DNA of 64,000 bases. Origin: Microvirga arabica (lineage in GTDB: Bacteria; Pseudomonadota; Alphaproteobacteria; Rhizobiales; Beijerinckiaceae). A model generated the notes under the pieces. That model was not told where the DNA came from. It did no database searches and was given only the letters and a program-made list of their open reading frames with translations. Position numbers and translations under genes: made by a program. Below, piece after piece: positions 1 through 64,000 of the stretch. Every line of letters starts with the position of its first letter. Positions within the stretch are counted from its first letter, which is position 1. Location: the NCBI RefSeq assembly GCF_016811235.1, contig NZ_JAFBID010000017.1:1-64000 (forward strand). The letters are read 5' to 3'.

Positions 1-381
1 GCTAAGATCATTATCTCGGGCGGGCGATCGCTGGGTTCGGCCGATGCCTTCAAGCAGTACATCGAGCCGATCGCCGACAAGCTCGGCGCCGCCATGGGCG
101 CCTCGCGCGCCGCGGTCGATGCGGGCTATGCTCCCAACGACTGGCAGGTGGGCCAGACCGGCAAGGTGGTGGCGCCCGACCTCTACATCGCGGTCGGCAT
201 TTCAGGCGCCATTCAGCACCTCGCCGGTATGAAGGACTCCAAGGTGATCGTGGCGATCAACAAGGACGAGGAAGCCCCGATCTTCCAGGTGGCCGATTAC
301 GGCCTCGTCGGCGATCTCTTCACCATCCTCCCTGAACTCAAGGACGAGTTGACCAAAGCCGGTCACGGGCAAGCGGTGTAA
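1..381 (+). CDS. etfA: Electron transfer flavoprotein alpha subunit, C-terminal part
   Basis: The reading frame is open from base 1 and gives the last 126 residues of an ETF alpha subunit; the N-terminal part lies outside the window. EtfA carries the FAD that passes electrons from acyl-CoA and related dehydrogenases to ETF-ubiquinone oxidoreductase. Visible family motifs are the FAD-binding SGGRSLGS near the start, then [20 protein letters not shown] and [16 protein letters not shown]. It ends 18 bases before the ETF-QO gene, its usual electron acceptor, so the two are probably co-transcribed. Base composition is high GC and typical of a core gene, unlike the region after 1920. Confidence 0.95.
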
Positions 382-399
382 GGCTGGGTGGACAACGAG

Positions 400-1920
400 A
401 TGTCCGATCTGCCGGCTCGTGAATCGATGGAGTTCGACGTCGTCGTCGTGGGCGCGGGTCCGGCAGGTTTGGCGACCGCCATCCGGCTCAAGCAGCAGGC
501 TGCCGAGGCGGGCTCGGACATTTCCGTCGTGGTGGTGGAGAAGGGCTCCGAAGTCGGCGCGCATATCCTCTCCGGCGCGGTGATCGACCCGATCGGCCTC
601 GACGGCCTCCTGCCGGAATGGCGCTCCGATCCCGACCGTCCGCTGAAGACCGAAGTGACGGCCGACGAGTTCATGTATCTGGGCCATGCCGGCGGTGTGA
701 CGCTGCCCAACATGTTCATGCCCAAGCTTATGAACAACCACGGCAACTTCGTGGGCTCCCTGGGCAACGTCGCCCGCTATCTCGGCCGCAAGGCCGAGGA
801 GCTCGGCGTCGAGATCTATCCCGGCTTCCCGGCGGCCGAGGTGCTGATCGAGGACGGCAAGGTGGTGGGTGTGGCGACCGGCGACATGGGGATCAGCCGC
901 AACGGCGAGCCCAACGCCAACTTCACCCGCGGCATGGAGCTGCGCGCCAAGTACACAATCTTCGGCGAGGGCGCCCGCGGCAACCTGACGAAGCAGATGG
1001 TCGAGCGCTTCGGGCTCAACCAGGGCCGCGACCACCAGAAATACGGCATCGGCATCAAGGAGCTGTGGCAGGTCAGACCTGAGCACTTCCGGCCGGGCCT
1101 CGTGCGCCATTCCATGGGCTGGCCGCTGCCGAACAATTCCGGCGGCGGCTCCTGGCTCTACCATTTCGACGACAACCTGGTGTCGGTCGGCTTCGTGGTG
1201 CATCTCAACTACAAGAACCCGACCCTGTCGCCCTTCGACGAGTTCCAGCGCTTCAAGACGCACCCGATGGTGCGCGACGTGTTCGAGGGCGCAAAGCGCA
1301 TCGGCTACGGGGCCCGGGCCATCATCGAAGGCGGCTGGCAGTCGGTGCCGCGCCTCTCGTTCCCGGGCGGCTGCCTCGTGGGCGACTCGGCCGGCTTCGT
1401 GAACGTGCCGCGCATCAAAGGCAGCCACAACGCGATCCTGTCGGGCATGCTCTGCGCCGACCATGTGTTCGCGGCGCTCCAGGCGGGCCGGGCCCATGAC
1501 GAGGTCGCCGCTTACGAAGAGTCCTGGCGCTCCTCGCCCATCGGCTACGACCTCAAGCGCGTGCGCAACGTGAAGCCACTCTGGTCGAGATACGGCACGG
1601 CGGCAGGCGTGGCGCTCGGCGGGCTCGACATGTGGCTGACCGAGATCTTCAACTGGTCGCCCTTCGGCACCATGAGCCACGGCAAGCCCGACCACAGGTG
1701 CCTGCTGCCGGTCTCCCAGGTGAAGCCGATCCGGTACGACAAGCCCGACGGCGTGCTCACCTTCGACAAGCTCTCCTCGGTGTTCCTGTCCAACACCAAC
1801 CACGAGGAGGACCAGCCGGCCCATCTCAAGGTCAAGGACATGAGCCTGCAGAAGGGCTCCGAGCACGATGTCTTCGGCGGTCCCTCGCAGCGCTACTGCC
1901 CTGCCGGTGTCTATACGTAG
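400..1920 (+). CDS. ETF-ubiquinone oxidoreductase, C-terminally truncated
   Basis: ETF-QO oxidises reduced ETF and reduces ubiquinone at the membrane. The N-terminus carries the FAD dinucleotide-binding motif VVVGAGPAGLATAIRL, and the middle matches the family (GGWQSVPRLSFPGG, GDSAGFVNVPRIKGSHNAI). I chose the ATG at 400; a GTG at 388 and an ATG at 427 are alternatives. The protein stops at CPAGVYT. Family members continue for roughly 45 more residues containing a CxxCxxC segment; with the Cys of CPAGVY this ligates the 4Fe-4S cluster. Here only the first cysteine remains. The break coincides with a drop in GC and an accessory region, so the 3' end was probably lost by insertion or deletion. 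It may be non-functional as an ETF-QO. Confidence 0.85.
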   Translation: MSDLPARESMEFDVVVVGAGPAGLATAIRLKQQAAEAGSDISVVVVEKGSEVGAHILSGAVIDPIGLDGLLPEWRSDPDRPLKTEVTADEFMYLGHAGGVTLPNMFMPKLMNNHGNFVGSLGNVARYLGRKAEELGVEIYPGFPAAEVLIEDGKVVGVATGDMGISRNGEPNANFTRGMELRAKYTIFGEGARGNLTKQMVERFGLNQGRDHQKYGIGIKELWQVRPEHFRPGLVRHSMGWPLPNNSGGGSWLYHFDDNLVSVGFVVHLNYKNPTLSPFDEFQRFKTHPMVRDVFEGAKRIGYGARAIIEGGWQSVPRLSFPGGCLVGDSAGFVNVPRIKGSHNAILSGMLCADHVFAALQAGRAHDEVAAYEESWRSSPIGYDLKRVRNVKPLWSRYGTAAGVALGGLDMWLTEIFNWSPFGTMSHGKPDHRCLLPVSQVKPIRYDKPDGVLTFDKLSSVFLSNTNHEEDQPAHLKVKDMSLQKGSEHDVFGGPSQRYCPAGVYT

Positions 1921-1952
1921 CCTGATACAGAATTCTTCTTGGAGTGACCTAA

Positions 1953-2612
1953 ATGACCCTCTCGTTTGACCTGTTTTGGTCTTTTCGAAGCTCCTATTGC
2001 TACTTGGCCTTAGATCGCATTTTGGATATGACGGCGACGTACGATCTCGAAGTGAACGTGCGTCCGGTCTGGCCGCTCGCGATCAGGAATCCGGAGTTCT
2101 TCACACAGGTGCATCCAAATCACCTGCGCTATCACCTCCTAGACAGCAAACGTATTGCCGAATCTCTGGGCATTCCTTACCGACGGCCGAATCCAGATCC
2201 GATCATTCAGGACATGGAGACCGGTCGAATTGCACCGGATCAGCCCTACATTTTCCGCCTGACGCGGCTGGGGATGGCCGCAGTGCTGGCGGGGCGCGGA
2301 CTGCCCTTTATCGACCAAGTCTCCCGCATTCTATGGGATGGCTCCACCGATGGCTGGAATGAAGGCCCGCATCTTATCGCTGCGGCCGCACGTGCTGGAT
2401 TGGATCTAGGCAGGCTGGAGCAAGTAATCGCGTCCGATCCATCCCGATTTGATGCACTGATCGAGGCCAACCAGAAGGCATTGGAGGCGGCCGGACACTG
2501 GGGCGTGCCGACCATGGTCTTCGATGGCGAGCCGTTCTTCGGTCAGGATCGCCTCAATGTGCTCACCTGGCGGATGCGACAGAATGGGCTCCGGGAGCGA
2601 GTCCTGGCCTGA
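1953..2612 (+). CDS. DsbA-fold isomerase, 2-hydroxychromene-2-carboxylate isomerase-like
   Basis: A 219-residue protein of the HCCA isomerase / kappa-class GST family (thioredoxin fold with helical insert). The N-terminus LFWSFRSSYCYLALDRIL matches the family's D-x-x-SPYSYLA glutathione-binding start, with a divergent WSFRSSY. The C-terminal HWGVPTMVFDGEPFFGQDRL is the conserved cis-proline loop (GVPT) and GQDRL tail. Known members isomerise glutathione-bound aromatic or ring-cleavage intermediates; the substrate here is unknown. A GGAG lies 8 bases before the ATG. It begins 32 bases after the truncated ETF-QO and is followed by a decayed transposase. Codon use is more AT-rich than in the flanking core genes, which suggests acquisition. 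Confidence 0.7.
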   Translation: MTLSFDLFWSFRSSYCYLALDRILDMTATYDLEVNVRPVWPLAIRNPEFFTQVHPNHLRYHLLDSKRIAESLGIPYRRPNPDPIIQDMETGRIAPDQPYIFRLTRLGMAAVLAGRGLPFIDQVSRILWDGSTDGWNEGPHLIAAAARAGLDLGRLEQVIASDPSRFDALIEANQKALEAAGHWGVPTMVFDGEPFFGQDRLNVLTWRMRQNGLRERVLA

Positions 2613-2681
2613 CGGACCGGAACTTTGCAAACTTTTCAGTAACTCAGTTCAGCATACGCCTCCGATAACCTCCAGAGGTGC

Positions 2682-3335
2682 ATGATGTTCAAAGGTCGCC
2701 ATTTTGATCTATCAGTGATCCTGCTGCGCGTGCGGTGGTACCTAGCCTATGGTCTCAGCCTGCGGAACTTGGAAGAGATGATGGCCGAGCGGGGCATCTC
2801 TGCCACCCGCGCCACTATCCATCGTTGGACCGTCTACTATGCTCTGGCACTTGGACGGGGCAGTCATCAGCATCGCTGGCAAGAAACATTAGCTGCGGCG
2901 GGCCGTCCCGACCAGGATGGGTCCGTGCTCAACGAGTTAGTCAAAGCCACCGCAACGCCAATGCGGCTAAGCGTCTGCTGGGTAGGCTAATGAAGATGCA
3001 AGGTATGGCGCCCACACACAACATCACGGACAAACTACCCTCGTCCAGTGCCGCCAGGACCGGTCCTACAAGGACCTGAACATCAGGGCCGTGAACTCGC
3101 ATGTGCCACTGAGGAAGCGGGAGCGGACGATGCAGGCATTCGGTCCCTGGGAGGCCTGCAGCGATTCACCTCTGTCTTTTCAGCCGTCAGAAACTTGCTC
3201 GTTCCGCCCCGCTCGCACCGGATTGCCCTCGCCACGCACCTTCACCGCCCCAAGCCATGGCGGAATGGTAGGCTGCATCAGGCTCACACGTATCAAAGAA
3301 CCACGACAGGGCTGACTGCCGCCTTCTCAGGTTAA
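2682..3335 (+). pseudogene. IS6-family transposase remnant
   Basis: The first frame gives the typical IS6 start (FKGRHFDLSVILLRVRWYL, then LSLRNLEEMMAERG and ATIHRWTVYYA). The DDE domain is badly damaged. After an internal deletion the frame shifts, and the pieces NANAAKRLLGRLMKMQG, then NITDKL, then VNSHVPLRKRERTMQAFG and RFTSVFSAVRNL appear in different frames; these are the usual IS6 blocks up to the C-terminus. At least three frame changes and a missing catalytic core make it dead. No terminal inverted repeats were identified with confidence. It sits between the DsbA-fold isomerase and a LysR gene and marks this stretch as mobile-element-derived. Confidence 0.8.
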
Positions 3336-3358
3336 CGTAACTTCCCTCATTTGAGGGA

Positions 3359-4306
3359 TCATGGATCCGAGCGCCCGACAAGTTCATTCAGCAGTTCCTG
3401 ACGCCGCGCGCGGCCGACAATCCAGCGGTGAAACTCCCGCGCGCCCTTCTTGCTGAACACAGGACCGTTCCAAGCAAGGAAGTAGGGCGAGGATAGCCGA
3501 AGCTTTTGGGAGAATGGCGCGACGAGACGTCCCGCGCGCAGATCTTCGGCAATCATCGCACACTGGCCCAGGGTAATGCCTCGCCCCTCGACGGCCGCCT
3601 CGATGGCGACGCTGGAGAGCGAGAACACGAACGAATGGCGGAGGTCGTTGCAGTCGACGCCGAATTGCTTCAGCCAATCCTTCCATGTCGGCGGGGACTG
3701 GAACTGAGGCTGCCAATCGATGCTCAAAAGAGGGTAGGCCAGGAGATCTGCCGGAGCCCTCAGTGGTGGGCCGGATTCCAATAGTTTCGGGCTACAGACG
3801 GGAATCACGCTGTCGGTGAACAGCATAACCGAGCTGTCGTAACTCCTCACCCGATCCCCATAGGTGATACGGAAATCCGTACAATCCTCCTCTAAACGGG
3901 GTTCGAGGTGGGTCCCCTCGAGGTGAACGCTCAGATCAGGGTGCTCGTGTTGCCACTCAAAAATAAGGGTAGCCAACCACTTGCTGGCAAGCGACGGCAG
4001 GGCACTGATAACCAGTCCGCTGGACCAGCGCGCCCGTTCCATCTCGGCCTGGGCCCGGCGGAACTCCTCAAACCCCTTCGTAATCGTTCTATAGTAGCGC
4101 CTCCCGACGTCGGTCAGCGCCAGACTGGTGGTGCTCCGGACGACAAGCTGCAGACCAAGCTTTTCTTCAAGAAGGCGGATCTGCTGGCTGATGGCGCCGG
4201 GAGAAACGTTCAGCTCACGGGAAGCCTTGGTCATGTTCCCGCAACGGCCGACAGCCTCGAAAGCCTGGAGGGCACGAAGAGGGGGCAATTCAACCATTCG
4301 CATCAC
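3359..4306 (-). CDS. LysR-family transcriptional regulator, GcvA-like
   Basis: A 315-residue LysR protein. The N-terminal winged helix-turn-helix is clear (LPPLRALQAFEAVGRCGNMT, then ASRELNVSPGAISQQIRLLE), followed by a type-2 periplasmic-binding-like effector domain of the GcvA group (VVRSTTSLALTDVGRRYY; RITYGDR; GRGITLGQC). LysR regulators usually bind the divergent promoter beside their own gene. Here the divergent neighbour is a dead Rieske oxygenase copy, whose upstream region is repeated before the intact Rieske gene 3.95 kb away, so that gene is the likely target. Start is the ATG at 4306; a second Met one codon on and a third at residue 4 are equally possible. The effector cannot be read from sequence. 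Confidence 0.9.
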   Translation of the reverse strand: MMRMVELPPLRALQAFEAVGRCGNMTKASRELNVSPGAISQQIRLLEEKLGLQLVVRSTTSLALTDVGRRYYRTITKGFEEFRRAQAEMERARWSSGLVISALPSLASKWLATLIFEWQHEHPDLSVHLEGTHLEPRLEEDCTDFRITYGDRVRSYDSSVMLFTDSVIPVCSPKLLESGPPLRAPADLLAYPLLSIDWQPQFQSPPTWKDWLKQFGVDCNDLRHSFVFSLSSVAIEAAVEGRGITLGQCAMIAEDLRAGRLVAPFSQKLRLSSPYFLAWNGPVFSKKGAREFHRWIVGRARRQELLNELVGRSDP

Positions 4307-4353
4307 CGGATTCTAGTTCCGCCTGGCGCGGCTTCCTTCAGGTTAATGTTTAA

Positions 4354-4370
4354 TTTTTCTAAAAACAATC
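4354..4370 (+). promoter_or_regulatory. Repeated upstream motif, copy A
   Basis: TTTTTCTAAAAACAATC lies in the divergent region between the LysR gene and the Rieske pseudogene. It contains the interrupted palindrome TTTTT-CT-AAAAA. The identical 17 bases recur at 8309-8325, at the same 103-base distance from the ATG of the intact Rieske gene. This could be the LysR operator or part of the promoter; binding is inferred from position only. Confidence 0.45.
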
Positions 4371-4456
4371 ACAGCAGGCGCCCGATTGCTGGCGGGTCTC
4401 CTCACGTTCATTCTCTGCGACATAGCAAGGGTTCAGCACAAAGGGATGACGCCGCG

Positions 4457-4771
4457 ATGTTTCTTAGGAATTCTTGGTACGTTGCCGCATGGGACCATGA
4501 GGTAGCCCGCTCGTTGCAGCGGGTCGAGATGCTCGGCGTGAAGATCGTTCTCTACCGCAAGGAGAATGGAAAGCCGGCCGCGCTTGAAGATGCCCGCCGT
4601 CAATTGTAGCTTCCATTGTCCATGGCCCGGATGAGGGCGATCAGGCTGATTGCGGCTATCACCGCTTGACCTTGGGCTACACTTGCACCAGCGCGCCCGG
4701 CGCCGAACGCATTCCGTACGTTGCACAGGTCTGCAGCCGCTGGACCGTCGAGCGCTAAGGATTGCTCTGGG
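4457..4771 (+). pseudogene. Rieske oxygenase 5' fragment, dead copy
   Basis: It starts MFLRNSWYVAAWDHEV like the intact gene at 8412, but the Rieske CPHR motif is destroyed (DARRQL) and a TAG follows at 4607-4609. A one-base deletion near 4630-4636 shifts the frame. Past it, recognisable Rieske sequence continues (GDQADCGYH, then APGAERIPYVAQV, then VER) with a further TAA before GLLW. Nothing matching the catalytic domain follows; the similarity ends near 4771. The 150 bases to the amidohydrolase start at 4919 hold no gene I can recognise. It is probably the residue of a duplication or recombination of the oxygenase gene. Confidence 0.85.
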
Positions 4772-4918
4772 CAGGCGCAGAATAGAGAAGAACATTACTT
4801 CACGCCAGACAGGGTCGCTTTCTGAACCTTCCACTGTCTATATGGTCCGTTCTTCTTTACAGAGGGCGGATAATCTTGCTCGTATCTTTATTGCAGCGAC
4901 ACGTCACAAGGAGTTTGC

Positions 4919-6154
4919 ATGCCTAGGATCAACGGAGATCGCATGCTGCGAGATCTGCGCCGGCTCGCCGAGTTTGATGGATACAAAACGGGCGTGCATC
5001 GGCCCACGTTTTCGCAACCTGATCTAGAAAGCCGTCGGTGGCTTGCTGACCAGTTCGCATCCATAGGCCTCGATCCGATGATCGACGGGGTCGGCAATGT
5101 GTTTGGACGTAGCAGTGCACCCGGGCCGAAGCTGCTGATCGGTTCTCACTCTGAGTCTCAGAACTATGCCGGATGGCTCGACGGAGCTCTTGGCGTGATC
5201 TATGGCCTTGAGATCGCCCGCGCGTTTCGTGAGAGCCCGGATTGCGGGGGGCACGTTATCGAGCCTGTTGCCTGGTCGGATGAGGAAAGCCATTTTACCC
5301 CGTTTCTCGGGAGCCGCTCCTTTATTGGTGATGTCACGGATGCTGAGATCGATGCCGCGGCGGACAGCACAACCGGGCAGCCGCTGCGCGAGGCAATCCG
5401 ACAGGCAGGTCTCATCGGTTGCCCGCGAGCGGAGATCGATCCGAGACGCTATATTGGCTACCTTGAGGCACATATAGAACAGGGCGACTCGCTGGAAGCA
5501 TCTGGTCTTCGCATCGGTGTTGTCACCAGCATCGTCGCAATCTGGCAATATCGCATCACTTTCAAAGGTGTACAGAACCATGCGGGTACAACTCGTATGG
5601 CGATCCGTAAGGATGCCGGTGTGGCGCTCGTTGATCTCTGCTCTGCCATCAAGCGTGAGTTCCCCGCTGTTGCTGGCCCGCGTTCAGTTTGGACGACTGG
5701 CCGAATTGTGCTTGACCCAGGTGCCCCGAGCATTGTGCCAGGTGGTGCCGAGATGCTTTTTCAGTTTCGTGATGATGACCCAGAACGCCTGAGCGCAATA
5801 GAGGCTAGGCTAAAGGAGCTCGTTGAGGCGGCGAACCGCTCCGGGTTGTGCGAGGTTGAGCTTGAAGTCCTCGCAAAGTCTACACCATCCATGATGGACA
5901 GCGCGTTCCAAGCGGCGATTGAAGCGGCGGCAGAGCGTCACGCGCCCCATAGCCATGTCCGAATGCCGAGCGGGGCCGGCCATGACGCCCAAATTATCGC
6001 CCAGAGGGTCAGGGCAGGGATGCTATTCGTGCCGAGCATTGGCGGAATCAGCCATCATTGGACTGAGAATACGCTCGATGCTGACATTGTATTGGGGTGC
6101 CAAGTTCTTGCCGATGCGGCGGAAGTCATACTCCAACAGGTATCCGCACAATAG
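4919..6154 (+). CDS. M20-family amidohydrolase, N-carbamoyl-L-amino-acid hydrolase / allantoate amidohydrolase type
   Basis: A 411-residue metal-dependent hydrolase of the HyuC/AllC/beta-ureidopropionase group, which removes carbamoyl groups to give an amino acid, CO2 and ammonia. Motifs: GSHSESQNYAGWLDGALG (H77 and bridging D88), WSDEES with the paired acidic residues at about 122-123, LEAHIEQG in the dimerisation-lid region and SHHWTEN near the C-terminus. The usual SHxDT is SHSES here, so the Asp two residues after the metal His is Glu, and the substrate may be atypical. The start ATG has AAGGAG eight bases upstream. Its place between a Rieske fragment and a glutamate-dehydrogenase-like gene fits release of glutamate or another amino acid, by inference. 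Confidence 0.85.
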   Translation: MPRINGDRMLRDLRRLAEFDGYKTGVHRPTFSQPDLESRRWLADQFASIGLDPMIDGVGNVFGRSSAPGPKLLIGSHSESQNYAGWLDGALGVIYGLEIARAFRESPDCGGHVIEPVAWSDEESHFTPFLGSRSFIGDVTDAEIDAAADSTTGQPLREAIRQAGLIGCPRAEIDPRRYIGYLEAHIEQGDSLEASGLRIGVVTSIVAIWQYRITFKGVQNHAGTTRMAIRKDAGVALVDLCSAIKREFPAVAGPRSVWTTGRIVLDPGAPSIVPGGAEMLFQFRDDDPERLSAIEARLKELVEAANRSGLCEVELEVLAKSTPSMMDSAFQAAIEAAAERHAPHSHVRMPSGAGHDAQIIAQRVRAGMLFVPSIGGISHHWTENTLDADIVLGCQVLADAAEVILQQVSAQ

Positions 6155-6332
6155 GCCTTGGGGTCGGCAATTGCCGCACCTCATTGGCGGCATTCGGGCT
6201 CCCTTTCGATGATCGCTGTTTCCAAGTGGCGACAAAAGGGCTGGTAGGCCTCCTCGACCCAGTCGACCATCTCCCATTCCGCCTGGCGATTACCTTGTAG
6301 TTGTAGGCCGCTGCTGTCAGGAACGAGGTTGC

Positions 6333-6415
6333 AATCGTTCTTTGATCGCGATGCTTATCGCGAGCGCAACAAGGTCAAGCGGCTAATCAGCTCGCCGCGT
6401 CGCGACTTGTATTGA
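6333..6415 (+). pseudogene. IS5-family transposase scrap
   Basis: About 80 bases encode SFFDRDAYRERNKVKRLIS, the D-x-x-Y-R-E-R-N-x-V-E-R block near the C-terminus of IS5-family transposases, followed out of frame by RRVATCIE, which matches the usual RRIATRYEK. The rest of the 620-base interval 6155-6774 holds no recognisable gene, and no other part of the element was seen. Confidence 0.6.
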
Positions 6416-6774
6416 ACTCTCTCATCGCTGGTCGTGAAGGCGTGCGGCATCGTAAATGATCCGAGCGCGCCTGAGCTTTGGAACATGCGAGCAGGAGTAG
6501 ACCTGTGCATCGGCTTGACTTTGGGTGGCAAAAAACTAGCCTTACCGCACCATGTTTGGACACTGGTTGCATCATCGGCGGGAGTTCCCGTTCATCAAAC
6601 CGGGACTGTAGCCCGGACACGACGCATGCTCTCGGCTCCGCGTCCGGGACGGTTGTATGTCTCCGAGACCATCTCTTCACCTTTTCGTTCAGCGGCAGCG
6701 ATCAGCCCTGCATGTGCTCGATCATGCGGAACGCGGACCAACACTGACTTCAGTTTCCGAAAGGCGCTCAAACC

Positions 6775-8076
6775 ATGTCCACAGGCATGTCCTATGCTCG
6801 AGTCCCAGCTCACCCGTCATACGTCTCCAGTCAAGATACAGCGGCTTGGGACATGTTCTTGGAGCAGGTCACCCGAGTTGAGCCCCACCTTGGCCCACTA
6901 GCCCGCTGGGCCGAAACGCTTCGCCGGCCAAGGCGGATTCTGACGGTTGATGTACCGATCCACATGGATAACGGCCAGATCATGCATTTTGAGGGCTTCA
7001 GGGTCCACCATAATACGAGCCGGGGCCCGGCAAAGGGTGGCATACGCTTTCATCCCGAGGCGACAATGGCGGAAGTGATGGCGCTCAGCGCGTGGATGAC
7101 AATCAAGACGGCCCTCGTGAATGTTCCGTTCGGTGGAGGCAAAGGAGCTGTTCGCGTAGATCCAAGCCAACTGTCAATGTCAGAGCTTGAGCGCTTAACG
7201 CGTCGCTACACTGCGGAAATCAGCTTGATCCTCGGTCCTGACCGTGACATCCCCGCGCCTGATGTGAATACCAACCCGCAGATTATGGCTTGGATCATGG
7301 ACACCTACTCGATGACTGTAGGGTCTCTTACCACCGGCGTCGTAACAGGAAAGCCGGTCAATCTCGGCGGCTCCCTGGGCCGAGCCGATGCGACAGGACA
7401 AGGCGTCTTCATTGTGGCGAGCCGGACTGCCCAGAAACTCGGAATGGACATAGCTGGTGCCCGCGTTGCGGTGCAAGGGTTTGGCAACGTCGGTGGATCC
7501 GCTGCTCGCTTTCTCCACTCTGCAGGAGCCCGGATTGTGGCCGTGCAGGATGTGGGTGGCACATTGTACTGTGAGAAAGGAATAAATCCATTTGCTCTCA
7601 CGCAGCATCTGAAAGCAGGTTTGAGCCTCACCGATTTCCGAGGTCCTGGCGTTCTGGGAAGAGCTGACTTCTGGGACATCGAATCGGACATTCTCGTACC
7701 GGCGGCCCTTGAGAACCAGATCGACGATGTGGTGGCGCGGCGGCTTCGGACGCGGATCATTGTCGAGGGCGCCAACGGCCCGACGACTCCGGCCGGTGAT
7801 GACGTTTTGCGCGAGCGCAATATCGTCGTTGTCCCGGATGTGCTGGCCAATGCTGGCGGCGTCATCGTATCGTACTTCGAATGGGTCCAAGATATCAGCG
7901 CGCTATTCTGGGACGAGCATGAGGTCAGTGTGCGACTGAGGAGACTTCTCGAAGCGGCCTTTGAGGCGACCTGGGACACACATCTCGAGAAGCGGATTGA
8001 CTTGCGCCGGGCGGCATATGTGTTGGCCTGTCGGCGGGTGCTGGAGGCGCGAGAGCTACGCGGCCTTTATCCGTGA
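6775..8076 (+). CDS. gdhA: Glu/Leu/Phe/Val dehydrogenase, glutamate dehydrogenase type
   Basis: A 433-residue amino-acid dehydrogenase that interconverts glutamate and 2-oxoglutarate plus ammonia with NAD(P). The substrate domain shows [18 protein letters not shown] and [11 protein letters not shown] (the two binding lysines) and [19 protein letters not shown] with the catalytic Asp. The Rossmann domain has [15 protein letters not shown], and the C-terminus [15 protein letters not shown] and [16 protein letters not shown]. Length is typical of hexameric GDHs. It follows the M20 hydrolase after an interval with an IS5 scrap and precedes the Rieske gene. A role in disposing of the glutamate made by the neighbouring catabolic genes is inferred. 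Specificity for glutamate rather than leucine or valine is likely but not proven. Confidence 0.9.
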
Positions 8077-8411
8077 ACTGCATTGCACGGAGGGCCGGCG
8101 AGCTACGGTTGGCTTTGCAGCGCTAATTAGGCAAGCAATTTTAATGCTCGCACGGGAGTTGCGACCAAGGAGCGGGCAGGCACTGCGGCAAGGCGGTTGC
8201 GATCCGGCTCGTCAAGCCACGTCCTAGGAGAGTGACTATATCGTCGCATGCTCCCGAGGGAGCACCCGCAGCTCTCGCCTTCCTTACGGCGATCCCTTGA
8301 GTATTTAGTTTTTCTAAAAACAATCGCAGCGGGCGCCTAATTGCTAGTCGGTCCTCTCATGTCCATCCTCTGCGGTGCAGCAAGGGTTCAGCACAAAGGG
8401 ATGACCTCGCG
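8077..8411. other. Non-coding interval with inverted repeat and duplicated promoter region
   Basis: No gene was recognised. TGCTCCCGAGGGAGCA at 8249-8264 can form a tight 6-7 bp hairpin without a T run, so it is at best a weak terminator for gdhA. From about 8300 the sequence duplicates the region upstream of the Rieske pseudogene and includes TTTTTCTAAAAACAATC at 8309-8325. Confidence 0.6.
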
Positions 8412-8727
8412 ATGTTTCTTAGGAATTCTTGGTACGTTGCCGCATGGGACCATGAGGTAACCCGCTCGTTGCAGCAGGTCGAGATGCTCGGCGAGAAGAT
8501 CGTTCTCTACCGCAAGGAGAATGGAGAGCCGGTCGCGCTTGAGGATGCTTGTCCTCACCGGAAGCTTCCGCTCTCGATGGGGCGCTTGAAAGGTGACCAG
8601 GTCGAGTGCGGGTATCACGGGCTCACCTTCGATTGCACCGGCACCTGCACGCGCGTACCGGGCGCGGAGCGTGTCCCTCACGTCGCCCAGGTCAGCAGCT
8701 ACCCGATCGTCGAGCGCTACGGGCTGC
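8309..8727 (+). repeat. Direct repeat, copy B (promoter and 5' part of intact Rieske gene)
   Basis: Partner of copy A at 4354-4771. The shared 17-base motif TTTTTCTAAAAACAATC at 8309-8325 keeps the same spacing to the ATG. Identity is highest from about 8375 to 8545 and falls sharply after the codons preceding the Rieske CPHR motif. The genes between the copies are the M20 hydrolase and the dehydrogenase. Confidence 0.85.
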
Positions 8728-9449
8728 TCTGGGTCTGGATGGGCCAGCCGGAGCTCGCAGATCCGACGACGATCTTCCAGGTTGAGCATTGGGGCGACCT
8801 TGCTTGGGGCGTAAACCGTGGTGAGTCCATGGTCATAAACTGCAACTATCTCTACATGACCGATAATCTCCTGGATCCGTCTCACGTCGCCTGGGTCCAT
8901 CAGTCATCGTTCGGAAGCTCCGCCTGCGAGGAAACACCGCTTCAGACGGAAGTGACCAACGACGGCGTGATCGTCTCCCGCTGGATGACGGACGTGGAGG
9001 TTGCTCCCTTCTACGCCAAGTTTGTGAAGTTCAAAGGGAACTGCGACCGCAAGCAACACTACGAAGTCAGATACCCGAGCAACGCCATCATCAGGGCGAT
9101 CTTCACACCCGCTGGCACGGGTGGCCCGAATGGGCCGCTCCATGAGGACGTGTTCCTGATGGACTCGTACAACTTCATGACCCCCGTCGACGAGAACCGG
9201 ACGCGTTACTTCTGGTTCCAGATGCGCAACTTCGATGCCGGCAATGAGGAAACCTCGCGGGAGTTCGCCAAGTCCGTGCGTGGCGCCTTCGAAGAGGATC
9301 GTGCCGTCCTGACAGCTGTCCACGAAGGCATGGCGAATAAACGCACTCCTAACCTTGACCTCAAAATCGACGTAGGGCCGCTGCGCTTCCGCAAGCGCCT
9401 CGATCAGCTAATCAGCGCCGAGGCGGTACAACCAATGGCCGCTGAGTAG
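8412..9449 (+). CDS. Rieske non-haem iron oxygenase, VanA-like demethylase type
   Basis: A 345-residue oxygenase component. The Rieske 2Fe-2S ligands are C47-P-H49 in ACPHRK and C66-x-x-H69 in CGYHG. The mononuclear iron motif is N152-LL-D155-PSH158-VAWVH163. The short length and catalytic-domain style (DNLLDPSHVAWVH, late FWFQMRNF) resemble vanillate O-demethylase and related aromatic or N-methyl demethylases, which release formaldehyde; the substrate cannot be read. The reductase gene follows after 90 bases. A degenerate copy of its 5' part lies at 4457, and the GcvA-like LysR gene beside that copy is the best candidate regulator. The start is shared by both copies and is preceded by AAAGGGATG. 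Confidence 0.9.
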   Translation: MFLRNSWYVAAWDHEVTRSLQQVEMLGEKIVLYRKENGEPVALEDACPHRKLPLSMGRLKGDQVECGYHGLTFDCTGTCTRVPGAERVPHVAQVSSYPIVERYGLLWVWMGQPELADPTTIFQVEHWGDLAWGVNRGESMVINCNYLYMTDNLLDPSHVAWVHQSSFGSSACEETPLQTEVTNDGVIVSRWMTDVEVAPFYAKFVKFKGNCDRKQHYEVRYPSNAIIRAIFTPAGTGGPNGPLHEDVFLMDSYNFMTPVDENRTRYFWFQMRNFDAGNEETSREFAKSVRGAFEEDRAVLTAVHEGMANKRTPNLDLKIDVGPLRFRKRLDQLISAEAVQPMAAE

Positions 9450-9539
9450 AGATCCACAAGCATTCTGACCACGGCGGGTGCATCCGCGCCTTCCGTGGTC
9501 GCTCGGCACCTGATCGTTCCTCCACACCTGGCTGACCTG

Positions 9540-10679
9540 ATGATTCCTGACTCGGCAGAGAAGTCCTTCTCCAACTACAAAATCGTTGGCAAGCATCGCG
9601 AAAGCGAAACGATCATGTCGCTTGAACTCATGCCTGTGTGCGGATCGGAGGTCACGCCCTTTACCCCCGGGCAGTTCGTCATTTTGCGCTTACCCGACCC
9701 AAGCGGCTCGGGGTCCCTGCTTCGCCATTACAGCATCTCCAGCAGTTCCAGGCTCACGCAAAGCCTCCGGATCAGCGTGAAACGTGAGATGCCGCCGCCG
9801 CACCTGCCGAACGTACCGGAGGGTGCAGGATCAAGCTATCTCCACAAAGCAGAAGTCGGAACCATCCTATCGCTCCATGGACCACGTGGTGAATTCATCC
9901 TGGATCGCACGAGCCCCAGACCGGTGCTCCTGTTGAGCGGTGGCGTCGGTCTGACGCCGCTGGTCAGCATGCTGCACGAGCTTGCGCACGGCACCGAGAG
10001 GCGCGTGTTCTTCGTTCACGCGTGCGAGAACGGCAAGGTTCACGCTCTTAGGGATGAGGTGCTCACCCTGGCATCGAGACGCCCGGGGATCACAACTCAC
10101 TTCTGCTATCGGGTGCCAACCGACGCGGATGAGGACGTCCGCGCCTACGACAGCAAGGGCCTGATCACAAGGGACACGTTACAGGCCCTCCTTCCGCTGG
10201 ACGACTATGACGTCTACATGTGCGGCCCCACCGGTTTTATGCAGGCAAACTACTCAGTGCTGCGAGGCCTCGGAATTCCAAAGCACCGCATTCACTACGA
10301 GTTCTTTGGGCCAGCCACGGTTCTCGTCACCGACGATGATCGTGCCGCCCCAGCCAAGACCATCGTCCAGGAGGCTCCGCCTCTTCCGAAGCCTGAGTCC
10401 GTCGAACGCGGCCAAAGTGCGGGAGTGACCGTAAGCTTCAACGGTGCTGCCGCGCCCACAACATGGCCGCATGACGCACGCTCACTCCTAGAACTCGCGG
10501 AATCCATGGGGCTTGAGCCGCCTTTCAGCTGCCGTGCGGGCGTCTGTAGTACGTGCACGAGCCGCCTCATAAGCGGGGAGGTGGAGTACTTCGAGGAACC
10601 CTTAACCCCCCCCGCGCCCGGGGAGCTTCTCCTGTGCTGCTCCAGACCGAGAACGTCCGTCGAGATCGCTTTCCCTTGA
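9540..10679 (+). CDS. Oxygenase reductase: FAD/NAD(P) domain with C-terminal 2Fe-2S ferredoxin
   Basis: The electron-transfer partner of the Rieske oxygenase. Order: FAD-binding barrel (PGQFVILRLPD, LLRHYSISSSS with the RxYS motif), NAD(P)-binding domain (LLLSGGVGLTPLVSML, then YMCGPTGFM), a linker of about 35 residues, then a plant-type 2Fe-2S domain with SCRAGVCSTCTSRL and the last ligand in LLLCCS. This GbcB/VanB-like order suits delivery of electrons from NAD(P)H to a Rieske cluster. A GTG at 9495 would add 15 residues; I prefer the ATG at 9540, though neither has a strong ribosome binding site. The 167 bases after it, before the binding-protein gene, hold no recognised gene. Confidence 0.9.
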   Translation: MIPDSAEKSFSNYKIVGKHRESETIMSLELMPVCGSEVTPFTPGQFVILRLPDPSGSGSLLRHYSISSSSRLTQSLRISVKREMPPPHLPNVPEGAGSSYLHKAEVGTILSLHGPRGEFILDRTSPRPVLLLSGGVGLTPLVSMLHELAHGTERRVFFVHACENGKVHALRDEVLTLASRRPGITTHFCYRVPTDADEDVRAYDSKGLITRDTLQALLPLDDYDVYMCGPTGFMQANYSVLRGLGIPKHRIHYEFFGPATVLVTDDDRAAPAKTIVQEAPPLPKPESVERGQSAGVTVSFNGAAAPTTWPHDARSLLELAESMGLEPPFSCRAGVCSTCTSRLISGEVEYFEEPLTPPAPGELLLCCSRPRTSVEIAFP

Positions 10680-10846
10680 CGGAGTTTACTGGCCGCCTGA
10701 AAGGCCCGTTATCGAAGTCTCGGTTTCCTACAATCGGAGGATCTAACGCCGACCGCTGCCGTCGGAATACTCAACGAACAACAGACAGTTCGCCTAAAAA
10801 GAACTGCGTCAGACTGCAAATGTCTATTCAAATGGGAGGAAAGAGA

Positions 10847-12397
10847 ATGCAAGATCACTGCGGAATCAACAGGCGTGGATTGCTCCTGGGGGCGAGCGCC
10901 CTGGGACTGGCAAGCTCATTACCATTACGTGCCAGCGCCCAAACCCCTCGTAAAGGCGGCACCCTGCGCATCGGCATGGCGGACTTCTCGACGTCGGAGA
11001 CGCTCGATCCAACCCTGATGGACTCACAGTTCCAGCAGAACCTGCATTGGCAGCTTCGGAACAACCTCATCGAAGTCGGGCCTGGGGGCGTCCTAATCCC
11101 GGAGCTTGCGGAGAGCTGGGAAGGCTCGAAGGACGCAAAGACCTGGACGTTTAGGCTTCGGAAAGGGGTGACGTTTCACAACGGAAAGCCCTTTACCGCG
11201 GATGATGTCATCTACTCGTTCAACCTGCACCTGAAGGAGGGATCCAAGTCGCAGGCCCGACCGCTCCTGGCGCAGGTCGAGTCAATGAAGGCGGACGGCC
11301 CCGAGGTTGTGGTCTTCGAACTGAAGGACGCGAACGTCGGGTTTCCGGCGATCACGAGCGCCGTTGGGCTCTACATTGTGCCGAATGGTGAGACGGACTT
11401 CGACAAAGGCATTGGTACCGGCGGCTACATTCTTGAGCACTTCCAGCCAGGCGTGAGGTCGGTCGTGAGACGCAATCCAAATTACTGGAAGGCAGGTCGC
11501 GCACATTTCGATACGGTCGAGATGATCTGCATGAAGGACGCCACTGCCCGCGCCAACGCGCTTCTGACAGGCCAGATTGACGCGTATAACTCGGTCGATG
11601 CGAAAACAGTTTCCTTGCTCCAGCGTGGCAACGCGATCCGGATCAACCGGGTCAAGAGCAAGGCTCATTTCGCATTCCCGATGATGGTGAATCAGGCACC
11701 CTTCACGAGCAACGACGTTCGACTAGCGATGAAACTCGCCATTGACCGGGAGGATATCGTCAAGCGCGTTCTCAGCGGCTTCGGCTCAGTCGGCAACGAT
11801 CATCCGCTGTCTCCGGCTTATCAAATGTATAGCGCGGACATCCCGCAGCGCGCGTACGACCCGGACAAGGCGAAGTTCCACCTGAAGAAGGCTGGCGCTT
11901 CGGATCTGAGAGTTCAGCTGCACGTCTCCGATACCCCATTCACGGGCGCGACGGACGCTGCCGTGCTTTACAAGGCCCATGCGGCCAAGGCGGGCATCAC
12001 GATCGATGTGGTCAAGGAGCCCGAGGACGGATACTGGAGCTCCGTCTGGTCGAAGAAGCCATTCTGCGCGACCCGGTGGAGCGGGCGCGTCAACGAGGAT
12101 GTCATATTCAGCCTCGTCTATTCGGCAGACGGGATCAAGGCAGGCTGGAACGAGACCAGGCTGAACGATGATCGCGTCAACCGCCTCGTCGCGGATGCCC
12201 GCCGCGAGTTCGACACTGAAAAGCGTCGTGCGCTTTATGGGGAGCTCCAGAGGATCGTGCACGACGATGGAGGATCGAACATCTTCGCCTTCTCCGACTT
12301 TATTGACGCTGTCAGCAACAAGGTAACACACGGCGAGTTGTCGGGTGAATACATGCTTGATGGCAGCCGGGCCGCCGAGCGCTGGTGGTTCGCCTGA
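10847..12397 (+). CDS. ABC transporter substrate-binding protein, peptide/opine family 5
   Basis: A 516-residue periplasmic solute-binding protein of the DppA/OppA family. The start has a strong GGGAGGAAAGAGA site just before the ATG. The N-terminus NRRGLLLGASALGLASSLPL is a twin-arginine-type signal ending near ASAQT, so export is probably by Tat. Family marks include KGGTLRIGM, LAESWEGSKDAKTWTFRLR, GVTFHNGKPFTADDVIYSF and the late DEHxx-like peptide-cleft segments. The ligand may be a small peptide or an amino-acid-like compound. It heads a complete importer: a hairpin separates it from two permease genes and a double ATPase gene. This separation probably allows excess binding protein. Confidence 0.9.
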   Translation: MQDHCGINRRGLLLGASALGLASSLPLRASAQTPRKGGTLRIGMADFSTSETLDPTLMDSQFQQNLHWQLRNNLIEVGPGGVLIPELAESWEGSKDAKTWTFRLRKGVTFHNGKPFTADDVIYSFNLHLKEGSKSQARPLLAQVESMKADGPEVVVFELKDANVGFPAITSAVGLYIVPNGETDFDKGIGTGGYILEHFQPGVRSVVRRNPNYWKAGRAHFDTVEMICMKDATARANALLTGQIDAYNSVDAKTVSLLQRGNAIRINRVKSKAHFAFPMMVNQAPFTSNDVRLAMKLAIDREDIVKRVLSGFGSVGNDHPLSPAYQMYSADIPQRAYDPDKAKFHLKKAGASDLRVQLHVSDTPFTGATDAAVLYKAHAAKAGITIDVVKEPEDGYWSSVWSKKPFCATRWSGRVNEDVIFSLVYSADGIKAGWNETRLNDDRVNRLVADARREFDTEKRRALYGELQRIVHDDGGSNIFAFSDFIDAVSNKVTHGELSGEYMLDGSRAAERWWFA

Positions 12398-12410
12398 CCC
12401 GCCGGGTCTT

Positions 12411-12451
12411 TCGCGCCACCGCGTCGGCTGATGCCTGCGGTGGCGCGATTT
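12411..12451 (+). terminator. Strong intra-operon hairpin after the binding-protein gene
   Basis: TCGCGCCACCGC at 12411-12422 pairs perfectly with GCGGTGGCGCGA at 12437-12448 across a 14-base loop, and TTT follows. A 12-bp GC-rich stem between binding protein and permeases commonly attenuates transcription or protects the upstream mRNA; which applies here is not known. Confidence 0.65.
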
Positions 12452-12501
12452 CTCGGAACGCAGTCGAGGTGGATGACACCTGCTCCGAAGGGGTGGCGTA
12501 G

Positions 12502-13467
12502 ATGCACGTAGTACTGTCTATTTCAGCCAAGCGACTGGCCCTCGGGCTGGCGACGCTGCTGGCTATTTCGCTGATCGTGTTCTTTTCTGTAGAGCTTTTG
12601 CCCGGCGACCTCGCTGAGGCCGTCCTTGGGCAGGGTGCGACGCCGGAGGCCGTAGCCGCGCTGCGTCACGAACTCGGCTTGGACCGTCCCGCTGCAGTGC
12701 GCTATATGGCATGGGTGCTAGACCTGCTCCACGGTGACCTCGGGCGCTCTCTGGCGACTGGCCGCTCCGTGGCAGAGCTGGTTGCCGACCGACTGGGCAA
12801 CACAGTCGTGCTCGCCCTTGCCGCTGCGGCCATCGCGATGCCGCTTGGGGTCGGACTCGGCATCCTTTCCACGGTGTATCGCGGCCGTGCCTTCGATCGC
12901 GTGGCGTCGACGGCATCGCTGGCCGGCATTTCCTTCCCGGAGTTCTTTACCGCCTACATGCTCGTGGCCATCTTCTCGGTCAAGCTCGGATGGCTGCCGG
13001 CTGTCGCATTGGTCGGGACCGGGGAGAGCTGGCTGCAGAGGCTCGTGGTCCTGACCTTGCCGGCCTTGACCTTGGCCCTGGCCGTGGTTGCCTACGTGCT
13101 GCGCATGACCCGGGCGGCTATCGTCGGCGTCATGGCTGCGCCGTATATCGAGATGGCCCAACTGAAAGGCATTTCACCGGTTTCCATCGTTATTCGGCAT
13201 GCCCTGCCGAATGCGCTGTCGCCTATCATCAACGTGGTCATCCTGAACCTGGCCTATCTCGTTGTCGGGGTGGTCGTCGTCGAGGTGGTGTTTGTCTATC
13301 CGGGACTGGGACAGCTTCTGGTCGACTCGGTCTCCAAGCGGGACATCCCGGTTGTCCAGGCCTGCTGCATCATCTTTGCGGCGACCTATGTCCTTCTGAA
13401 TCTGCTCGCCGACGTTCTGTCGGTTCTGTCCAACCCCAGGCTGAAACGGCCCCGACAGCAGGTGTGA
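12502..13467 (+). CDS. ABC transporter permease, DppB-like
   Basis: A 321-residue inner-membrane permease. An N-terminal membrane segment (LATLLAISLIVFFSVELLPGD) is followed by a periplasmic loop with ELGLDRPAAVRYMAW and GDLGRS, then five hydrophobic segments. The EAA-type coupling loop is seen in MAQLKGISPVSIVIRHALPNALSPI, which contacts the ATPase. It pairs with the DppC-like permease one base downstream. The substrate is set by the neighbouring binding protein. Confidence 0.92.
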   Translation: MHVVLSISAKRLALGLATLLAISLIVFFSVELLPGDLAEAVLGQGATPEAVAALRHELGLDRPAAVRYMAWVLDLLHGDLGRSLATGRSVAELVADRLGNTVVLALAAAAIAMPLGVGLGILSTVYRGRAFDRVASTASLAGISFPEFFTAYMLVAIFSVKLGWLPAVALVGTGESWLQRLVVLTLPALTLALAVVAYVLRMTRAAIVGVMAAPYIEMAQLKGISPVSIVIRHALPNALSPIINVVILNLAYLVVGVVVVEVVFVYPGLGQLLVDSVSKRDIPVVQACCIIFAATYVLLNLLADVLSVLSNPRLKRPRQQV

Positions 13468-13468
13468 G

Positions 13469-14326
13469 ATGAACATTCTTGGCAAGCTCAATCGTGCGCC
13501 ACTGTCGGCCAAGATCGGCATCGGCATACTAGCGATCAACGTGATATGCGTCCTGTTCGCACCATGGATCGCTCCTTATGCGGAGGGACAGGTCGTGGGC
13601 GACCCCTGGGCGCCGGGTCTCGTGGGAGCACCAGAAGGCGATCTGGCTCCGACCACTTTGCTCGGAACCGACCACCTGGGGCGCGATGTGCTGTCCCGGT
13701 TGATCTTCGGAGCGCGGAACTCAATCCTGATTGCCCTTCTGACGACAACGATCTCGTTTTCGATCGGCATCACCTGTGGCCTTCTCGCGGCAACGATGCG
13801 CGGCACCGTCGATCAGGTACTCAGTCGGATCGTCGACGTGATGATGGGCTTCCCGACGCTGATCTTCGCCTTGATGGTTCTGGCGATCCTTGGATCGTCG
13901 ATCCCGGTCCTCATCGGGGTCATCGCCCTTCTTGACGCCACGCGTGTCTTTCGGATCACTCGGGCCGTCGCCATGGATCTCGAGGCTCAGGACTTCGTCG
14001 AGGTCGCCAGACTTCGCGGCGAGAGCATCGGCTGGATCATGCGCCGGGAGTTGCTGCCAAACGCTGTTTCTCCACTGGCGGCGGAATTCGGCCTGCGGTT
14101 CTGCTTCGTGTTCCTCTTCATTGCGACGCTGAGCTTCGTCGGATTGGGGATTCAGCCGCCCACGGCGGATTGGGGATCCATGGTGCGGGAGAATGCGGCC
14201 GCGATCTCGTTCGGCATCCTCATGCCGCTGTTTCCAGCGTCCGCCATCGCGCTGCTGACAGTCGCCGTCAACATGATCGTGGATTGGGCCGTGGCGTCGA
14301 CGAGTGGAGTGCGCAATGACAATTGA
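13469..14326 (+). CDS. ABC transporter permease, DppC-like
   Basis: A 285-residue second permease. A membrane segment near the N-terminus (IGIGILAINVICVLFAPWIAP) precedes the family motif TLLGTDHLGRDVLSRLIFGAR. The coupling loop is ARLRGESIGWIMRRELLPNAVSPL, and the C-terminal motif is FVGLGIQPPTADWGSM. Start ATG at 13469 follows the DppB stop directly, and its end overlaps the ATPase start by 11 bases, so the genes are translationally coupled. Confidence 0.92.
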   Translation: MNILGKLNRAPLSAKIGIGILAINVICVLFAPWIAPYAEGQVVGDPWAPGLVGAPEGDLAPTTLLGTDHLGRDVLSRLIFGARNSILIALLTTTISFSIGITCGLLAATMRGTVDQVLSRIVDVMMGFPTLIFALMVLAILGSSIPVLIGVIALLDATRVFRITRAVAMDLEAQDFVEVARLRGESIGWIMRRELLPNAVSPLAAEFGLRFCFVFLFIATLSFVGLGIQPPTADWGSMVRENAAAISFGILMPLFPASAIALLTVAVNMIVDWAVASTSGVRNDN

Positions 14327-15977
14327 ACAACGAGTCATTTCGATGCACCCAGCCGTGAATCGCGAAGTCATTCTCGATATCCGTGGACTCGAGATGGAAG
14401 GCTTCAGCGGCGGCTCCTGGCATAAGATCGTGCATGGGCTCGACCTGACGCTACAACGGGGCGAAGTCCTCGGGCTTATCGGCGAGTCGGGCGCCGGCAA
14501 GTCGACGGTTGGCTTAGCCGCCATGGGTTACGCCCGTTCCGGCTGCCGTGTCACCGGTGGAACGGTCCTCTTCAAAGGGCAAGACCTCCTGCGCATGCCC
14601 GCCGCGGAACGGCGTAGGCTGAGAGGCTTAAAGATAGCGTACGTCGCGCAAAGCGCGGCTGCGTCCTTCAATCCCGCACGGCGGCTCATGGATCAGGTTA
14701 TCGAGGTCGCCGTGACCCGGGGAGGGCGCTCCCGGGACGAGGCCGTCCGGGACGCCCAGGACCTGTTCCACCGCCTGGCCCTCCCGAATCCCGAAACAAT
14801 CGGCTTCCGGTATCCTCACGAGGTGTCAGGCGGCCAGCTCCAGCGGGTCATGACCGCCATGGCAATGGCATGCCGCCCCGACATCATTATTTTCGATGAA
14901 CCGACGACGGCCCTCGACGTCACGACACAGGTGGAGGTCTTGGCCGCGATCCGCAGGATCGTGGAGGAGTTCCAGACCGCAGCGATCTATATTACCCATG
15001 ATCTTGCCGTCGTCGCCCAGCTCGCCCACAGGATCATGGTGCTGCGGCACGGCCGCCTGATCGAAGAGGCTCCCACGCGGGTGATGCTGGCGCATCCGCA
15101 GCATGAGTATACCCGGTCCCTGTGGGCCGTGAGGAAGCTCGCGAAGGATCCCGAGCCGAGAGGCGACGAGCTTCTGAAGGTGAGGGGGCTCCTGGCTCAT
15201 TACGGCACGGTTCCTGTCCTCGAGGACGTCACGGTGGAGGTCGAACGCGGCCGAACGGTCGCCGTCGTTGGGGAGTCCGGCTCCGGAAAGTCGACACTTG
15301 CCCGGGTCATCACCGGTCTCCTCAAGCCCGCCTCGGGCGAGATTACGTTCTTCGGCGAACAGCTCCCGCGTGCTGTCAAGGACCGGAGCAAGGAGCAGCT
15401 GCGCCGCCTGCAGATGATCCATCAGAGCCCGGACGCCTCACTCAATCCCCGCCATACCGTCCGCGAGGTCATCGGCCGGCCTCTTGAGTTCTATTTCGGG
15501 CTGAGCGGACAAAGGCGCGAGCAGCGCATCGTCCAACTGCTCGACATGATCGAACTGAGCTCGAAGTACCTCGATCGCTTGCCTTCTGCGCTTTCCGGCG
15601 GGCAGAAGCAGCGTGTTTGCATTGCCCGCGCGCTCGCAGCGAATCCGGAGTTGATCATCTGCGACGAGGTGACCTCTGCGCTCGATCAACTCGTCCAAGA
15701 GGAAATCCTGAAGCTCCTGCTGAGACTGCAGGGTGAGCTGTCGCTCTCTTACCTTTTCATCACTCATGACATTGCGACCGTCAAAGCCATCGCGGACCGG
15801 GTTGTCGTGATGCACAAGGGAAGGGTCGTTCAGCAAGGCACGAAGGCTGAGGTCCTCACCCCGCCTCATCCTGCCTATACGAAGCTCCTGCTATCGTCGG
15901 TTCCGGACGTCGATCCGGATTGGCTGAACCGACTTCTGGCCGCGCGTCAGCCCGCAGTCTCCAGTGTCGCATCATGA
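14316..15977 (+). CDS. ABC transporter ATP-binding protein, fused DppD-DppF type
   Basis: A 553-residue protein with two ABC ATPase domains in one chain, as in GsiA-type proteins. First domain: Walker [10 protein letters not shown], signature SGGQLQRV, Walker [13 protein letters not shown]. Second domain: Walker [10 protein letters not shown], signature LSGGQKQRV, and [12 protein letters not shown]. It energises the importer encoded just upstream. The ATG at 14316 overlaps the end of the permease gene; a GTG at 14304 is possible. An FAD oxidase gene begins 37 bases after the stop, so the oxidase probably acts on the imported compound or its product. Confidence 0.93.
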
Positions 15978-16014
15978 CAAGGCATTCTCATAACCAAACA
16001 ACCGGGGCCCTCGC

Positions 16015-17409
16015 ATGACGCGCGCACAAGACATCGTTGAATTGCGACGCATGACCGGCTTACGCTCTGTCCAAGGACGATGTGAATTTGCCGAGCGGGA
16101 TCCGGGATGGGATGCTGGAAACCTTGAGGCATTTGCTGCCGTTCGGCCCGATTCGCCTGCTGCTGTTGCGGCACTCCTACGCTGGTGCCATTCGAGGGGT
16201 ATTCCGGTGGTCCCACAGGGCGGGCGAACAGGCTTGGTCGGCGGCGCCATCACGGACCCAGACTCGCTGATCTGCGACCTGGGCGCACTCGACCGGATCG
16301 AAGAGATCGATCCTGTAACGGGCGTCGCTGTTGTCCAAGCAGGCGTAACGCTGAGCGCGCTGCAAGAAGCCGCACGGGCGTTCGGGCTGGATCCCGCCAT
16401 TGACCTCGCAGCGCGCGGCTCGGCGACGGTCGGCGGCCTCATCTCGACCAATGCCGGGGGCATCATGGCATTCCGAGCCGGCGTCATGCGTCACCGCGTG
16501 CTTGGGCTTGAGGTCGTGCTCCCGGATGGAAGTATCTTCTGCGATCTGACACGGGTTATGAAGACGAGCGCCGGATACGATCTCAAACACCTGTTCATCG
16601 GCGCGGAGGGAACGCTGGGAATAGCGACCCGTGCGGTTATTAAGCTGGAGCCGTTGGTCCCCGCGCGCGCAACCGCTCTGGTGGGCGTGGACAACGCGGC
16701 TGCAGCCCAGAGGGTGGTGCAATACTTCTTGTCGCGCGGCGGCATGAGCCTGCGAGCCGCGGAAATCATGTGGCGCAGGTACGCGCAGACGACCAGCGCG
16801 GCGCTGGGATTCGATCACGACCAGCTCCCTCTCGGCGCCAACTGCCTTCTGGCGCTCGAAGTCGGAGGGGATACTTTCGAGGCCGCTTCCGCGGCATTGG
16901 AAAGCGGATTGGCGGAGATTTACGACGAAGACGGGCTCAAAGACGGCGTTGTTGCCAGCTCCATGCAACAGGCTGATCGGATCTGGCGGGTTCGCGAGGA
17001 CACCGAAATCCTCTACCGCCTCCACCCGCAGGCGCCGTCGTTCGACGTCTCCGTCCCAGGAGGAGCGATCGACGGCTATGTCGAGCGTCTCGGACCAACG
17101 CTCAAGGCCATCGACCCGCAACTGGATCCGTACATCTTCGGGCACCTCGCGGATGGCAATCTCCACATCGTTCTCAATGTCCAAGGTCCGTTGCCGACGC
17201 CTGTCCAGCAGCGCGTCGAGGACGTACTGTATGCACCTCTCGGAGAGCTCGGAGGGTGCTTCTCGGCGGAGCATGGAATTGGGCTCAAAAAACGGGCGGC
17301 CTTCGAACGTTATGCGGATCCCGTCAAGCAGACGCTCTCACGTGCCGTCAAAGGCCTTCTCGATCCGAAAGGCTTGCTCAACCCCGGGAAGGTGGTCGAT
17401 CCGTTCTGA
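16015..17409 (+). CDS. FAD-linked D-2-hydroxyacid dehydrogenase, GlcD/D-lactate type
   Basis: A 464-residue oxidase of the vanillyl-alcohol-oxidase/FAD_binding_4 family. The FAD site is VPQGGRTGLVGGA and ARGSATVGGLISTNAGG, followed by MKTSAGYDLKHLFIGAEGTLG. The C-terminal FAD-oxidase_C domain has GHLADGNLHIV, FSAEHGIGLKKRAAFERY and DPKGLLNPGKV. Known relatives oxidise D-lactate, glycolate or D-2-hydroxyglutarate. It is the last gene of the ABC operon and faces hutC. With the HisC-like aminotransferase nearby it could turn a D-2-hydroxyacid such as imidazole-lactate into the 2-oxoacid; that link is inference. Confidence 0.88.
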   Translation: MTRAQDIVELRRMTGLRSVQGRCEFAERDPGWDAGNLEAFAAVRPDSPAAVAALLRWCHSRGIPVVPQGGRTGLVGGAITDPDSLICDLGALDRIEEIDPVTGVAVVQAGVTLSALQEAARAFGLDPAIDLAARGSATVGGLISTNAGGIMAFRAGVMRHRVLGLEVVLPDGSIFCDLTRVMKTSAGYDLKHLFIGAEGTLGIATRAVIKLEPLVPARATALVGVDNAAAAQRVVQYFLSRGGMSLRAAEIMWRRYAQTTSAALGFDHDQLPLGANCLLALEVGGDTFEAASAALESGLAEIYDEDGLKDGVVASSMQQADRIWRVREDTEILYRLHPQAPSFDVSVPGGAIDGYVERLGPTLKAIDPQLDPYIFGHLADGNLHIVLNVQGPLPTPVQQRVEDVLYAPLGELGGCFSAEHGIGLKKRAAFERYADPVKQTLSRAVKGLLDPKGLLNPGKVVDPF

Positions 17410-17436
17410 AACCGGCTCATTTCGGTGCGTCTTCCG

Positions 17437-18234
17437 TCATGCGGGCTTCGATTGGTCCGGAAACTGGCCTGCCCCGGCAGGTGAGAACCGTCCGACAAGC
17501 CGGTGGCGCTCGCCGGGGTAGCTGATGCGGGCCTCCGTCATGAAGATGCCAGCCTGCCATGTCCGGCGTTCCAGGAGCAGGCACGCCGTACCGGAAGGGA
17601 CTTGAAGATGCTTGTGAAGCTTGGCGTCGGCGCTCACCGCCCGGATGACATGCTCCGCGTCCGTCCAAGGCACCCGATTCAGCAGCCATGTTCCCGGGGG
17701 CATCTGCTTGAACGGCTCCTTGCGGGCTTCCGGCACGGCCGCGAGATTGATGATGCGCTCCTCGTATGCTTCCGGCTGTCCCTCCACGAGGTGCAAGGTC
17801 GTGACGCAGAGGACCTTCGATCCAGTTCGGGCGCCGGTCCGGGTTGCGGTGGCGGCATCAATCGCCTCGACGGCCCGGTGCAAGACGCGGTGCTGGTAGG
17901 TCTTGCCGGCACGCTTGGCTTCGAGCGCGAAGTCCTGGATTTCGAGAACGGCGCGATCGGCCCTTGGGGCGGCGACAACGGAACCGGCGCGACGCTTCCT
18001 GATGATCAGTCCTTGGTTGGCGAGGGCAGAGAGGACCTTATTGACGGTCATGCGTGAGCAGCCGTACTGCTCCGCCAGTTCCGTTTCGAAGGGCACGCGG
18101 TCTCCCGGCGCCCATTCACCTGACATGATCCGACTTTCGATATCGTCCCGGATCCGCTCATAGATATGCATAACAAACTCGTCCCGTACGCCGGATTGTC
18201 CTTGTGGGACCTTCTTTACTCGCGAATCCGGCAT
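17437..18234 (-). CDS. hutC: Histidine utilisation repressor, GntR/HutC family
   Basis: A 265-residue regulator with an N-terminal GntR winged helix (GDRVPFETELAEQYGCSRMT, then VNKVLSALANQGL) and a C-terminal UTRA effector domain (VPWTDAEHVIRAVSADAKLH, LLLERRTWQAGIFMTEAR). HutC represses hut genes and is released by urocanate. Three matches to the HutC-subfamily operator GTnTAnAC stand between hutI and hutF. The ATG at 18234 gives the longest form; a second ATG at 18171 before HIYERIRDDIE is possible. The gene converges with the FAD oxidase and has the same orientation as the downstream-lying hut genes, separated by an 80-base gap. Confidence 0.92.
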   Translation of the reverse strand: MPDSRVKKVPQGQSGVRDEFVMHIYERIRDDIESRIMSGEWAPGDRVPFETELAEQYGCSRMTVNKVLSALANQGLIIRKRRAGSVVAAPRADRAVLEIQDFALEAKRAGKTYQHRVLHRAVEAIDAATATRTGARTGSKVLCVTTLHLVEGQPEAYEERIINLAAVPEARKEPFKQMPPGTWLLNRVPWTDAEHVIRAVSADAKLHKHLQVPSGTACLLLERRTWQAGIFMTEARISYPGERHRLVGRFSPAGAGQFPDQSKPA

Positions 18235-18314
18235 CGGGATATAGTGTCCGACCGCGTAGCCCAGATCAGGAGCCTAATGTCTCCCGCGGTCGGGTGGCTA
18301 TCCGCATGGGCGGC

Positions 18315-19436
18315 TTAGACTGGAGGAGCCGTGCCGACCGTCAGGGTCCGCAAGGCAAGGAGCAGCCGATCGTTTTCGTCGGGATGACCGATCGTGACAC
18401 GCAGGAAGCGCTCGTAACCCTCTTCCCGCCACGGCTTGACGACGACACCCTCTTTCAGAAGGCGATCGGCGGCGATGGTGCTGTCGCAATGACACTGGAA
18501 GAACAAGAAGTTGGTCTGCGACGCCGCAGGCCCATAGCCCATGTCCCGCAGGGATGACGCGACCCGCTCTCGCTCGGCACGGGTGCGCGCCACCGACGCC
18601 TTCATCCATGCTTGGTCGCCCAACGCGGCGATTGCGGCCGTTTGAGCGGCAACGTTGACGTTGAAAGGTGTCTTCGCCTTCCGGATTCCGTCCGCAATCT
18701 GGAGATCGGAGCAGACGGCATACCCGACCCTGAGCCCCGCCAAGCCATAGGCCTTCGAGAAAGTCCGGAGCACGACGTAACGGACATCCGTCGCGGCGAG
18801 GGTCGCAACGCCGTCCACACGCGTTGCCTCGTCGGCGTATTCGAAATACGCCTCATCGAACACGAGCACGGTTTCGCGTCCCATGGTTGCGAGAATGGCG
18901 TCCAAACCCGCAGGGGACAAAGCGGGGCCGACAGGGTTCCAGGGAGAGCTGAGCATCAGGAGCTTTGGTCGCCGGGACAGGGCTTCGAGGATCGCAGGCA
19001 GGTCGAAGTTCAGATCCGAGGTCATGGGGATTTTTAGCACCGGCGCTCCCATCGCACGCGGCTCGATCTCGTGGAGGCCGAAGCTTGGCGTTACGGTCAC
19101 CACGTGCTCCCCCGGCAGCAAAAGGGCGCGCGAAAGGGCCCCGATCATCTCCTCCGACCCATTCCCGACGACGATACGGTGGGGATCGGTCGCAAGATGC
19201 TCGCCCAATGCCTCGCGGAGAACGGTGCACGCCGGGTCCGAGTACCGCCACGGCTCCAGCATGGCCGGGGCAAGGGCAGCCAGAACCGCGGGGGAACAGC
19301 CGTCAGGATTCTCGTTGCTGGCCAGTCGGGCGATAGAGTGATGGCCGCTGGCACGGCGTGCCGCACCAATACTCATGCCGGCATTGTACGGCGGCAGCGC
19401 AACAATGTGAGGGTTAAGGCTGATCGAGTCTGTCAC
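18315..19436 (-). CDS. HisC-like PLP aminotransferase
   Basis: A class I/II aminotransferase of the histidinol-phosphate aminotransferase group. Motifs: LASNENPDG, the cofactor loop GNGSEEMI, SSPWNPVGPALS, VFDEAYFEYAD, and the PLP lysine in RTFSKAYGLAGLRVGY. It lies inside the hut operon between hutC and hutD rather than with his biosynthetic genes. A catabolic role, for example histidine or imidazole-pyruvate transamination, is therefore more likely than biosynthesis, by inference. I chose the GTG at 19436, which directly follows the hutD stop; a TTG at 19457 would add seven residues. The reading frame is intact and of usual length. Confidence 0.82.
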   Translation of the reverse strand: MTDSISLNPHIVALPPYNAGMSIGAARRASGHHSIARLASNENPDGCSPAVLAALAPAMLEPWRYSDPACTVLREALGEHLATDPHRIVVGNGSEEMIGALSRALLLPGEHVVTVTPSFGLHEIEPRAMGAPVLKIPMTSDLNFDLPAILEALSRRPKLLMLSSPWNPVGPALSPAGLDAILATMGRETVLVFDEAYFEYADEATRVDGVATLAATDVRYVVLRTFSKAYGLAGLRVGYAVCSDLQIADGIRKAKTPFNVNVAAQTAAIAALGDQAWMKASVARTRAERERVASSLRDMGYGPAASQTNFLFFQCHCDSTIAADRLLKEGVVVKPWREEGYERFLRVTIGHPDENDRLLLALRTLTVGTAPPV

Positions 19437-19437
19437 G

Positions 19438-20022
19438 TTAAGTCCGCCATATGTCAATGATGTTGAGATTCAGAATTCCCTGCGGAGTGACGCGGAGGAA
19501 CGCTGCCTCCGCTGCGTCAGGGGCGATGATCGTGTCACCGTTCCTGGCTTCGATCGTCACGTCGGTCGCACACACCGTCGCGTCGGACCCGGTCACGAGC
19601 ATGAGCGTGATGTCACCACGTCTGATCACATCGGCTTGCTCTGTGATTCTCATCCGCGTCATGGCATGCCCATAACGCCCCCGCCGGGTCATCACGTTCA
19701 AATCCATAACAGGGTCATCCACCAAGCTCGCCTCGGCCGGGACATCGCCCGGGAACGCAACGGGACCAGTGTCACGGCTGACGAGAGCCTCAGCCCTCCC
19801 TGCGATAGAAAGTCGGATCCCGTTGCCGTCGAGCACGGCGAGCGTACGGTCAATCTCCGGGAACATAGAGAAGGGGCCGGATGATGCGACCTTGGCCATG
19901 CTGACCCGCCACTCGAAGGTGTCGAGGGTGGAGCCCTCGGGCGAGACGAGGATCTCGATGGTCTCGCCACCGCCGTTTTTCCACGGCATGCGGCGATAGC
20001 TGGTCGAGGGTACGACGCGCAT
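19438..20022 (-). CDS. hutD: HutD family protein
   Basis: A cupin-fold protein of the HutD family (194 residues) with the conserved N-terminal RMPWKNGGGETIEI and the later VASSGPFSMFPEIDRTLAVL. HutD is common in hut operons and is thought to limit hut expression or dispose of an intermediate; its biochemistry is poorly defined. The frame is open further upstream, but the ATG at 20022, ten bases after the hutU stop, starts where the family starts. It is followed immediately by the aminotransferase gene. Confidence 0.88.
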   Translation of the reverse strand: MRVVPSTSYRRMPWKNGGGETIEILVSPEGSTLDTFEWRVSMAKVASSGPFSMFPEIDRTLAVLDGNGIRLSIAGRAEALVSRDTGPVAFPGDVPAEASLVDDPVMDLNVMTRRGRYGHAMTRMRITEQADVIRRGDITLMLVTGSDATVCATDVTIEARNGDTIIAPDAAEAAFLRVTPQGILNLNIIDIWRT

Positions 20023-20032
20023 TGCCGTCGGC

Positions 20033-21697
20033 CTAGCCGAGGCTCGGGAGGTTGAGCCCGTGTTCGCGGGCGCAGTCAATGGCGATGTCGTAACCGGCAT
20101 CCGCGTGGCGCATCACGCCGGTCGCCGGGTCGTTCCAGAGCACGCGCTCGATGCGCTTGGCCGCTTCCGGCGTGCCGTCGCATACGATCACCATGCCCGA
20201 ATGCTGCGAGAAGCCCATGCCGACGCCACCGCCATGGTGGAGCGAGACCCAGGTGGCGCCGGACGCGCAGTTGAGGAGCGCGTTCAGCAGCGGCCAGTCC
20301 GAGACTGCATCCGAACCATCCTTCATCGCCTCCGTCTCGCGGTTGGGCGACGAGACAGAGCCTGAGTCAAGGTGATCGCGGCCGATGACGATGGGCGCCT
20401 TGAGTTCGCCTTTGGCAACCATTTCGTTGAAGGCGAGGCCGAGGCGGTGGCGGTCGCCCAAGCCCACCCAGCAGATGCGGGCGGGCAGGCCTTGGAACTT
20501 GATGCGCTCCTTCGCCATGTCGAGCCAGTTGTGTAGGTGCTTGTTGTCCGGCAGCAGCTCCTTCACCTTGGCGTCGGTCTTAAAAATGTCCTCCGGGTCG
20601 CCCGAGAGCGCGCACCAGCGGAACGGCCCGATGCCGCGGCAGAATAGCGGGCGGATATAGGCCGGCACGAACCCGGGGAAAGCGAAAGCATCGGCAACCC
20701 CTTCCTCCAGCGCCATCTGGCGAATGTTGTTGCCGTAATCCACAGTGGGAATGCCCATCTTGTGGAAGTCCAGCAGGGCGCGCACGTGCTCCGCCATGGA
20801 TTGCTTGGCCGCCTTCGCGACAGCCTTGGGGTCGGCCTCACGCTTGGCTTCCCAATCGCCGACACTCCAGCCCTTCGGCAGATAGCCGTTGACGGGATCG
20901 TGCGCCGACGTCTGGTCGGTCACGCAGTCAGGGCGGACGCCGCGCCTGACCAGCTCCGGAAAGATTTCCGCTGCATTGCCGAGCAGCGCGACAGAGATCG
21001 CCTTCTTCTCCTTGCAGGCTTTGTCGATGATCGCCAGAGCGTCATCGAGGTCTTTGGCCTGAACGTCCACATAGCCGGTGCGCAGGCGGAACTCGATGCG
21101 GCTTGCCTGGCACTCGACCGCAAGGCACGAAGCACCCGCCATGGTTGCGGCGAGCGGCTGGGCGCCGCCCATGCCGCCAAGCCCTGCGGTGAGGATCCAG
21201 CGGCCCGAGAGATCGCCGTCGTAGTGCTGGCGGCCCATCTCCACGAAGGTCTCATAGGTGCCCTGCACGATGCCTTGGGTGCCGATATAGATCCAGGAAC
21301 CAGCCGTCATTTGGCCGTACATCATGAGCCCCTTGCGGTCGAGCTCGTTGAAGTGATCCCAAGTGGCCCAGTGCGGCACCAGGTTGGAATTGGCGATCAG
21401 CACCCGCGGCGCATCGGCATGGGTGCGGAACACGCCGACCGGCTTGCCGGATTGCACGAGCAAGGTCTCGTCGTCATTCAGGTTCTTCAGCGCCGCCACG
21501 ATGCGGTCGAAGCTGTCCCAATCGCGGGCGGCACGACCGATGCCGCCATAGACGACGAGCTCGCCCGGTCTTTCGGCCACGTCCGGATCAAGGTTGTTCA
21601 TCAGCATGCGCAGGGGCGCCTCCGTCAGCCAGCTCTTGGCGGACAGCTCGGTGCCGTGGGCGGCGCGGATCACGCGGGTGTTGTCGATGCGGGTCAT
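20033..21697 (-). CDS. hutU: Urocanate hydratase
   Basis: A 554-residue urocanase that converts urocanate to 4-imidazolone-5-propionate using tightly bound NAD. Motifs: start [20 protein letters not shown], the glycine-rich [48 protein letters not shown] with the active-site Cys, and [19 protein letters not shown] near the C-terminus. Length equals the family's usual length. The ATG at 21697 gives the canonical N-terminus; the longer open frame is not needed. It lies 11 bases after hutG. Confidence 0.97.
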
Positions 21698-21708
21698 AGG
21701 ACGGATCC

Positions 21709-22542
21709 TCAAGCTTTGGATTGGGCGAAGGTGAGACAAGTCTGTAGAATGAGGCTGAGCGCAGAACGCATGGGCGCCGCATAGTCCTCGTCGTAAGGTG
21801 TCGGCCACTGGCCTTTCGAGACTGGGCCGAGCGGCTCGCGCATGTAGCCGCGGCAGGCGAGTTCCATCTGGACGGCATGGACGCCTGCCTCGGGCTTGCC
21901 GAGGCTGCGCGTGATGTAGCCGCCCTTGAAGCGTCCGTTAATCACATGGCTGAAGCCGCTGCCGATGAAGATCTTCTCGATGGCATCGCTCAAAGGTTGA
22001 GCGCAGGTCGCGCCGCCGTTGGTGCCGATGTTGAAGTGGGGCAGGGTGCCGTCGAACAGGCGCGGAATGACAGAGCGGATCGAGTGGCAGTCATAGACCA
22101 CTACATTGGAGTGCTTTGACCGCAGCCGCTCGATTTCGGCACGGAGCGCCGCGTGATAGGGATCGAAGAAGTGGGTGCGGCGCTCGGCGATCTCCGCCGT
22201 CGTGGGCTCCGTGCCCGGCTCGTAGAGCGGCTCGCCGTCGAAGGTGGTTGTGGGGCAAAGCTCCGTCGTCGCCTGTCCGGGATAGAGCGACACGCCGGAC
22301 GGGTCGCGGTTCACGTCGATTACCGTGCGGGAGACGGTCGTGCGGATCACGGTCGCGCCGAGACCGGCGGAGAAGTCGTAAAGCTGCTCGATCCACCAAT
22401 CGGCGTCCTTGCGCGCGAGCCAGGGCGATACGAGGCCGCGTTCGTACTCGGTCGGGATGTCGATGCCGGTATGCGGCAGGCTCACCACGAGCGGCGCATC
22501 CCCCCGGATGATCGTGAGCCATTCCGGCAGCTTCGTGCTCAT
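21709..22542 (-). CDS. hutG: N-formylglutamate deformylase
   Basis: A 277-residue FGase-family amidohydrolase that cleaves N-formyl-L-glutamate to formate and glutamate, the last step of the five-step histidine route. Motifs: [47 protein letters not shown] and [20 protein letters not shown]. Together with HutF it completes the formylglutamate branch. It overlaps the last base of hutH (adjacent stop and start at 22542). Confidence 0.95.
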
Positions 22543-24089
22543 TACCTCGCCTCATCCGTGACAAGCGGCAGCACATCGTCGCCAACGGCATCCGCCAGAG
22601 CGCCCGTGGCGACGAGAGCCGTGGCCACCTCCATCTCGGGGGCCATGTGCCGGTCGTCGTCAAGGTGCGGAATCTGGGCACGCAGCAAGGCCCGGGCGCG
22701 TTCCAGGCGCTCGCTCGACGTCATGGGCGCGTGGAAGTCACAGCCCTGGACGGCGGCCAGGTATTCGATGCCGATGACGTTAGCGGTGTTCATCGCCATG
22801 GGCAGGAGCCTGCGGGCGCCATGGGTGGCCATGGACACATGGTCCTCTTGGTTGGCGGAAGTCGGGATTGAGTCGACGCTCGCCGGATAGGCGCGCTGCT
22901 TGTTCTCAGACACGAGGGCTGCGGCCGTCACCTGCGGGATCATGAAGCCGGAGTTGAGCCCTGGCTTTGGTGTAAGAAACGCGGGCAGGCCAGAGAGCGT
23001 TGGATCGACCAGCATGGCGATGCGCCGCTCGGCCAGCGAGCCGATCTCGCACAGCGCCATGGCGATCATGTCGGCGGCGAAGGCCACGGGTTCGGCATGG
23101 AAGTTGCCGCCGGAGATGACCTCGCCCGTATCCGCGAACACGAGCGGATTGTCGGAGACGCCGTTCGCTTCGGTGGCGAGGGTCTCACCCGCCTGCCGCA
23201 GCAGGTCGAGCACCGCGCCCATCACCTGCGGCTGGCAGCGCAGGCAGTAGGGGTCCTGCACGCGGTCGTCGTTGGTCAGATGCGAGGCGCGGATCGCGCT
23301 TCCCGCCATCAGAGTGCGTAAGGAGGCCGCCACCTCGATCTGCCCACGATGACGGCGCAGTTTCTGGATGCGCTCGTCGAACGGGCCGTCCGAACCTTTC
23401 GCGGCATCCGTCGCCAACGCTCCGGTGACAAGGGCCGCCTGGAACACGCGCTCGGCCTCGAACAGGCCTGCGAGCGCGAGCGCAGTCGACACCTGCGTGC
23501 CGTTGAGAAGTGCGAGACCCTCCTTGGGGCCGAGGACAAGTGGTGTGAGACCGGCGCGAGCAAGGGCCGCCTCCGCCTTCACCCGCACGCCATCGACGAA
23601 GAACTCGCCGACGCCCATGAGGGCGGCCGTCATGTGTGCCAGCGGCGCGAGATCGCCCGAGGCTCCCACTGACCCCTGGCCTGGAATGACCGGAACCAGG
23701 TTCGCCTTCACGCAGGCCGTGAGATGCTCGATGGTGGACCAGCGCACCCCGGATGCGCCCTGTGCGAGGCTCGCAAGCTTCAGCGCCATCACCAGACGAA
23801 CCACGGAAACAGGCAGCGGCTCGCCGACGCCAGCGGCGTGCGAGAGCACGATATTACGCTGGAGCGTCGCAAGATCGGCAGCGCCGATGCGCACGCTGGC
23901 GAGTTTTCCGAAGCCGGTGTTGATGCCATAGACCGGATCGCCCTTGGCGACGATGTCATCGATGGTTTTCGCGCTCGCCTCGATGGCGGAGCGGCAATCC
24001 TGATCAAGCGCAATATCGGCACCGAAATAGACGCGGCGCCAATCGGCGAGCGCAACGGAGCCGGGGTGAAGCATGATGATTTGTGTCAT
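22542..24089 (-). CDS. hutH: Histidine ammonia-lyase
   Basis: A 515-residue lyase that deaminates L-histidine to urocanate. The MIO prosthetic group forms from the ASG in [17 protein letters not shown]. Other family motifs are [46 protein letters not shown] and [11 protein letters not shown]. Start ATG at 24089 overlaps the hutI stop by four bases, showing translational coupling. Confidence 0.97.
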
Positions 24090-25294
24090 TGTCCTCTCCA
24101 GACACGGGCGTGAAGCGGGTTGAAGCCGATGCGGTAGACGAGCTCCGCCGGCCGTTCGATGTTCCAGATGGCGAGATCACAGCACTTGCCGGGTTCCAGC
24201 GTGCCGATCTCGTTGAGCTTTCCGAGTGCACGGGCCGCTTCACGGGTTACGCCCGCGATGCATTCCTCGACAGTCAGGCGGAACAGGGTCGCGCCCATGT
24301 TCATGGTGAGCAGGAGCGAAGTCAGCGGCGAGGTGCCGGGATTGCAGTCGGTGGCCAGGGCCATGCGCGTGCCGTGCTGGCGAAAGGAGGCGACCGGCGG
24401 CACCTTTGTCTCACGCAGCATGTAGAAGGCACCCGGCAGCAGCACGGCTACTGTGCCGGCCTTCGCCATGGCAGCCGCACCCTCTTCGTCCGTGTGTTCG
24501 AGATGATCGGCGGAGAGCGCGCCGTAATCGGCAGCGAGCTTCGCGCCGTGCAGGTTGGAGAGCTGGTCGGCATGGAGCTTGATCTTGAGACCCAACGCTT
24601 TGGCGGTGTCGAACACGCGGGCGGTCTGCTCAGGCGAGAACGCGATGCCCTCGCAGAAGGCGTCCACTGCATCGGCCAGCCCCTCGCGGGCGAGCACCGG
24701 CAGCATCTCCCGGCAGACCTTCTCGATAAAGGCATCCTTGTCGCCGTTCGCCTCCGGCGGCAGGGCATGGGCACCGAGGAAGGTGGTGACGACGGAAATG
24801 GGGCGTTCACGCCCCAACCGCCGTGCAGCGCGCAGGGAGCGGGCCTCCGTCTCCCGGTCGAGACCGTAACCCGACTTGATCTCGACGGTCGTGCAGCCCT
24901 CGGCGATGAGATGGTCGAGCCGGGGCAGGGCGCTCGCAACGAGGTCATCTTCGCTCGCCGCGCGAGTCGCCTTTACGGTGGAGACGATGCCGCCTCCGGC
25001 CCGGGCGATCTCCTCATAGCTCGCGCCCGTGAGGCGCAGCTCGAACTCGTGCGCCCGGTCGCCGCCATAGACGAGATGAGTGTGGCAGTCGATGAGGCCA
25101 GGCGTGATCCAGCGCCCGTCGCAGTCAGTGCGCTCGGCGGCATCCCAGCCGGTCGGGAGGTCCTCAATCGATCCAGCAAAGGCAATCCGACCGTTCTTCG
25201 CCGCGATAACGCCGTCGTACACGACACCGAGACCGCTTACGGCTGGGTCCAATGTAACGAGGCGTGCGTTGTGCCAGACAGCATCGAAAAGCAT
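24086..25294 (-). CDS. hutI: Imidazolonepropionase
   Basis: A 402-residue amidohydrolase-superfamily enzyme that hydrolyses 4-imidazolone-5-propionate to N-formimidoyl-L-glutamate. Metal and substrate motifs: [82 protein letters not shown] and [12 protein letters not shown]. It is the first gene of the leftward hut operon. Three HutC-type operators lie 44-102 bases upstream of its ATG. Confidence 0.97.
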
Positions 25295-25337
25295 GGGTCT
25301 ACCCCGCTCAGTCCGCAGTTTTCATGACGGCATATAC

Positions 25338-25396
25338 GTCTATACATATTCGGTATAAGATGTCTATACATATTCGTGGTTCTATGTCTATACATA
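25338..25396. promoter_or_regulatory. Triple HutC-type operator in the hutI-hutF divergent promoter
   Basis: GTCTATACATA begins at 25338, 25362 and 25386, exactly 24 bases apart; the first two copies extend to GTCTATACATATTCG. The core GTCTATAC fits the GTnTAnAC operator of HutC-type GntR repressors. The array lies between hutI (leftward) and hutF (rightward), so one set of sites could control both units. The whole 25295-25570 interval is otherwise non-coding and more AT-rich around the array. Confidence 0.8.
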
Positions 25397-25570
25397 ATCT
25401 TCAAAGTCGGTATTATCCTGTTGGAGTTGGGCGACTCGGCGAGCGCAGAGAGCAACCGCTCCGTGGCTTGGTGAAGAGTCTCCGGCCGATTTGAAGACAG
25501 TAACGCGCTCGCTCCTCGCCGGCGTCCTCTCCGGTCGGGTTCGATCGAACTACCCTGTGGTGGCAAGACG

Positions 25571-26941
25571 ATGGTATCATCAACACGCAAACTAACATTC
25601 GACCACGCACTGCTCCCTACTGGATGGGCGACGGATGTCGGGATCGACATCACCGATGGGAGCATCCGCGCCGTCCAGGCAAATGCTCCATCCGAAGGCC
25701 GTGAGCGCATAAACGGGATTGCGTTGCCAGGTTTGCCGAATTTGCACAGTCACACTTTTCAGCGCGGCATGGGGGGGCTTGCAGAGACACGGGGGCCACG
25801 AGGCGACAGCTTCTGGACATGGCGCCAGGTCATGTATCGATTTCTCGGAAGCCTTACACCTGATGACGTCGAGGTGATCGCCGCAGCGGCGATGGTGGAG
25901 ATGCTGGAAGGAGGATTTACGGCATTGGCCGAGTTCCACTACGTGCATCATGACGTCGATGGAAAGCCCTACGACAACCCTGCCGAGCTATCGGCGCGTA
26001 TAGCCGCGGCCGCGCATGAGACAGGCATGGGGCTCACACTCCTTCCGGTGCTGTATTCTTCCGGGGGCTTCGGAGGGGTGGCGCCCACCGACGGCCAAGT
26101 CCGATTCGTCAACGATGTTGCGAAGTACGCCACATTATACGACAGGGCGAAGGACGCGGTCGCAAATCTCGACGACGCTGCGATTGGCATCGCGCCCCAC
26201 AGTCTACGGGCCGTTTCGCCGGAAGCCCTGAAGGAACTACTGGCAATTGCTCCATTAGGGCCTGTCCATATCCACGTCGCGGAGCAGGTCAAAGAGGTCG
26301 AGGACTGTCTTGCCTGGTCGGGGCAGCGCCCCGTTGAATGGCTGCTCGACCACGCTCCCGTGGATGAGCGGTGGTGTCTCGTGCACGCGACCCATCTGAC
26401 GCCGGAGGAAACCCAACGATTGGCCCGGAGCGGCGCCGTGGCCGGTCTTTGCCCGATCACCGAAGCCAATCTCGGGGACGGGATCTTCGACGGAGTGGAC
26501 TTCCTCAGGGCAGGGGGAGTGTTCGGAGTTGGATCCGACTCCAACATCGAACTCACCGCCCCGGGTGAATTGAAGCAGCTGGAGTACAGCCAGCGTCTCA
26601 AGCACAAGGCACGGAATGTGTTGCCAGGTGATGAGGGAGAGTCGACGGGCCGCGTGCTCTACGATGGAGCAGTCGCCGGAGGCGCACGAGCGGTCGGTCG
26701 CCGCGTCGGCGCCATCGACACTGGTTATAGAGCCGACTTTGTCATACTTGATCCCAAACACCCTCATCTCTCGATGGTCTCCGGTGATCGCTGGCTCGAC
26801 TGCTATGTCTTCACGGCCGGGACAGCAGCCATCGACAGTGTCATCGTTGCAGGTCAAACCGTCGTATCGAAGGGCCGTCATCAGAAACGGGAAGCCATCA
26901 TGGACAAATACGTGGCTACCATGAGGCGGATCCTAGGCTGA
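25571..26941 (+). CDS. hutF: Formimidoylglutamate deiminase
   Basis: A 456-residue amidohydrolase that converts N-formimidoyl-L-glutamate to N-formyl-L-glutamate and ammonia. Motifs: ALPGLPNLHSHTFQRGMGG with the metal HxH, TALAEFHYVHHD, GIAPHSLRAVS, VHIHVAEQVKEVEDC, LVHATHLTPEE, GLCPITEANLGDG and GVGSDSNIELTAPGELK. Substrate then passes to HutG. It is transcribed away from hutI under the shared triple operator. The ATG at 25571 gives the family N-terminus. Confidence 0.95.
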   Translation: MVSSTRKLTFDHALLPTGWATDVGIDITDGSIRAVQANAPSEGRERINGIALPGLPNLHSHTFQRGMGGLAETRGPRGDSFWTWRQVMYRFLGSLTPDDVEVIAAAAMVEMLEGGFTALAEFHYVHHDVDGKPYDNPAELSARIAAAAHETGMGLTLLPVLYSSGGFGGVAPTDGQVRFVNDVAKYATLYDRAKDAVANLDDAAIGIAPHSLRAVSPEALKELLAIAPLGPVHIHVAEQVKEVEDCLAWSGQRPVEWLLDHAPVDERWCLVHATHLTPEETQRLARSGAVAGLCPITEANLGDGIFDGVDFLRAGGVFGVGSDSNIELTAPGELKQLEYSQRLKHKARNVLPGDEGESTGRVLYDGAVAGGARAVGRRVGAIDTGYRADFVILDPKHPHLSMVSGDRWLDCYVFTAGTAAIDSVIVAGQTVVSKGRHQKREAIMDKYVATMRRILG

Positions 26942-27050
26942 AAATCAAGAATCCAATGTAGGGGCCAATCGGCCCGCCTCGGGTCGATGGAACCGAACTT
27001 GGTGACTGTCGGCGCTTGTCAGAATGCAACTCATGCCCGGAGGAAACAAA

Positions 27051-28166
27051 TTGATCAATACTCGAGCTGCTGTAGCGTGGGAGGCTGGCAAGCCGCTCAC
27101 CATCGAGACCATCCGCATCGAGGGCCCCAAGGCCGGCGAGGTGCTCGTGGAGGTGATGGCGACAGGCGTTTGCCACACCGATGCTTATACCCTCTCGGGC
27201 CTCGATTCCGAGGGCAAGTTCCCGGCGATCCTCGGCCATGAGGGTGCGGGCATCGTGCGCGAGATCGGCCCCGGCGTGACCACGCTGAAAGTCGGCGACC
27301 ACGTGATCCCGCTCTACACACCCGAGTGCCGCAACTGCAAATCCTGCCTGTCGCGCCGCACCAATCTCTGCACCGCCATCCGCTCGACTCAAGGTCAGGG
27401 CGTGATGCCGGACGGAACCTCACGCTTCCGCTGCGACGGCGAGACCGTGTTCCACTACATGGGCTGCTCGACATTTGCGAACTTCACCGTGCTGCCCGAG
27501 ATCGCGCTCGCCAAGGTGCGCGAAGACGCGCCGTTCGATAAGATCTGCTACATCGGTTGCGGCGTCACCACCGGCATCGGTGCTGTGATCTACACCGCCA
27601 AGGTGTGGCCTGGCGCGAACGTGGTGGTGTTCGGCCTCGGCGGCATCGGCCTCAACGTGATCCAGGGCGCACGCATGGTGGGTGCCGACAAGATCATCGG
27701 CGTCGACATCAACCCGGCCAAGATGGAGATGGCGAAGAGATTCGGCATGACCGACTTCATCAACCCGAAGGAGGTCGGCAACGACAAGGTCGTGCAGGCC
27801 ATCGTCGATCTCACGGGCGGCGGCGCCGACTTTTCGTTCGATGCCACCGGCAACACAGACGTGATGCGCCAAGCGCTCGAATGCTGCCACCGCGGCTGGG
27901 GCGAGAGCATCATCATCGGCGTGGCGGAAGCAGGCCGAGAAATCGCCGCCCGGCCGTTCCAGCTCGTCACCGGCCGCGTCTGGAAGGGCACGGCTTTCGG
28001 CGGCGCGCGCGGGCGCACGGACGTGCCCAAGATCGTGGACTGGTACATGGAGGGCAAGATCAACATCGACGACCTGATCACCCATAAGATGCCGCTCGAC
28101 GAGATCAACACGGCCTTCGACCTCATGCACGAGGGCAAGTCGATCCGCTCGGTCATCGTGTACTGA
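27051..28166 (+). CDS. frmA: S-(hydroxymethyl)glutathione dehydrogenase / class III alcohol dehydrogenase
   Basis: A zinc- and NAD-dependent dehydrogenase (371 residues from this start) that oxidises the formaldehyde-glutathione adduct to S-formylglutathione. Catalytic zinc ligands occur in ATGVCHTDAYTLSG and GHEGAGIV; structural zinc in ECRNCKSCLSRRTNLC; the NAD site is VFGLGGIGLNVIQGARM. I chose TTG at 27051 because CGGAGGAA lies six bases upstream and the product begins INTRAAVAWEAGKPL as in the family. ATGs at 27024 and 27033 would place that site inside the gene. The fghA gene follows after 11 bases. Confidence 0.93.
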   Translation: MINTRAAVAWEAGKPLTIETIRIEGPKAGEVLVEVMATGVCHTDAYTLSGLDSEGKFPAILGHEGAGIVREIGPGVTTLKVGDHVIPLYTPECRNCKSCLSRRTNLCTAIRSTQGQGVMPDGTSRFRCDGETVFHYMGCSTFANFTVLPEIALAKVREDAPFDKICYIGCGVTTGIGAVIYTAKVWPGANVVVFGLGGIGLNVIQGARMVGADKIIGVDINPAKMEMAKRFGMTDFINPKEVGNDKVVQAIVDLTGGGADFSFDATGNTDVMRQALECCHRGWGESIIIGVAEAGREIAARPFQLVTGRVWKGTAFGGARGRTDVPKIVDWYMEGKINIDDLITHKMPLDEINTAFDLMHEGKSIRSVIVY

Positions 28167-28177
28167 TCGGGAGAAGG

Positions 28178-29041
28178 ATGTTGAGCTTCGAGACCGTCTC
28201 GCAATCGCGCTGCTTCGGCGGCACACAGTTCGTCTATCGCCATGTTTCCCGTGAAACATCCACGCCCATGCGGCTGGCGGCCTTCGTGCCGCCACAGGCG
28301 AAGGACGGCAAGGTGCCGGTGGTGTGGTTCCTCTCCGGCCTCACCTGCACGGAGGAGAACTTCACCGTGAAGGCGGGCGCGCAGCGGGTCGCCTCGGAGC
28401 TCGGCCTGATGCTGATCGCGCCCGACACCAGCCCCCGCGGCGAGGGCGTGCCGGATGATCCCGAGGGCGCGTACGACTTCGGCCTCGGGGCCGGCTTCTA
28501 TGTGGATGCCGTGCAGGAGCCGTGGGCGAAGCATTACCGAATGCGCTCTTATATCGAGCAGGAACTGCCGACGCTCGTGGCCGAGAACCTCCCGGCGGAC
28601 ATGAGCCGCCAGGGCATCACCGGCCATTCTATGGGCGGGCACGGGGCGCTGACCATCGCCTTGCGCAATCCGGATCGCTTCAAGGCCGTTTCGGTCTTCG
28701 CGCCCATTGCCTCACCCATGAACTGCCCCTGGGGCGAGAAGGCCCTGTCGGGCTACATCGGCGCCAACCGTTCGGCCTGGCGCGACTACGATGCTTGCGC
28801 GCTGATCGAGGGCGGCGCCCGCCTGTCCGACCTTCTGGTCGACCAGGGCACCGCCGACAGTTTTCTCGATACCCAGCTCAAGCCTAGGCTGCTGGAACAA
28901 GCCTGCGCCAAGGCAGGTCAGCCCCTGACCCTGCGGATGCAGGAGGGCTACGACCATTCCTACTTCTTCATCGCGACCTTCATTGAGGATCACCTGCGAT
29001 GGCATGCTCAGCGTCTCGGCGTGTCGAACCGTTCTGAATAG
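28178..29041 (+). CDS. fghA: S-formylglutathione hydrolase
   Basis: A 287-residue esterase-D-type alpha/beta hydrolase that splits S-formylglutathione to formate and glutathione. The nucleophile elbow is GITGHSMGGHGALTIAL; upstream motifs are VVWFLSGLTCTEENF and APDTSPRGEGVP; the catalytic His lies in EGYDHSYFFIATFIEDH. GGGAGAAGG precedes the ATG. The formate produced is the substrate of the formate dehydrogenase encoded next. Confidence 0.95.
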   Translation: MLSFETVSQSRCFGGTQFVYRHVSRETSTPMRLAAFVPPQAKDGKVPVVWFLSGLTCTEENFTVKAGAQRVASELGLMLIAPDTSPRGEGVPDDPEGAYDFGLGAGFYVDAVQEPWAKHYRMRSYIEQELPTLVAENLPADMSRQGITGHSMGGHGALTIALRNPDRFKAVSVFAPIASPMNCPWGEKALSGYIGANRSAWRDYDACALIEGGARLSDLLVDQGTADSFLDTQLKPRLLEQACAKAGQPLTLRMQEGYDHSYFFIATFIEDHLRWHAQRLGVSNRSE

Positions 29042-29051
29042 GGGAGGAACG

Positions 29052-29216
29052 ATGATTAGAACTACTGGATCAGGCCTCACGTATTTGATGGATTCCGCAA
29101 TGTTGAAAGTACCCGTGAGACGCAATAAAGCGCATATCTGCCGCTTTAACCCAAATGTCGGTTGCGATCCTCGCGGCAGAGTTCTTAACTCGTATGGCGC
29201 AGAATCTGCAGCCTGA
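29052..29216 (+). CDS. Possible small protein of unknown function
   Basis: A 54-residue frame (MIRTTGSGLTYLMDSAMLKV at its start) with an excellent ribosome binding site, GGGGAGGAACG, directly before the ATG, ten bases after fghA. It is rich in basic residues and has two cysteines; no family was recognised. It could be a real small protein, a leader peptide for the fds genes, or chance. Confidence 0.3.
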   Translation: MIRTTGSGLTYLMDSAMLKVPVRRNKAHICRFNPNVGCDPRGRVLNSYGAESAA

Positions 29217-29253
29217 TCAACCGAGCGCTTCCGAGCAATATTTGGGTGAGGAC

Positions 29254-29730
29254 ATGACCACATACATCCAGTGGAACAACGACCGCGCAAGGGAGATCAT
29301 AGCAGCTCACGCATTGTTCGACGGCGCTGCACTGCCAATTCTCCACGCACTGCAGTTTGAGTTCGGATTCATCCATGAGGAAGCGATCCCTCTGATAGCG
29401 GACGCGCTTAACCTTTCCCGGGCAGAAGTCCACGGAATAGTTACATTCTACCATGATTTCCGCCGTGATCCGGCGGGGCGCCACGTGCTCAAGCTTTGCC
29501 GTGCGGAAGCGTGCCAGTCTATGAATGGCACCGGGGTCGCGCAGGACCTCCTCGCAACACTCGGCATCAGCTGGGGTGAGACGACACCGGATGGCAGTCT
29601 GACGGTTGAGGGTGTCTACTGCCTGGGTCTTTGCGCTTGCGCCCCGTCGGCCCTTTATGACGGCGAGCCGATCGGGCGGCTTACCCTAGATACCCTCGCT
29701 GATGTCGTGCGGGAGGCGAGGGCGCCATGA
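29254..29730 (+). CDS. fdsG: NAD-dependent formate dehydrogenase gamma subunit (NuoE-like)
   Basis: A 158-residue thioredoxin-like 2Fe-2S subunit of the soluble Mo formate dehydrogenase. The cluster ligands are in KLCRAEACQSMNG (two Cys) and GVYCLGLCACAPSA. The FGFIHEEAIPLIADALNLSRAEVHG region matches NuoE-type proteins. I chose the ATG at 29254, preceded by GGTGAGG; earlier ATGs at 29155 and 29194 would extend the protein beyond the usual length. It overlaps fdsB by four bases. Confidence 0.92.
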   Translation: MTTYIQWNNDRAREIIAAHALFDGAALPILHALQFEFGFIHEEAIPLIADALNLSRAEVHGIVTFYHDFRRDPAGRHVLKLCRAEACQSMNGTGVAQDLLATLGISWGETTPDGSLTVEGVYCLGLCACAPSALYDGEPIGRLTLDTLADVVREARAP

Positions 29731-31283
29731 CCAAGGTACTCATCTCCACCGATGCCATGTCGCTTGCGCTTGGCTCTCGTCGGATCTGCGCTCTCCTTGC
29801 CGAGGAGGCCTTCCGCCGTGGGCTGGCGCTCGACATTGTCATGATCGGATCCCGGGGCTTGTTCTGGCTCGAGCCACTGGTCGAGGTTGAAACATCCAGT
29901 GGGCGGGTCGCCTATGGTCCGCTCAAGCCAAGCGACGTCGGTGGGCTGTTCGAGGCCGGGTTCCTAGAGGGCAAGGATCACCCGCTTCGCCTTGGCCTGT
30001 TGAAAGATCAGCCTTATCTCGCACGGCAGACCCGGCTGACTTTTGCCCGTTGCGGCATCGTCGATCCCTTGTCGATCGAGGATTACCGGACCTATGGTGG
30101 CTATGTTGGCCTTGAGCGCGCGCTTGGCTCGCAGCCTCAGGAAGTTGTGGACGAGGTCAAGCTCTCTGGTCTGCGCGGTCGCGGCGGAGCAGGCTTTCCG
30201 ACCGGCATCAAGTGGGACACGGTTCTCCACGCGGAGGCGGACCAGAAGTACATCGTCTGCAACGCGGATGAGGGCGACAGCGGCACCTTTGCCGACCGCA
30301 TGCTGATGGAGGGCGACCCTTTCACTCTGATTGAAGGCATGACGATCGCGGGCTTGGCGGTGGGGGCCACTAAGGGTTTCATCTATATCCGCTCCGAATA
30401 CCCGCACGCCTACCACACGATGTCGAAGGCCATCGAGGTGGCCTCGAACGCAGGATACCTGGGTTCGTCCGTCATGGGCTCCGTCCGCGCCTTCACGCTG
30501 GAGACCCGCCTTGGCGCGGGGGCCTATATCTGCGGCGAGGAAACCTCTCTTCTGGAAAGCCTCGAGGGCAAGCGCGGAATGGTGCGGGCCAAGCCGCCCT
30601 TGCCGGCCCTGAAGGGGCTGTTCGGCAGGCCGACAGTCGTCAACAATGTGCTGTCACTCGCTACCGTCCCGTGGATCTTGGCCAATGGCGGACAGGCCTA
30701 CGCCGATTTCGGCATGGGCCGCTCGCGGGGAACCCTGCCGATCCAGCTTGCCGGTAACGTCAGGCGTGGAGGCCTCATCGAACTCGCCTTCGGCACGACT
30801 CTGCGCGACATCATTGAGGATTTCGGCGGCGGGACAGCGACGGGGCGGCCAGTGAAGGCGGTTCAGATCGGCGGGCCGCTCGGAGCTTATTTCCCGGCGT
30901 CGATGCTGGACATCCCATTGGATTACGAGGCGCTCGCCGCCGCCAAAGGCATGCTCGGACACGGCGGCATCGTGGTGTTCGACGACAGCGTCGACCTATC
31001 GCGTCAAGCCCGCTTCGCATTCGAGTTCTGCGCGGCGGAGAGCTGCGGCAAGTGCACGCCTTGCCGTGTCGGCGCGGTGCGGGGCGTCGAGGTGATGGAT
31101 CGGATCATCGCCGGAATCGAGCCGCAAAAGAACTTCGACGTGCTTGAGGATCTCTGCACTCTCATGACCGACGCGTCGCTTTGCGCTATGGGCGGCCTGA
31201 CGCCTCTGCCGGTGATGAGCGCCCTAACTCACTTCCCCGAAGATTTCGACAAGTCCCCGCGCGTTGCCGCGGCGGCAGAGTGA
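29727..31283 (+). CDS. fdsB: NAD-dependent formate dehydrogenase beta subunit (NuoF-like)
   Basis: A 518-residue flavoprotein that passes electrons to NAD+. An N-terminal thioredoxin-like segment (about residues 1-80) is fused to the NuoF domain: FMN site GLRGRGGAGFPTGIKW, NADH site CNADEGDSGTFADR, GAGAYICGEETSLLESLEG, and the 4Fe-4S ligands ESCGKCTPCRVG plus a Cys in DASLCAMGG. Together with FdsG and FdsA it forms the diaphorase and catalytic units of the complex. The ATG overlaps the fdsG stop. Confidence 0.95.
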   Translation: MTKVLISTDAMSLALGSRRICALLAEEAFRRGLALDIVMIGSRGLFWLEPLVEVETSSGRVAYGPLKPSDVGGLFEAGFLEGKDHPLRLGLLKDQPYLARQTRLTFARCGIVDPLSIEDYRTYGGYVGLERALGSQPQEVVDEVKLSGLRGRGGAGFPTGIKWDTVLHAEADQKYIVCNADEGDSGTFADRMLMEGDPFTLIEGMTIAGLAVGATKGFIYIRSEYPHAYHTMSKAIEVASNAGYLGSSVMGSVRAFTLETRLGAGAYICGEETSLLESLEGKRGMVRAKPPLPALKGLFGRPTVVNNVLSLATVPWILANGGQAYADFGMGRSRGTLPIQLAGNVRRGGLIELAFGTTLRDIIEDFGGGTATGRPVKAVQIGGPLGAYFPASMLDIPLDYEALAAAKGMLGHGGIVVFDDSVDLSRQARFAFEFCAAESCGKCTPCRVGAVRGVEVMDRIIAGIEPQKNFDVLEDLCTLMTDASLCAMGGLTPLPVMSALTHFPEDFDKSPRVAAAAE

Positions 31284-31295
31284 GGGAGAAGCGGC

Positions 31296-34139
31296 ATGCC
31301 TATGATCCAGGAGATCGACTACGGCACTCCCGTTCCGGTTACAGACAAGACAGTGTCTCTGACCATCGACGGCGATCCGGTCACTGTGCCCGCCGGCACC
31401 TCGGTCATGGCGGCGGCCATGATGATGGGAACGGCAATCCCGAAGCTCTGTGCCACGGACGCCCTTGACGCTTTCGGCTCCTGTCGGCTCTGTCTCGTGG
31501 AGATCGAGGGTCGGCGTGGGACACCTGCTTCCTGCACAACGCCCGTGGAAGAGGGAATGGTCGTTCACACGCAGACGCAGCGCCTTGCTGATCTGCGTCG
31601 CGGCGTGATGGAGCTCTACATCTCGGATCACCCCCTCGATTGCCTGACCTGCTCAGCCAACGGTGACTGCGAGTTGCAGGACATGGCGGGCGCAGTCGGG
31701 CTGCGTGAGGTGCGATATGGCTATGCGGGCGAGAACCACCTCGAGGCTCCGAAGGACACTTCGAACCCGTACTTCACCTTTGAAGACTCAAAGTGCATCG
31801 TCTGCTCGCGCTGTGTGCGGGCCTGCGAGGAGGTCCAGGGTACCTTCGCGCTGACGATCGAGGGCAGGGGATTCGACTCCCGCGTATCGCCAGGCGGCCT
31901 GGATTTCTTCGGCTCGGAATGCGTCTCCTGCGGCGCCTGCGTGCAGGCTTGCCCCACGGCGGCACTGAACGAAAACAGCATCATCGAAATGGGCCAGCCG
32001 GAGCACTCCGTTGTCACGACTTGTGCCTATTGTGGCGTGGGCTGCTCGTTCAAGGCGGAGATGAAGGGCAGCACGGTGGTGCGAATGGTGCCCTACAAGG
32101 GAGGCAAGGCCAACGAGGGCCATTCCTGCGTCAAGGGGCGGTTTGCCTGGGGCTACGCCACGCACAAGGACCGCATCACCAAGCCCATGATCCGCAAGAC
32201 CATCACGGATCCGTGGCGCGAGGTGTCGTGGAAGGAGGCGCTGGACTACGCCGCGAGCGAGTTCAAGCGCATCCAGGCATCGTATGGCCGCGACGCTATC
32301 GGCGGCCTTACGTCCTCTCGCTGCACGAACGAAGAGACGTTTCTGGTCCAGAAGCTCGTTCGCGCGGGTTTCGGCAACAACAATGTCGATACATGCGCCC
32401 GCGTCTGCCACTCGCCCACCGGCTATGGTCTAAAGACGACGCTTGGCACCTCGGCGGGCACGCAGGACTTCGCCTCCGTAGACGATACGGATGTAGTCGT
32501 CGTCATCGGTGCGAACCCCACCGACGGGCATCCGGTCTTTGCCTCCCGCATGAAGCGGCGGCTGCGCCAAGGCGCCCGCCTCATCGTCATCGATCCGCGC
32601 CGGATCGATCTCGTGAAGTCACCCCATATTCAAGCAGATTACCATCTGCCGCTGAAGCCCGGCACGAACGTGGCTATGATCAACGCCCTCGCCCATGTGA
32701 TCGTCACGGAAGGGCTGGTGGACGAGGACTACGTGCGCGAGCGTTGTGACCTCGGTGACTTCGAGAGCTGGGCCCGCTTCATCGCCGACGAGCGCCATTC
32801 GCCAGAAGCCGTGGAGGATTTGACCGGCGTTCCGGCTGCGGATGTGCGTGGCGCCGCTCGGCTCTATGCCACGGGCGGCAACGCGGCGATCTACTATGGG
32901 CTGGGCGTCACCGAACACAGCCAGGGTTCCACAATGGTCATGGGCATGGCCAACCTTGCCATGGTGACCGGCAATATCGGCAAAGCCGGCGCCGGGGTAA
33001 ACCCGCTGCGCGGGCAGAACAATGTGCAGGGCTCCTGCGACATGGGTTCCTTCCCGCACGAGTTCTCCGGCTACCGGCATGTCTCGGACGACGCCACCCG
33101 GGAGATGTTCGAGACGTTCTGGGGTGTCCCGCTGCAGAACGAGCCAGGCCTGCGTATTCCCAACATGCTGGATGAAGCTGTGGCCGGAACCTTTAAGGGC
33201 TTGTACATCCAAGGTGAGGACATCGCCCAGTCCGATCCCGATACCCAGCATGTGACAGCAGGCCTGAAGGCCATGGAGTGCGTCGTCATCCAGGACATCT
33301 TCCTGAATGAGACGGCCAAATACGCCCATGTGTTCCTGCCAGGGGCCTCGTTCCTGGAGAAGGACGGCACCTTCACCAATGCGGAGCGGCGCATCAACCG
33401 GGTGCGCAAGGTGATGCCGCCGCTGGGCGGCATGGCGGATTGGGAGGTCACCATCGCGCTCGCGAATGCGCTCGGCTTCCCCATGAACTACGAGCACCCG
33501 AGCGAGATCATGGACGAGATTGCCCGGCTCACGCCAAGCTTTGCGGGCGTGTCGTACGAGAAGCTGGAGGTGCTCGGCTCAATCCAGTGGCCGTGCAACG
33601 AGGCCGCTCCCACCGGAACGCCGATGATGCACGTGGATCGCTTCGTGCGCGGCAAGGGCAAGTTCATGATCACGGAGTTTGTGCCGACCGAGGAGCGTAC
33701 GGGACCGCGCTTTCCGTTGATCCTCACAACGGGCCGTATCCTGTCGCAGTACAATGTCGGGGCGCAGACAAGGCGTACGGAGAACAGCCGCTGGCACGAG
33801 GAGGACGTGCTGGAGATCCACCCGTTCGATGCGGAGAACCGCGGTATTCTGGATGGCGACCTTGTCTCGCTGGAGAGTCGCTCAGGCGACATCGCCCTGC
33901 GGGCCCTGATCAGCGAACGGATGCAGCCGGGGGTGGTCTACACCACCTTCCACCATGCCAAGACCGGCGCCAACGTGATCACGACCGACTACTCCGACTG
34001 GGCGACGAACTGTCCGGAGTACAAGGTGACAGCCGTGCAGGTGCGCCGCACGAACCGGCCTTCCGATTGGCAGGCCCGGTTCTATGAGGAAGATGTAGCC
34101 CTCAAGCGTATCGAAACCCATGTCAACGCAGCTGAATAG
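31296..34139 (+). CDS. fdsA: NAD-dependent formate dehydrogenase alpha subunit (Mo/W-bisMGD)
   Basis: The 947-residue catalytic subunit that oxidises formate to CO2. Order: N-terminal 2Fe-2S domain (FGSCRLCLVEIEG), His-ligated cluster (HPLDCLTCSANGDCELQ), two 4Fe-4S clusters (CIVCSRCVRACEE and CVSCGACVQACP), a further 4Fe-4S in TTCAYCGVGCSF, then the molybdopterin domain. The active-site cysteine is in DTCARVCHSPTGYG, so this is a Cys enzyme, not a selenocysteine one. The C-terminal dinucleotide-binding domain includes TTGRILSQYNVGAQTRR. It overlaps fdhD by 20 bases. Confidence 0.96.
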   Translation: MPMIQEIDYGTPVPVTDKTVSLTIDGDPVTVPAGTSVMAAAMMMGTAIPKLCATDALDAFGSCRLCLVEIEGRRGTPASCTTPVEEGMVVHTQTQRLADLRRGVMELYISDHPLDCLTCSANGDCELQDMAGAVGLREVRYGYAGENHLEAPKDTSNPYFTFEDSKCIVCSRCVRACEEVQGTFALTIEGRGFDSRVSPGGLDFFGSECVSCGACVQACPTAALNENSIIEMGQPEHSVVTTCAYCGVGCSFKAEMKGSTVVRMVPYKGGKANEGHSCVKGRFAWGYATHKDRITKPMIRKTITDPWREVSWKEALDYAASEFKRIQASYGRDAIGGLTSSRCTNEETFLVQKLVRAGFGNNNVDTCARVCHSPTGYGLKTTLGTSAGTQDFASVDDTDVVVVIGANPTDGHPVFASRMKRRLRQGARLIVIDPRRIDLVKSPHIQADYHLPLKPGTNVAMINALAHVIVTEGLVDEDYVRERCDLGDFESWARFIADERHSPEAVEDLTGVPAADVRGAARLYATGGNAAIYYGLGVTEHSQGSTMVMGMANLAMVTGNIGKAGAGVNPLRGQNNVQGSCDMGSFPHEFSGYRHVSDDATREMFETFWGVPLQNEPGLRIPNMLDEAVAGTFKGLYIQGEDIAQSDPDTQHVTAGLKAMECVVIQDIFLNETAKYAHVFLPGASFLEKDGTFTNAERRINRVRKVMPPLGGMADWEVTIALANALGFPMNYEHPSEIMDEIARLTPSFAGVSYEKLEVLGSIQWPCNEAAPTGTPMMHVDRFVRGKGKFMITEFVPTEERTGPRFPLILTTGRILSQYNVGAQTRRTENSRWHEEDVLEIHPFDAENRGILDGDLVSLESRSGDIALRALISERMQPGVVYTTFHHAKTGANVITTDYSDWATNCPEYKVTAVQVRRTNRPSDWQARFYEEDVALKRIETHVNAAE

Positions 34140-34968
34140 GGGCGCGCCATGCATCTCTGACGCGGAGGATGCACCCGCCACTGTCCTGCCCTTTGCTGGA
34201 GGCCAACCTGCCGAAGCGGTGCGGGCCGTGCCGGCCGAGGTGCCGGTGAACCTCACCTATGGCGGGATCCCGTTTGCCGTCATGATGGCGACACCGGCTG
34301 ACCTGGAAGATTTCGCAATAGGCTTCAGCCTGACCGAGGGCGTGATCCAACGGGCAGCGGACATTCGCAGTGTGCGCCTTGAGACCGATGTCAGGGGATT
34401 GAGACTCGCCATTGACTTGACCCCTGACCGGCTCCACGAACATCTAGCGCGCCGGCGGGTCTTGTCGGGTCGTACAGGCTGCGGCGTGTGCGGCATTGAC
34501 GATCTGAAGGCTCTGCCGCAGGCCTGCCAGACCAGTGAGGCTGCACCGAACATCCCGCTGGCGGCGGTTCACCGGGCACTGACCGCACTTGAAGACCGGC
34601 AACCCCTGAACAGGCTCACGCATGCAGTCCATGCGGCGGCTTGGGCAGGCCTCGATGGCACGATCACTGACGTGCGCGAGGATGTCGGTCGCCACAATGC
34701 ACTCGACAAGCTGATCGGAGCCCTTTGCAGGGCTGGCGCGAGCCCAAATAATGGCTTTGCCATCGTCACGAGCCGCTGCTCGTTCGAGCTTGTCGAAAAG
34801 GTTGCCGCATTCGGAGTAAAGACATTGATTGCGATCTCGGCACCGACGTCGCTGGCGCTTGAGCGGGCACGCCATCTTGATATCACCCTCATTGGTGTCG
34901 CACGCCACGACAGTATCACTGTGTTTCATGGCTTAGAGCGAATTTGCAGACAGGATGTATCAGCATGA
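34120..34968 (+). CDS. fdhD: Formate dehydrogenase accessory sulfurtransferase
   Basis: A 282-residue FdhD/FdsC protein that delivers sulfur to the molybdenum cofactor and is needed for formate dehydrogenase activity. The two functional cysteines are in GRTGCGVCGIDDL; other motifs are NLTYGGIPFAVMMATP, DLEDFAIGFSLTEG, EDVGRHNALDKLIG and VTSRCSFELVEKVA. It starts inside the end of fdsA and overlaps fdsD by four bases, giving the canonical fdsGBACD order. Confidence 0.95.
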   Translation: MSTQLNRGAPCISDAEDAPATVLPFAGGQPAEAVRAVPAEVPVNLTYGGIPFAVMMATPADLEDFAIGFSLTEGVIQRAADIRSVRLETDVRGLRLAIDLTPDRLHEHLARRRVLSGRTGCGVCGIDDLKALPQACQTSEAAPNIPLAAVHRALTALEDRQPLNRLTHAVHAAAWAGLDGTITDVREDVGRHNALDKLIGALCRAGASPNNGFAIVTSRCSFELVEKVAAFGVKTLIAISAPTSLALERARHLDITLIGVARHDSITVFHGLERICRQDVSA

Positions 34969-35243
34969 GTACCGAGAAGCTGGTCCGCATGGCCAACCAG
35001 ATTGCATCCTTCTTCCGGTCCTACCCGGACGATCAGGCGATCCATGGCATTCACGACCACCTAGTTGCATTCTGGACGCCGAACATGCGGGCATCGCTTC
35101 TCGCGCTCGTCGATCACGGCAACCAAGAACTTGACCCGCTTGTGACGAAGGCGCTGCTAAGTGTTCCAGGGGGCAAGAGCCCGATCGAGAAGGAAGTCGC
35201 TGGTCCTGAGCAGGTTGGCGATCTGGGTAGCGATGCTGGCTAA
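34965..35243 (+). CDS. fdsD: Formate dehydrogenase delta subunit
   Basis: A 92-residue FdsD-family protein, the small subunit that stabilises the soluble formate dehydrogenase complex. Family marks: LVRMANQIASFFRSYPDD, GIHDHLVAFWTPNMR. Start ATG at 34965 overlaps the fdhD stop as ATGA. It ends the operon. Confidence 0.92.
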   Translation: MSTEKLVRMANQIASFFRSYPDDQAIHGIHDHLVAFWTPNMRASLLALVDHGNQELDPLVTKALLSVPGGKSPIEKEVAGPEQVGDLGSDAG

Positions 35244-35768
35244 GGACCTCAAGCGCAAAAATGTTCAGCACCACGGGGTGGTACGGATAGTTCCTCGCGA
35301 AGGGACAAGCCATTTGACATTTGAGCCGAACTGAATCATGAACCAGACATCATGCTGAGCTTTGCAACCTTCCGCCGTGGCCTGCACCGAGCAGGGAATC
35401 TGATCGCGGGCAATTAGCCCCGAGCTCAACACGCCGTTGCGTCCCGAGCTCGGGGCCAAAGATAACCTGATCCTCACGTCTGTCCGGCACCAATCGTCGC
35501 CGAGCGTCCAGCTCGCAAAGATACCCGGCTGCGGTTCGACCCAATCGACATCCCACGTCCGGCGATGAACGTTGCGGCTCCCGAACCGAGCTGACGGTCG
35601 ATTCCAGAGCGCTCGGTGCTGCGGCACCCTAAAGCGGGGATCTGGTGGCGTATGCCGAAATGGCGATCCAACAAACCATGCCCCGGATGCCCAAACGCAG
35701 TCATCCCGCGTGAAATCCTCTTGCCGCCTCCAACAAGGCGCCACTCATTGCGAATGGATATATCTCAA
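35244..35768. other. Interval after the fds operon; unrecognised minus-strand frame
   Basis: No gene is confidently identified in these 525 bases. On the minus strand, 35744-35265 is open for 159 codons and contains coding-like stretches (WDVDWVEPQPGIFASWTLGD; QHDVWFMIQFGSNVKWL) that match no family I know. It could be a small unknown gene or a decayed one. I could not find a ribosome binding site that decides the matter. Confidence 0.25.
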
Positions 35769-37205
35769 ATGAAGAACGACACCTCGCCCGTTCATGGTCG
35801 CATCACCGGCCCAATCGTGATGATCGGCTTCGGCTCGATCGGCAAAGGCATGCTGCCCCTGATCGAGCGGCATTTCGAGTTCGACAAGAACCGCTTCACG
35901 GTCATCGATCCGGTCGACACCGACCGCTCCATGCTCGATGTGCGCGGCGTGACCCTCATCAACAAGGCGCTGACGCCGGACAATTATCGCGAGATCCTCA
36001 CGCCGCTCCTGACGGAAGGCGGCGGGCAGGGCTTCTGCGTGAACGTGTCGGTGGACACCTCCTCCCGCGCTATCATCGAGCTGTGCCGGGAACTCGGCGC
36101 GCTCTACATCGACACCGTGGCCGAGCCCTGGGCCGGCTTCTACTTCGACAAGAGCGCAGGCCCGGAGGCCCGCACCAACTACGCGTTGCGTGAGATCATC
36201 CTGGACGCCCGTCGCAAGAGCCCCGGTGGCCCCACGGCCGTGAACTGCTGCGGCGCCAATCCGGGCATGGTGTCCTGGTTCGTCAAGCAGGCGCTGCTCA
36301 ACATCGCCAAGGATAGCGGCATCGCGCACGACGAGCCCAAATCCCGCGAGGATTGGGCGCGCCTCATGCAGCGCGTGGGCGTGAAGGGCATCCACATCGC
36401 CGAGCGCGACACCCAGCGCGCCGAGAAACCAAAGCCCATGAACGTCTTCGTGAACACCTGGTCCGTGGAAGGCTTCGTGTCGGAGGGCCTGCAGCCGGCG
36501 GAGCTCGGCTGGGGTACTCATGAGAAGTGGATGCCCGAGAACGGCCGCACGCACGACAGGGGCTGCGGTGCCGCAATCTATCTGCTCCAGCCTGGCGCCA
36601 ACACCCGTGTCCGTTCCTGGACGCCAACGGCCCAAGCCCAGCATGCCTTCCTGGTGACCCACAATGAGGCGATCTCGATTGCCGACTACTTCACAGTGCG
36701 AGAGGGCGACAAGGTGGTCTACCGGCCGACCTGCCATTACGCCTATCACCCGGCGAACGATGCCGTTCTCTCCCTGCACGAGATGTTCGGCAAGGCTGGC
36801 AAGGCGCAGGATGCATTCCACATCCTCACTGAGGACGAGATCGTCGATGGCATTGATGAGCTCGGCGTGCTGCTCTACGGTCATGGCAAGAACGCCTATT
36901 GGTACGGTTCGCAGCTCTCCATCGAGGAGACCCGCAAGCTCGCGCCCTACCAGAACGCCACCGGCCTTCAGGTGACCTCCGCCGTGCTCGCCGGCATGGT
37001 ATGGGCGCTGGAGAACCCGGAGGCCGGCATTGTGGAGGCGGACGATATCGACTTCCGCCGCTGCCTCGAGGTGCAGACGCCCTATCTCGGCCCGGTTGTC
37101 GGTGTCTATACGGATTGGACGCCGCTCGACGACCGTCCCGGCTTCTTCCCGGAGAACATCGACACCTCCGATCCGTGGCAGTTCCGGAACGTCTTGGTTT
37201 CCTGA
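35769..37205 (+). CDS. hss: Homospermidine synthase
   Basis: A 478-residue enzyme of the bacterial homospermidine synthase / saccharopine dehydrogenase-like family, which makes homospermidine from putrescine units with NAD as redox helper. The Rossmann motif is IVMIGFGSIGKGMLPLIERH; further family marks are DTVAEPWAGFYFD, CCGANPGMVSWFVK, GWGTHEKWMPENG and YHPANDAVLSLHEM. Homospermidine is a major polyamine in many alphaproteobacteria. I chose the ATG at 35769; an ATG at 35754 would add five residues. A strong hairpin lies 34 bases after the stop. Confidence 0.95.
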   Translation: MKNDTSPVHGRITGPIVMIGFGSIGKGMLPLIERHFEFDKNRFTVIDPVDTDRSMLDVRGVTLINKALTPDNYREILTPLLTEGGGQGFCVNVSVDTSSRAIIELCRELGALYIDTVAEPWAGFYFDKSAGPEARTNYALREIILDARRKSPGGPTAVNCCGANPGMVSWFVKQALLNIAKDSGIAHDEPKSREDWARLMQRVGVKGIHIAERDTQRAEKPKPMNVFVNTWSVEGFVSEGLQPAELGWGTHEKWMPENGRTHDRGCGAAIYLLQPGANTRVRSWTPTAQAQHAFLVTHNEAISIADYFTVREGDKVVYRPTCHYAYHPANDAVLSLHEMFGKAGKAQDAFHILTEDEIVDGIDELGVLLYGHGKNAYWYGSQLSIEETRKLAPYQNATGLQVTSAVLAGMVWALENPEAGIVEADDIDFRRCLEVQTPYLGPVVGVYTDWTPLDDRPGFFPENIDTSDPWQFRNVLVS

Positions 37206-37238
37206 CACGCACAGCGTCACTTGGCCACCGCATTCATG

Positions 37239-37269
37239 ATCCGGCAGCCGATTATGTCGGTTGCCGGAT
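37239..37269 (+). terminator. Hairpin downstream of homospermidine synthase
   Basis: ATCCGGCAGCCGA (37239-37251) pairs with TCGGTTGCCGGAT (37257-37269) over a five-base loop, 13 pairs including one G-U. There is no T run after it, so it is a terminator candidate or mRNA-end structure rather than a textbook intrinsic terminator. The following bases up to 37747 hold no gene I can recognise. Confidence 0.5.
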
Positions 37270-37747
37270 TACGCCGTCACGGGAACGGCTAATGGGAAAC
37301 CCGCACGCATTGTTGGTTGATCGGGAATGGGGCAACGCCCGAACACCCTTAGCTGGATTGGGCCCCAGTACAGCTTGACAATGCGGCTAGGCCTAGCGAG
37401 GGCGGCCACTGATGCCGAACTGGCAAAGCCACGGATCAGCCGGTGCTCGGGATTTCCTTTGTGCCCGTTCGTCATAGAGAGGAAAGCGATCCCTACGGGA
37501 TGGGATAGAACGCCCGTCGCGAGGCATCGTCAGTGGACGCGCAGGCTTATCTGCCAGCCTGCGCCTTAGGATTTTGCCAGTAGGATTCGGCAAAGCAGGA
37601 TGCCACATCCGCAGGGGCGGGAGCTGTGAGACGCGGGGAACTCTCGCACTCCCGGCAAGTTTCCCAGCATTATGACCGGCCGTGCGAAGGAGCGTCTCTG
37701 GTTGTGTCTCCCACTCGGGCTGGCTGGAGACGGTAGAGGAGAAAGCC

Positions 37748-38680
37748 ATGGGAGGGCAGATCCCACTCGACCCATCGGGACGTGCGGATGACCCTGGGCA
37801 CGAGGCAGCGCGGGATGACAGCACTCACGAGATTGCCCCGGACCTCGCCTATCAACGGCTTGCCATTGCCAATGTGGCATTCTTCGGTAGGCCCGGCGCA
37901 GGTGATCGGCATTGGGTGCTGATCGATGCGGGGGTTATGGGCCCCGCGGGCCTGATCACCGCAGGAGAGATGGGCAGCTCGGCAGCGATCACCGCCGCTG
38001 CCGAGCAGCGCTTCGGGCCGAACGCACGGCCGGCGGCGATTATCATGACACACGCGCACTTCGACCATGTGGGCGCGCTCGAAGAGCTTGCAGAGCAATG
38101 GGAGGCTCCAGTCTACGCTCACGAGCTGGAGCGGCCCTATCTTGACGGCAGCGCGTCCTACCCGCCGCCCGATCCGTCAGTCGGCGGCGGCCTGATAGCC
38201 CGGCTGTCGCCCCTTTTCCCGCGCGGGCCAGTGAACGTGGCCCGCTGGCTGAAGACACTGCCGGCGGATGGCAGCGTGCCGGAGATGCCAGGATGGCGTT
38301 GGCTCCACACGCCGGGGCACAGCCCCGGGCACGTGTCGCTCTGGCGCGAGGCCGACCGGACCATCATCGCAGGAGACGCGTTCATCACGACACGCCAGGA
38401 ATCGGCCTACGCCGTGGCGGTTCAGAGCCCGGAGATGCATGGGCCGCCCATGTACCTCACAACGGACTGGCAGAAGGCCCGCACCTCGGTCGAGCTGCTG
38501 GCAGGGCTCGAACCCGAGCTCGTGATCACCGGGCATGGCAGGGCCATGCAAGGAGCCGAGATGCGAGCAGCGCTCCATGAACTCGCCCGCGACTTCGACC
38601 GCATTGCCGTGCCAAAGCAGGGTGAATACGTCGAGAGACCGGCCCGGGCTGAGGATGGCAGCGCGTACAACGATAGCTGA
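37748..38680 (+). CDS. Metallo-beta-lactamase-fold hydrolase
   Basis: A 310-residue MBL-superfamily protein. The zinc motif THAHFDHVGAL (HxHxDH) is intact, with TPGHSPGHVSLW and GDAFITTRQ providing the later ligands and GHGRAM near the C-terminus. Family members include glyoxalase II-like thioesterases and lactonases; the substrate is unknown. The ATG at 37748 has GAGGAGAAAG directly upstream, which decides the start over the longer open frame. It converges with the nitrilase-family gene. Confidence 0.88.
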   Translation: MGGQIPLDPSGRADDPGHEAARDDSTHEIAPDLAYQRLAIANVAFFGRPGAGDRHWVLIDAGVMGPAGLITAGEMGSSAAITAAAEQRFGPNARPAAIIMTHAHFDHVGALEELAEQWEAPVYAHELERPYLDGSASYPPPDPSVGGGLIARLSPLFPRGPVNVARWLKTLPADGSVPEMPGWRWLHTPGHSPGHVSLWREADRTIIAGDAFITTRQESAYAVAVQSPEMHGPPMYLTTDWQKARTSVELLAGLEPELVITGHGRAMQGAEMRAALHELARDFDRIAVPKQGEYVERPARAEDGSAYNDS

Positions 38681-38789
38681 GCTGTCGCAAACAACGCCAG
38701 AGCTCCTTCGGCAGGCGAGGAGAGCATAGCCGGGGGCAGAAGGCTGCTTCCCTCGGTTTCTTTGGCCTCATGCCGAATGGACAGGAACT

Positions 38790-39563
38790 CTATTCCGGCA
38801 CGTAGCGCGGGTAGGTGGTCTTGCTGGCCCGTGCAAAGGCGAGGTCGATGGCCACGGTGGCGTAGGGCGCCTCCGGGGTGGTCTCTGCCAGCACGTTGCC
38901 CTCCGGGTCCACCACCCAGCCGAGCCCGCCGCAATTGGCCTTGTATCCTTCAGGCGCCCAGAGGTTGGACGACAGGCAATAGGCGCCCGAGCAGACTGCC
39001 GCCGCCTGGCCGCCGGCCAGCCACTTGCGGGTGGATCCATGCGGCGTCGCCCGCGGAACGCACAGGAGATCGGCCCGACTCGCCGCGTAATGGCGCGCCC
39101 ACTCGAAGAACCACATCTCGGTGCAGATCTGCACGCCGATGCGCATGCCCAGCGCCCGTGCGATGTCGAAGGTGCCCGGACCGCGCTCGTACCAGGTATG
39201 CTCGTAATAGCCCTCCTCGTCGGGAAGGTAGTATTTCTGGTGCACGGGCACGGCGCCCGTCTCCTCCGTCCAGAGATAGGCCTCGTTGCGCCGGCTGCCG
39301 TGCGGCATGACGATGGGCCTCGTGCCCATCACAGCCTTGGAGTTCAACGTGGACATGCGCGCGATGCGCGCCTCATGCAGAGCCACGGCCTTCTGCCACT
39401 GGTCCGCATCCGGCTCAGGGTCGGCGGCCAGCCACTCGCCGAAAGACATCTCCGGCACCAGCAGGAAATCCGACGCTTCCTGGGCCACATGCGCGGCCAA
39501 GCCCTCCAGGGTGGCGTCCAGATGATCCGGGCGACAATCGATTTGGCAGACGGTGACCTTCAT
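38790..39563 (-). CDS. Carbon-nitrogen hydrolase (nitrilase superfamily)
   Basis: A 257-residue amidase-type enzyme with the Glu-Lys-Cys triad: Glu in VPEMSFGEW, Lys in HQKYYLPDEEGYYE and Cys in GVQICTEMWFFEWA. A second conserved stretch is VVDPEGNVLAET. The family cleaves amides, nitriles or N-carbamoyl compounds; the exact substrate is unclear. It is divergent from an AsnC-type regulator, which probably controls it in response to an amino acid or amide. Confidence 0.88.
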   Translation of the reverse strand: MKVTVCQIDCRPDHLDATLEGLAAHVAQEASDFLLVPEMSFGEWLAADPEPDADQWQKAVALHEARIARMSTLNSKAVMGTRPIVMPHGSRRNEAYLWTEETGAVPVHQKYYLPDEEGYYEHTWYERGPGTFDIARALGMRIGVQICTEMWFFEWARHYAASRADLLCVPRATPHGSTRKWLAGGQAAAVCSGAYCLSSNLWAPEGYKANCGGLGWVVDPEGNVLAETTPEAPYATVAIDLAFARASKTTYPRYVPE

Positions 39564-39643
39564 GGCGTCTTAAGCCCCTCATTCTCTGAAAGCGGCTGCA
39601 AGCTTGACACTGCTGGCTCTCAGCAGAAAGAACCTCTCACTGG

Positions 39644-39672
39644 ACAAATCGTTCAGAAATGGAGCAATTTGT
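39644..39672. promoter_or_regulatory. Inverted repeat in the amidase-AsnC divergent promoter
   Basis: ACAAAT at 39644-39649 and ATTTGT at 39667-39672 form an inverted repeat with a 17-base spacer, 25 bases before the AsnC ATG, in the only gap between the two divergent genes. AsnC/Lrp proteins bind degenerate AT-rich palindromes, so this is a candidate operator. Confidence 0.4.
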
Positions 39673-39696
39673 GCAGCCCTCCTGACGATATGCGCC

Positions 39697-40119
39697 ATGC
39701 TGGACCGTACTGACCAAGAGCTGCTCCTTCTCCTCGCCGACAATGCCCGCAAGCCAGCGGTCGAACTGGCGCGCAGGCTCAAGATCTCCCGGGCGACGGT
39801 TCAGAGCCGGATCGCCAGGTTGGTCGATCTCGGCATCATCCGCCGCTTCACGGTGGAACTGGGAGCAGAGGAGGCCGAACGGCTGATCGAGGCCTTTGTG
39901 CTGGTGCGGCTGACGGCGAAGGACAGTGCTCCAACCATCAACGCGATCCGGAGGATCGAGGCCGTGACCTCCATTCACACCCTCAACGGGCGCTTCGACC
40001 TGATTGCCGACATTCGCGTCCGGACCATGAGCGAGCTTGATGCGGTCCTGCTGACGATCCGCAAGCTGCCTGACGTGGTGGAGACCGAGAGCAGCGTCAG
40101 GATGACAAGGCGCAAGTGA
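39697..40119 (+). CDS. Lrp/AsnC-family transcriptional regulator
   Basis: A 140-residue regulator. The N-terminal helix-turn-helix is LDRTDQELLLLLADNARKPA and LARRLKISRATVQSRIARL; the C-terminal RAM ligand domain follows (EAFVLVRLTAKDS, VTSIHTLNGRFDLIADIRV). I chose ATG 39697, which gives the normal family start; the frame is open to 39604. It is divergent from the nitrilase-family amidase gene, the likely target. Confidence 0.92.
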   Translation: MLDRTDQELLLLLADNARKPAVELARRLKISRATVQSRIARLVDLGIIRRFTVELGAEEAERLIEAFVLVRLTAKDSAPTINAIRRIEAVTSIHTLNGRFDLIADIRVRTMSELDAVLLTIRKLPDVVETESSVRMTRRK

Positions 40120-40266
40120 GGAGGCGCCCGCCGAACTTTCCATGCTGCCTCATGGCTTCGGGCCGAGCCGGCAACCAGGTTCCTACGATGAGCCGCATCA
40201 CGCGGCGGGGCACGGCGCCACACGGAGCACGGACCCGACTGTTGCCAGGATCAGGGATGGGCTCGG

Positions 40267-40449
40267 CTAGCGGTAATAGAAGTAGAGCACCCACGCCAGC
40301 AAGGCGACAACGATCGCCAAACCTGCGTGCCATCGCACCGCCTTTCTGACGTCTTCCGCAGTCGTCCGGGATTGTCGTCGCAAAGCTCGTGGTAGTGGCC
40401 GGTAGAGGATCCGGTACATGGATTTCATGGCAGATTTCCAAGGGTTCAA
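40267..40449 (-). CDS. Small single-span membrane protein, hypothetical
   Basis: A 60-residue frame with a basic N-terminal half (KSMYRILYRPLPRALRRQSR) and a C-terminal membrane segment (HAGLAIVVALLAWVLYFYYR). It lies just after the DUF421 gene in the same orientation. A start at the internal ATG 40428 is also possible. Composition favours a real membrane peptide, but there is no family match. Confidence 0.5.
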   Translation of the reverse strand: MNPWKSAMKSMYRILYRPLPRALRRQSRTTAEDVRKAVRWHAGLAIVVALLAWVLYFYYR

Positions 40450-40475
40450 GAGGGTGCGGGCAGGCCGTGCCAGCC

Positions 40476-40925
40476 CTATGTGCTCGCTTGCGGAACGATG
40501 GTGATGCCGCCGCTGACCTCGACGATGGCGTACTTGATCTGCTCCAGACGCTCGATGCCGTGCATGCGACGCGCGGCCTCCATGACGTCGTCCCGGCTCA
40601 CGCGGGCTGTGCTCATGCGCTCCTGCATGAGACGGCCATGCTCCACGATGATCGTCGGCACGCCGTCCATGAGCTTTTCCATGGTCTTCCAGCGGTTTTT
40701 GACCAGCGACATGCCGATGTTGATGAACAGCAGCGTGATGATCACAAGGGCCGCGTGCACGACCGACGGATCATCGCCGAGCAGCACCGGCTCGGTCGCT
40801 TCGCCGATGATCAGCAGCAGGACGAAGTCGAACGTCGTCATCTCGGAGAGCGTGCGGCGGCCCGCGATGCGGAACACGACCAGCAGGAAGAAATAGATGA
40901 AGGCGGCTCTGAGCACCGAGTCCAT
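40476..40925 (-). CDS. DUF421 (YetF-like) membrane protein
   Basis: A 149-residue protein with two to three N-terminal hydrophobic segments (AAFIYFFLLVVFRIAGRR, FDFVLLLIIGEATEPVLLGD, AALVIITLLFINIGMSLV) and the soluble DUF421 domain (GVPTIIVEHGRLMQERMS, DDVMEAARRMHGIERLEQIKYAIVEVSG). The function of the family is unknown. I chose the ATG at 40925. It follows the unknown membrane protein at 40942 by 16 bases, so they are probably one operon. A second DUF421 gene is at 51146. Confidence 0.88.
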   Translation of the reverse strand: MDSVLRAAFIYFFLLVVFRIAGRRTLSEMTTFDFVLLLIIGEATEPVLLGDDPSVVHAALVIITLLFINIGMSLVKNRWKTMEKLMDGVPTIIVEHGRLMQERMSTARVSRDDVMEAARRMHGIERLEQIKYAIVEVSGGITIVPQAST

Positions 40926-40941
40926 GATCGTGGCTCCAGGG

Positions 40942-41547
40942 CTAAGGATAGATGAACTGGGAGAGGCGGGCCGGCTCGCGCCCACTCAGACGAATCTCGG
41001 CGGAGTGGGAGCCGACCTCCCGCAGCTTCAGCGCGAAGCGGATCGTGACCGGCTGGCCCGGTTGCGCCAGCGGGAACACGTACTCGACGTCACCGCCGAG
41101 GCTCCTGGCCTCCCGGGGTTCGGGCGCGATCCCCTTCACCTCGACCGCATCGAGGAAAGTGCCGCTCACGCGAAGCGGGATGGCGTTCTCGGCCGTCGCT
41201 TCAGGCGCGACGTCCACCCGCAAGGTGAATTCGGAGCCTTGACGCTGGAAGCGCTCGTATTCGATCCTCACCAAGCCGACCGGGTCGCTCGCCTCCTGCC
41301 AGCTTACCGGGCCGTAGCCAAAGACGCCGGTCAACGCGGTCAGGACAAGGCCACCCATGGCGAACCAGCCGAAGCGCTGGATGGTCCATGTCCTCCGCTG
41401 CCAGGCCATATCCTCGTCAACCTCAATCGAGCGTGGATCTTCTCCGGGCTGACGGCGTGCGTTCTCAGGCTTTGCGTTCCGATTCACGGCGCTTACACGC
41501 GCGTTGTCGCTGGCCAGTGAGGCCAGTTCATCATGGCGAGGTTTCAT
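40942..41547 (-). CDS. Hypothetical single-span membrane protein
   Basis: A 201-residue protein with a polar N-terminus of about 50 residues, one transmembrane segment (FGWFAMGGLVLTALTGVFGYG) and a C-terminal extracytoplasmic domain rich in beta-strand-like sequence (SEFTLRVDVAPEATAENAIP; VTIRFALKLREVG). No named family was recognised. It is the first gene of a probable two- or three-gene unit with the DUF421 protein, which suggests a shared membrane role. Confidence 0.75.
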   Translation of the reverse strand: MKPRHDELASLASDNARVSAVNRNAKPENARRQPGEDPRSIEVDEDMAWQRRTWTIQRFGWFAMGGLVLTALTGVFGYGPVSWQEASDPVGLVRIEYERFQRQGSEFTLRVDVAPEATAENAIPLRVSGTFLDAVEVKGIAPEPREARSLGGDVEYVFPLAQPGQPVTIRFALKLREVGSHSAEIRLSGREPARLSQFIYP

Positions 41548-41739
41548 CTGACCCTCACATGGCCTCGCATCGTGCCCGCACGGAAGCGCCGTTAATCAAC
41601 GACGGCTACCGTACGCCTATGGCGAGGCGCTGGATCAATCGCGGTTGTTGGGGAGAGCATGTCCGCCCGACTGGGAGGGGCCTGTGAGGCGCGCCTCCCC
41701 AGCCGGGCTATGAGCCCGTTTGGAGGCTCCCGGCGCGGG

Positions 41740-42213
41740 TCAGGTATCGTTTCTGCGACAAGGGTCCGAACATGATCCTGATAACATGGAGCCGCGCCCC
41801 TGGGTTTCAATCGGAATTGGGGATGGGCTGGCCTTTGGCCGCACGTCGACACCCATGCTATTCCGGCTGCGGCCTTCTTCCTTCGAATTCAGTTGATCTA
41901 TGTGAATGCTGGCCCTTCCGTCTGGGGGTATGGCCCGATCCATGCTGGACAAGCCCATTCTCTGGCCGCTTTCCTGAATCGATCCCCGGATAATCACTGA
42001 GCCTGTCAGCTGTTCCGGGTCTCCAGGGACGAGATCGATGGCGACGCAAACCTCGTAACCCTCCTGCACATGGTCTTGACGGGCAGGGCCAAGGCGGCCG
42101 AATGAAGACGTCACCACGTGATCGATGGCATGGGCCGGATGGCGGCGGAGGCTCCAACCACCAAACAGCAAGAATGGGTGAAATGCACCACAGCCAGGAT
42201 GCAGGCGATACAC
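41740..42213 (-). CDS. Uncertain open frame, possibly a small unknown gene
   Basis: The minus strand is open for 157 codons in the otherwise empty 41548-42182 interval. The middle reads like protein (YEVCVAIDLVPGDPEQLTGS; GRASIHIDQLNSKEEGRSR), but codon bias is weaker than in the neighbouring genes and no family was recognised. It overlaps the start of the histidine kinase gene on the other strand, so the upstream part of the frame is doubtful. Confidence 0.25.
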   Translation of the reverse strand: MYRLHPGCGAFHPFLLFGGWSLRRHPAHAIDHVVTSSFGRLGPARQDHVQEGYEVCVAIDLVPGDPEQLTGSVIIRGSIQESGQRMGLSSMDRAIPPDGRASIHIDQLNSKEEGRSRNSMGVDVRPKASPSPIPIETQGRGSMLSGSCSDPCRRNDT

Positions 42214-44621
42214 CGAGCTTCCTCTCCGGGGGCGGAGCTATGGGCGCTCTCATGCGGGCGCACGACTGGTCGGCGACGCCGCTCGGAAACGCCGCCCGAT
42301 GGCCGCGGGAGCTCAAGGCGCTTGTCGGGGTCGTGCTGAGCTCCAGGCAGCCCATGTATATCGTTTGGGGACCCGAGCGCACATTGCTCTACAACGATGA
42401 CTTTGCCTACATTCTTGCACGAAAGCATCCTGCCGCGCTGGGCATGCCGATCCTGGAGGCATGGTCCGAGATCCGCGACGTCCTCCTGCCGCTCATTGAG
42501 CGGGCCTATGCGGGCGAGCCGGTTCACATTGAGGACCTCGCCCTCAGCCTGGAGCGGCGGGGCTATCCGGAGGAGACACATTTTTCGCTCTCCTACACAC
42601 CCGTGCGTGACGAGACCGGAGCCGTCGCCGGGTTCTTCTGCCTCTGCACCGAGATCACCGGCCAGGTCATGGCCGAGCAGCGGCTGGCGGCCGAGACCGC
42701 GCGGCAGCGGCGCCTGTTCGAGCAGGCGCCGGGCTTCATCGCGATCCTAAGCGGGCCCGAGCATGTGTTCGAGTTCGCCAACCACGCTTATAGGCGCCTG
42801 TCCGGCGATCGTGAGCTTGTCGGCAGGACTGCCCTGGAGATTTTTCCAGAGGCTACTGGCCAGGCCTTTCTCGAATGGCTCGACCAGGTCTATGCGAGCG
42901 GCGAGCGGGTCGTGGCCCACGATGTTCCGGTCCGCCTGCACCGCTCCGCCGGCGCTATGACGGAGGTGCGATTCCTCAACTTCATCTACGAACCGGTGAC
43001 CGATAGGGCCGGACGGGTGACCGGAATCTTCGTCCAGGGCCACGACGTCACCGAGACGCATCAGGCCCAAGCCGCCCTTGCGGCGAGCAACGCACGCTAC
43101 ACGAGCGTGCTGGCGGCCATGAGCGAGGGCTTCATCATTCTCGACCAGGACTTCCGCATCACCGAGATCAATGCCGAAGGGTTGCGGCTCGACGGCCGTC
43201 CCGCCCGCGAGATCCTCGGGCGCAGCCACTGGGAGGTCTTCCCTGCCGTGGTTGGCACCCCGGTCGAGGCCGCCTACCGCCGCGCCATGAGCGAACGCGT
43301 GCCGGTCGAGCTCGAGCACCGCTACGGGGACGAGGCAGGCGGGCAGGAACTCTGGCTGGCGCTGCGGATCTACCCGGTCCCGGGCGGCGTCGCCGCCTTC
43401 TACCGGGACATCTGTGACCGCAAGCGGGCCGAGGCGGCCCAGGCCGAGGCCCTGCGCCGGGCCGAGGAGTCATTACGTCAGGCGCAGAAGATGGAGGCGG
43501 TGGGCCAGCTCACCGGCGGCATCGCCCATGACTTCAACAACCTGCTCACCGGCATCATCGGCGCGCTCGACCTGATGCAGACCCGCATCAGCCAAGGCCG
43601 GATGGAGACGGTCGGACGTTATGCGAACGCGGCGATGGATTCCGCCCGACGCGCTGCGGCACTGACCCATCGCCTGCTCGCTTTCTCGCGCCGCCAGCCG
43701 CTCGACCCGAAGCCGGTCGATGCCAACGAGCTCGTTGGGTCGATGGAGGATTTGCTGCGCCGGACCCTCGGCCCGCTCCATGCCCTGGAGATCGTCAGGG
43801 CGGACGGGCTCTGGACGACCCGGTGCGATCCCAACCAGCTCGAAACTGCGATCCTCAACCTGGCCATTAATGCCCGGGACGCCATGCCGGACGGCGGCCG
43901 GCTGACCATCGAGACCGCGAACGCGCTGGTCGACGGCGCCTCTGCGGCCTCCCTTGGGATCACCCCAGGGCAGTACGTGGCAGTCTCCGTCGCCGACACA
44001 GGAACCGGCATGCCGCCGGACGTGATCGCCCATGTCTTCGAGCCGTTCTTCACCACCAAGCCCGAAGGGCAGGGGACGGGGCTGGGACTGCCGATGGTGT
44101 ACGGCTTTGCCAGACAGAGCGAGGGGCACCTGAAGATCGAGTCGGAGATCGGCAGGGGCACGACGATCAGGATCTACTTGCCGCGGCACCATGGCGCCGC
44201 AGCTGAGGAGGTTCCGGACACAACCCTTGCCGCGGTGCCGAGGGCCGGAGCAGGAGAGACCGTGCTGATCGTCGAAGACGAGCCGGTGATCCGGGATCTG
44301 ATCATCGAGGTGCTCCAAGACCTCGGCTACCGGACGCTTGCGGCCGTGGACGGGCCGGCGGGCCTCAGAATTCTGCGATCCCAGCAGGGACGCATCGACC
44401 TGCTGATCACGGACGTTGGTCTGCCTGGAATCAACGGGCGCGATCTCGCCGACGAGGCACGGGAAGCCCGGCCCGATCTCAAGGTACTGTTCATCACCGG
44501 ATATGCCGAGACCGCGCCGTTGGCGAGCGGCTTCCTGAAACCGGGAATGGAGCTCGTCACCAAGCCGTTCGCGGTTGAGGCATTGGCGGCCCGGATCAGG
44601 AGCATAATCGAGGGCATATGA
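42183..44621 (+). CDS. Hybrid sensor histidine kinase with three PAS-type domains and a receiver
   Basis: About 812 residues. Three PAS-like sensor domains come first ([60 protein letters not shown]), then a short coiled coil ([20 protein letters not shown]), HisKA with the phosphorylated His in [14 protein letters not shown], HATPase ([38 protein letters not shown]) and a C-terminal receiver ([11 protein letters not shown], phospho-Asp in [14 protein letters not shown]). There is no membrane segment, so it senses a cytosolic signal. No response regulator with an output domain is next to it. The start is uncertain: ATGs at 42102, 42174 and 42183 are in frame. Confidence 0.88.
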
Positions 44622-44908
44622 GCAGTCGGGCCGGAGCGGACCCCTCCGGACTGTGGGTCAGCCAGTTCGCTGCGCCCTTTTGCCCGGAGCCTGGTCTCGA
44701 ACTGACCATCCTCACGACCGTTAGAGCGGTACCATGAACTCACGCGTATCCCTCCAGCGGCTCTTGATTCACGCAGGTCGCGTTCAGACGGGCGGGTAAG
44801 CCCGTGACGGCGCGGCACCGCCGCGTCTGTCCGGGCTCGCGTCGCTTCATCTCTTCCATGAAAGCTGTGTGGCGGCCCAGGACTTGGGCTGCAAAGGATG
44901 CGTGACCA
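44622..44908. other. Interval before the cyanophycinase remnant
   Basis: These 287 bases hold no recognisable gene, RNA or clear terminator. Short GC-rich inverted repeats occur but none is followed by a T run. Confidence 0.5.
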
Positions 44909-45713
44909 ATGCCGCGCGTAGAGATCGTGTCAGATCACAGGATCAAGAACAGCCAAGGCCCCCTTATCCTCATCGGAGGTGCGGAGGACAAAGAAGGAGA
45001 CCGGAAGATCCTGCGGGAGGTGGCCCGTCGCCTGAACGGCGGACGGCTTGTCCTTGCCACCGTCGCATCGCACGAACCGAACGGTTACTTCCAGACCTAT
45101 CAGAAAGCGTTCCAAGGGCTGGGCGTAACGGACGTCATGGAGCTCTATGTGAACGGCCGCTCCGAGACCTTTGACCCGGACAAGCTGCGGACCATTCGAC
45201 GGAGCGGCCGGGGTCTTCTTCGAGGGCGGTGGCCTGATCGCCGGCACATCGGCGGGAGCATCGGTCATGAGCGAGACGATGCTGGCACAAGGCAAAAGCA
45301 GCCAGTCCTACAGGATCGGCGACTTGCGGATGGCACCGGGCCTGGGCTTCCTCCCAGATGCGATCATCGATCAGCACTTTGCCGAACGTGGACGCTTCGG
45401 GCGCCTGTTCGGCGCCGTGGCCCACAATCCGCGGGTCCTTAGGATTGGCCTGGATGAGGATACGGCGCTTGTCGTTGAGGGTGGGAGCTTCGAGGTGGTT
45501 GGAAGCGGCTGTGCCTATGTGGTCGACGGTGCCGGAATCACCCACTCCAACACCGCGGGGGCGCGGCCCAGCCGGGCGTTCTCCATGTACGACCTGCGCC
45601 TGCACGTCCTGTGCCCCGGCGACACGTTCGATGTCTGCAAACGCCGACCGACCGGGGCGCCGGACATCGAGACAAGCCAAAGACTGGAGATGAAGGCCTC
45701 GGATCAACCTTAG
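44909..45713 (+). pseudogene. Cyanophycinase, broken by a frameshift and an internal deletion
   Basis: The first frame begins with SQGPLILIGGAEDKEGDRKI, the usual cyanophycinase start, and continues to DPDKLRTI. One extra base near 45190-45196 then shifts the frame; without it the reading would be LRTIDGAAGVFFEGG. The next residues jump straight to GLIAGTSAGASVMSETML, which holds the serine nucleophile, so about 25-27 residues usually found between the GGDQ motif and GTSAGAS are missing. The rest is family-like (YRIGDLRMAPGLGFLP, IIDQHFAERGRFGRLFGAVA, VVDGAGITHSNTA). The frameshift could be a sequencing error, but the deletion would still remove conserved sequence. Confidence 0.85.
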
Positions 45714-45871
45714 CGCACAATGGTCCGAAACTTCATGGTCACTTCATCGTCATCGTCCTGGGGAGGGATCTCCCGCCCTCCAGAAGACGGCCACCGAATG
45801 CCGGGCTCTTCGAGATGGAGCCGTCGGAAAAGTCTTCACGTCGGGCATCGTTGCGGTGCGAAGAGGTGACC

Positions 45872-47242
45872 ATGGAACGCCTGCGAACACATTGGGAGTT
45901 CCTGCGGACGAGCTTCTGGTTCGTCCCCAGCCTCATGGCGGCTGGCGCTGTCGGATTGGTGGCGCTCACCATCACCATCGAGCGGTCGATGACCGCGGTC
46001 GGCCCGGACACGCCCTGGTTTCTCTACGTCGGGGATACGGCGGACGCGCGGGCCGTGCTGTCCACGATCCTGTCGTCGATGATCACCATGGCCACCCTGG
46101 TGTTCTCCATCACGATGGTGGTGCTGACCCTGGCGGCAAGCCAGTTCGGACCGCGCCTGATCCGCAGCTTCATGGCCAATCCGCAGACACAGGTTGTGCT
46201 CGGCACCTTCGTGATGACGATCGTGTACTGCCTGCTCGTCTTTCCGGTGGTCGGATACCGCGAGAGTTCGGGCAAGTTGCCCTTCGTCAGCGTCAGCATC
46301 GCCCTGGCGCTGACGGTCCTCAGCACTGGGCTGCTTGTGCTGTTCCTCCATAGTCTGGCCCGCTCCATCGTGTCGGAGACCGTGATCGAGCGGGTCGGCC
46401 TCGAACTGGACGAGCTCCTTGATGAGCTCGCTCCCCTCGACGCGGCCGGGCCGAACGAAGTGCCCACCGAGCAGCTGCTTCCCGCCGACTTTGATCGACG
46501 GGCAGCGTTCTTCGGCTCGAGGCAGCCGGGATACGTCGAGGCGATCCAGTTCGAGCGGCTCTTGGCCACCGCCGAACAGGCCGACCTGCTGATCGTCCTG
46601 TATTTCCGCGCCGGCCATTACGTCGTGCCTGGTTCCCGCGAGTTTGCCGTGTACCCGGGTGAGCGCCTCAACAAGAAGCTCGTGGCCGAGATCCAGGACG
46701 CCATCCTCACCGGGATCTACAGAACCCCGGTTCAGGATCCTGACTTCTCGCTTCGCCATCTTGACGAGATCGCCGACCGGGCGCTGTCGGCGGCGGTCAA
46801 CGATCCGTACACGGCGGTGGCTGTCATTGACCGGCTCTCGGCCTCCCTGTGCAAGCTCATGGGAAGGGCGCTGCCGGAGGGCGTGTTCAGGGGCAAGGAC
46901 GGGGCCGTACGTCTTGCCTGCACCCAGCCAACCTATGCCGGGCTGATCGCGGCCGGCTTCAACCAGATCCGGCAGAACGGCGCCGGCATGCCCATCATTG
47001 TCCTGCACCTCCTGGAGGCTGTCGAGCGGATTGCCGAGCACGTCCGGCTGCCGGAGCAGCAGGAGGCGCTGGCCGAACAGGCCCGGGTGATCGTGGAGGC
47101 GGCCCGCTCCCGCATCAGGGATGAATTCGACCGTCAGAAGATTGAGGAGCGCTATACCACCGTTGAGCGCACGCTCGATCGGACGGCCATGGGCCGATCG
47201 CGGCGGACGGGCAGCGTCTCGTCCACAGCGCCTGCACCATGA
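45872..47242 (+). CDS. DUF2254 membrane protein
   Basis: A 456-residue predicted membrane protein of the DUF2254 family. Four hydrophobic segments lie in the first half (SLMAAGAVGLVALTITIE, SMITMATLVFSITMVVLTLA, QVVLGTFVMTIVYCLLVF, VSVSIALALTVLSTGLLVLF), with the family signature LAASQFGPRLIRSFMANPQT between them. A cytosolic domain follows with DEIADRALSAAVNDPYTAV. Function unknown. The ATG at 45872 has AAGAGGTGACC upstream; the open frame extends further but has no support there. Confidence 0.88.
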   Translation: MERLRTHWEFLRTSFWFVPSLMAAGAVGLVALTITIERSMTAVGPDTPWFLYVGDTADARAVLSTILSSMITMATLVFSITMVVLTLAASQFGPRLIRSFMANPQTQVVLGTFVMTIVYCLLVFPVVGYRESSGKLPFVSVSIALALTVLSTGLLVLFLHSLARSIVSETVIERVGLELDELLDELAPLDAAGPNEVPTEQLLPADFDRRAAFFGSRQPGYVEAIQFERLLATAEQADLLIVLYFRAGHYVVPGSREFAVYPGERLNKKLVAEIQDAILTGIYRTPVQDPDFSLRHLDEIADRALSAAVNDPYTAVAVIDRLSASLCKLMGRALPEGVFRGKDGAVRLACTQPTYAGLIAAGFNQIRQNGAGMPIIVLHLLEAVERIAEHVRLPEQQEALAEQARVIVEAARSRIRDEFDRQKIEERYTTVERTLDRTAMGRSRRTGSVSSTAPAP

Positions 47243-47384
47243 TGGTTATCTTGGGCATTCACCGCCAGGAGACCGGACACAGGATCACTTCCGGCTTCGC
47301 TTCATTGGACCTGCTCCAGGTCGAAAGCCCCGTTTCAGGCAGCAGGCGAGGGCGCCCCGCCGCTCACGACTCGCCCCAGCACCA

Positions 47385-48158
47385 CTACGTCGATCTATCC
47401 GCCTCGCCTGACGGATGATCGCGTCTTTTGGAGAACACCATGGCCGCAACAAGCCCAGCGATGGCAGCGATCAGAGCGGCCGGGCCCGACACCGCCATGA
47501 AGCCGAATGCGTCGTACAGAAAGGCTCCCACCGCGGCGCCAGCGGAAAAGGCGCACCACAGCAGGGCATGCGGAGACCAGCCCCGGAGCCCGCCACGTCC
47601 GAGAAGGACCCTGCCGAGGCCCTGACCGAGGCTGACGAGGGTGCCGGTCATGAAGGTCACGCCCAAGCGCACGCCGTTGACGGGCCGCAAGGCCGTGTTC
47701 TGAACCCCCATGGCCGCCGCAACGGGAAGAATGGCGACGGAGGCGCCCCATCCGGTCCCGGCAAGAACAGCCGCGCCGGCAAGAAGGCTCCCTTCCAGCA
47801 ACAGCACGGCCGGCAGCGCCCAAATCCCGGTGACATCAGCCAGGATGGTTGCCATGGTCGTGCCTGCAAGAAAGACGGCGATCAGAACAGCCCCCTTGTA
47901 CACGGCGTCCCAATGGCCCTCGCTGATGCCAACCCCGAGCGAGATGCTGGCGCCGCTCATGAACGAGGCAAAGAGGCCGCCGAGTTCGATGTAGCCGATG
48001 GCATCGACATATCCTGCAACGGCGATCAGCACGACACCCAAGCCAACCTGCGCATCTGGACCGATCAACGGCTGGACGATACCGCGCGGCAAAGCCTTCG
48101 CCCCGGGGCCGGACGCTCCCTTGACGGGTTCAGGCGTGCTGGTTTTCGGCTCAGGCAT
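47385..48158 (-). CDS. DUF1275 (YoaK-like) membrane protein
   Basis: A 257-residue protein with about six hydrophobic segments. Family marks are GYVDAIGYIELGGLFASFMSG, AAMGVQNTALRPVNGVRLGV and TFMTGTLVSLGQGL. The function is unknown. I chose the ATG at 48158, before EPKTSTPEPV, over the longer open frame, because the hydrophobic core starts soon after it. Confidence 0.87.
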   Translation of the reverse strand: MPEPKTSTPEPVKGASGPGAKALPRGIVQPLIGPDAQVGLGVVLIAVAGYVDAIGYIELGGLFASFMSGASISLGVGISEGHWDAVYKGAVLIAVFLAGTTMATILADVTGIWALPAVLLLEGSLLAGAAVLAGTGWGASVAILPVAAAMGVQNTALRPVNGVRLGVTFMTGTLVSLGQGLGRVLLGRGGLRGWSPHALLWCAFSAGAAVGAFLYDAFGFMAVSGPAALIAAIAGLVAAMVFSKRRDHPSGEADRST

Positions 48159-48348
48159 GATGTTCCCAGCAAGATGAATTCCTCTAACTCCGAAACCCGC
48201 AGCGTGGTTTGCTTCAATCCTCGGGGCTGCTCTTTGAGAGCCCCATACTCGGAACGGCGTCTCGTGCCCGGGATTGGAGGGATATTGAAGGAGTGAAGGA
48301 GCAGGGCCTTCGATCTTGCTCCCGCAACATCCTGACGGAGAAGCACCG

Positions 48349-48765
48349 ATGCCGCTCATCCACATCAAGGCCGGCCCCTTCGATTTTGAAGCGAAGCTTG
48401 AGCAGGAAGCTGCACCGGAGACCTGCGAACGGTTCCTGAGCCTGCTGCCCTACAACCAGCGGATCATCCACGTGCGCTGGAGCGGGGAAGCCTGCTGGAT
48501 TCCCCTTGGCAGTACGGATTTCGGCCTCGGCTCCGAGAACGCGACAAGCTATCCGGCGCCTGGTCAGTTCCTGCTCTATCCCGGCGGGTTCAGCGAAACC
48601 GAACTGCTTCTGGCCTACGGCGGGGTCCGTTTCGCGAGCAAGATGGGCCAGCTCGCGGGCAACCATTTCCTGACGATCAGCAAGGGGCAGGACAATCTCC
48701 TGGCACTCGGCACGAAGACCCTTTGGGAAGGCGCACAGGATATCCTGTTCGAACGTCTAGAATGA
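48349..48765 (+). CDS. DUF3830 family protein (cyclophilin-like)
   Basis: A 138-residue protein with the DUF3830 marks FLSLLPYNQRIIHVRWSGEA, LYPGGFSETELLLAYGGVRF and NHFLTISKGQDNLLALG. Members are often encoded with amide or hydantoin catabolic genes, but the function is undefined. It is divergent from the DUF1275 gene across 190 bases and converges with the FCD-GntR gene. The 178 bases after it hold no recognised gene. Confidence 0.8.
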   Translation: MPLIHIKAGPFDFEAKLEQEAAPETCERFLSLLPYNQRIIHVRWSGEACWIPLGSTDFGLGSENATSYPAPGQFLLYPGGFSETELLLAYGGVRFASKMGQLAGNHFLTISKGQDNLLALGTKTLWEGAQDILFERLE

Positions 48766-48943
48766 ATTCTTTTCCTATGGCCGATCTGCGCCCGTGACAG
48801 GCACAGCCAGGCGACCTTGTAGTGCTCACCCTTACCGACAACTGCGAAGGAACTCGCTTGCCTCCTGAAGCAGACGTGCTTGCGCCATGAGGTCCGCCAG
48901 GGGCCTGTCTCACCGACTTGTTCAGGCCGAGGGAATTCATTGT

Positions 48944-49642
48944 TTACGCGGCTGTCTCCTGCACCATGATGGCCCGGATGGCGCTCAGGTGGTCGAACAT
49001 CGCCTGTCGGGCGGCCGCCGGATCCCGGGCTGCGATGGCGTCCACGATGGCCAGATGCATGCGCCCCTGCTGCGCCGCGTATTCCTTCTTGCGTGCTCGG
49101 CGAAAGGCGAGGTCATGCTGCCGCTGCCAGCGGGCGCGCCCCCGCACCGATGACAGGACATCAAGAAAGGCGATCAGCAGCGGATTGCCCGTGATCCGCG
49201 CGATCCCTTTGTGGAAGGCGTCGTCCGCCTGCTCGTAGGCCTGCCAGTCGGGCGCTACGCTGCTCTGGATCGCATACCTGCGGAGGAGGGTAATCTCGTC
49301 GACTGACGCACGGATCGCAGCCTCACCGGCAATTGGGGGCTCGATCAGCAGCCGAGCGGCAAGCACGTCGGCGGGGGAGGCCATCTCGGCCAGCACAGAG
49401 GGGCGGATCGGCTCCTGAGCGGGGCGCGGTCCTACGAAGGTGCCCTGGCCGACATGCCGCCAGATCAGGCCTTCCTTCTCCAGCACATCGAGCGCCGCCC
49501 GTAGTGTCTCCCGGCTACAGCCGATCTTGGGTGCCAGGACCCGCTCTGGCTCCAACCTGTCCTGCGGACCATAGGCCCATTGCCGCAGATGGGCGCGAAG
49601 GCGGCGGATAGCCTCGTGCGCCGTCAGCCGTTCGTGCGGCAT
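48944..49642 (-). CDS. GntR-family regulator, FadR/FCD subfamily
   Basis: A 232-residue regulator with an N-terminal winged helix (PERVLAPKIGCSRETLRAAL, then DVLEKEGLIWRHVGQGTFVG) and an all-helical FCD ligand domain (EPPIAGEAAIRASVDE, DDAFHKGIARITGNPLLIAF, HLAIVDAIAARDPAAARQAM). It is divergent from a small membrane peptide and an SBF-type transporter, its likely target. Two copies of AGACCAAT stand immediately before its ATG. Confidence 0.9.
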   Translation of the reverse strand: MPHERLTAHEAIRRLRAHLRQWAYGPQDRLEPERVLAPKIGCSRETLRAALDVLEKEGLIWRHVGQGTFVGPRPAQEPIRPSVLAEMASPADVLAARLLIEPPIAGEAAIRASVDEITLLRRYAIQSSVAPDWQAYEQADDAFHKGIARITGNPLLIAFLDVLSSVRGRARWQRQHDLAFRRARKKEYAAQQGRMHLAIVDAIAARDPAAARQAMFDHLSAIRAIMVQETAA

Positions 49643-49648
49643 CTATCC

Positions 49649-49668
49649 AGACCAATTTATAGACCAAT
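49649..49668. promoter_or_regulatory. Direct repeat before the FCD-GntR gene
   Basis: AGACCAAT occurs at 49649-49656 and 49661-49668, 12 bases apart, seven bases upstream of the regulator's ATG. FCD regulators bind short TGGT/ACCA half-sites, so this may be an autoregulatory operator that also covers the divergent transporter promoter. Confidence 0.4.
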
Positions 49669-49745
49669 CGTTGACGGAGGTATGTATCAGGTCTGTGCCC
49701 GACACGGAAGCTGTGGGAGCGGCAGGAGAGGAAGGAGAACGTCTG

Positions 49746-49898
49746 ATGAGAGTTACGATGGTCTATCGGCTTTTTGGTGATGGGCCCACTCATGACACGG
49801 CTGTCCGCATGGGCCGGCTCATCGGCACCAGCATCGGGCTCGCCCTGTATCCGATGTTCGTCTGGATCGTTCTTGATGGTCTCTTTCGCGTCCTGTGA
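49746..49898 (+). CDS. Small membrane protein, hypothetical
   Basis: A 50-residue frame (MRVTMVYRLFGDGPTHDTAV, then a hydrophobic RLIGTSIGLALYPMFVWIVL). GAGGAAGGAG lies about ten bases upstream of the ATG. An in-frame extension to 49671 is possible but less likely. It lies between the regulator and the transporter gene; no family was recognised. Confidence 0.4.
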   Translation: MRVTMVYRLFGDGPTHDTAVRMGRLIGTSIGLALYPMFVWIVLDGLFRVL

Positions 49899-50084
49899 GC
49901 CATGCCAGACAAAGGCGAGCATCAAACCTCGGTCACGTTGCCGGAAGCGATTGTACGGGGAACGCTTCTCACCGGAGTGGCTGGATTTGTTGTCGAAGGC
50001 GACGTTCCGGAGATCAAGATCGGCCGTTGGTGCGACCGTACTCCTGACTGCATCCGCACGCACTTCATCACACCGGAATCACCT

Positions 50085-51062
50085 ATGCCTAAGATAGACC
50101 TATTTCTCCTGCTGATCACGGCGGCCGTTGCCGTGGCCAGTTTCATCCCGGCTCAAGGCACCAGTGCCGAGGTCCTCGACACTCTGGGGGGCGTCGGCAT
50201 CGCGCTGCTGTTCTTCGTGCATGGCGCAGCTCTTCCGCGAGAGGTGGTGCTTCAGGGGCTTGTGCAATGGCGCCTGCACCTCTTCATCTTTGCCATTACG
50301 TTCGTGGTGTTCCCGATTGTCGTGATGCCATTCGGAGTACTGCCAGCGGCATGGATGCCGGCCGATCTGCTCCTGGGCTTCCTTTACTTGGCGGCGCTGC
50401 CCTCGGCGGTGTCGTCTTCCATTGCCTTCACCGCCATGGCGAGGGGCAACGTGCCGGCCGCCATCTGCAGCTCGGCGGCGTCCAACGTCTTTGGCCTGCT
50501 GCTGACGCCCGTGCTGCTGTCTCTGATGACCCGAACCTCGGTCGAGGGCGGCTTCGACCTCACCCGGGCCTTGGGCGACGTGGTTCTCCAGCTTCTGGTT
50601 CCGTTCGTGGCCGGCCACATCGCCCGTCCGGGGTTAGCGGGGATCATGGCCAAGCACGAGCGCCGGATCGGCCAAATTGATCAAGGGATTATCCTGCTGA
50701 TCGTCTACACGGCGTTCTCGCAGTCGGTGGTCGACGGCCTCTGGTCCCGGCTCCCGCCCGCCAGCGTAGCCTTAACGGCCGTTCTGTGCCTGGTGCTGCT
50801 GGCGGTCGTGCTGGCCGTGACCGCCTTCATTGCTCGCCGCTTTGGCTTCTCCCGAGGAGATGAGATCGCCGCGGTGTTCTGCGGCTCGAAGAAGAGCCTG
50901 GCATCCGGCCTGCCGCTGGCCAAGGTGCTGTTCGCGGCCGCGCCAAGTTTCGGGATGATTGTGCTGCCGATCATGTTCTACAACCAGATCCAGATCCTAG
51001 TCGGCGCGGTGCTCGCCCGCCGTTATGCCCGGATCGGGACAATGCCGGCTGTTGCCGGATAA
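50085..51062 (+). CDS. Bile acid:sodium symporter (SBF)-family transporter
   Basis: A 325-residue membrane protein with about ten hydrophobic segments. Family marks are ALLFFVHGAALPREVV, YLAALPSAVSSSIAFTAMARGN, AAICSSAASNVFGLLLTP and VFCGSKKSLASGLPLAKVLF. SBF-like proteins import organic anions with sodium; the substrate is unknown. The frame is open from 49902, but ATG 50085 (PKIDLFLLLITAA) starts at the first membrane segment as in the family. Divergence from the FCD-GntR gene suggests organic-acid-induced expression. Confidence 0.88.
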   Translation: MPKIDLFLLLITAAVAVASFIPAQGTSAEVLDTLGGVGIALLFFVHGAALPREVVLQGLVQWRLHLFIFAITFVVFPIVVMPFGVLPAAWMPADLLLGFLYLAALPSAVSSSIAFTAMARGNVPAAICSSAASNVFGLLLTPVLLSLMTRTSVEGGFDLTRALGDVVLQLLVPFVAGHIARPGLAGIMAKHERRIGQIDQGIILLIVYTAFSQSVVDGLWSRLPPASVALTAVLCLVLLAVVLAVTAFIARRFGFSRGDEIAAVFCGSKKSLASGLPLAKVLFAAAPSFGMIVLPIMFYNQIQILVGAVLARRYARIGTMPAVAG

Positions 51063-51145
51063 GGGGCTGCTTTGACTGCTGTGTCCTGAACTTACCTCGG
51101 GTGGCTCTGTTATCCCCGTTTTGTGTGCTCCCTGAGGTAAAGAGA

Positions 51146-51724
51146 ATGGACCAGATTTACGAGAACGTGCGTGTGGCGCTGGGCCTGGGGCTGGAGAGCA
51201 AGGATATCAGCGTGCTGCAGATGGGGCTGCGCGCGGCCATTGTGTACGTTGTCACCGTCCTCATGGTCCGGCTCGCCAAGAAGCGCTTCATGGGGCGGGC
51301 CACCGCCTTCGACGTGATCCTCGGCATCATGGTCGGGTCTATCGTCAGCCGCGCGGTGACCGGGAACGCGCCCTTCCTACCCGCCCTTGCGGCAACCGCG
51401 GTGCTGCTCGCCATGCATTGGCTGTTTTCAGGCATCGCCCTGCGCTGGCATGGGTTCGGGACTATGGTCAAAGGCAAGCCCTGCGTCCTGGTCAGCAAAG
51501 GTGGGGTCGATACCTCGGCGTTGCGGGTGACGCACATGACCGAGCATGACCTCTGGGAGGACTTGCGGGCCAAAGGCATCTCGCGCCTGGAGCAGGTGGA
51601 AGAGGCTCGCCTGGAGCGCAGCGGCAATCTCAGTGTCATCAAAGCGCATGCGGAGCCTAAGGTGTTGGACGTAACGGTGCAGGATGGCGTGCAGACGGTC
51701 CGGATCCAGATCGGCACCTCATGA
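51146..51724 (+). CDS. DUF421 membrane protein, second copy
   Basis: A 192-residue DUF421 protein with an N-terminal extension, hydrophobic segments (AAIVYVVTVLMVRLAKKRFM, FDVILGIMVGSIVSRAVTGN, LPALAATAVLLAMHWLFSGI) and the soluble domain (MVKGKPCVLVSKGGVD, MTEHDLWEDLRAKGISRLEQ). It belongs to a different branch from the copy at 40476. GAGGTAAAGAGA precedes the ATG at 51146, which is preferred to the longer open frame. Confidence 0.88.
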   Translation: MDQIYENVRVALGLGLESKDISVLQMGLRAAIVYVVTVLMVRLAKKRFMGRATAFDVILGIMVGSIVSRAVTGNAPFLPALAATAVLLAMHWLFSGIALRWHGFGTMVKGKPCVLVSKGGVDTSALRVTHMTEHDLWEDLRAKGISRLEQVEEARLERSGNLSVIKAHAEPKVLDVTVQDGVQTVRIQIGTS

Positions 51725-51865
51725 TCGTCGTCCGGTCTGGAGCGGTCGTCGGCTCTTGCCTTGCGACCGAGGAATCCGCCAGAGGGTCAGCAGCACGGCC
51801 GCATAGCCCCCATCTCAGCGGCAAAGGTCCCGAAGCGGCTCTGGCGCTAGGCTCAGGACTCGTTA

Positions 51866-52340
51866 ATTGAAGTAGAAGGCGACGGCCGCTGCGATGCAGA
51901 TGGGTAAGAAGAAGTTGTGGGCGCAGCGGTCATAGCGCGTCGCGATCCGGCGCTAGTTCTTGAGCTTGGCGAACATGTTCTCGACCTTGTGCCGTTGCCG
52001 ATGCAGCGTCTTGTCATAGGCAACCGGCACCTTGCGGCTCCTGGTCGGCGGAATGCACGGCGTGATGTTCTTCTCGGCAAGAGCCTCCCGGAATCAGTTG
52101 CTGTCGTAGCCCGGGCAGCAATCAGCGCTGCGCCCGCTGGCAGCGCCTCCAGGACGAGCCGAGCGCCTTATGGTCGCTCATCTGGCCTTCGGATAAGAGC
52201 AGGATGATGGGTCGACCCACCTCGTCGCAGACGGCATGGAGCTTGGAGTTCAGGCCGCCCTTCGGTTGTCTCTTCTGTAAGCCGACAACCGGAACGCGAT
52301 ATTGAGGAGCCCCGGCTTGTCAGCGGGGGCTTCGTCGGGT
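51866..52340 (-). pseudogene. IS5-family transposase remnant
   Basis: Reading the minus strand, blocks of an IS5-type transposase appear in shifting frames: SKLHAVCDEVGRP and ILLLSEGQMSDHKAL, then EKNITPCIPPTRSRKVPVAY, then DKTLHRQRHKVENMFAKLKN, a TAG where Trp is expected, and RRIATRYDRCAHNFFLPICI ending in AAAVAFYFN. At least two frame changes and in-frame stops make it non-functional. The N-terminal part is missing. It is separate in sequence from the IS5 scrap at 6333. Confidence 0.85.
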
Positions 52341-52737
52341 GTAGACGTCAGATCAACGCACACCCATCCACCCCACCAGGGTCGGTGGCGGCGGCATGGG
52401 CCTGATTTTGATTGATCTTGACCATCACCAGCCTGTCAGAGCACATACAATCCAGCTTGTGAATACATTCATTTCGGTATTCTCCGCCGACGACAATGCC
52501 AATGGCCGATTCTGGCACTCCTGAGACGTAAGCGGTCGGTTCGCTTTGGATCGGAACATCGGACTTTCCCGTCAGTGAGCAAAGTTCACTACCTGACCCA
52601 GACCTAACAAGCATGCTACGGTGCTGAACCCGGCCACTCCGCCAAAGAGTCCTGACCGATTTTCCCTATAAGGGCACCCTGCATCTGATGTGATGACCCG
52701 GTCTGCCCGACGACATCCCAGGAAATCGACCATCGTT
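52341..52737. other. Interval between the IS5 remnant and the DUF938 gene
   Basis: Nothing is recognised in these 397 bases. An 88-codon minus-strand frame (52614-52348) is open but matches no family, and its C-terminal end runs into the IS5 remnant, so I did not call it. Confidence 0.4.
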
Positions 52738-53352
52738 ATGACGAACTCACAGAACATGGATGCGGCCCTGACCTCTCCATCGGTGGCGCGGAACCGGGAT
52801 CCAATCCTGGCCGCCCTGCAGCCGGTTCTTCCAGCCAGCGGACTGGTTCTGGAGATTGCCAGCGGGACCGGCGAGCACGCTCTTTATTTCGCCTCCGCTC
52901 TGCCGCACCTGATGTGGCAGCCCACCGATCAGGACGAGCAGGCCCTGAACAGCATCGCCGCTCATCGCGCAGCTTCAGGGCTGCCCAATCTTCTTGCGCC
53001 GTTGAGGCTCGATGCCTCTGCCCCGGACTGGCCCGTCGAGCGGGCTGACGCTCTCGTCGCCATCAACATGGTCCATATCTCCCCCTGGCGGGCGACGCAC
53101 GGGCTCATGGCCGGGGCGGGACGGGTGCTTCCGCCCGGCGGCGTGCTCTTTCTCTACGGGGCCTACAAGGAGAAAGGCGCCCACACGGCTCCCAGCAATG
53201 AGGCCTTTGACCAGGACATCAGACGCCGGAATCCGGAGTGGGGCGTCCGTGACCTGGAAGAGGTGGCTGACCTCGCAAGGGCGCATGGGCTGGACCTCGC
53301 CGAGCGCATCGCAATGCCCGCCAACAATCTCAGCCTCGTGTTCCGAAGGTAG
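52738..53352 (+). CDS. DUF938 family SAM-dependent methyltransferase-like protein
   Basis: A 204-residue protein of the DUF938 family. The methyltransferase nucleotide motif is VLEIASGTGEHALYFASALP, followed by WQPTDQDEQALNSIAAH, NMVHISPWRATHGLMAGAGR and LFLYGAYKEKGAHTAPSNEA. The substrate is not known. ATG 52738 is chosen; ATG 52756 is possible, and the open frame starts at 52690. Confidence 0.88.
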   Translation: MTNSQNMDAALTSPSVARNRDPILAALQPVLPASGLVLEIASGTGEHALYFASALPHLMWQPTDQDEQALNSIAAHRAASGLPNLLAPLRLDASAPDWPVERADALVAINMVHISPWRATHGLMAGAGRVLPPGGVLFLYGAYKEKGAHTAPSNEAFDQDIRRRNPEWGVRDLEEVADLARAHGLDLAERIAMPANNLSLVFRR

Positions 53353-53483
53353 GCGGGCTCGGACCGAAGTTGCCCTGCAGCGCCCTCTCGCTCATTCAGC
53401 GCACCGAGTCCGATGCAGGGCAGCAATCCCCTTGCGAAAACATAAGCATATACTAAATTAGATTTGACTTATAGATTGCAGGT

Positions 53484-53825
53484 ATGCGTATGCCCCGTCT
53501 GAAACTCGACCTGGAGACCTTCGAGAAGCAGGCGACGGAGGTCGCGGACATCCTGCGGGCGCTCGCCAACGAGCGGCGGCTGATGATCCTGTGCAAGCTG
53601 GTGGAGTGGGGCGAGGCCAATGTCACCGCGCTGGCCGAAGCCGTGGGCCTGTCGCAATCGGCCCTGTCGCAGCATCTGGCCAAGATGCGGGATGAAGGCA
53701 TCGTCGCCACCCGGCGCGAGAGCCAGACGATCTGGTACCGCATCGCCGACCCGCGCATCGAGCAGCTGTTCGCAACCCTGTACAGCCTGTTCTGCAAGCA
53801 GGCGAAGGAGGGCGGGTCTGCCTGA
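53484..53825 (+). CDS. ArsR-family repressor, SqrR/BigR-like
   Basis: A 113-residue winged-helix regulator (ILRALANERRLMILCKLVEW; LAEAVGLSQSALSQHLAKMR; GIVATRRESQTIWYRIADPR). It has two cysteines, C37 in LMILCKL and C104 in YSLFCKQ, at nearly the same places and spacing as the redox pair of SqrR and BigR, which form a persulfide bridge and release DNA. That points to sensing of reactive sulfur rather than metals. The promoter just upstream is AT-rich and contains ATAAG and CTTAT arms around TATACTAAATTAGATTTG, a plausible operator. No sulfide-oxidising gene lies directly downstream. Confidence 0.82.
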   Translation: MRMPRLKLDLETFEKQATEVADILRALANERRLMILCKLVEWGEANVTALAEAVGLSQSALSQHLAKMRDEGIVATRRESQTIWYRIADPRIEQLFATLYSLFCKQAKEGGSA

Positions 53826-54037
53826 CGTTGGGTTGGTGCCACCTCAACCGGCCCGTCACGACCTCCAGCCACACGCAGGTTTTGCAACGCGCGATTTGCA
53901 TTGTGGCCGGGAGCAGGGGCACGGCCTTCGATCTTCCTATGCGAGGGTGAAGACAAGGCGGAGGAGCAGGGGAGGCTGCGGCGCAAGGCGCCTCTTGGGC
54001 GGTGAGGGGCTGGCGCCAGCCCACCATCGCAACTCAG

Positions 54038-54838
54038 CTATTCCGTCAGCAACCGGTTCAGCGTGCCCGTCAATGCCTCACGAGAAATCTCGCCAACGTG
54101 GATGGATCGGAGCTTTCCGTCCGCGCCGATGAAGAGGGTGACCGGCAAACCTGGCGTGGCGTAGTGGCGAGGCACGTCCATGCGCGTGTCGAGCAACACG
54201 TTCGACAGTGTGAGCTTCTCATTGTTCAGGTAGCCCTCAATCGTTGTGCGCCTCTCGCCCTGGTTCACGAACAGGAACGTGATGTCGTCTCCCGCTGCTG
54301 CCATCTCGGCCATCATCGGCATCTCCCGCCGGCACGGCGGACACCAACTCGCCCAGAGGTTCAGGACGACGGGTTTTCCCGTGAACGCCGTCAGGGATGT
54401 GCTGCCTCCCCTGATGTTCTCCAAGGCGACGTCCGGCATCGGCGTCGCAGGCGTGGCGTTGGTCAGTTGCCACACGACGTTCCACGCGAACAGCGCTATG
54501 GCGAGACTGACCACTGCACCAATGGCGGCGCGGCGCGTGCGCGCCAGGGCCACGGACATAGCGATGATGGAGCCGGCTGCCCATGGCCAGGAGAAGCCTC
54601 CCTGCCAGACGGCCAGGATGCGCCAAGGCTCAGTAGCGAAACTGGAGGCGTTCTCGATCACGTGCCCGAGACGCGCCGTGATCAGGCCTGCGATAAGGGA
54701 CCAGGTCGACCATCGCCCGATGTAGGGATCCAGGCGGGAGGACAGGACCGACGTTACGGCCATGAAGACACCGATGCCAACGATGGCCGCGAGGCGATCA
54801 CCGGCGAAGATGAAGGGACCAATTGAAACGGCTTGCAT
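54038..54838 (-). CDS. Membrane thiol-disulfide protein: Lgt-like membrane part fused to TlpA-like thioredoxin
   Basis: A 266-residue protein. The first 125 residues hold four hydrophobic segments, with ARLGHVIENASSF and EPWRILAVWQGGFSWPWAA resembling part of prolipoprotein diacylglyceryl transferase. The C-terminal 140 residues are a TlpA/ResA-type thioredoxin domain facing the periplasm: VVLNLWASWCPPCRREMPMM with the CPPC active site, VNQGERRTTIEGYL, and the cis-Pro loop TPGLPVTLFIG. It probably reduces periplasmic disulfides. A 17-base box shared with the dsbD operon lies 22 bases upstream of its ATG. Confidence 0.85.
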   Translation of the reverse strand: MQAVSIGPFIFAGDRLAAIVGIGVFMAVTSVLSSRLDPYIGRWSTWSLIAGLITARLGHVIENASSFATEPWRILAVWQGGFSWPWAAGSIIAMSVALARTRRAAIGAVVSLAIALFAWNVVWQLTNATPATPMPDVALENIRGGSTSLTAFTGKPVVLNLWASWCPPCRREMPMMAEMAAAGDDITFLFVNQGERRTTIEGYLNNEKLTLSNVLLDTRMDVPRHYATPGLPVTLFIGADGKLRSIHVGEISREALTGTLNRLLTE

Positions 54839-54860
54839 GCGTCGCTGGTCCGGGATCCAG

Positions 54861-54877
54861 CTTAAGGCAGCCTTAAG
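54861..54877 (-). promoter_or_regulatory. PmrA/QseB-like box upstream of the TlpA-fusion gene
   Basis: Read on the minus strand this is CTTAAGGCTGCCTTAAG: two CTTAAG half-sites with a five-base spacer (11-base repeat), the arrangement bound by PmrA/QseB-type OmpR regulators. The identical 17 bases, in the same orientation relative to the gene, occur at 60527-60543. Confidence 0.7.
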
Positions 54878-55025
54878 AGTTCAGGATCGGTCGCAATGAG
54901 ATGAAGCATCCCTGCGCTTGCTGTTGATGATCCAGCTTCAGCCATCCACCACCCCGGGATCGTTGCTTTTTAACCATGCATCCTGGGTGCGGAGGAGAAT
55001 TGCGGCGCGTTGGGATCTGCATCGA

Positions 55026-55151
55026 TCATCCGATCAACCAGACCCTGATGACCAGGCTCACCGCTCCGGTCGTGCCGACGCCGGCGGCCCAGAGACCGAC
55101 GAACCACAGCCAGCGGCTCGCGGCGGAGCCTTGTTCGAGATCGCCGCCCAT
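55026..55151 (-). CDS. DUF2474 small membrane protein of the bd oxidase operon
   Basis: A 41-residue single-span protein (SAASRWLWFVGLWAAGVGTT, then GAVSLVIRVWLIG). It starts in an overlap with the cioB stop (TGATG), and DUF2474 proteins commonly follow CioB. By analogy with CydX it probably stabilises the oxidase; this is inferred from position and size. It is the last gene of the operon. Confidence 0.8.
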   Translation of the reverse strand: MGGDLEQGSAASRWLWFVGLWAAGVGTTGAVSLVIRVWLIG

Positions 55152-56158
55152 CAGTGATACCCCTCGTGACCTGTCTTGCCGCGGAACACCCAGTACGAGT
55201 ACCCGGTATAGACAAGGATGATCGGGATCAGCACGCTCGCGCCAACCAGCATGAATTGGAGGCTCACGTTCGGGGCAGCAGCTTGGTGAATGGTGACGGC
55301 GTTCGGCACTACGTAGGGGAACATGCTCACCCCCAAGCCAAGCAGGCAAAGGCCGAACAGCCCCAGCGTCAGCAGGAACGGCCAGTACTCCCAGCGTCGC
55401 ATCAGGCTCACCAGCAGCGCCCCGGAGGTGATGCCCACGAGCAAGGGCACCTGTGCGGTGAACAGCACCTGCGGCCAGGCAAACCAGCGCTCGTAGTAGG
55501 CGCCACTCAGGAACGGCGTCGCCGCACTGACCGCACCGATACAGACAATCAAACCGATGGCGAGCTTACCGGCGAGACGGAAGCTGTGGTCCTGAACCGC
55601 ACCTTCAGTCTTCATCACGAGCCATGTTGCGCCGAGCAGGGCGTAGCCGACCACGAGGCTGACCCCGACCAGGAGGCTGAAGGGCGTGATCCAGTCCCAC
55701 CAGCCGCCGGCGTAGGAGCGTCCCTCGACCGCAATGCCCTGGAGCAGGGCGCCGAGCGTGATGCCCTGCGCCAGGGTGGCGACGATGGATCCCATCGTGA
55801 ATGCGAAGTCCCAGTAGCGGCGATGGCCAGGATCGCGCCAGCGGAACTCGAAGGCGACCCCGCGGAAGATCAGCGCCAGCACCATGGCGATGATCGGCGC
55901 GTAAAGAGCCGGCAGGATGATGGCGTAGGCCAGCGGGAAGGCCGCCATGAGACCGCCGCCGCCGAGCACCAGCCAGGTCTCGTTGCCATCCCAGACCGGG
56001 GCGACGGAGTTCATGGCGCTGTCGCGTTCCGGTCCCGGCGCGAAGAACGGGAACAGGATGCCAATGCCGAGATCGAAGCCGTCCATCACGACGTAAGCGA
56101 AGACCGCAAACGCGATGACAAAGGCCCAGAGGGTCGGGAGATCAAAGACAGAGATCAT
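55151..56158 (-). CDS. cioB: Cytochrome bd-type quinol oxidase subunit II, CioB
   Basis: A 335-residue membrane subunit with about eight to nine hydrophobic segments. It starts FDLPTLWAFVIAFAVFAYVVMDGFDLGIG, the usual CydB N-terminus (shortened here: VVMDGFDLGIG), and has VWDGNETWLVLGGGGLMAAF and RGVAFEFRW. It assembles with subunit I to oxidise ubiquinol and reduce oxygen to water. Three bases separate it from cioA. Confidence 0.95.
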   Translation of the reverse strand: MISVFDLPTLWAFVIAFAVFAYVVMDGFDLGIGILFPFFAPGPERDSAMNSVAPVWDGNETWLVLGGGGLMAAFPLAYAIILPALYAPIIAMVLALIFRGVAFEFRWRDPGHRRYWDFAFTMGSIVATLAQGITLGALLQGIAVEGRSYAGGWWDWITPFSLLVGVSLVVGYALLGATWLVMKTEGAVQDHSFRLAGKLAIGLIVCIGAVSAATPFLSGAYYERWFAWPQVLFTAQVPLLVGITSGALLVSLMRRWEYWPFLLTLGLFGLCLLGLGVSMFPYVVPNAVTIHQAAAPNVSLQFMLVGASVLIPIILVYTGYSYWVFRGKTGHEGYH

Positions 56159-56161
56159 GGT

Positions 56162-57583
56162 TCAGGCCTTCGCGCCGATGGTGCGGGCAGGGTCGACCGA
56201 GGGTGCCGGGGTGATGCCGGCAGTCCGGATCGGCTCGCGTCCGGCCTCGGGCCCGGTCTCGCCCGGATGCGGGGCCTTGCCCATGAGCTTGAGAATGTAT
56301 CCGGTGCCCGCGCCGAACACGATGAAGTAGACGACGATGAAAGTCAGCAGCGACGCGGCAACCGCTGGAGCCTCAAGAGGTGAGGCCGACTGTGCTGTTC
56401 TAAGCAGACCATAAACGGTGAACGGCTGTCGCCCGACCTCGGTGGTCACCCAGCCGGCGATCACGGCGACGAAGCCTGCAGGCCCCATGGCCAGCGCGAG
56501 CCAGTGCAGCGGGCGCCAGTCGTAGAGCCGGCCGCGGAAGCCCGCCCACAGGCTGAGCAAGCCAAGAGCCAGCATCGCGAAGCCCAGACCCACCATGATG
56601 CGGAACGACCAGAACACCACCGGCACATAGGGCCAGTTGGCGCGGTCGACGGTGTCGAGTCCGTCCATGGGCGCGTTCAGGTCATGCTTGAGGATGAGCG
56701 AGGACGCCTTCGGGATTGCGATGGCGTTGCGCACCGTGCCGGCCTCCTGATCGGGAATGCCGAACAGGATCAGGGGTGCGCCCTCCGGGTGGCTTTCAAA
56801 ATGCCCTTCCATGGCCATGACCTTGGCGGGCTGGTGCTCAAGCGTATTGAGGCCGTGCATGTCGCCGGCGAAGATCTGGAGCGGGGCGACAACGGCCACC
56901 ATGCCCATGGCCATCGAGAACATCACCTGGGCACCCTTGTTGGTACGCTCCCGCAGCAGGTGCCAGGCACCGACGCCGCCCACGACCAGAGCGGTCGTGA
57001 GATAGGCCGCCATCACCGTGTGCACCAAGCGGTAAGGAAAGGACGGGTTGAAGATGATCGCCCACCAATCCTCCGGCACGAACTGCCCGGCCTCGTTGAT
57101 GCCGTAGCCGACCGGCGTCTGCATCCACGAGTTGGCGGACAGGATCCAGAAAGCCGAGATGAAGGTGCCGACCGCAACCGCAAGCGTCGCGGCGAAATGC
57201 AGCTTGCGGCCGACCCGGCCCATGCCGAACAGCATGATGCCGAGAAAGCCGGCCTCCAAGAAGAACGCGGTCATGACCTCGTAGGCCATGAGCGGCCCGA
57301 TAACCGGCCCGGCCTTGTCGGAGAACACCGACCAGTTGGTGCCGAACTGGTAGGACATGACGATGCCCGAGACCACGCCCATGGCGAACGCTAGGGCGAA
57401 GATCTTGAGCCAGTACTTGAACAGGTTGAGATAGACCTCGCGCCCGGTCCACAGCCAAAGCCCCTCCAGCACCGCAAGATAGCTTGCCAGCCCGATGGAG
57501 AAGGACGGGAAGATGAAATGGAAGGAGACCGTGAACGCGAACTGAAAACGCGCCAGGAGCAGCGCGTCGAACTGGTCGAACAT
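56162..57583 (-). CDS. cioA: Cytochrome bd-type quinol oxidase subunit I, CioA
   Basis: The 473-residue haem-bearing subunit. Haem ligands are visible in FAFTVSFHFIFPSFSIG (His), YRLVHTVMAAYL (His) and VVFWSFRIMVGLG (Met). The quinol-site region carries GRQPFTVYGLLRT. The length and short Q-loop fit the cyanide-insensitive CioA branch rather than E. coli CydA. It follows its regulator gene by two bases, so regulator, cioA, cioB and the DUF2474 gene form one operon, likely controlled by oxygen through a FixK/FNR box. Confidence 0.95.
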   Translation of the reverse strand: MFDQFDALLLARFQFAFTVSFHFIFPSFSIGLASYLAVLEGLWLWTGREVYLNLFKYWLKIFALAFAMGVVSGIVMSYQFGTNWSVFSDKAGPVIGPLMAYEVMTAFFLEAGFLGIMLFGMGRVGRKLHFAATLAVAVGTFISAFWILSANSWMQTPVGYGINEAGQFVPEDWWAIIFNPSFPYRLVHTVMAAYLTTALVVGGVGAWHLLRERTNKGAQVMFSMAMGMVAVVAPLQIFAGDMHGLNTLEHQPAKVMAMEGHFESHPEGAPLILFGIPDQEAGTVRNAIAIPKASSLILKHDLNAPMDGLDTVDRANWPYVPVVFWSFRIMVGLGFAMLALGLLSLWAGFRGRLYDWRPLHWLALAMGPAGFVAVIAGWVTTEVGRQPFTVYGLLRTAQSASPLEAPAVAASLLTFIVVYFIVFGAGTGYILKLMGKAPHPGETGPEAGREPIRTAGITPAPSVDPARTIGAKA

Positions 57584-57585
57584 TT

Positions 57586-58170
57586 CTACTTGTCCTTGGG
57601 GTCGTCCCGGCGGCTCTTCTTCGATCCTGGCACGACGAAGAGGCGGTCCTTCATCTCCAAGATCTTCTGTACCTTCGAGCCGAGCGTCAGGAGCTGAACG
57701 AGGCGCTCGGTGTCGAGCCGCTGCACGTCGGCGTACCAGCCTGTGAGCAGCTCGAAGAGGTCGTGCATCTCGCGCATGCGCTCCTGCGCATGGCGCTCCT
57801 CGGCGCTGGCGGGCTCCTGCATGAGCACCTCGCGCAGGAGGGTCATGGTCGGGTCGATTTCCCGCTTCTTCCGCTCCTCGACGAGCGTGCGGACAATCTG
57901 CCAGATGTCGTCGGGCGTCGAGAAGTAGTCGCGCCGGTCCCCGGGCTTGTGCTGAAGCCGGACGAGGTTCCAGGCCTGCAACTCCTTGAGCCCCATGCTG
58001 ACGTTGGAGCGGGAGACGCCGAGCCGTTCGACGATGTCCTCGGCGTTCAGCGGCTCCTTCGAGATGAACAGCAGGGCGTAGATCTGGCCGACGGTACGGT
58101 TGATGCCCCAGCGCGAGCCCATCTCGCCGAAGTGGAGCACGAAGGTCTGGACGAGGGGAGGGAGGTTCAC
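57586..58170 (-). CDS. GbsR/MarR-family regulator of the bd oxidase operon
   Basis: A 194-residue winged-helix regulator of the GbsR group (VQTFVLHFGEMGSRWGINRT, VGQIYALLFISKEPLNAEDI, LGVSRSNVSMGLKELQAWNL), followed by a helical C-terminal half. I chose the GTG at 58170, which has AGGAG five bases upstream. An ATG at 58215 also opens the frame, but it would put a 20-base perfect palindrome inside the coding region and touch a FixK/FNR box. The regulator probably represses its own operon through the palindrome. It is the first gene of the cio operon. Confidence 0.85.
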   Translation of the reverse strand: MNLPPLVQTFVLHFGEMGSRWGINRTVGQIYALLFISKEPLNAEDIVERLGVSRSNVSMGLKELQAWNLVRLQHKPGDRRDYFSTPDDIWQIVRTLVEERKKREIDPTMTLLREVLMQEPASAEERHAQERMREMHDLFELLTGWYADVQRLDTERLVQLLTLGSKVQKILEMKDRLFVVPGSKKSRRDDPKDK

Positions 58171-58183
58171 GGCATCTCCTGAA

Positions 58184-58203
58184 ATTTCAGAATATTCTGA
58201 AAT
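58184..58203. promoter_or_regulatory. Perfect 20-bp palindrome, probable operator of the cio operon
   Basis: The core is TTTCAGAATATTCTGAAA (58185-58202), and one more base pairs on each side. It lies 14 bases upstream of the preferred GTG start of the regulator and downstream of the FixK/FNR box, where a bound repressor would block transcription. The binding protein is inferred to be the regulator encoded next. Confidence 0.75.
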
Positions 58204-58214
58204 ATCGGTATGCA

Positions 58215-58228
58215 TTGATGTAAGTCAA
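58215..58228. promoter_or_regulatory. FixK/FNR-type box
   Basis: TTGATGTAAGTCAA fits the TTGAY-N4-RTCAA consensus of FNR/FixK proteins on both strands. Counting -41.5 from its centre puts the start of transcription near 58180, just before the GTG start. This suggests activation under low oxygen. The rest of 58229-58425 holds no recognised gene. Confidence 0.75.
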
Positions 58229-58425
58229 GTGCGCTGGGGATGCCCGACGCTCCCCATATTTCTTTCCGGCCGGGCCGCGGTTGCTACCGGATGCACGGGG
58301 CGTCTGCAGCCAGCGGCGGTCGCCGGATCCTTTCGGAAACTTCCTGCAGACCACCCTGCCGTCCCGGCCCCAGTTCCATGACAAACCGATTGGTCCGGGG
58401 TGAGGTGACGGTGGCTGAGACAGAT

Positions 58426-59832
58426 TCAGTTGTTGGCGGACGGGGCTATGCGTGCTGAACCTGTCTCTGAATACGCCCCGACCGAGCCCATTGCGAACCC
58501 AGCGCGCACTCCGGACCGATCCTGCCGGTTGCGGAGAGCGAAGGAGGCCTTGGCCCGCCTGAGCGCCGCGTCCACGATGGCAAGACCGAGACCGCTGCCG
58601 ACGGCGCTGCGATGGCGTCCACGGAAGAACCGATCGGTCACTTGGCCGATCTCGTCCTCCGGGATGCCGGGGCCCTCGTCTTCCACGGCGATCACCGGCG
58701 GGCTCGCGCTACCGTCGAGGAACCACCGCACGCGCCCGCCCGCCGGCGAGTGCTGCACGGCGTTCTCATGCAGGTTGCGCACGGCGAGATGAAAGAGCTC
58801 CCGGTTCATCCGGATCGTCGTGCGGTGGAGCGCGGGGTCGATCTCCACCGCAACATCCGTGTGGCTGGCTCTGAGACTGGCGGCGATGTCCTCGATGGCG
58901 CGCCCGACCGCGATGTCCTGCGGCTCGCCCTCGTCCGGAACGGCATCGAGCTCGGACATGGCGAGCAGCTGGCGCACAAGCCGGCTGGTGCGGTCGACGG
59001 CCACCAATGTTTGCCTCATCGCCCCTTCGCGTGTCTCCGAGTCCCTCGCCGCCAGGGCCACCTGGACCTGGGTGCGCAGGCCGGCCAGCGGGGTGCGCAG
59101 CTCGTGTGCGGCAAAGGCGGTGAAGCTGCGCTCGTGCTCGCGGGCCGCCGCGACCTTGCCGAACAGGCCGTTGAGGGCGTCGACCACGGGACGGATCTCC
59201 GAGGGCGGGCTGCCGACGCTGACCGGGCTCAGGTCCTCGGGGCCGCGCGCCTTGAGCCCCTGTGTGAGGCGGCGCAGGGGCCGCAGCCCGCTCCCGACGC
59301 TGGCCCAGATCAGGAAGGCGAGCAGGGGGACCACGACGATGGCCGGCAGAACAAGTCCCCGGACGAGGTCGGTGACGAGGCGGTCGCGCAATCCGAGCCG
59401 GTCGCCGACCAGCACACGAATGCCTTTTTCACGGTCGGCGACGGCGTAGACCCGCCACGGCTCGCCACCGACCTCCTGCTCCGAGAACCCGCTGGACTCG
59501 TTCGACAGCGCGGCCTCCGGCGCGCCGCTGGAGCGGCCGATCAACCGGCCGTCGAACGACCAGATTTGGCACGAAAGCTGGCGCTCGTACCCCACATGCG
59601 TTGGCTCCGGGAGCGGGATGGAGGCCGGGGCTTCGCCGGCGCGGGCCGACAGCGCGATCTCGCCGCTGGTGACCAGCGAGCCGACCATGCGGGCCGCCTC
59701 CATGAGGCGGGTGTCGAGCACGTGCTGCAGCTGCCGCTTGGTGTCGAGATAGATCCAGGCGGTCGCGAACAGCCAGATGCATGTCGTGGCGGCGATGAGG
59801 ATGATGAAAAGGCGAGTGCGGATCGAGCTCAT
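58426..59832 (-). CDS. Sensor histidine kinase, QseC/PmrB-like
   Basis: A 468-residue membrane kinase. An N-terminal membrane segment (RLFIILIAATTCIWLFATAW), a periplasmic sensor of about 130 residues, a second membrane segment (LVLPAIVVVPLLAFLIWASV), a HAMP-like linker, HisKA with FTAFAAHELRTPLAGLRTQV and HATPase motifs (NLHENAVQHSPAGG, VEDEGPGIPEDE, GSGLGLAIVDAAL). It begins one base after the response regulator stop. I used the ATG at 59832 because the frame open beyond it lies over the regulator gene. The signal is unknown. Confidence 0.92.
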   Translation of the reverse strand: MSSIRTRLFIILIAATTCIWLFATAWIYLDTKRQLQHVLDTRLMEAARMVGSLVTSGEIALSARAGEAPASIPLPEPTHVGYERQLSCQIWSFDGRLIGRSSGAPEAALSNESSGFSEQEVGGEPWRVYAVADREKGIRVLVGDRLGLRDRLVTDLVRGLVLPAIVVVPLLAFLIWASVGSGLRPLRRLTQGLKARGPEDLSPVSVGSPPSEIRPVVDALNGLFGKVAAAREHERSFTAFAAHELRTPLAGLRTQVQVALAARDSETREGAMRQTLVAVDRTSRLVRQLLAMSELDAVPDEGEPQDIAVGRAIEDIAASLRASHTDVAVEIDPALHRTTIRMNRELFHLAVRNLHENAVQHSPAGGRVRWFLDGSASPPVIAVEDEGPGIPEDEIGQVTDRFFRGRHRSAVGSGLGLAIVDAALRRAKASFALRNRQDRSGVRAGFAMGSVGAYSETGSARIAPSANN

Positions 59833-59833
59833 G

Positions 59834-60493
59834 TCAGGCGCTCCGGAGACGGTAGCCGAGGCCGCGCACGGTCTCGATGGCGTCGCGCCCGATCTTGACC
59901 CGCAGGTGATGGACGTGGACCTCGACGGCGTTGCTCTCCACGTCCTCCTCCCAGCCGTAGAGCCGGTCGGCGAGTTGGTCCTTCGACAGCACCGCGCCGG
60001 GATGCCGCATAAGAGCCTCCAGGATCGAGAACTCGCGGCGGGAGAGGCCAACCGGATTGCCGTCGATCTCGACGGTGCGGCGGCCTGGATCGAGTTCAAT
60101 GCCGTTCCAGGACATGGTCGGCGTTGCCCGCCCGGCGGCCCGGCGGGAGATGGCGCGCAGACGGGCGGCGACCTCGTCGAGATCAAAGGGTTTTCCGAGA
60201 TAGTCGTCCGCGCCGCTGTCGAGGCCGCCGATCCGGTCGGCCACGGTGTCTTTTGCGGTCAGCAGCAGAACCGGCGTCGCGTCCTGGCGCCGACGCAGCT
60301 CGCGCAGGATGTCGAGCCCGGAGCCGTCCGGCAGCATCAGGTCAAGAACAAGAGCGTCGAACTCGGCTGTGGCGAGCGCGGCCCGGGCGTCGCCGCAGGA
60401 CGCCACCGCATCGACCGTGAAGCCGTGAATGCCAAGGCCGACCTTCAGCCCGTCGAGCAGCATCGCATCATCTTCAACCACAAGAATACGCAT
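59834..60493 (-). CDS. Response regulator, OmpR/QseB/PmrA type
   Basis: A 219-residue two-component regulator with a receiver (ILVVEDDAMLLDGLKVGLGI, phospho-Asp in FDALVLDLMLPDGSGLDIL, LLLTAKDTVADRIGGLDSGA) and a winged-helix DNA-binding domain (LSRREFSILEALMRHPGAVL, ESNAVEVHVHHLRVKIGRDA). It is divergent from the dsbD operon. A CTTAAG-N5-CTTAAG box of the kind bound by such regulators lies in the gap and again before the TlpA-fusion gene. Confidence 0.94.
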   Translation of the reverse strand: MRILVVEDDAMLLDGLKVGLGIHGFTVDAVASCGDARAALATAEFDALVLDLMLPDGSGLDILRELRRRQDATPVLLLTAKDTVADRIGGLDSGADDYLGKPFDLDEVAARLRAISRRAAGRATPTMSWNGIELDPGRRTVEIDGNPVGLSRREFSILEALMRHPGAVLSKDQLADRLYGWEEDVESNAVEVHVHHLRVKIGRDAIETVRGLGYRLRSA

Positions 60494-60526
60494 CGAGCAC
60501 CTCCGCGGGCTCTGTCGCCCGCTACC

Positions 60527-60543
60527 CTTAAGGCTGCCTTAAG
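60527..60543 (+). promoter_or_regulatory. PmrA/QseB-like box between the response regulator and dsbD genes
   Basis: CTTAAGGCTGCCTTAAG has two CTTAAG half-sites 11 bases apart. It ends 47 bases before the dsbD start and 34 bases from the response regulator ATG. It is identical to the box at 54861-54877 on the opposite strand. Confidence 0.72.
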
Positions 60544-60590
60544 GTTGGCCGGGAGTTTGGGGGGACACTGTCCTGGTCGCGAGGATTCGC

Positions 60591-62444
60591 TTGTCCCACA
60601 ACCTTATCCGAATTGTGTTCGCGCTCGCTGTGCTGGTCCTTGGCTCCGCCGGGGCGCGGGCGCAGTTCAACATCCCGAAGGCTGACGAGGTGTTCAGGCT
60701 CAGCGCCTCGAAGAGCGCCGATGGCGGTATCGTCCTCGATTGGGCGATTGCGCCGGACATGTATCTCTATCGCGACAAAGTGATCGTCTCGGCCTCTCCC
60801 GGCGACGCCCAGCCGATGCCGGTCGAAACCAGCTCCGGCCAGAGGAAAGACGATCCCACCTTCGGCGAGACGGAGGTCTACCATGATGCGGCCCGCGCGA
60901 CGGTGTCGGCCGGCTCGCTGGCCGCCGCCGGCTCGCCGCGGATGGTCCATGTCACCTATCAGGGCTGCGCCGAGAAGCTCGGCATATGCTATCCGCCTGA
61001 GACAAAGGCCATCGAGCTTGCCACGCTTCCGGTGGCGGCAAACCAGGGCGCGGCGGCTTCGAACGGCGGTTTACCCTGGAGCACCGTGCCAATCGGCCCC
61101 TCGCAGGCGGTTGAGACCACCGCGTCGGACACGGCCGTGCCGGCGACACCACAAACGGTCCCGCAACGCGATGCCTGGATGAGCGGCAGCCTGGCGTCGG
61201 TCTTGGCGACCTTCCTCGGCTTCGGCCTTCTGCTGACCTTCACACCCTGCGTGCTGCCGATGATCCCGATCCTGTCGGGCATGCTCGCCCGCAGCGGAGG
61301 CCAACTCTCGGCGGGGCGGGGCTTCGCGCTCTCGACTACCTACGTGCTCGCCATGGCAGCCGCCTATGGCCTGCTCGGCATCGCCGCGGCCTGGTCCGGG
61401 CAGAACCTGCAGGCCGCGCTTCAGACATCGTGGGCGCTGGGCGCCATGAGCCTGCTGTTCATGGTCCTGGCACTGTCGATGTTCGGCCTGTTCGAGCTCC
61501 AGCTCCCCAGCTCCTGGACCAGTTTCATCTCGGGTCGCACCTCGGGGATGGGCGGCTCGCTTCCCGGCGCGGCGGCCCTCGGCTTCACCTCGGCCCTGAT
61601 CGTCGGCCCCTGCGTGACACCTCCGCTGGCCGGGGCTCTTCTCTACGTCTCGCAGACCGGTGACATGATGCGCGGCGCGGCGGCCCTGTTCATGCTGGGC
61701 CTCGGCATGGGCCTGCCGCTGATCGTGTATGGCACCGTTGGGGCCAAGGCCCTGCCGAAATCCGGTCTCTGGCTGGTGCGCGTCAAGCAAGCCTTCGGCG
61801 TCGTCTTCCTCGGCGTCGCCATCGCGATGGTCTCGCGCATCGCACCGCCTCAGGTGTCGCTGGCGCTCTGGGCGCTGCTTGCCATCAGTGCCGGCGTGTT
61901 CCTCGGCGCTTTCGACCCGGCGCCCGGCTGCGCGATCCGCCGGGTCGCGAAGGCAGCGGGCATTGCCGCGGTTCTCTACGGCGGAACGCTGGTGGTGGGC
62001 GCCGCGTCCGGGGCGACGGATCCGTTGCAGCCTCTGGCCACCTTGGCACGGGGCTCGGCGCCCGCCGCAACGAGTGAGCTTGCAGCCACCCGCGTCACCA
62101 CGCCGGCGGAGTTCGACGCCGCGGTCGAGACGGCCCGGGCGCAGGGCAAGCCGATCCTCGTCGACTTCACCGCCGAGTGGTGCGTGACCTGCAAGCAGAT
62201 CGACCGCGACGTCTTTGCCGATCCCACCGTGAAGGCAAGGCTCAAGGATATCCCCTTCATCCGTGCCGACGTGACGGAATACAACGAGGCGAGTCGCAAT
62301 CTCATGCGGCGCTTTGGCGTGGTCGGGCCACCGACGATCCTGTTCCTCGACCCAACGACGGGACGAGAGCTCGCCCCGGCCCGCACCATCGGCATCATTG
62401 ATGCGGATGGTTTCCTCCAGAAGCTCACAACGGCAGGCGCATGA
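60591..62444 (+). CDS. dsbD: Thiol:disulfide interchange protein, DsbD/ScsB family
   Basis: A 617-residue membrane reductase that carries electrons from cytosolic thioredoxin to the periplasm. Signal peptide (NLIRIVFALAVLVLGSAGARA), periplasmic alpha domain with the cysteine pair in YQGCAEKLGICYPPE, eight hydrophobic segments with the membrane cysteines in TFTPCVLPMIPILSGM and IVGPCVTPPLAGAL, and a C-terminal thioredoxin domain with FTAEWCVTCKQID. The TTG at 60591 has GAGGA five bases upstream and starts directly before the signal peptide. It overlaps the next gene by four bases. Confidence 0.93.
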   Translation: MSHNLIRIVFALAVLVLGSAGARAQFNIPKADEVFRLSASKSADGGIVLDWAIAPDMYLYRDKVIVSASPGDAQPMPVETSSGQRKDDPTFGETEVYHDAARATVSAGSLAAAGSPRMVHVTYQGCAEKLGICYPPETKAIELATLPVAANQGAAASNGGLPWSTVPIGPSQAVETTASDTAVPATPQTVPQRDAWMSGSLASVLATFLGFGLLLTFTPCVLPMIPILSGMLARSGGQLSAGRGFALSTTYVLAMAAAYGLLGIAAAWSGQNLQAALQTSWALGAMSLLFMVLALSMFGLFELQLPSSWTSFISGRTSGMGGSLPGAAALGFTSALIVGPCVTPPLAGALLYVSQTGDMMRGAAALFMLGLGMGLPLIVYGTVGAKALPKSGLWLVRVKQAFGVVFLGVAIAMVSRIAPPQVSLALWALLAISAGVFLGAFDPAPGCAIRRVAKAAGIAAVLYGGTLVVGAASGATDPLQPLATLARGSAPAATSELAATRVTTPAEFDAAVETARAQGKPILVDFTAEWCVTCKQIDRDVFADPTVKARLKDIPFIRADVTEYNEASRNLMRRFGVVGPPTILFLDPTTGRELAPARTIGIIDADGFLQKLTTAGA

Positions 62445-62944
62445 TGGCTGCCGGATCTTTCCGTTCCCGCGCCCCCACGCGGACGGACGCATGGTCGCGC
62501 AGGACATTCCTGAGGTTTGCAACCCTGTCGTCAGGATTGGCGCTCCTGCCGCCGATAGCGGGAGCGCAGGCCGCGGAACTGGCATTCGCACATGTCACCA
62601 CACGAGAGGCATTCAAGGCGGCGGTCAGGCGCGCGCTCGCCCGGAGGAAGCCGGTGCTGGCGTACTTCACAGCGGAGTGGTGCCCGATCTGCAAGAGCAT
62701 CGACAGCCGCGTGTTCTCCAATCCTGTGATCAAGAGGCGGCTTGAGCGCATCGCCCTGGTGCGGGCGGACGTGACGGCTGCGGATGCCGGCAACCGGGCG
62801 CTCATGGAACACCTTCGGGTCGTGGGCCCGCCGACGATGTTCGTCATCGATCCGAAGGATGGGCGGGAGATGCCCGGAACCCGGCTGACCGGGGCCGTCG
62901 ACGCCAACCTCTTCCTCGACACGATCAATCTCGCAGGGCTTTAG
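62441..62944 (+). CDS. Exported thioredoxin-like protein with CPIC motif
   Basis: A 167-residue protein. The N-terminus has a twin-arginine motif and hydrophobic stretch (WSRRTFLRFATLSSGLALLP) ending near AGAQA, so it is probably Tat-exported. The thioredoxin domain resembles the DsbD C-terminal domain: VLAYFTAEWCPICKSID, then VRADVTAADAGNRALMEHLR and VVGPPTMFVIDPKDG. It probably takes electrons from the DsbD protein, with which it is translationally coupled (ATGA overlap). Confidence 0.86.
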   Translation: MMAAGSFRSRAPTRTDAWSRRTFLRFATLSSGLALLPPIAGAQAAELAFAHVTTREAFKAAVRRALARRKPVLAYFTAEWCPICKSIDSRVFSNPVIKRRLERIALVRADVTAADAGNRALMEHLRVVGPPTMFVIDPKDGREMPGTRLTGAVDANLFLDTINLAGL

Positions 62945-62983
62945 GCCCGCGACCGTCCTTCATCGCATTCCAAGGAGTCAACA

Positions 62984-63613
62984 ATGCTCTTCCTGACCAG
63001 ATCTCTCTTCGCCGCCGTTTTGGCTGCATTGTCTGTCGCTTTCGTCATGCCGGCCGCGCCGGCTCTGGCCCAGGACATCTCGGTCGACGCAATCCTGAAC
63101 GATCCGCAGGCGCCCTTTGCCGGCAACCCGAAGGGCGATGTCACCATTGTGGCTTTCCTCGATTACAACTGCCCCTTCTGCAAGAAGTCGGCACCGGACC
63201 TGGAGAAGCTCGTCAAGGCCGACGGCAAGATCAGGCTCGTCTACAAGGACTGGCCCTTTCTCGCGCCCACCTCCGTTCATGGAGCGCAGCTCGCGCTCGC
63301 CGCCAAGTACCAAGGCAAGTACGAGCAGGTGCATCATGCATTGATGGGCATTCCGGGCAAACGGGTCGGCAAGGAGACAATGACCGAAGCTGTCCAGAAG
63401 TCCGGCGTCGACATGGAGCGGCTGAACGCGGACCTGAAGCAGCACGGCACCGAGATCCAGGCGCTGATCCAACGCAACCTCGACCAGGCCGATGCGCTTG
63501 GGCTGACGGGGACGCCGGTCTACCTGATCGGCCCGTTCAAGGCGTCCGGAGCGCTCAGCTACGAACAGTTCCACAAAGCAGTCGCCGAAGCCCGCGCTAA
63601 GGGCAAGCAGTGA
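62984..63613 (+). CDS. DsbA-family periplasmic thiol oxidoreductase, ScsC-like
   Basis: A 209-residue exported protein with a signal peptide (SLFAAVLAALSVAFVMPAAP, cleavage after ALA) and a DsbA-type thioredoxin fold: DVTIVAFLDYNCPFCKKSAP with a CPFC active site, YKDWPFLAPTSVHGAQLALA and the cis-Pro loop GLTGTPVYLIG. It resembles the BdbD/ScsC group that works with DsbD-like reductases. CAAGGAG precedes the ATG by eight bases. It is the third gene of the probable operon. Confidence 0.9.
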   Translation: MLFLTRSLFAAVLAALSVAFVMPAAPALAQDISVDAILNDPQAPFAGNPKGDVTIVAFLDYNCPFCKKSAPDLEKLVKADGKIRLVYKDWPFLAPTSVHGAQLALAAKYQGKYEQVHHALMGIPGKRVGKETMTEAVQKSGVDMERLNADLKQHGTEIQALIQRNLDQADALGLTGTPVYLIGPFKASGALSYEQFHKAVAEARAKGKQ

Positions 63614-63663
63614 CCCGCATCCGCATCCCTCTGTTTCCGATCTCGCTCGCTCACAGGCCATCC

Positions 63664-64000
63664 ATGTTCAAGCTCGTAAGGCCGGCAGGCCTGCTCCGTC
63701 TTCTTGCCCTCATCCTGCCGGCCGCTCTGGCCGCCTGCAACACGACCGCAAGCGCGCCGCCTCAACCGATGGCCGCGGCGCCGGCTGTCGATCCGGTGAC
63801 GGCCGAGCGCTATGCCGCGGTGACCACCGACAAGCATCCGGTGCCCGGTGTCGATCCCACCACGCTCAAGCCGCGCAACGTGCGCCAGCTCGTGGATTAC
63901 GCGACTGCTGAGAAGCCAGGTACCATCGTGATCGATACGAACGCCCGCTTCATCTACCTCGTGCAGGAGGGCGGCAAGGCGCTGCGCTACGGCGTCGGCG
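63664..64000 (+). CDS. L,D-transpeptidase (YkuD family), N-terminal part
   Basis: The frame runs off the window end (112 codons seen). It starts with a lipoprotein signal (RLLALILPAALAACNTT, lipobox LAAC), a proline/alanine-rich linker, and then KPGTIVIDTNARFIYLVQEG and GKALRYGVGV, the usual start of a YkuD catalytic domain; the catalytic SHGC region lies beyond the window. Such enzymes cross-link peptidoglycan or attach lipoproteins. It follows the DsbA-like gene by 50 bases. Confidence 0.82.
   Translation, partial: MFKLVRPAGLLRLLALILPAALAACNTTASAPPQPMAAAPAVDPVTAERYAAVTTDKHPVPGVDPTTLKPRNVRQLVDYATAEKPGTIVIDTNARFIYLVQEGGKALRYGVG

Follow-up and report, generated by a model that had tools for sequence, protein, structure and literature searches.

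Results and Discussion

Two identical boxes and the genes behind them

The sequence CTTAAGGCTGCCTTAAG occurs exactly at positions 60527-60543 (+) and 54861-54877 (-) of the 64,000-nt window, i.e., the whole stretch of DNA that was analysed. The two copies are very probably binding sites of the adjacently encoded response regulator DsbR, of an alphaproteobacterial branch of the DsbRS two-component system. The genes and sites of the locus are as follows.

54038-54838, minus strand: tlpF, an Lgt-like membrane segment fused to a TlpA/ResA-type thioredoxin domain (WCPPC)
54861-54877, unstranded: candidate DsbR box 2, upstream of the TlpA-fusion gene (tlpF), whose start is 22 nt away
55151-58215, minus strand: genes between dsbS and box 2, which we take to be cydB and cydA, and a MarR/GbsR-like regulator gene (reading frames; MarR by Pfam)
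58426-59832, minus strand: dsbS, a QseC-like sensor histidine kinase with a 2CSK_N sensor domain and an invariant Cys88 (codon 59569-59571)
59834-60493, minus strand: dsbR, an OmpR-family response regulator of the QseB/PmrA group, 219 aa (Pfam Response_reg and Trans_reg_C; H193 and H195 as in PmrA)
60527-60543, unstranded: candidate DsbR box 1, CTTAAGGCTGCCTTAAG, between the divergent dsbR (start 33 nt away) and dsbD (start 47 nt away)
60591-62444, plus strand: dsbD, a membrane protein-disulfide reductase gene, first of the divergent run (Pfam DsbD_N, DsbD_TM, Thioredoxin_7)
62441-62944, plus strand: thioredoxin-like protein (WCPIC), overlapping the end of dsbD
62984-63613, plus strand: DsbA-like thioredoxin-fold protein (NCPFC; Pfam Thioredoxin_4, DSBA)
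63610-64000, plus strand: 5′ part of an L,D-transpeptidase lipoprotein gene, truncated by the window end (start at 63610 or at an ATG further in)

The dsbD product scores 521 bits with NCBIfam DsbD (cut-off 330), and the complete L,D-transpeptidase copy, on contig C163, is a YkuD protein with one cysteine outside the lipobox. The dsbR and dsbS genes are divergent from dsbD, i.e., the DsbRS gene arrangement is present, and box 1 also faces the divergent regulator gene. The cydB, cydA and MarR/GbsR-like genes were left out of the regulon count; at four same-genus loci dsbS is followed directly by tlpF.

An identical 17-bp box before the dsbD and TlpA-fusion genes had been described in the initial annotation, and both copies are exact at the positions given there. 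The boxes had also been assigned the same orientation relative to each gene. This is correct as stated, but it is nearly uninformative: the 17-mer is a perfect inverted repeat about a central A/T, and the opposite strand matches each site with one mismatch. Because the box is palindromic, the orientation argument is weak and depends on one base. The spacing, two CTTAAG-like half-sites 5 bp apart, does suit regulators of the PmrA/QseB type, and a gene of this type does lie beside one box. The best NCBIfam matches of DsbR are QseB (235.9 bits, cut-off 345) and PmrA (230.2 bits, cut-off 330), both under cut-off; by these scores DsbR is a relative of QseB/PmrA but neither of the two. Among proteins with a solved structure, BasR matches DsbR best (E 2.7e-51), and of the PDB rows listed (43/43 and 60 of 101) none is named DsbS or DsbR.

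The initial reading is thus supported in substance. It should be noted that the position of box 1 before the regulator gene, the second copy of the cluster and the known relative, Pseudomonas DsbRS, are points added here.

Rarity of the box

With up to 3 mismatches allowed, the window still yields just two box places; in 100 shuffles of the window, matches average 0.06 and no shuffle reaches 4. In the complete 6.67-Mb genome, CTTAAGGC(A/T)GCCTTAAG has exactly 4 perfect copies: the window holds two, and the others stand before the corresponding genes of a duplicated cluster, so that all four precede genes of the two dsbRS clusters. The base composition of the window predicts, for 6.67 Mb, 0.0003 occurrences of the 17-mer and 0.09 of CTTAAG-N5-CTTAAG. 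The best site in this genome after the four perfect copies has 2 mismatches, and sites with up to 3 mismatches number 19, vs 8 for the reversed pattern. A chance identity of the two boxes, held very unlikely from the start, is ruled out by the agreement of window shuffles, genome counts and expected numbers, and by the link to dsbR across genera described below.

The loose motif (up to 2 mismatches) is not enriched in the same genome (73 sites vs 149 for the reversed control); thus the perfect form alone is informative. Neither of the one-mismatch sites, on C246 and C164, resembles a redox-gene promoter: one is inside an open reading frame and the other lies across the start of a 193-aa frame. 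A genome scan revealing an abundant motif unlinked to promoters had been named as grounds for refutation, and this is ruled out for the perfect form in this genome, with its four copies.

Sensor cysteine and probable kinship with DsbRS

Cys88 of DsbS is present in 32/32 orthologue rows, some of which are second copies from one genome, and in 0/17 comparison kinases, which have F (11), Y (3) or a gap (3) at this position. For a second set, 81 genomes were matched; apart from the own genome, 30 of them supplied the regions read: 10 of the 11 other same-class genomes (G687 was left out) and 20 others. Cys88 is found in 10/10 of the same-class kinases and in 4/20 of those outside the class, and the latter four are exactly those with dsbD adjacent. 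The f175 genomes appear to be Pseudomonadaceae. In a tree of 64 rows, with 6 of 70 omitted as long-branched or odd, the Cys88 rows form one group with support 100/99; in the tree of all 70 rows the support is just 13. The DsbR/DsbS pair groups with regulators next to dsbD-dsbE-dsbG outside the class.

The founding P. aeruginosa DsbRS study, by Yu and colleagues in 2022, reportedly identifies the sensor-domain cysteine as Cys82. Cys88 would be the putative counterpart of this residue. The regulator motif upstream of dsbD in the same Pseudomonas work is said to be TTA-N8-TTAA; TTAAGGCTGCCTTAA, which fits that motif, falls within the box, although the box described here is stricter (CTTAAG-N5-CTTAAG). 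Among the outside-class regions with Cys88, a TTA-N8-TTAA-type site lies within 200 nt of dsbR in 3/4 (L186, L195 and L197, with none in L194), vs 0/16 of those without Cys88. Because of the invariant Cys88, the grouping with dsbD-dsbE-dsbG-linked regulators and the arrangement shared with Pseudomonas DsbRS, the pair is most likely an alphaproteobacterial branch of DsbRS, as judged from sequence comparison.

In P. aeruginosa and in P. fluorescens (PFLU4380-4384) the regulator and kinase genes are likewise divergent from dsbD, and in P. fluorescens a DsbR site is predicted between dsbR and dsbD (PMC13101516), where box 1 is located here. Unlike Pseudomonas DsbRS, the present locus has a dsbD-trx-dsbA-like-L,D-transpeptidase run and a separate TlpA fusion, the genome carries two cluster copies, and the copper response is putative. 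In the titles and abstract openings listed from the open-licence literature no alphaproteobacterial DsbRS regulon was found, which does not establish novelty in print.

Proposed regulon and its signal

DsbS would sense thiol-reactive envelope stress via Cys88 of its periplasmic domain, and the signal is most likely copper or another soft metal. Once phosphorylated, DsbR would dimerise head to tail on the two CTTAAG half-sites, which lie in tandem 11 bp apart, and may activate three units: dsbRS, dsbD-trx-dsbA-like-L,D-transpeptidase, and the TlpA fusion. Together the products could carry electrons through the membrane to thioredoxin-fold proteins of the periplasm, which would hold cysteine enzymes in the reduced state, in particular single-cysteine L,D-transpeptidases. 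The DsbRS regulon here most likely adds these L,D-transpeptidases, DsbA-like proteins and the TlpA fusion, as the gene content suggests.

A broader proposal is close to an even call. One cysteine-based sensor may couple the periplasmic reducing chain to peptidoglycan cross-linking, with DsbR co-inducing DsbD, its carriers (Trx, DsbA-like, TlpA fusion) and fresh single-cysteine L,D-transpeptidases, which are sensitive to copper and oxidation. This response, dedicated to wall repair under copper or thiol stress, would be spread among alphaproteobacteria, including on plasmids. CpxAR belongs to a different subfamily with a different box. In the E. coli Cpx envelope stress response an L,D-transpeptidase, LdtD, is likewise coupled to a two-component system (PMC4791840), a tie that is predicted here, but Cpx is not adjacent to a dsbD-centred gene set. 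The L,D-transpeptidases are inhibited by copper (PMC9302775), and in E. coli those with a single cysteine are protected by DsbG (Depuydt 2009, via PMC3526765); here they are tied to genes that could keep them reduced. Common to both is a DsbD-fed thioredoxin-fold reductase with transpeptidases that have one essential cysteine; the E. coli DsbG system is described as biochemistry, whereas here the genes have a gene run or a box in common. Thus a candidate regulon and operator are mapped for the alphaproteobacterial DsbRS branch, with Cys88 as a residue on which sensing can be tested. One copper-sensor-like switch seems to stand over envelope thiol genes in various alphaproteobacteria, and also over a cell-wall cross-linking enzyme.

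DsbR may instead control these promoters in response to reactive sulfur (sulfite, persulfide) or general thiol oxidation, with Cys88 as a redox or persulfide switch, a tenable but somewhat improbable alternative. A BigR-like ArsR gene (53484-53825; 90.7 bits, below the cut-off of 155) adjoins tlpF, a sulfite-oxidase-type molybdopterin oxidoreductase gene follows the second tlpF, and bigR, blh and YeeE/YedE genes are beside the cluster on a Pseudorhizobium flavum plasmid. However such adjoining genes may be independent, and P. aeruginosa DsbRS senses copper (PMC10141476, PMC11195947), the studied relative responding to silver as well (PMC11195947).

Box and regulator in the same genus and across genera

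The exact 17-mer is found in 7/7 same-genus genomes that have the cluster (the own genome included) vs 0/41 others. Box 2 is perfect before 5/7 full-length same-genus tlpF copies, the own two included; the remaining copies have one mismatch (G283) or no box (G299), and the tlpF matches of G221, G282 and G290, which are partial or broken, were excluded. The perfect loose-spacer motif totals 16 sites in the genus vs 13 for the reversed control, which counts against the DsbR reading.

Across genera a perfect CTTAAG-N5-CTTAAG lies 32-52 nt upstream of 22/25 dsbR orthologues (at least 59% identity), vs 0/55 more distant regulators (at most 50%) and 0/5000 shuffled upstream sequences. The orthologues of Stakelama, Sphingobium and Pacificimonas have no perfect box upstream; L212 and L213 have a one-mismatch box instead. 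The strict box is found in 0/386 genomes of a class sample, an absence that is partly a matter of the strict pattern because at least one of them (G315) has the cluster.

A small envelope-redox regulon, as first proposed, is borne out by the genes behind the boxes in relatives. Of 68 sites, 62 in other genomes, which differ in flanking sequence and fall within the fetched stretches, are annotated, and 46 of these have the start of a dsbR, dsbD, DsbA-like, L,D-transpeptidase or thioredoxin gene within 150 nt, with gene families drawn only from the window and the C163 copy. The other 16 have no such gene within 150 nt, and ten of them are in one Bradyrhizobium. Flanks are hardly conserved around 31 aligned sites, a set in which several class labels (doxX, small79, nuc5, dsbG, ldt, ldt31, dsbA2) were made from the box-led genes themselves; there, and in the measurement of box distances, the dsbR genes of L017 and L029 carry the label dsbS because of the script's choice of frame.

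Box positions also bear on the sign of regulation. DsbR or another regulator might repress at box 2, with a promoter upstream blocked by the box. Only 22-23 nt separate the end of the box from the conserved start codon of tlpF, and no ribosome-binding site is evident there, so that a -10 element and a leader would hardly fit. Judged by the spacing geometry of PhoB-like activators, a leaderless message would nevertheless fit activation, and the distances before dsbR, as well as those before dsbD (mostly 40-55 nt from the start), are as activation expects. Repression from box 2 is unlikely, and DsbR probably acts as an activator.

The PmrA (BasR) box has CTTAAG-type half-sites 5 bp apart, bound head-to-tail (PMC3973317), and the main controller could be another regulator that binds CTTAAG, namely a QseB or PmrA paralogue. 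Three QseB-like operons elsewhere carry perfect boxes, which start 442-474 nt upstream of the regulator, before a small intervening gene, and L045, another distant regulator, has a one-mismatch site; thus the motif is not unique to DsbR. H193 and H195, likely the base-reading residues of PmrA, are kept in 25/25 DsbR vs 11/55 other regulators. The predicted DsbR targets are thiol-disulfide genes, unlike the polymyxin resistance genes of PmrA. However the exact box tracks dsbR within the genus, and box position tracks it across genera, which makes control by a paralogue very unlikely.

The paralogous block is 81-89% identical to the window cluster, has box 1 perfect in its C163 copy and loses homology upstream of tlpF at the box, but an origin of the box identity as a by-product of duplication, or a palindrome that is a structural or recombination element, is hardly credible, since neither the genes behind the two window boxes nor the flanks of those boxes are related, the box is kept before dsbR in many genera despite diverged flanks, and some spacers (e.g. 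CCAGC) break the palindrome.

The predicted DsbR sites are also found on extrachromosomal replicons. The Methylorubrum extorquens AM1 megaplasmid has a perfect CTTAAG-N5-CTTAAG at 948205-948221, between dsbD and dsbR. A Methylosinus OB3b plasmid has dsbRS, the box and IS elements, with no dsbD in the stretch examined, and 54 plasmid records contain a DsbR match at 60-80% identity.

Two identical boxes in the dsbRS region

The 17-mer CTTAAGGCTGCCTTAAG occurs exactly at 60527-60543 and 54861-54877, one copy per strand, as claimed in the initial annotation, whose reading proved right in substance. Box 1 lies between the divergent dsbR and dsbD, and box 2 precedes tlpF.

Genes of the dsbRS cluster and its two copies
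59834-60493, minus strand: dsbR, OmpR-family regulator
58426-59832, minus strand: dsbS, QseC-like kinase with a 2CSK_N sensor domain
60591-62444, plus strand: dsbD, score above the DsbD cut-off
close behind dsbD: thioredoxin-like, DsbA-like and L,D-transpeptidase (ldt) genes, the last identified via the second copy
54038-54838, minus strand: tlpF, Lgt-like membrane part fused to a TlpA/ResA-type domain
52603-54879 and 58494-64000; contig C163, 60000-75399 (L011): the two diverged cluster copies

A PmrA/QseB-type regulator had been placed beside one box, and QseB and PmrA are indeed the best curated models for dsbR, both scoring under cut-off. The boxes also share an orientation relative to their genes, as had been stated, but this agreement depends on one base, because CTTAAGGCTGCCTTAAG is a perfect palindrome about its central A/T and its opposite strand matches with one mismatch.

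Scanned over all 246 contigs (6.67 Mb), the genome yields exactly four perfect copies of the 17-mer; besides the two in the window there are two on C163, where the gene set recurs in diverged form. The chance expectation of a perfect CTTAAG-N5-CTTAAG, calculated from the base composition of the window, is 0.09 per genome. With up to two mismatches the motif is not enriched in this genome (73 sites vs 149 for the reversed control).

The C163 set comprises dsbR-dsbS, the divergent dsbD-trx-dsbA-like-L,D-transpeptidase run and the TlpA fusion, and aligns with the window copy in three blocks of 81-89% DNA identity. A sodium:alanine symporter gene occupies the dsbS-tlpF interval in C163; in the window the interval holds a MarR-type gene and others that we take to be cydAB. 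In four same-genus loci (G276 C23, G282, G283, G299) tlpF directly follows dsbS; dsbR-dsbS-tlpF is therefore probably the older order, and box 2 probably an internal promoter kept with tlpF. The genus offers seven full-length copies of tlpF: five are preceded by a perfect box 2, that of G283 by one with a single mismatch, and that of G299 by none.

The MarR/GbsR-like gene and presumed cydAB also stand straight after dsbS in G284 (L220 8227-11282; window 55151-58215), which suggests a transferable bd-oxidase unit. Both cluster copies include flanking ArsR and methyltransferase genes, and G276 likewise has two dsbRS clusters. The ArsR-type repressor gene adjoining tlpF (53484-53825) resembles the sulfite-sensing BigR, at 90.7 bits against a model cut-off of 155; near other clusters (L035, L210, L219, L221) there are ArsR genes of 78-98% identity.

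Linkage of the box to dsbR

With DsbR as query, 80 loci were fetched, 25 at ≥59% identity and 55 at ≤50%. A perfect CTTAAG-N5-CTTAAG is found within 150 nt upstream in 22 of the 25, at 32-52 nt, and in 0 of the 55; 5000 shuffled upstream sequences yielded none. The three orthologues without a perfect box (Stakelama, Sphingobium, Pacificimonas) have two-mismatch sites instead, and one distant regulator (L045) has a one-mismatch site. In three distant QseB-like operons (L042 9559, L043 9529, L044 9178) a perfect site begins 442-474 nt upstream, with a small gene intervening; the gene behind these sites encodes a small exported protein and presumably resembles ygiW.

CTTAAG(G/C)C(A/T)G(G/C)CTTAAG matches 17 of the 22 upstream boxes, and over 31 aligned sites a single column outside the box, an A two bases before it, is conserved at ≥80%. 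Because spacers such as CCAGC occur, the shared feature is a direct repeat of CTTAAG and not a full palindrome. PmrA is described as a head-to-tail binder of CTTAAG-type half-sites in which His193 and His195 probably read the bases (PMC3973317). Like PmrA, DsbR has both histidines at the same positions; they are present together in 25/25 orthologues and 11/55 other regulators.

Among 48 genomes of the genus, six carry a dsbR orthologue and G282 one truncated by a contig end; a further match, in G183, has only 48% identity to DsbR and was not counted. The exact 17-mer is present in all seven genomes with dsbR and in 0 of the 41 others, and the perfect motif totals 16 sites vs 13 scattered ones for the reversed control. 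Two further genus genomes have CTTAAGAGCTGCTTAAG (spacer AGCTG; L225 1741, L226 1792) 184 nt upstream of a regulator gene, presumably FtcR-like, with none of the dsb families searched for nearby. The exact box occurs in 4 of 248 genomes of the family sample, before dsbR in the three besides our own. Among the 387 genomes of the class sample a stricter degenerate box was found only in our own; at least one of the others, G315 (L213), carries dsbR with a one-mismatch box.

Sensor-domain cysteine and phylogeny

The founding DsbRS paper reportedly gives Cys82 and the motif TTA-N8-TTAA. Cys88 of the window kinase is kept in 32/32 orthologue rows, a few being second copies from one genome; in 17 kinases beside more distant regulators the column holds F (11), Y (3) or a gap (3). 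A kinase-profile search of 397 genomes across the phylum matched 81 at E 1e-75, and 30 regions besides our own were read. The cysteine is present in 10/10 regions of the same class and 4/20 outside it. Those four are exactly the outside-class regions with dsbD, a tlpF/dsbE-like gene and dsbG beside dsbR; dsbD is absent from the stretch read in all 16 others. A perfect box stands no more than 200 nt from dsbR in seven of the ten same-class regions, and two others have one-mismatch sites; in L208 a perfect box lies between dsbD and an ldt-dsbR-dsbS unit. In a joined regulator and kinase tree of 64 rows, with the cysteine column kept in the alignment, all 42 Cys88 rows fall on one side of a branch with support 100/99; adding six long or odd rows (70 in all) gives the same split with support 13.

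Predicted regulon

The 25 genomes with dsbR orthologues from the DsbR search and three from the family sample contain the perfect motif 68 times, vs 6 for the reversed control, in 25 of the 28 genomes. Window-family genes start within 150 nt of 46 of the 62 distinct annotated sites.

Window-family genes within 150 nt of a site (one site may count twice)
dsbR: 29, plus 2 mislabelled dsbS by the script
DsbA-like: 15
dsbD: 14
L,D-transpeptidase: 12
thioredoxin: 2

Pfam assigns YkuD (L,D-transpeptidase) to nine box-led genes and to the C163 copy. In 12 of 13 L,D-transpeptidases (12 beside a box and the C163 copy in the dsbD run) one cysteine lies outside the N-terminal signal/lipobox region, in the catalytic motif; that of L031 has two. 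On an annotated Pseudorhizobium flavum plasmid, dsbRS and dsbD-tlpA-ldt-dsbA-ldt diverge around a perfect box, and the last ldt is preceded by a one-mismatch box.

Possible mechanism and signal

What the analysis shows is the sites, the gene content, the co-occurrence and the invariant cysteine; in the mechanism inferred, DsbR would be phosphorylated, bind the boxes and activate the genes. P. aeruginosa DsbRS is described as a copper sensor and inducer of disulfide-bond genes, copper binding inhibiting the phosphatase activity of the kinase (PMC10141476, PMC9233671, PMC11195947). Biofilm evolution of P. fluorescens is reported to have produced mutations in dsbS, in dsbDEG and, in the dsbR-dsbD intergenic region, at a predicted DsbR site (PMC13101516). 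The present system is a variant within a known type and not a new type.

L,D-transpeptidases are described as inhibited by copper (PMC9302775) and, in E. coli, as having their single cysteine protected by DsbG (PMC3526765). Of the possible signals copper is favoured, being the one used by the relative that has been studied and one to which the clients are sensitive. Genes that respond to sulfur or belong to its metabolism lie close to several clusters, which makes reactive sulfur the chief rival. At tlpF, the 22 nt from box 2 to the gene start would fit a leaderless activated message; repression from so close a site would fit as well and is less likely than activation. There is a precedent for an L,D-transpeptidase paired with an envelope stress system: in E. 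coli, LdtD is induced by Cpx (PMC4791840). The value lies in a clean, testable predicted regulon linking periplasmic reduction with peptidoglycan cross-linking.

Other box sites

The remaining 16 of the 62 sites, ten from Bradyrhizobium elkanii, have no window-family gene starting within 150 nt; among them are sites that precede a DsbG-like gene (L025), two 5′-nucleotidase-like genes or DoxX genes. The Paracoccus indicus box (L031 13473) separates a cytochrome oxidase subunit I gene from a divergent 5′-nucleotidase-like gene, and in L131 a box also precedes a 5′-nucleotidase-like gene. One B. elkanii genome (L020, L135, L136, L137) has 13 perfect CTTAAG-N5-CTTAAG sites, a set that looks like an expanded regulon; several have the spacer TGGAA, and some precede genes for small secreted-looking proteins, others DoxX genes.
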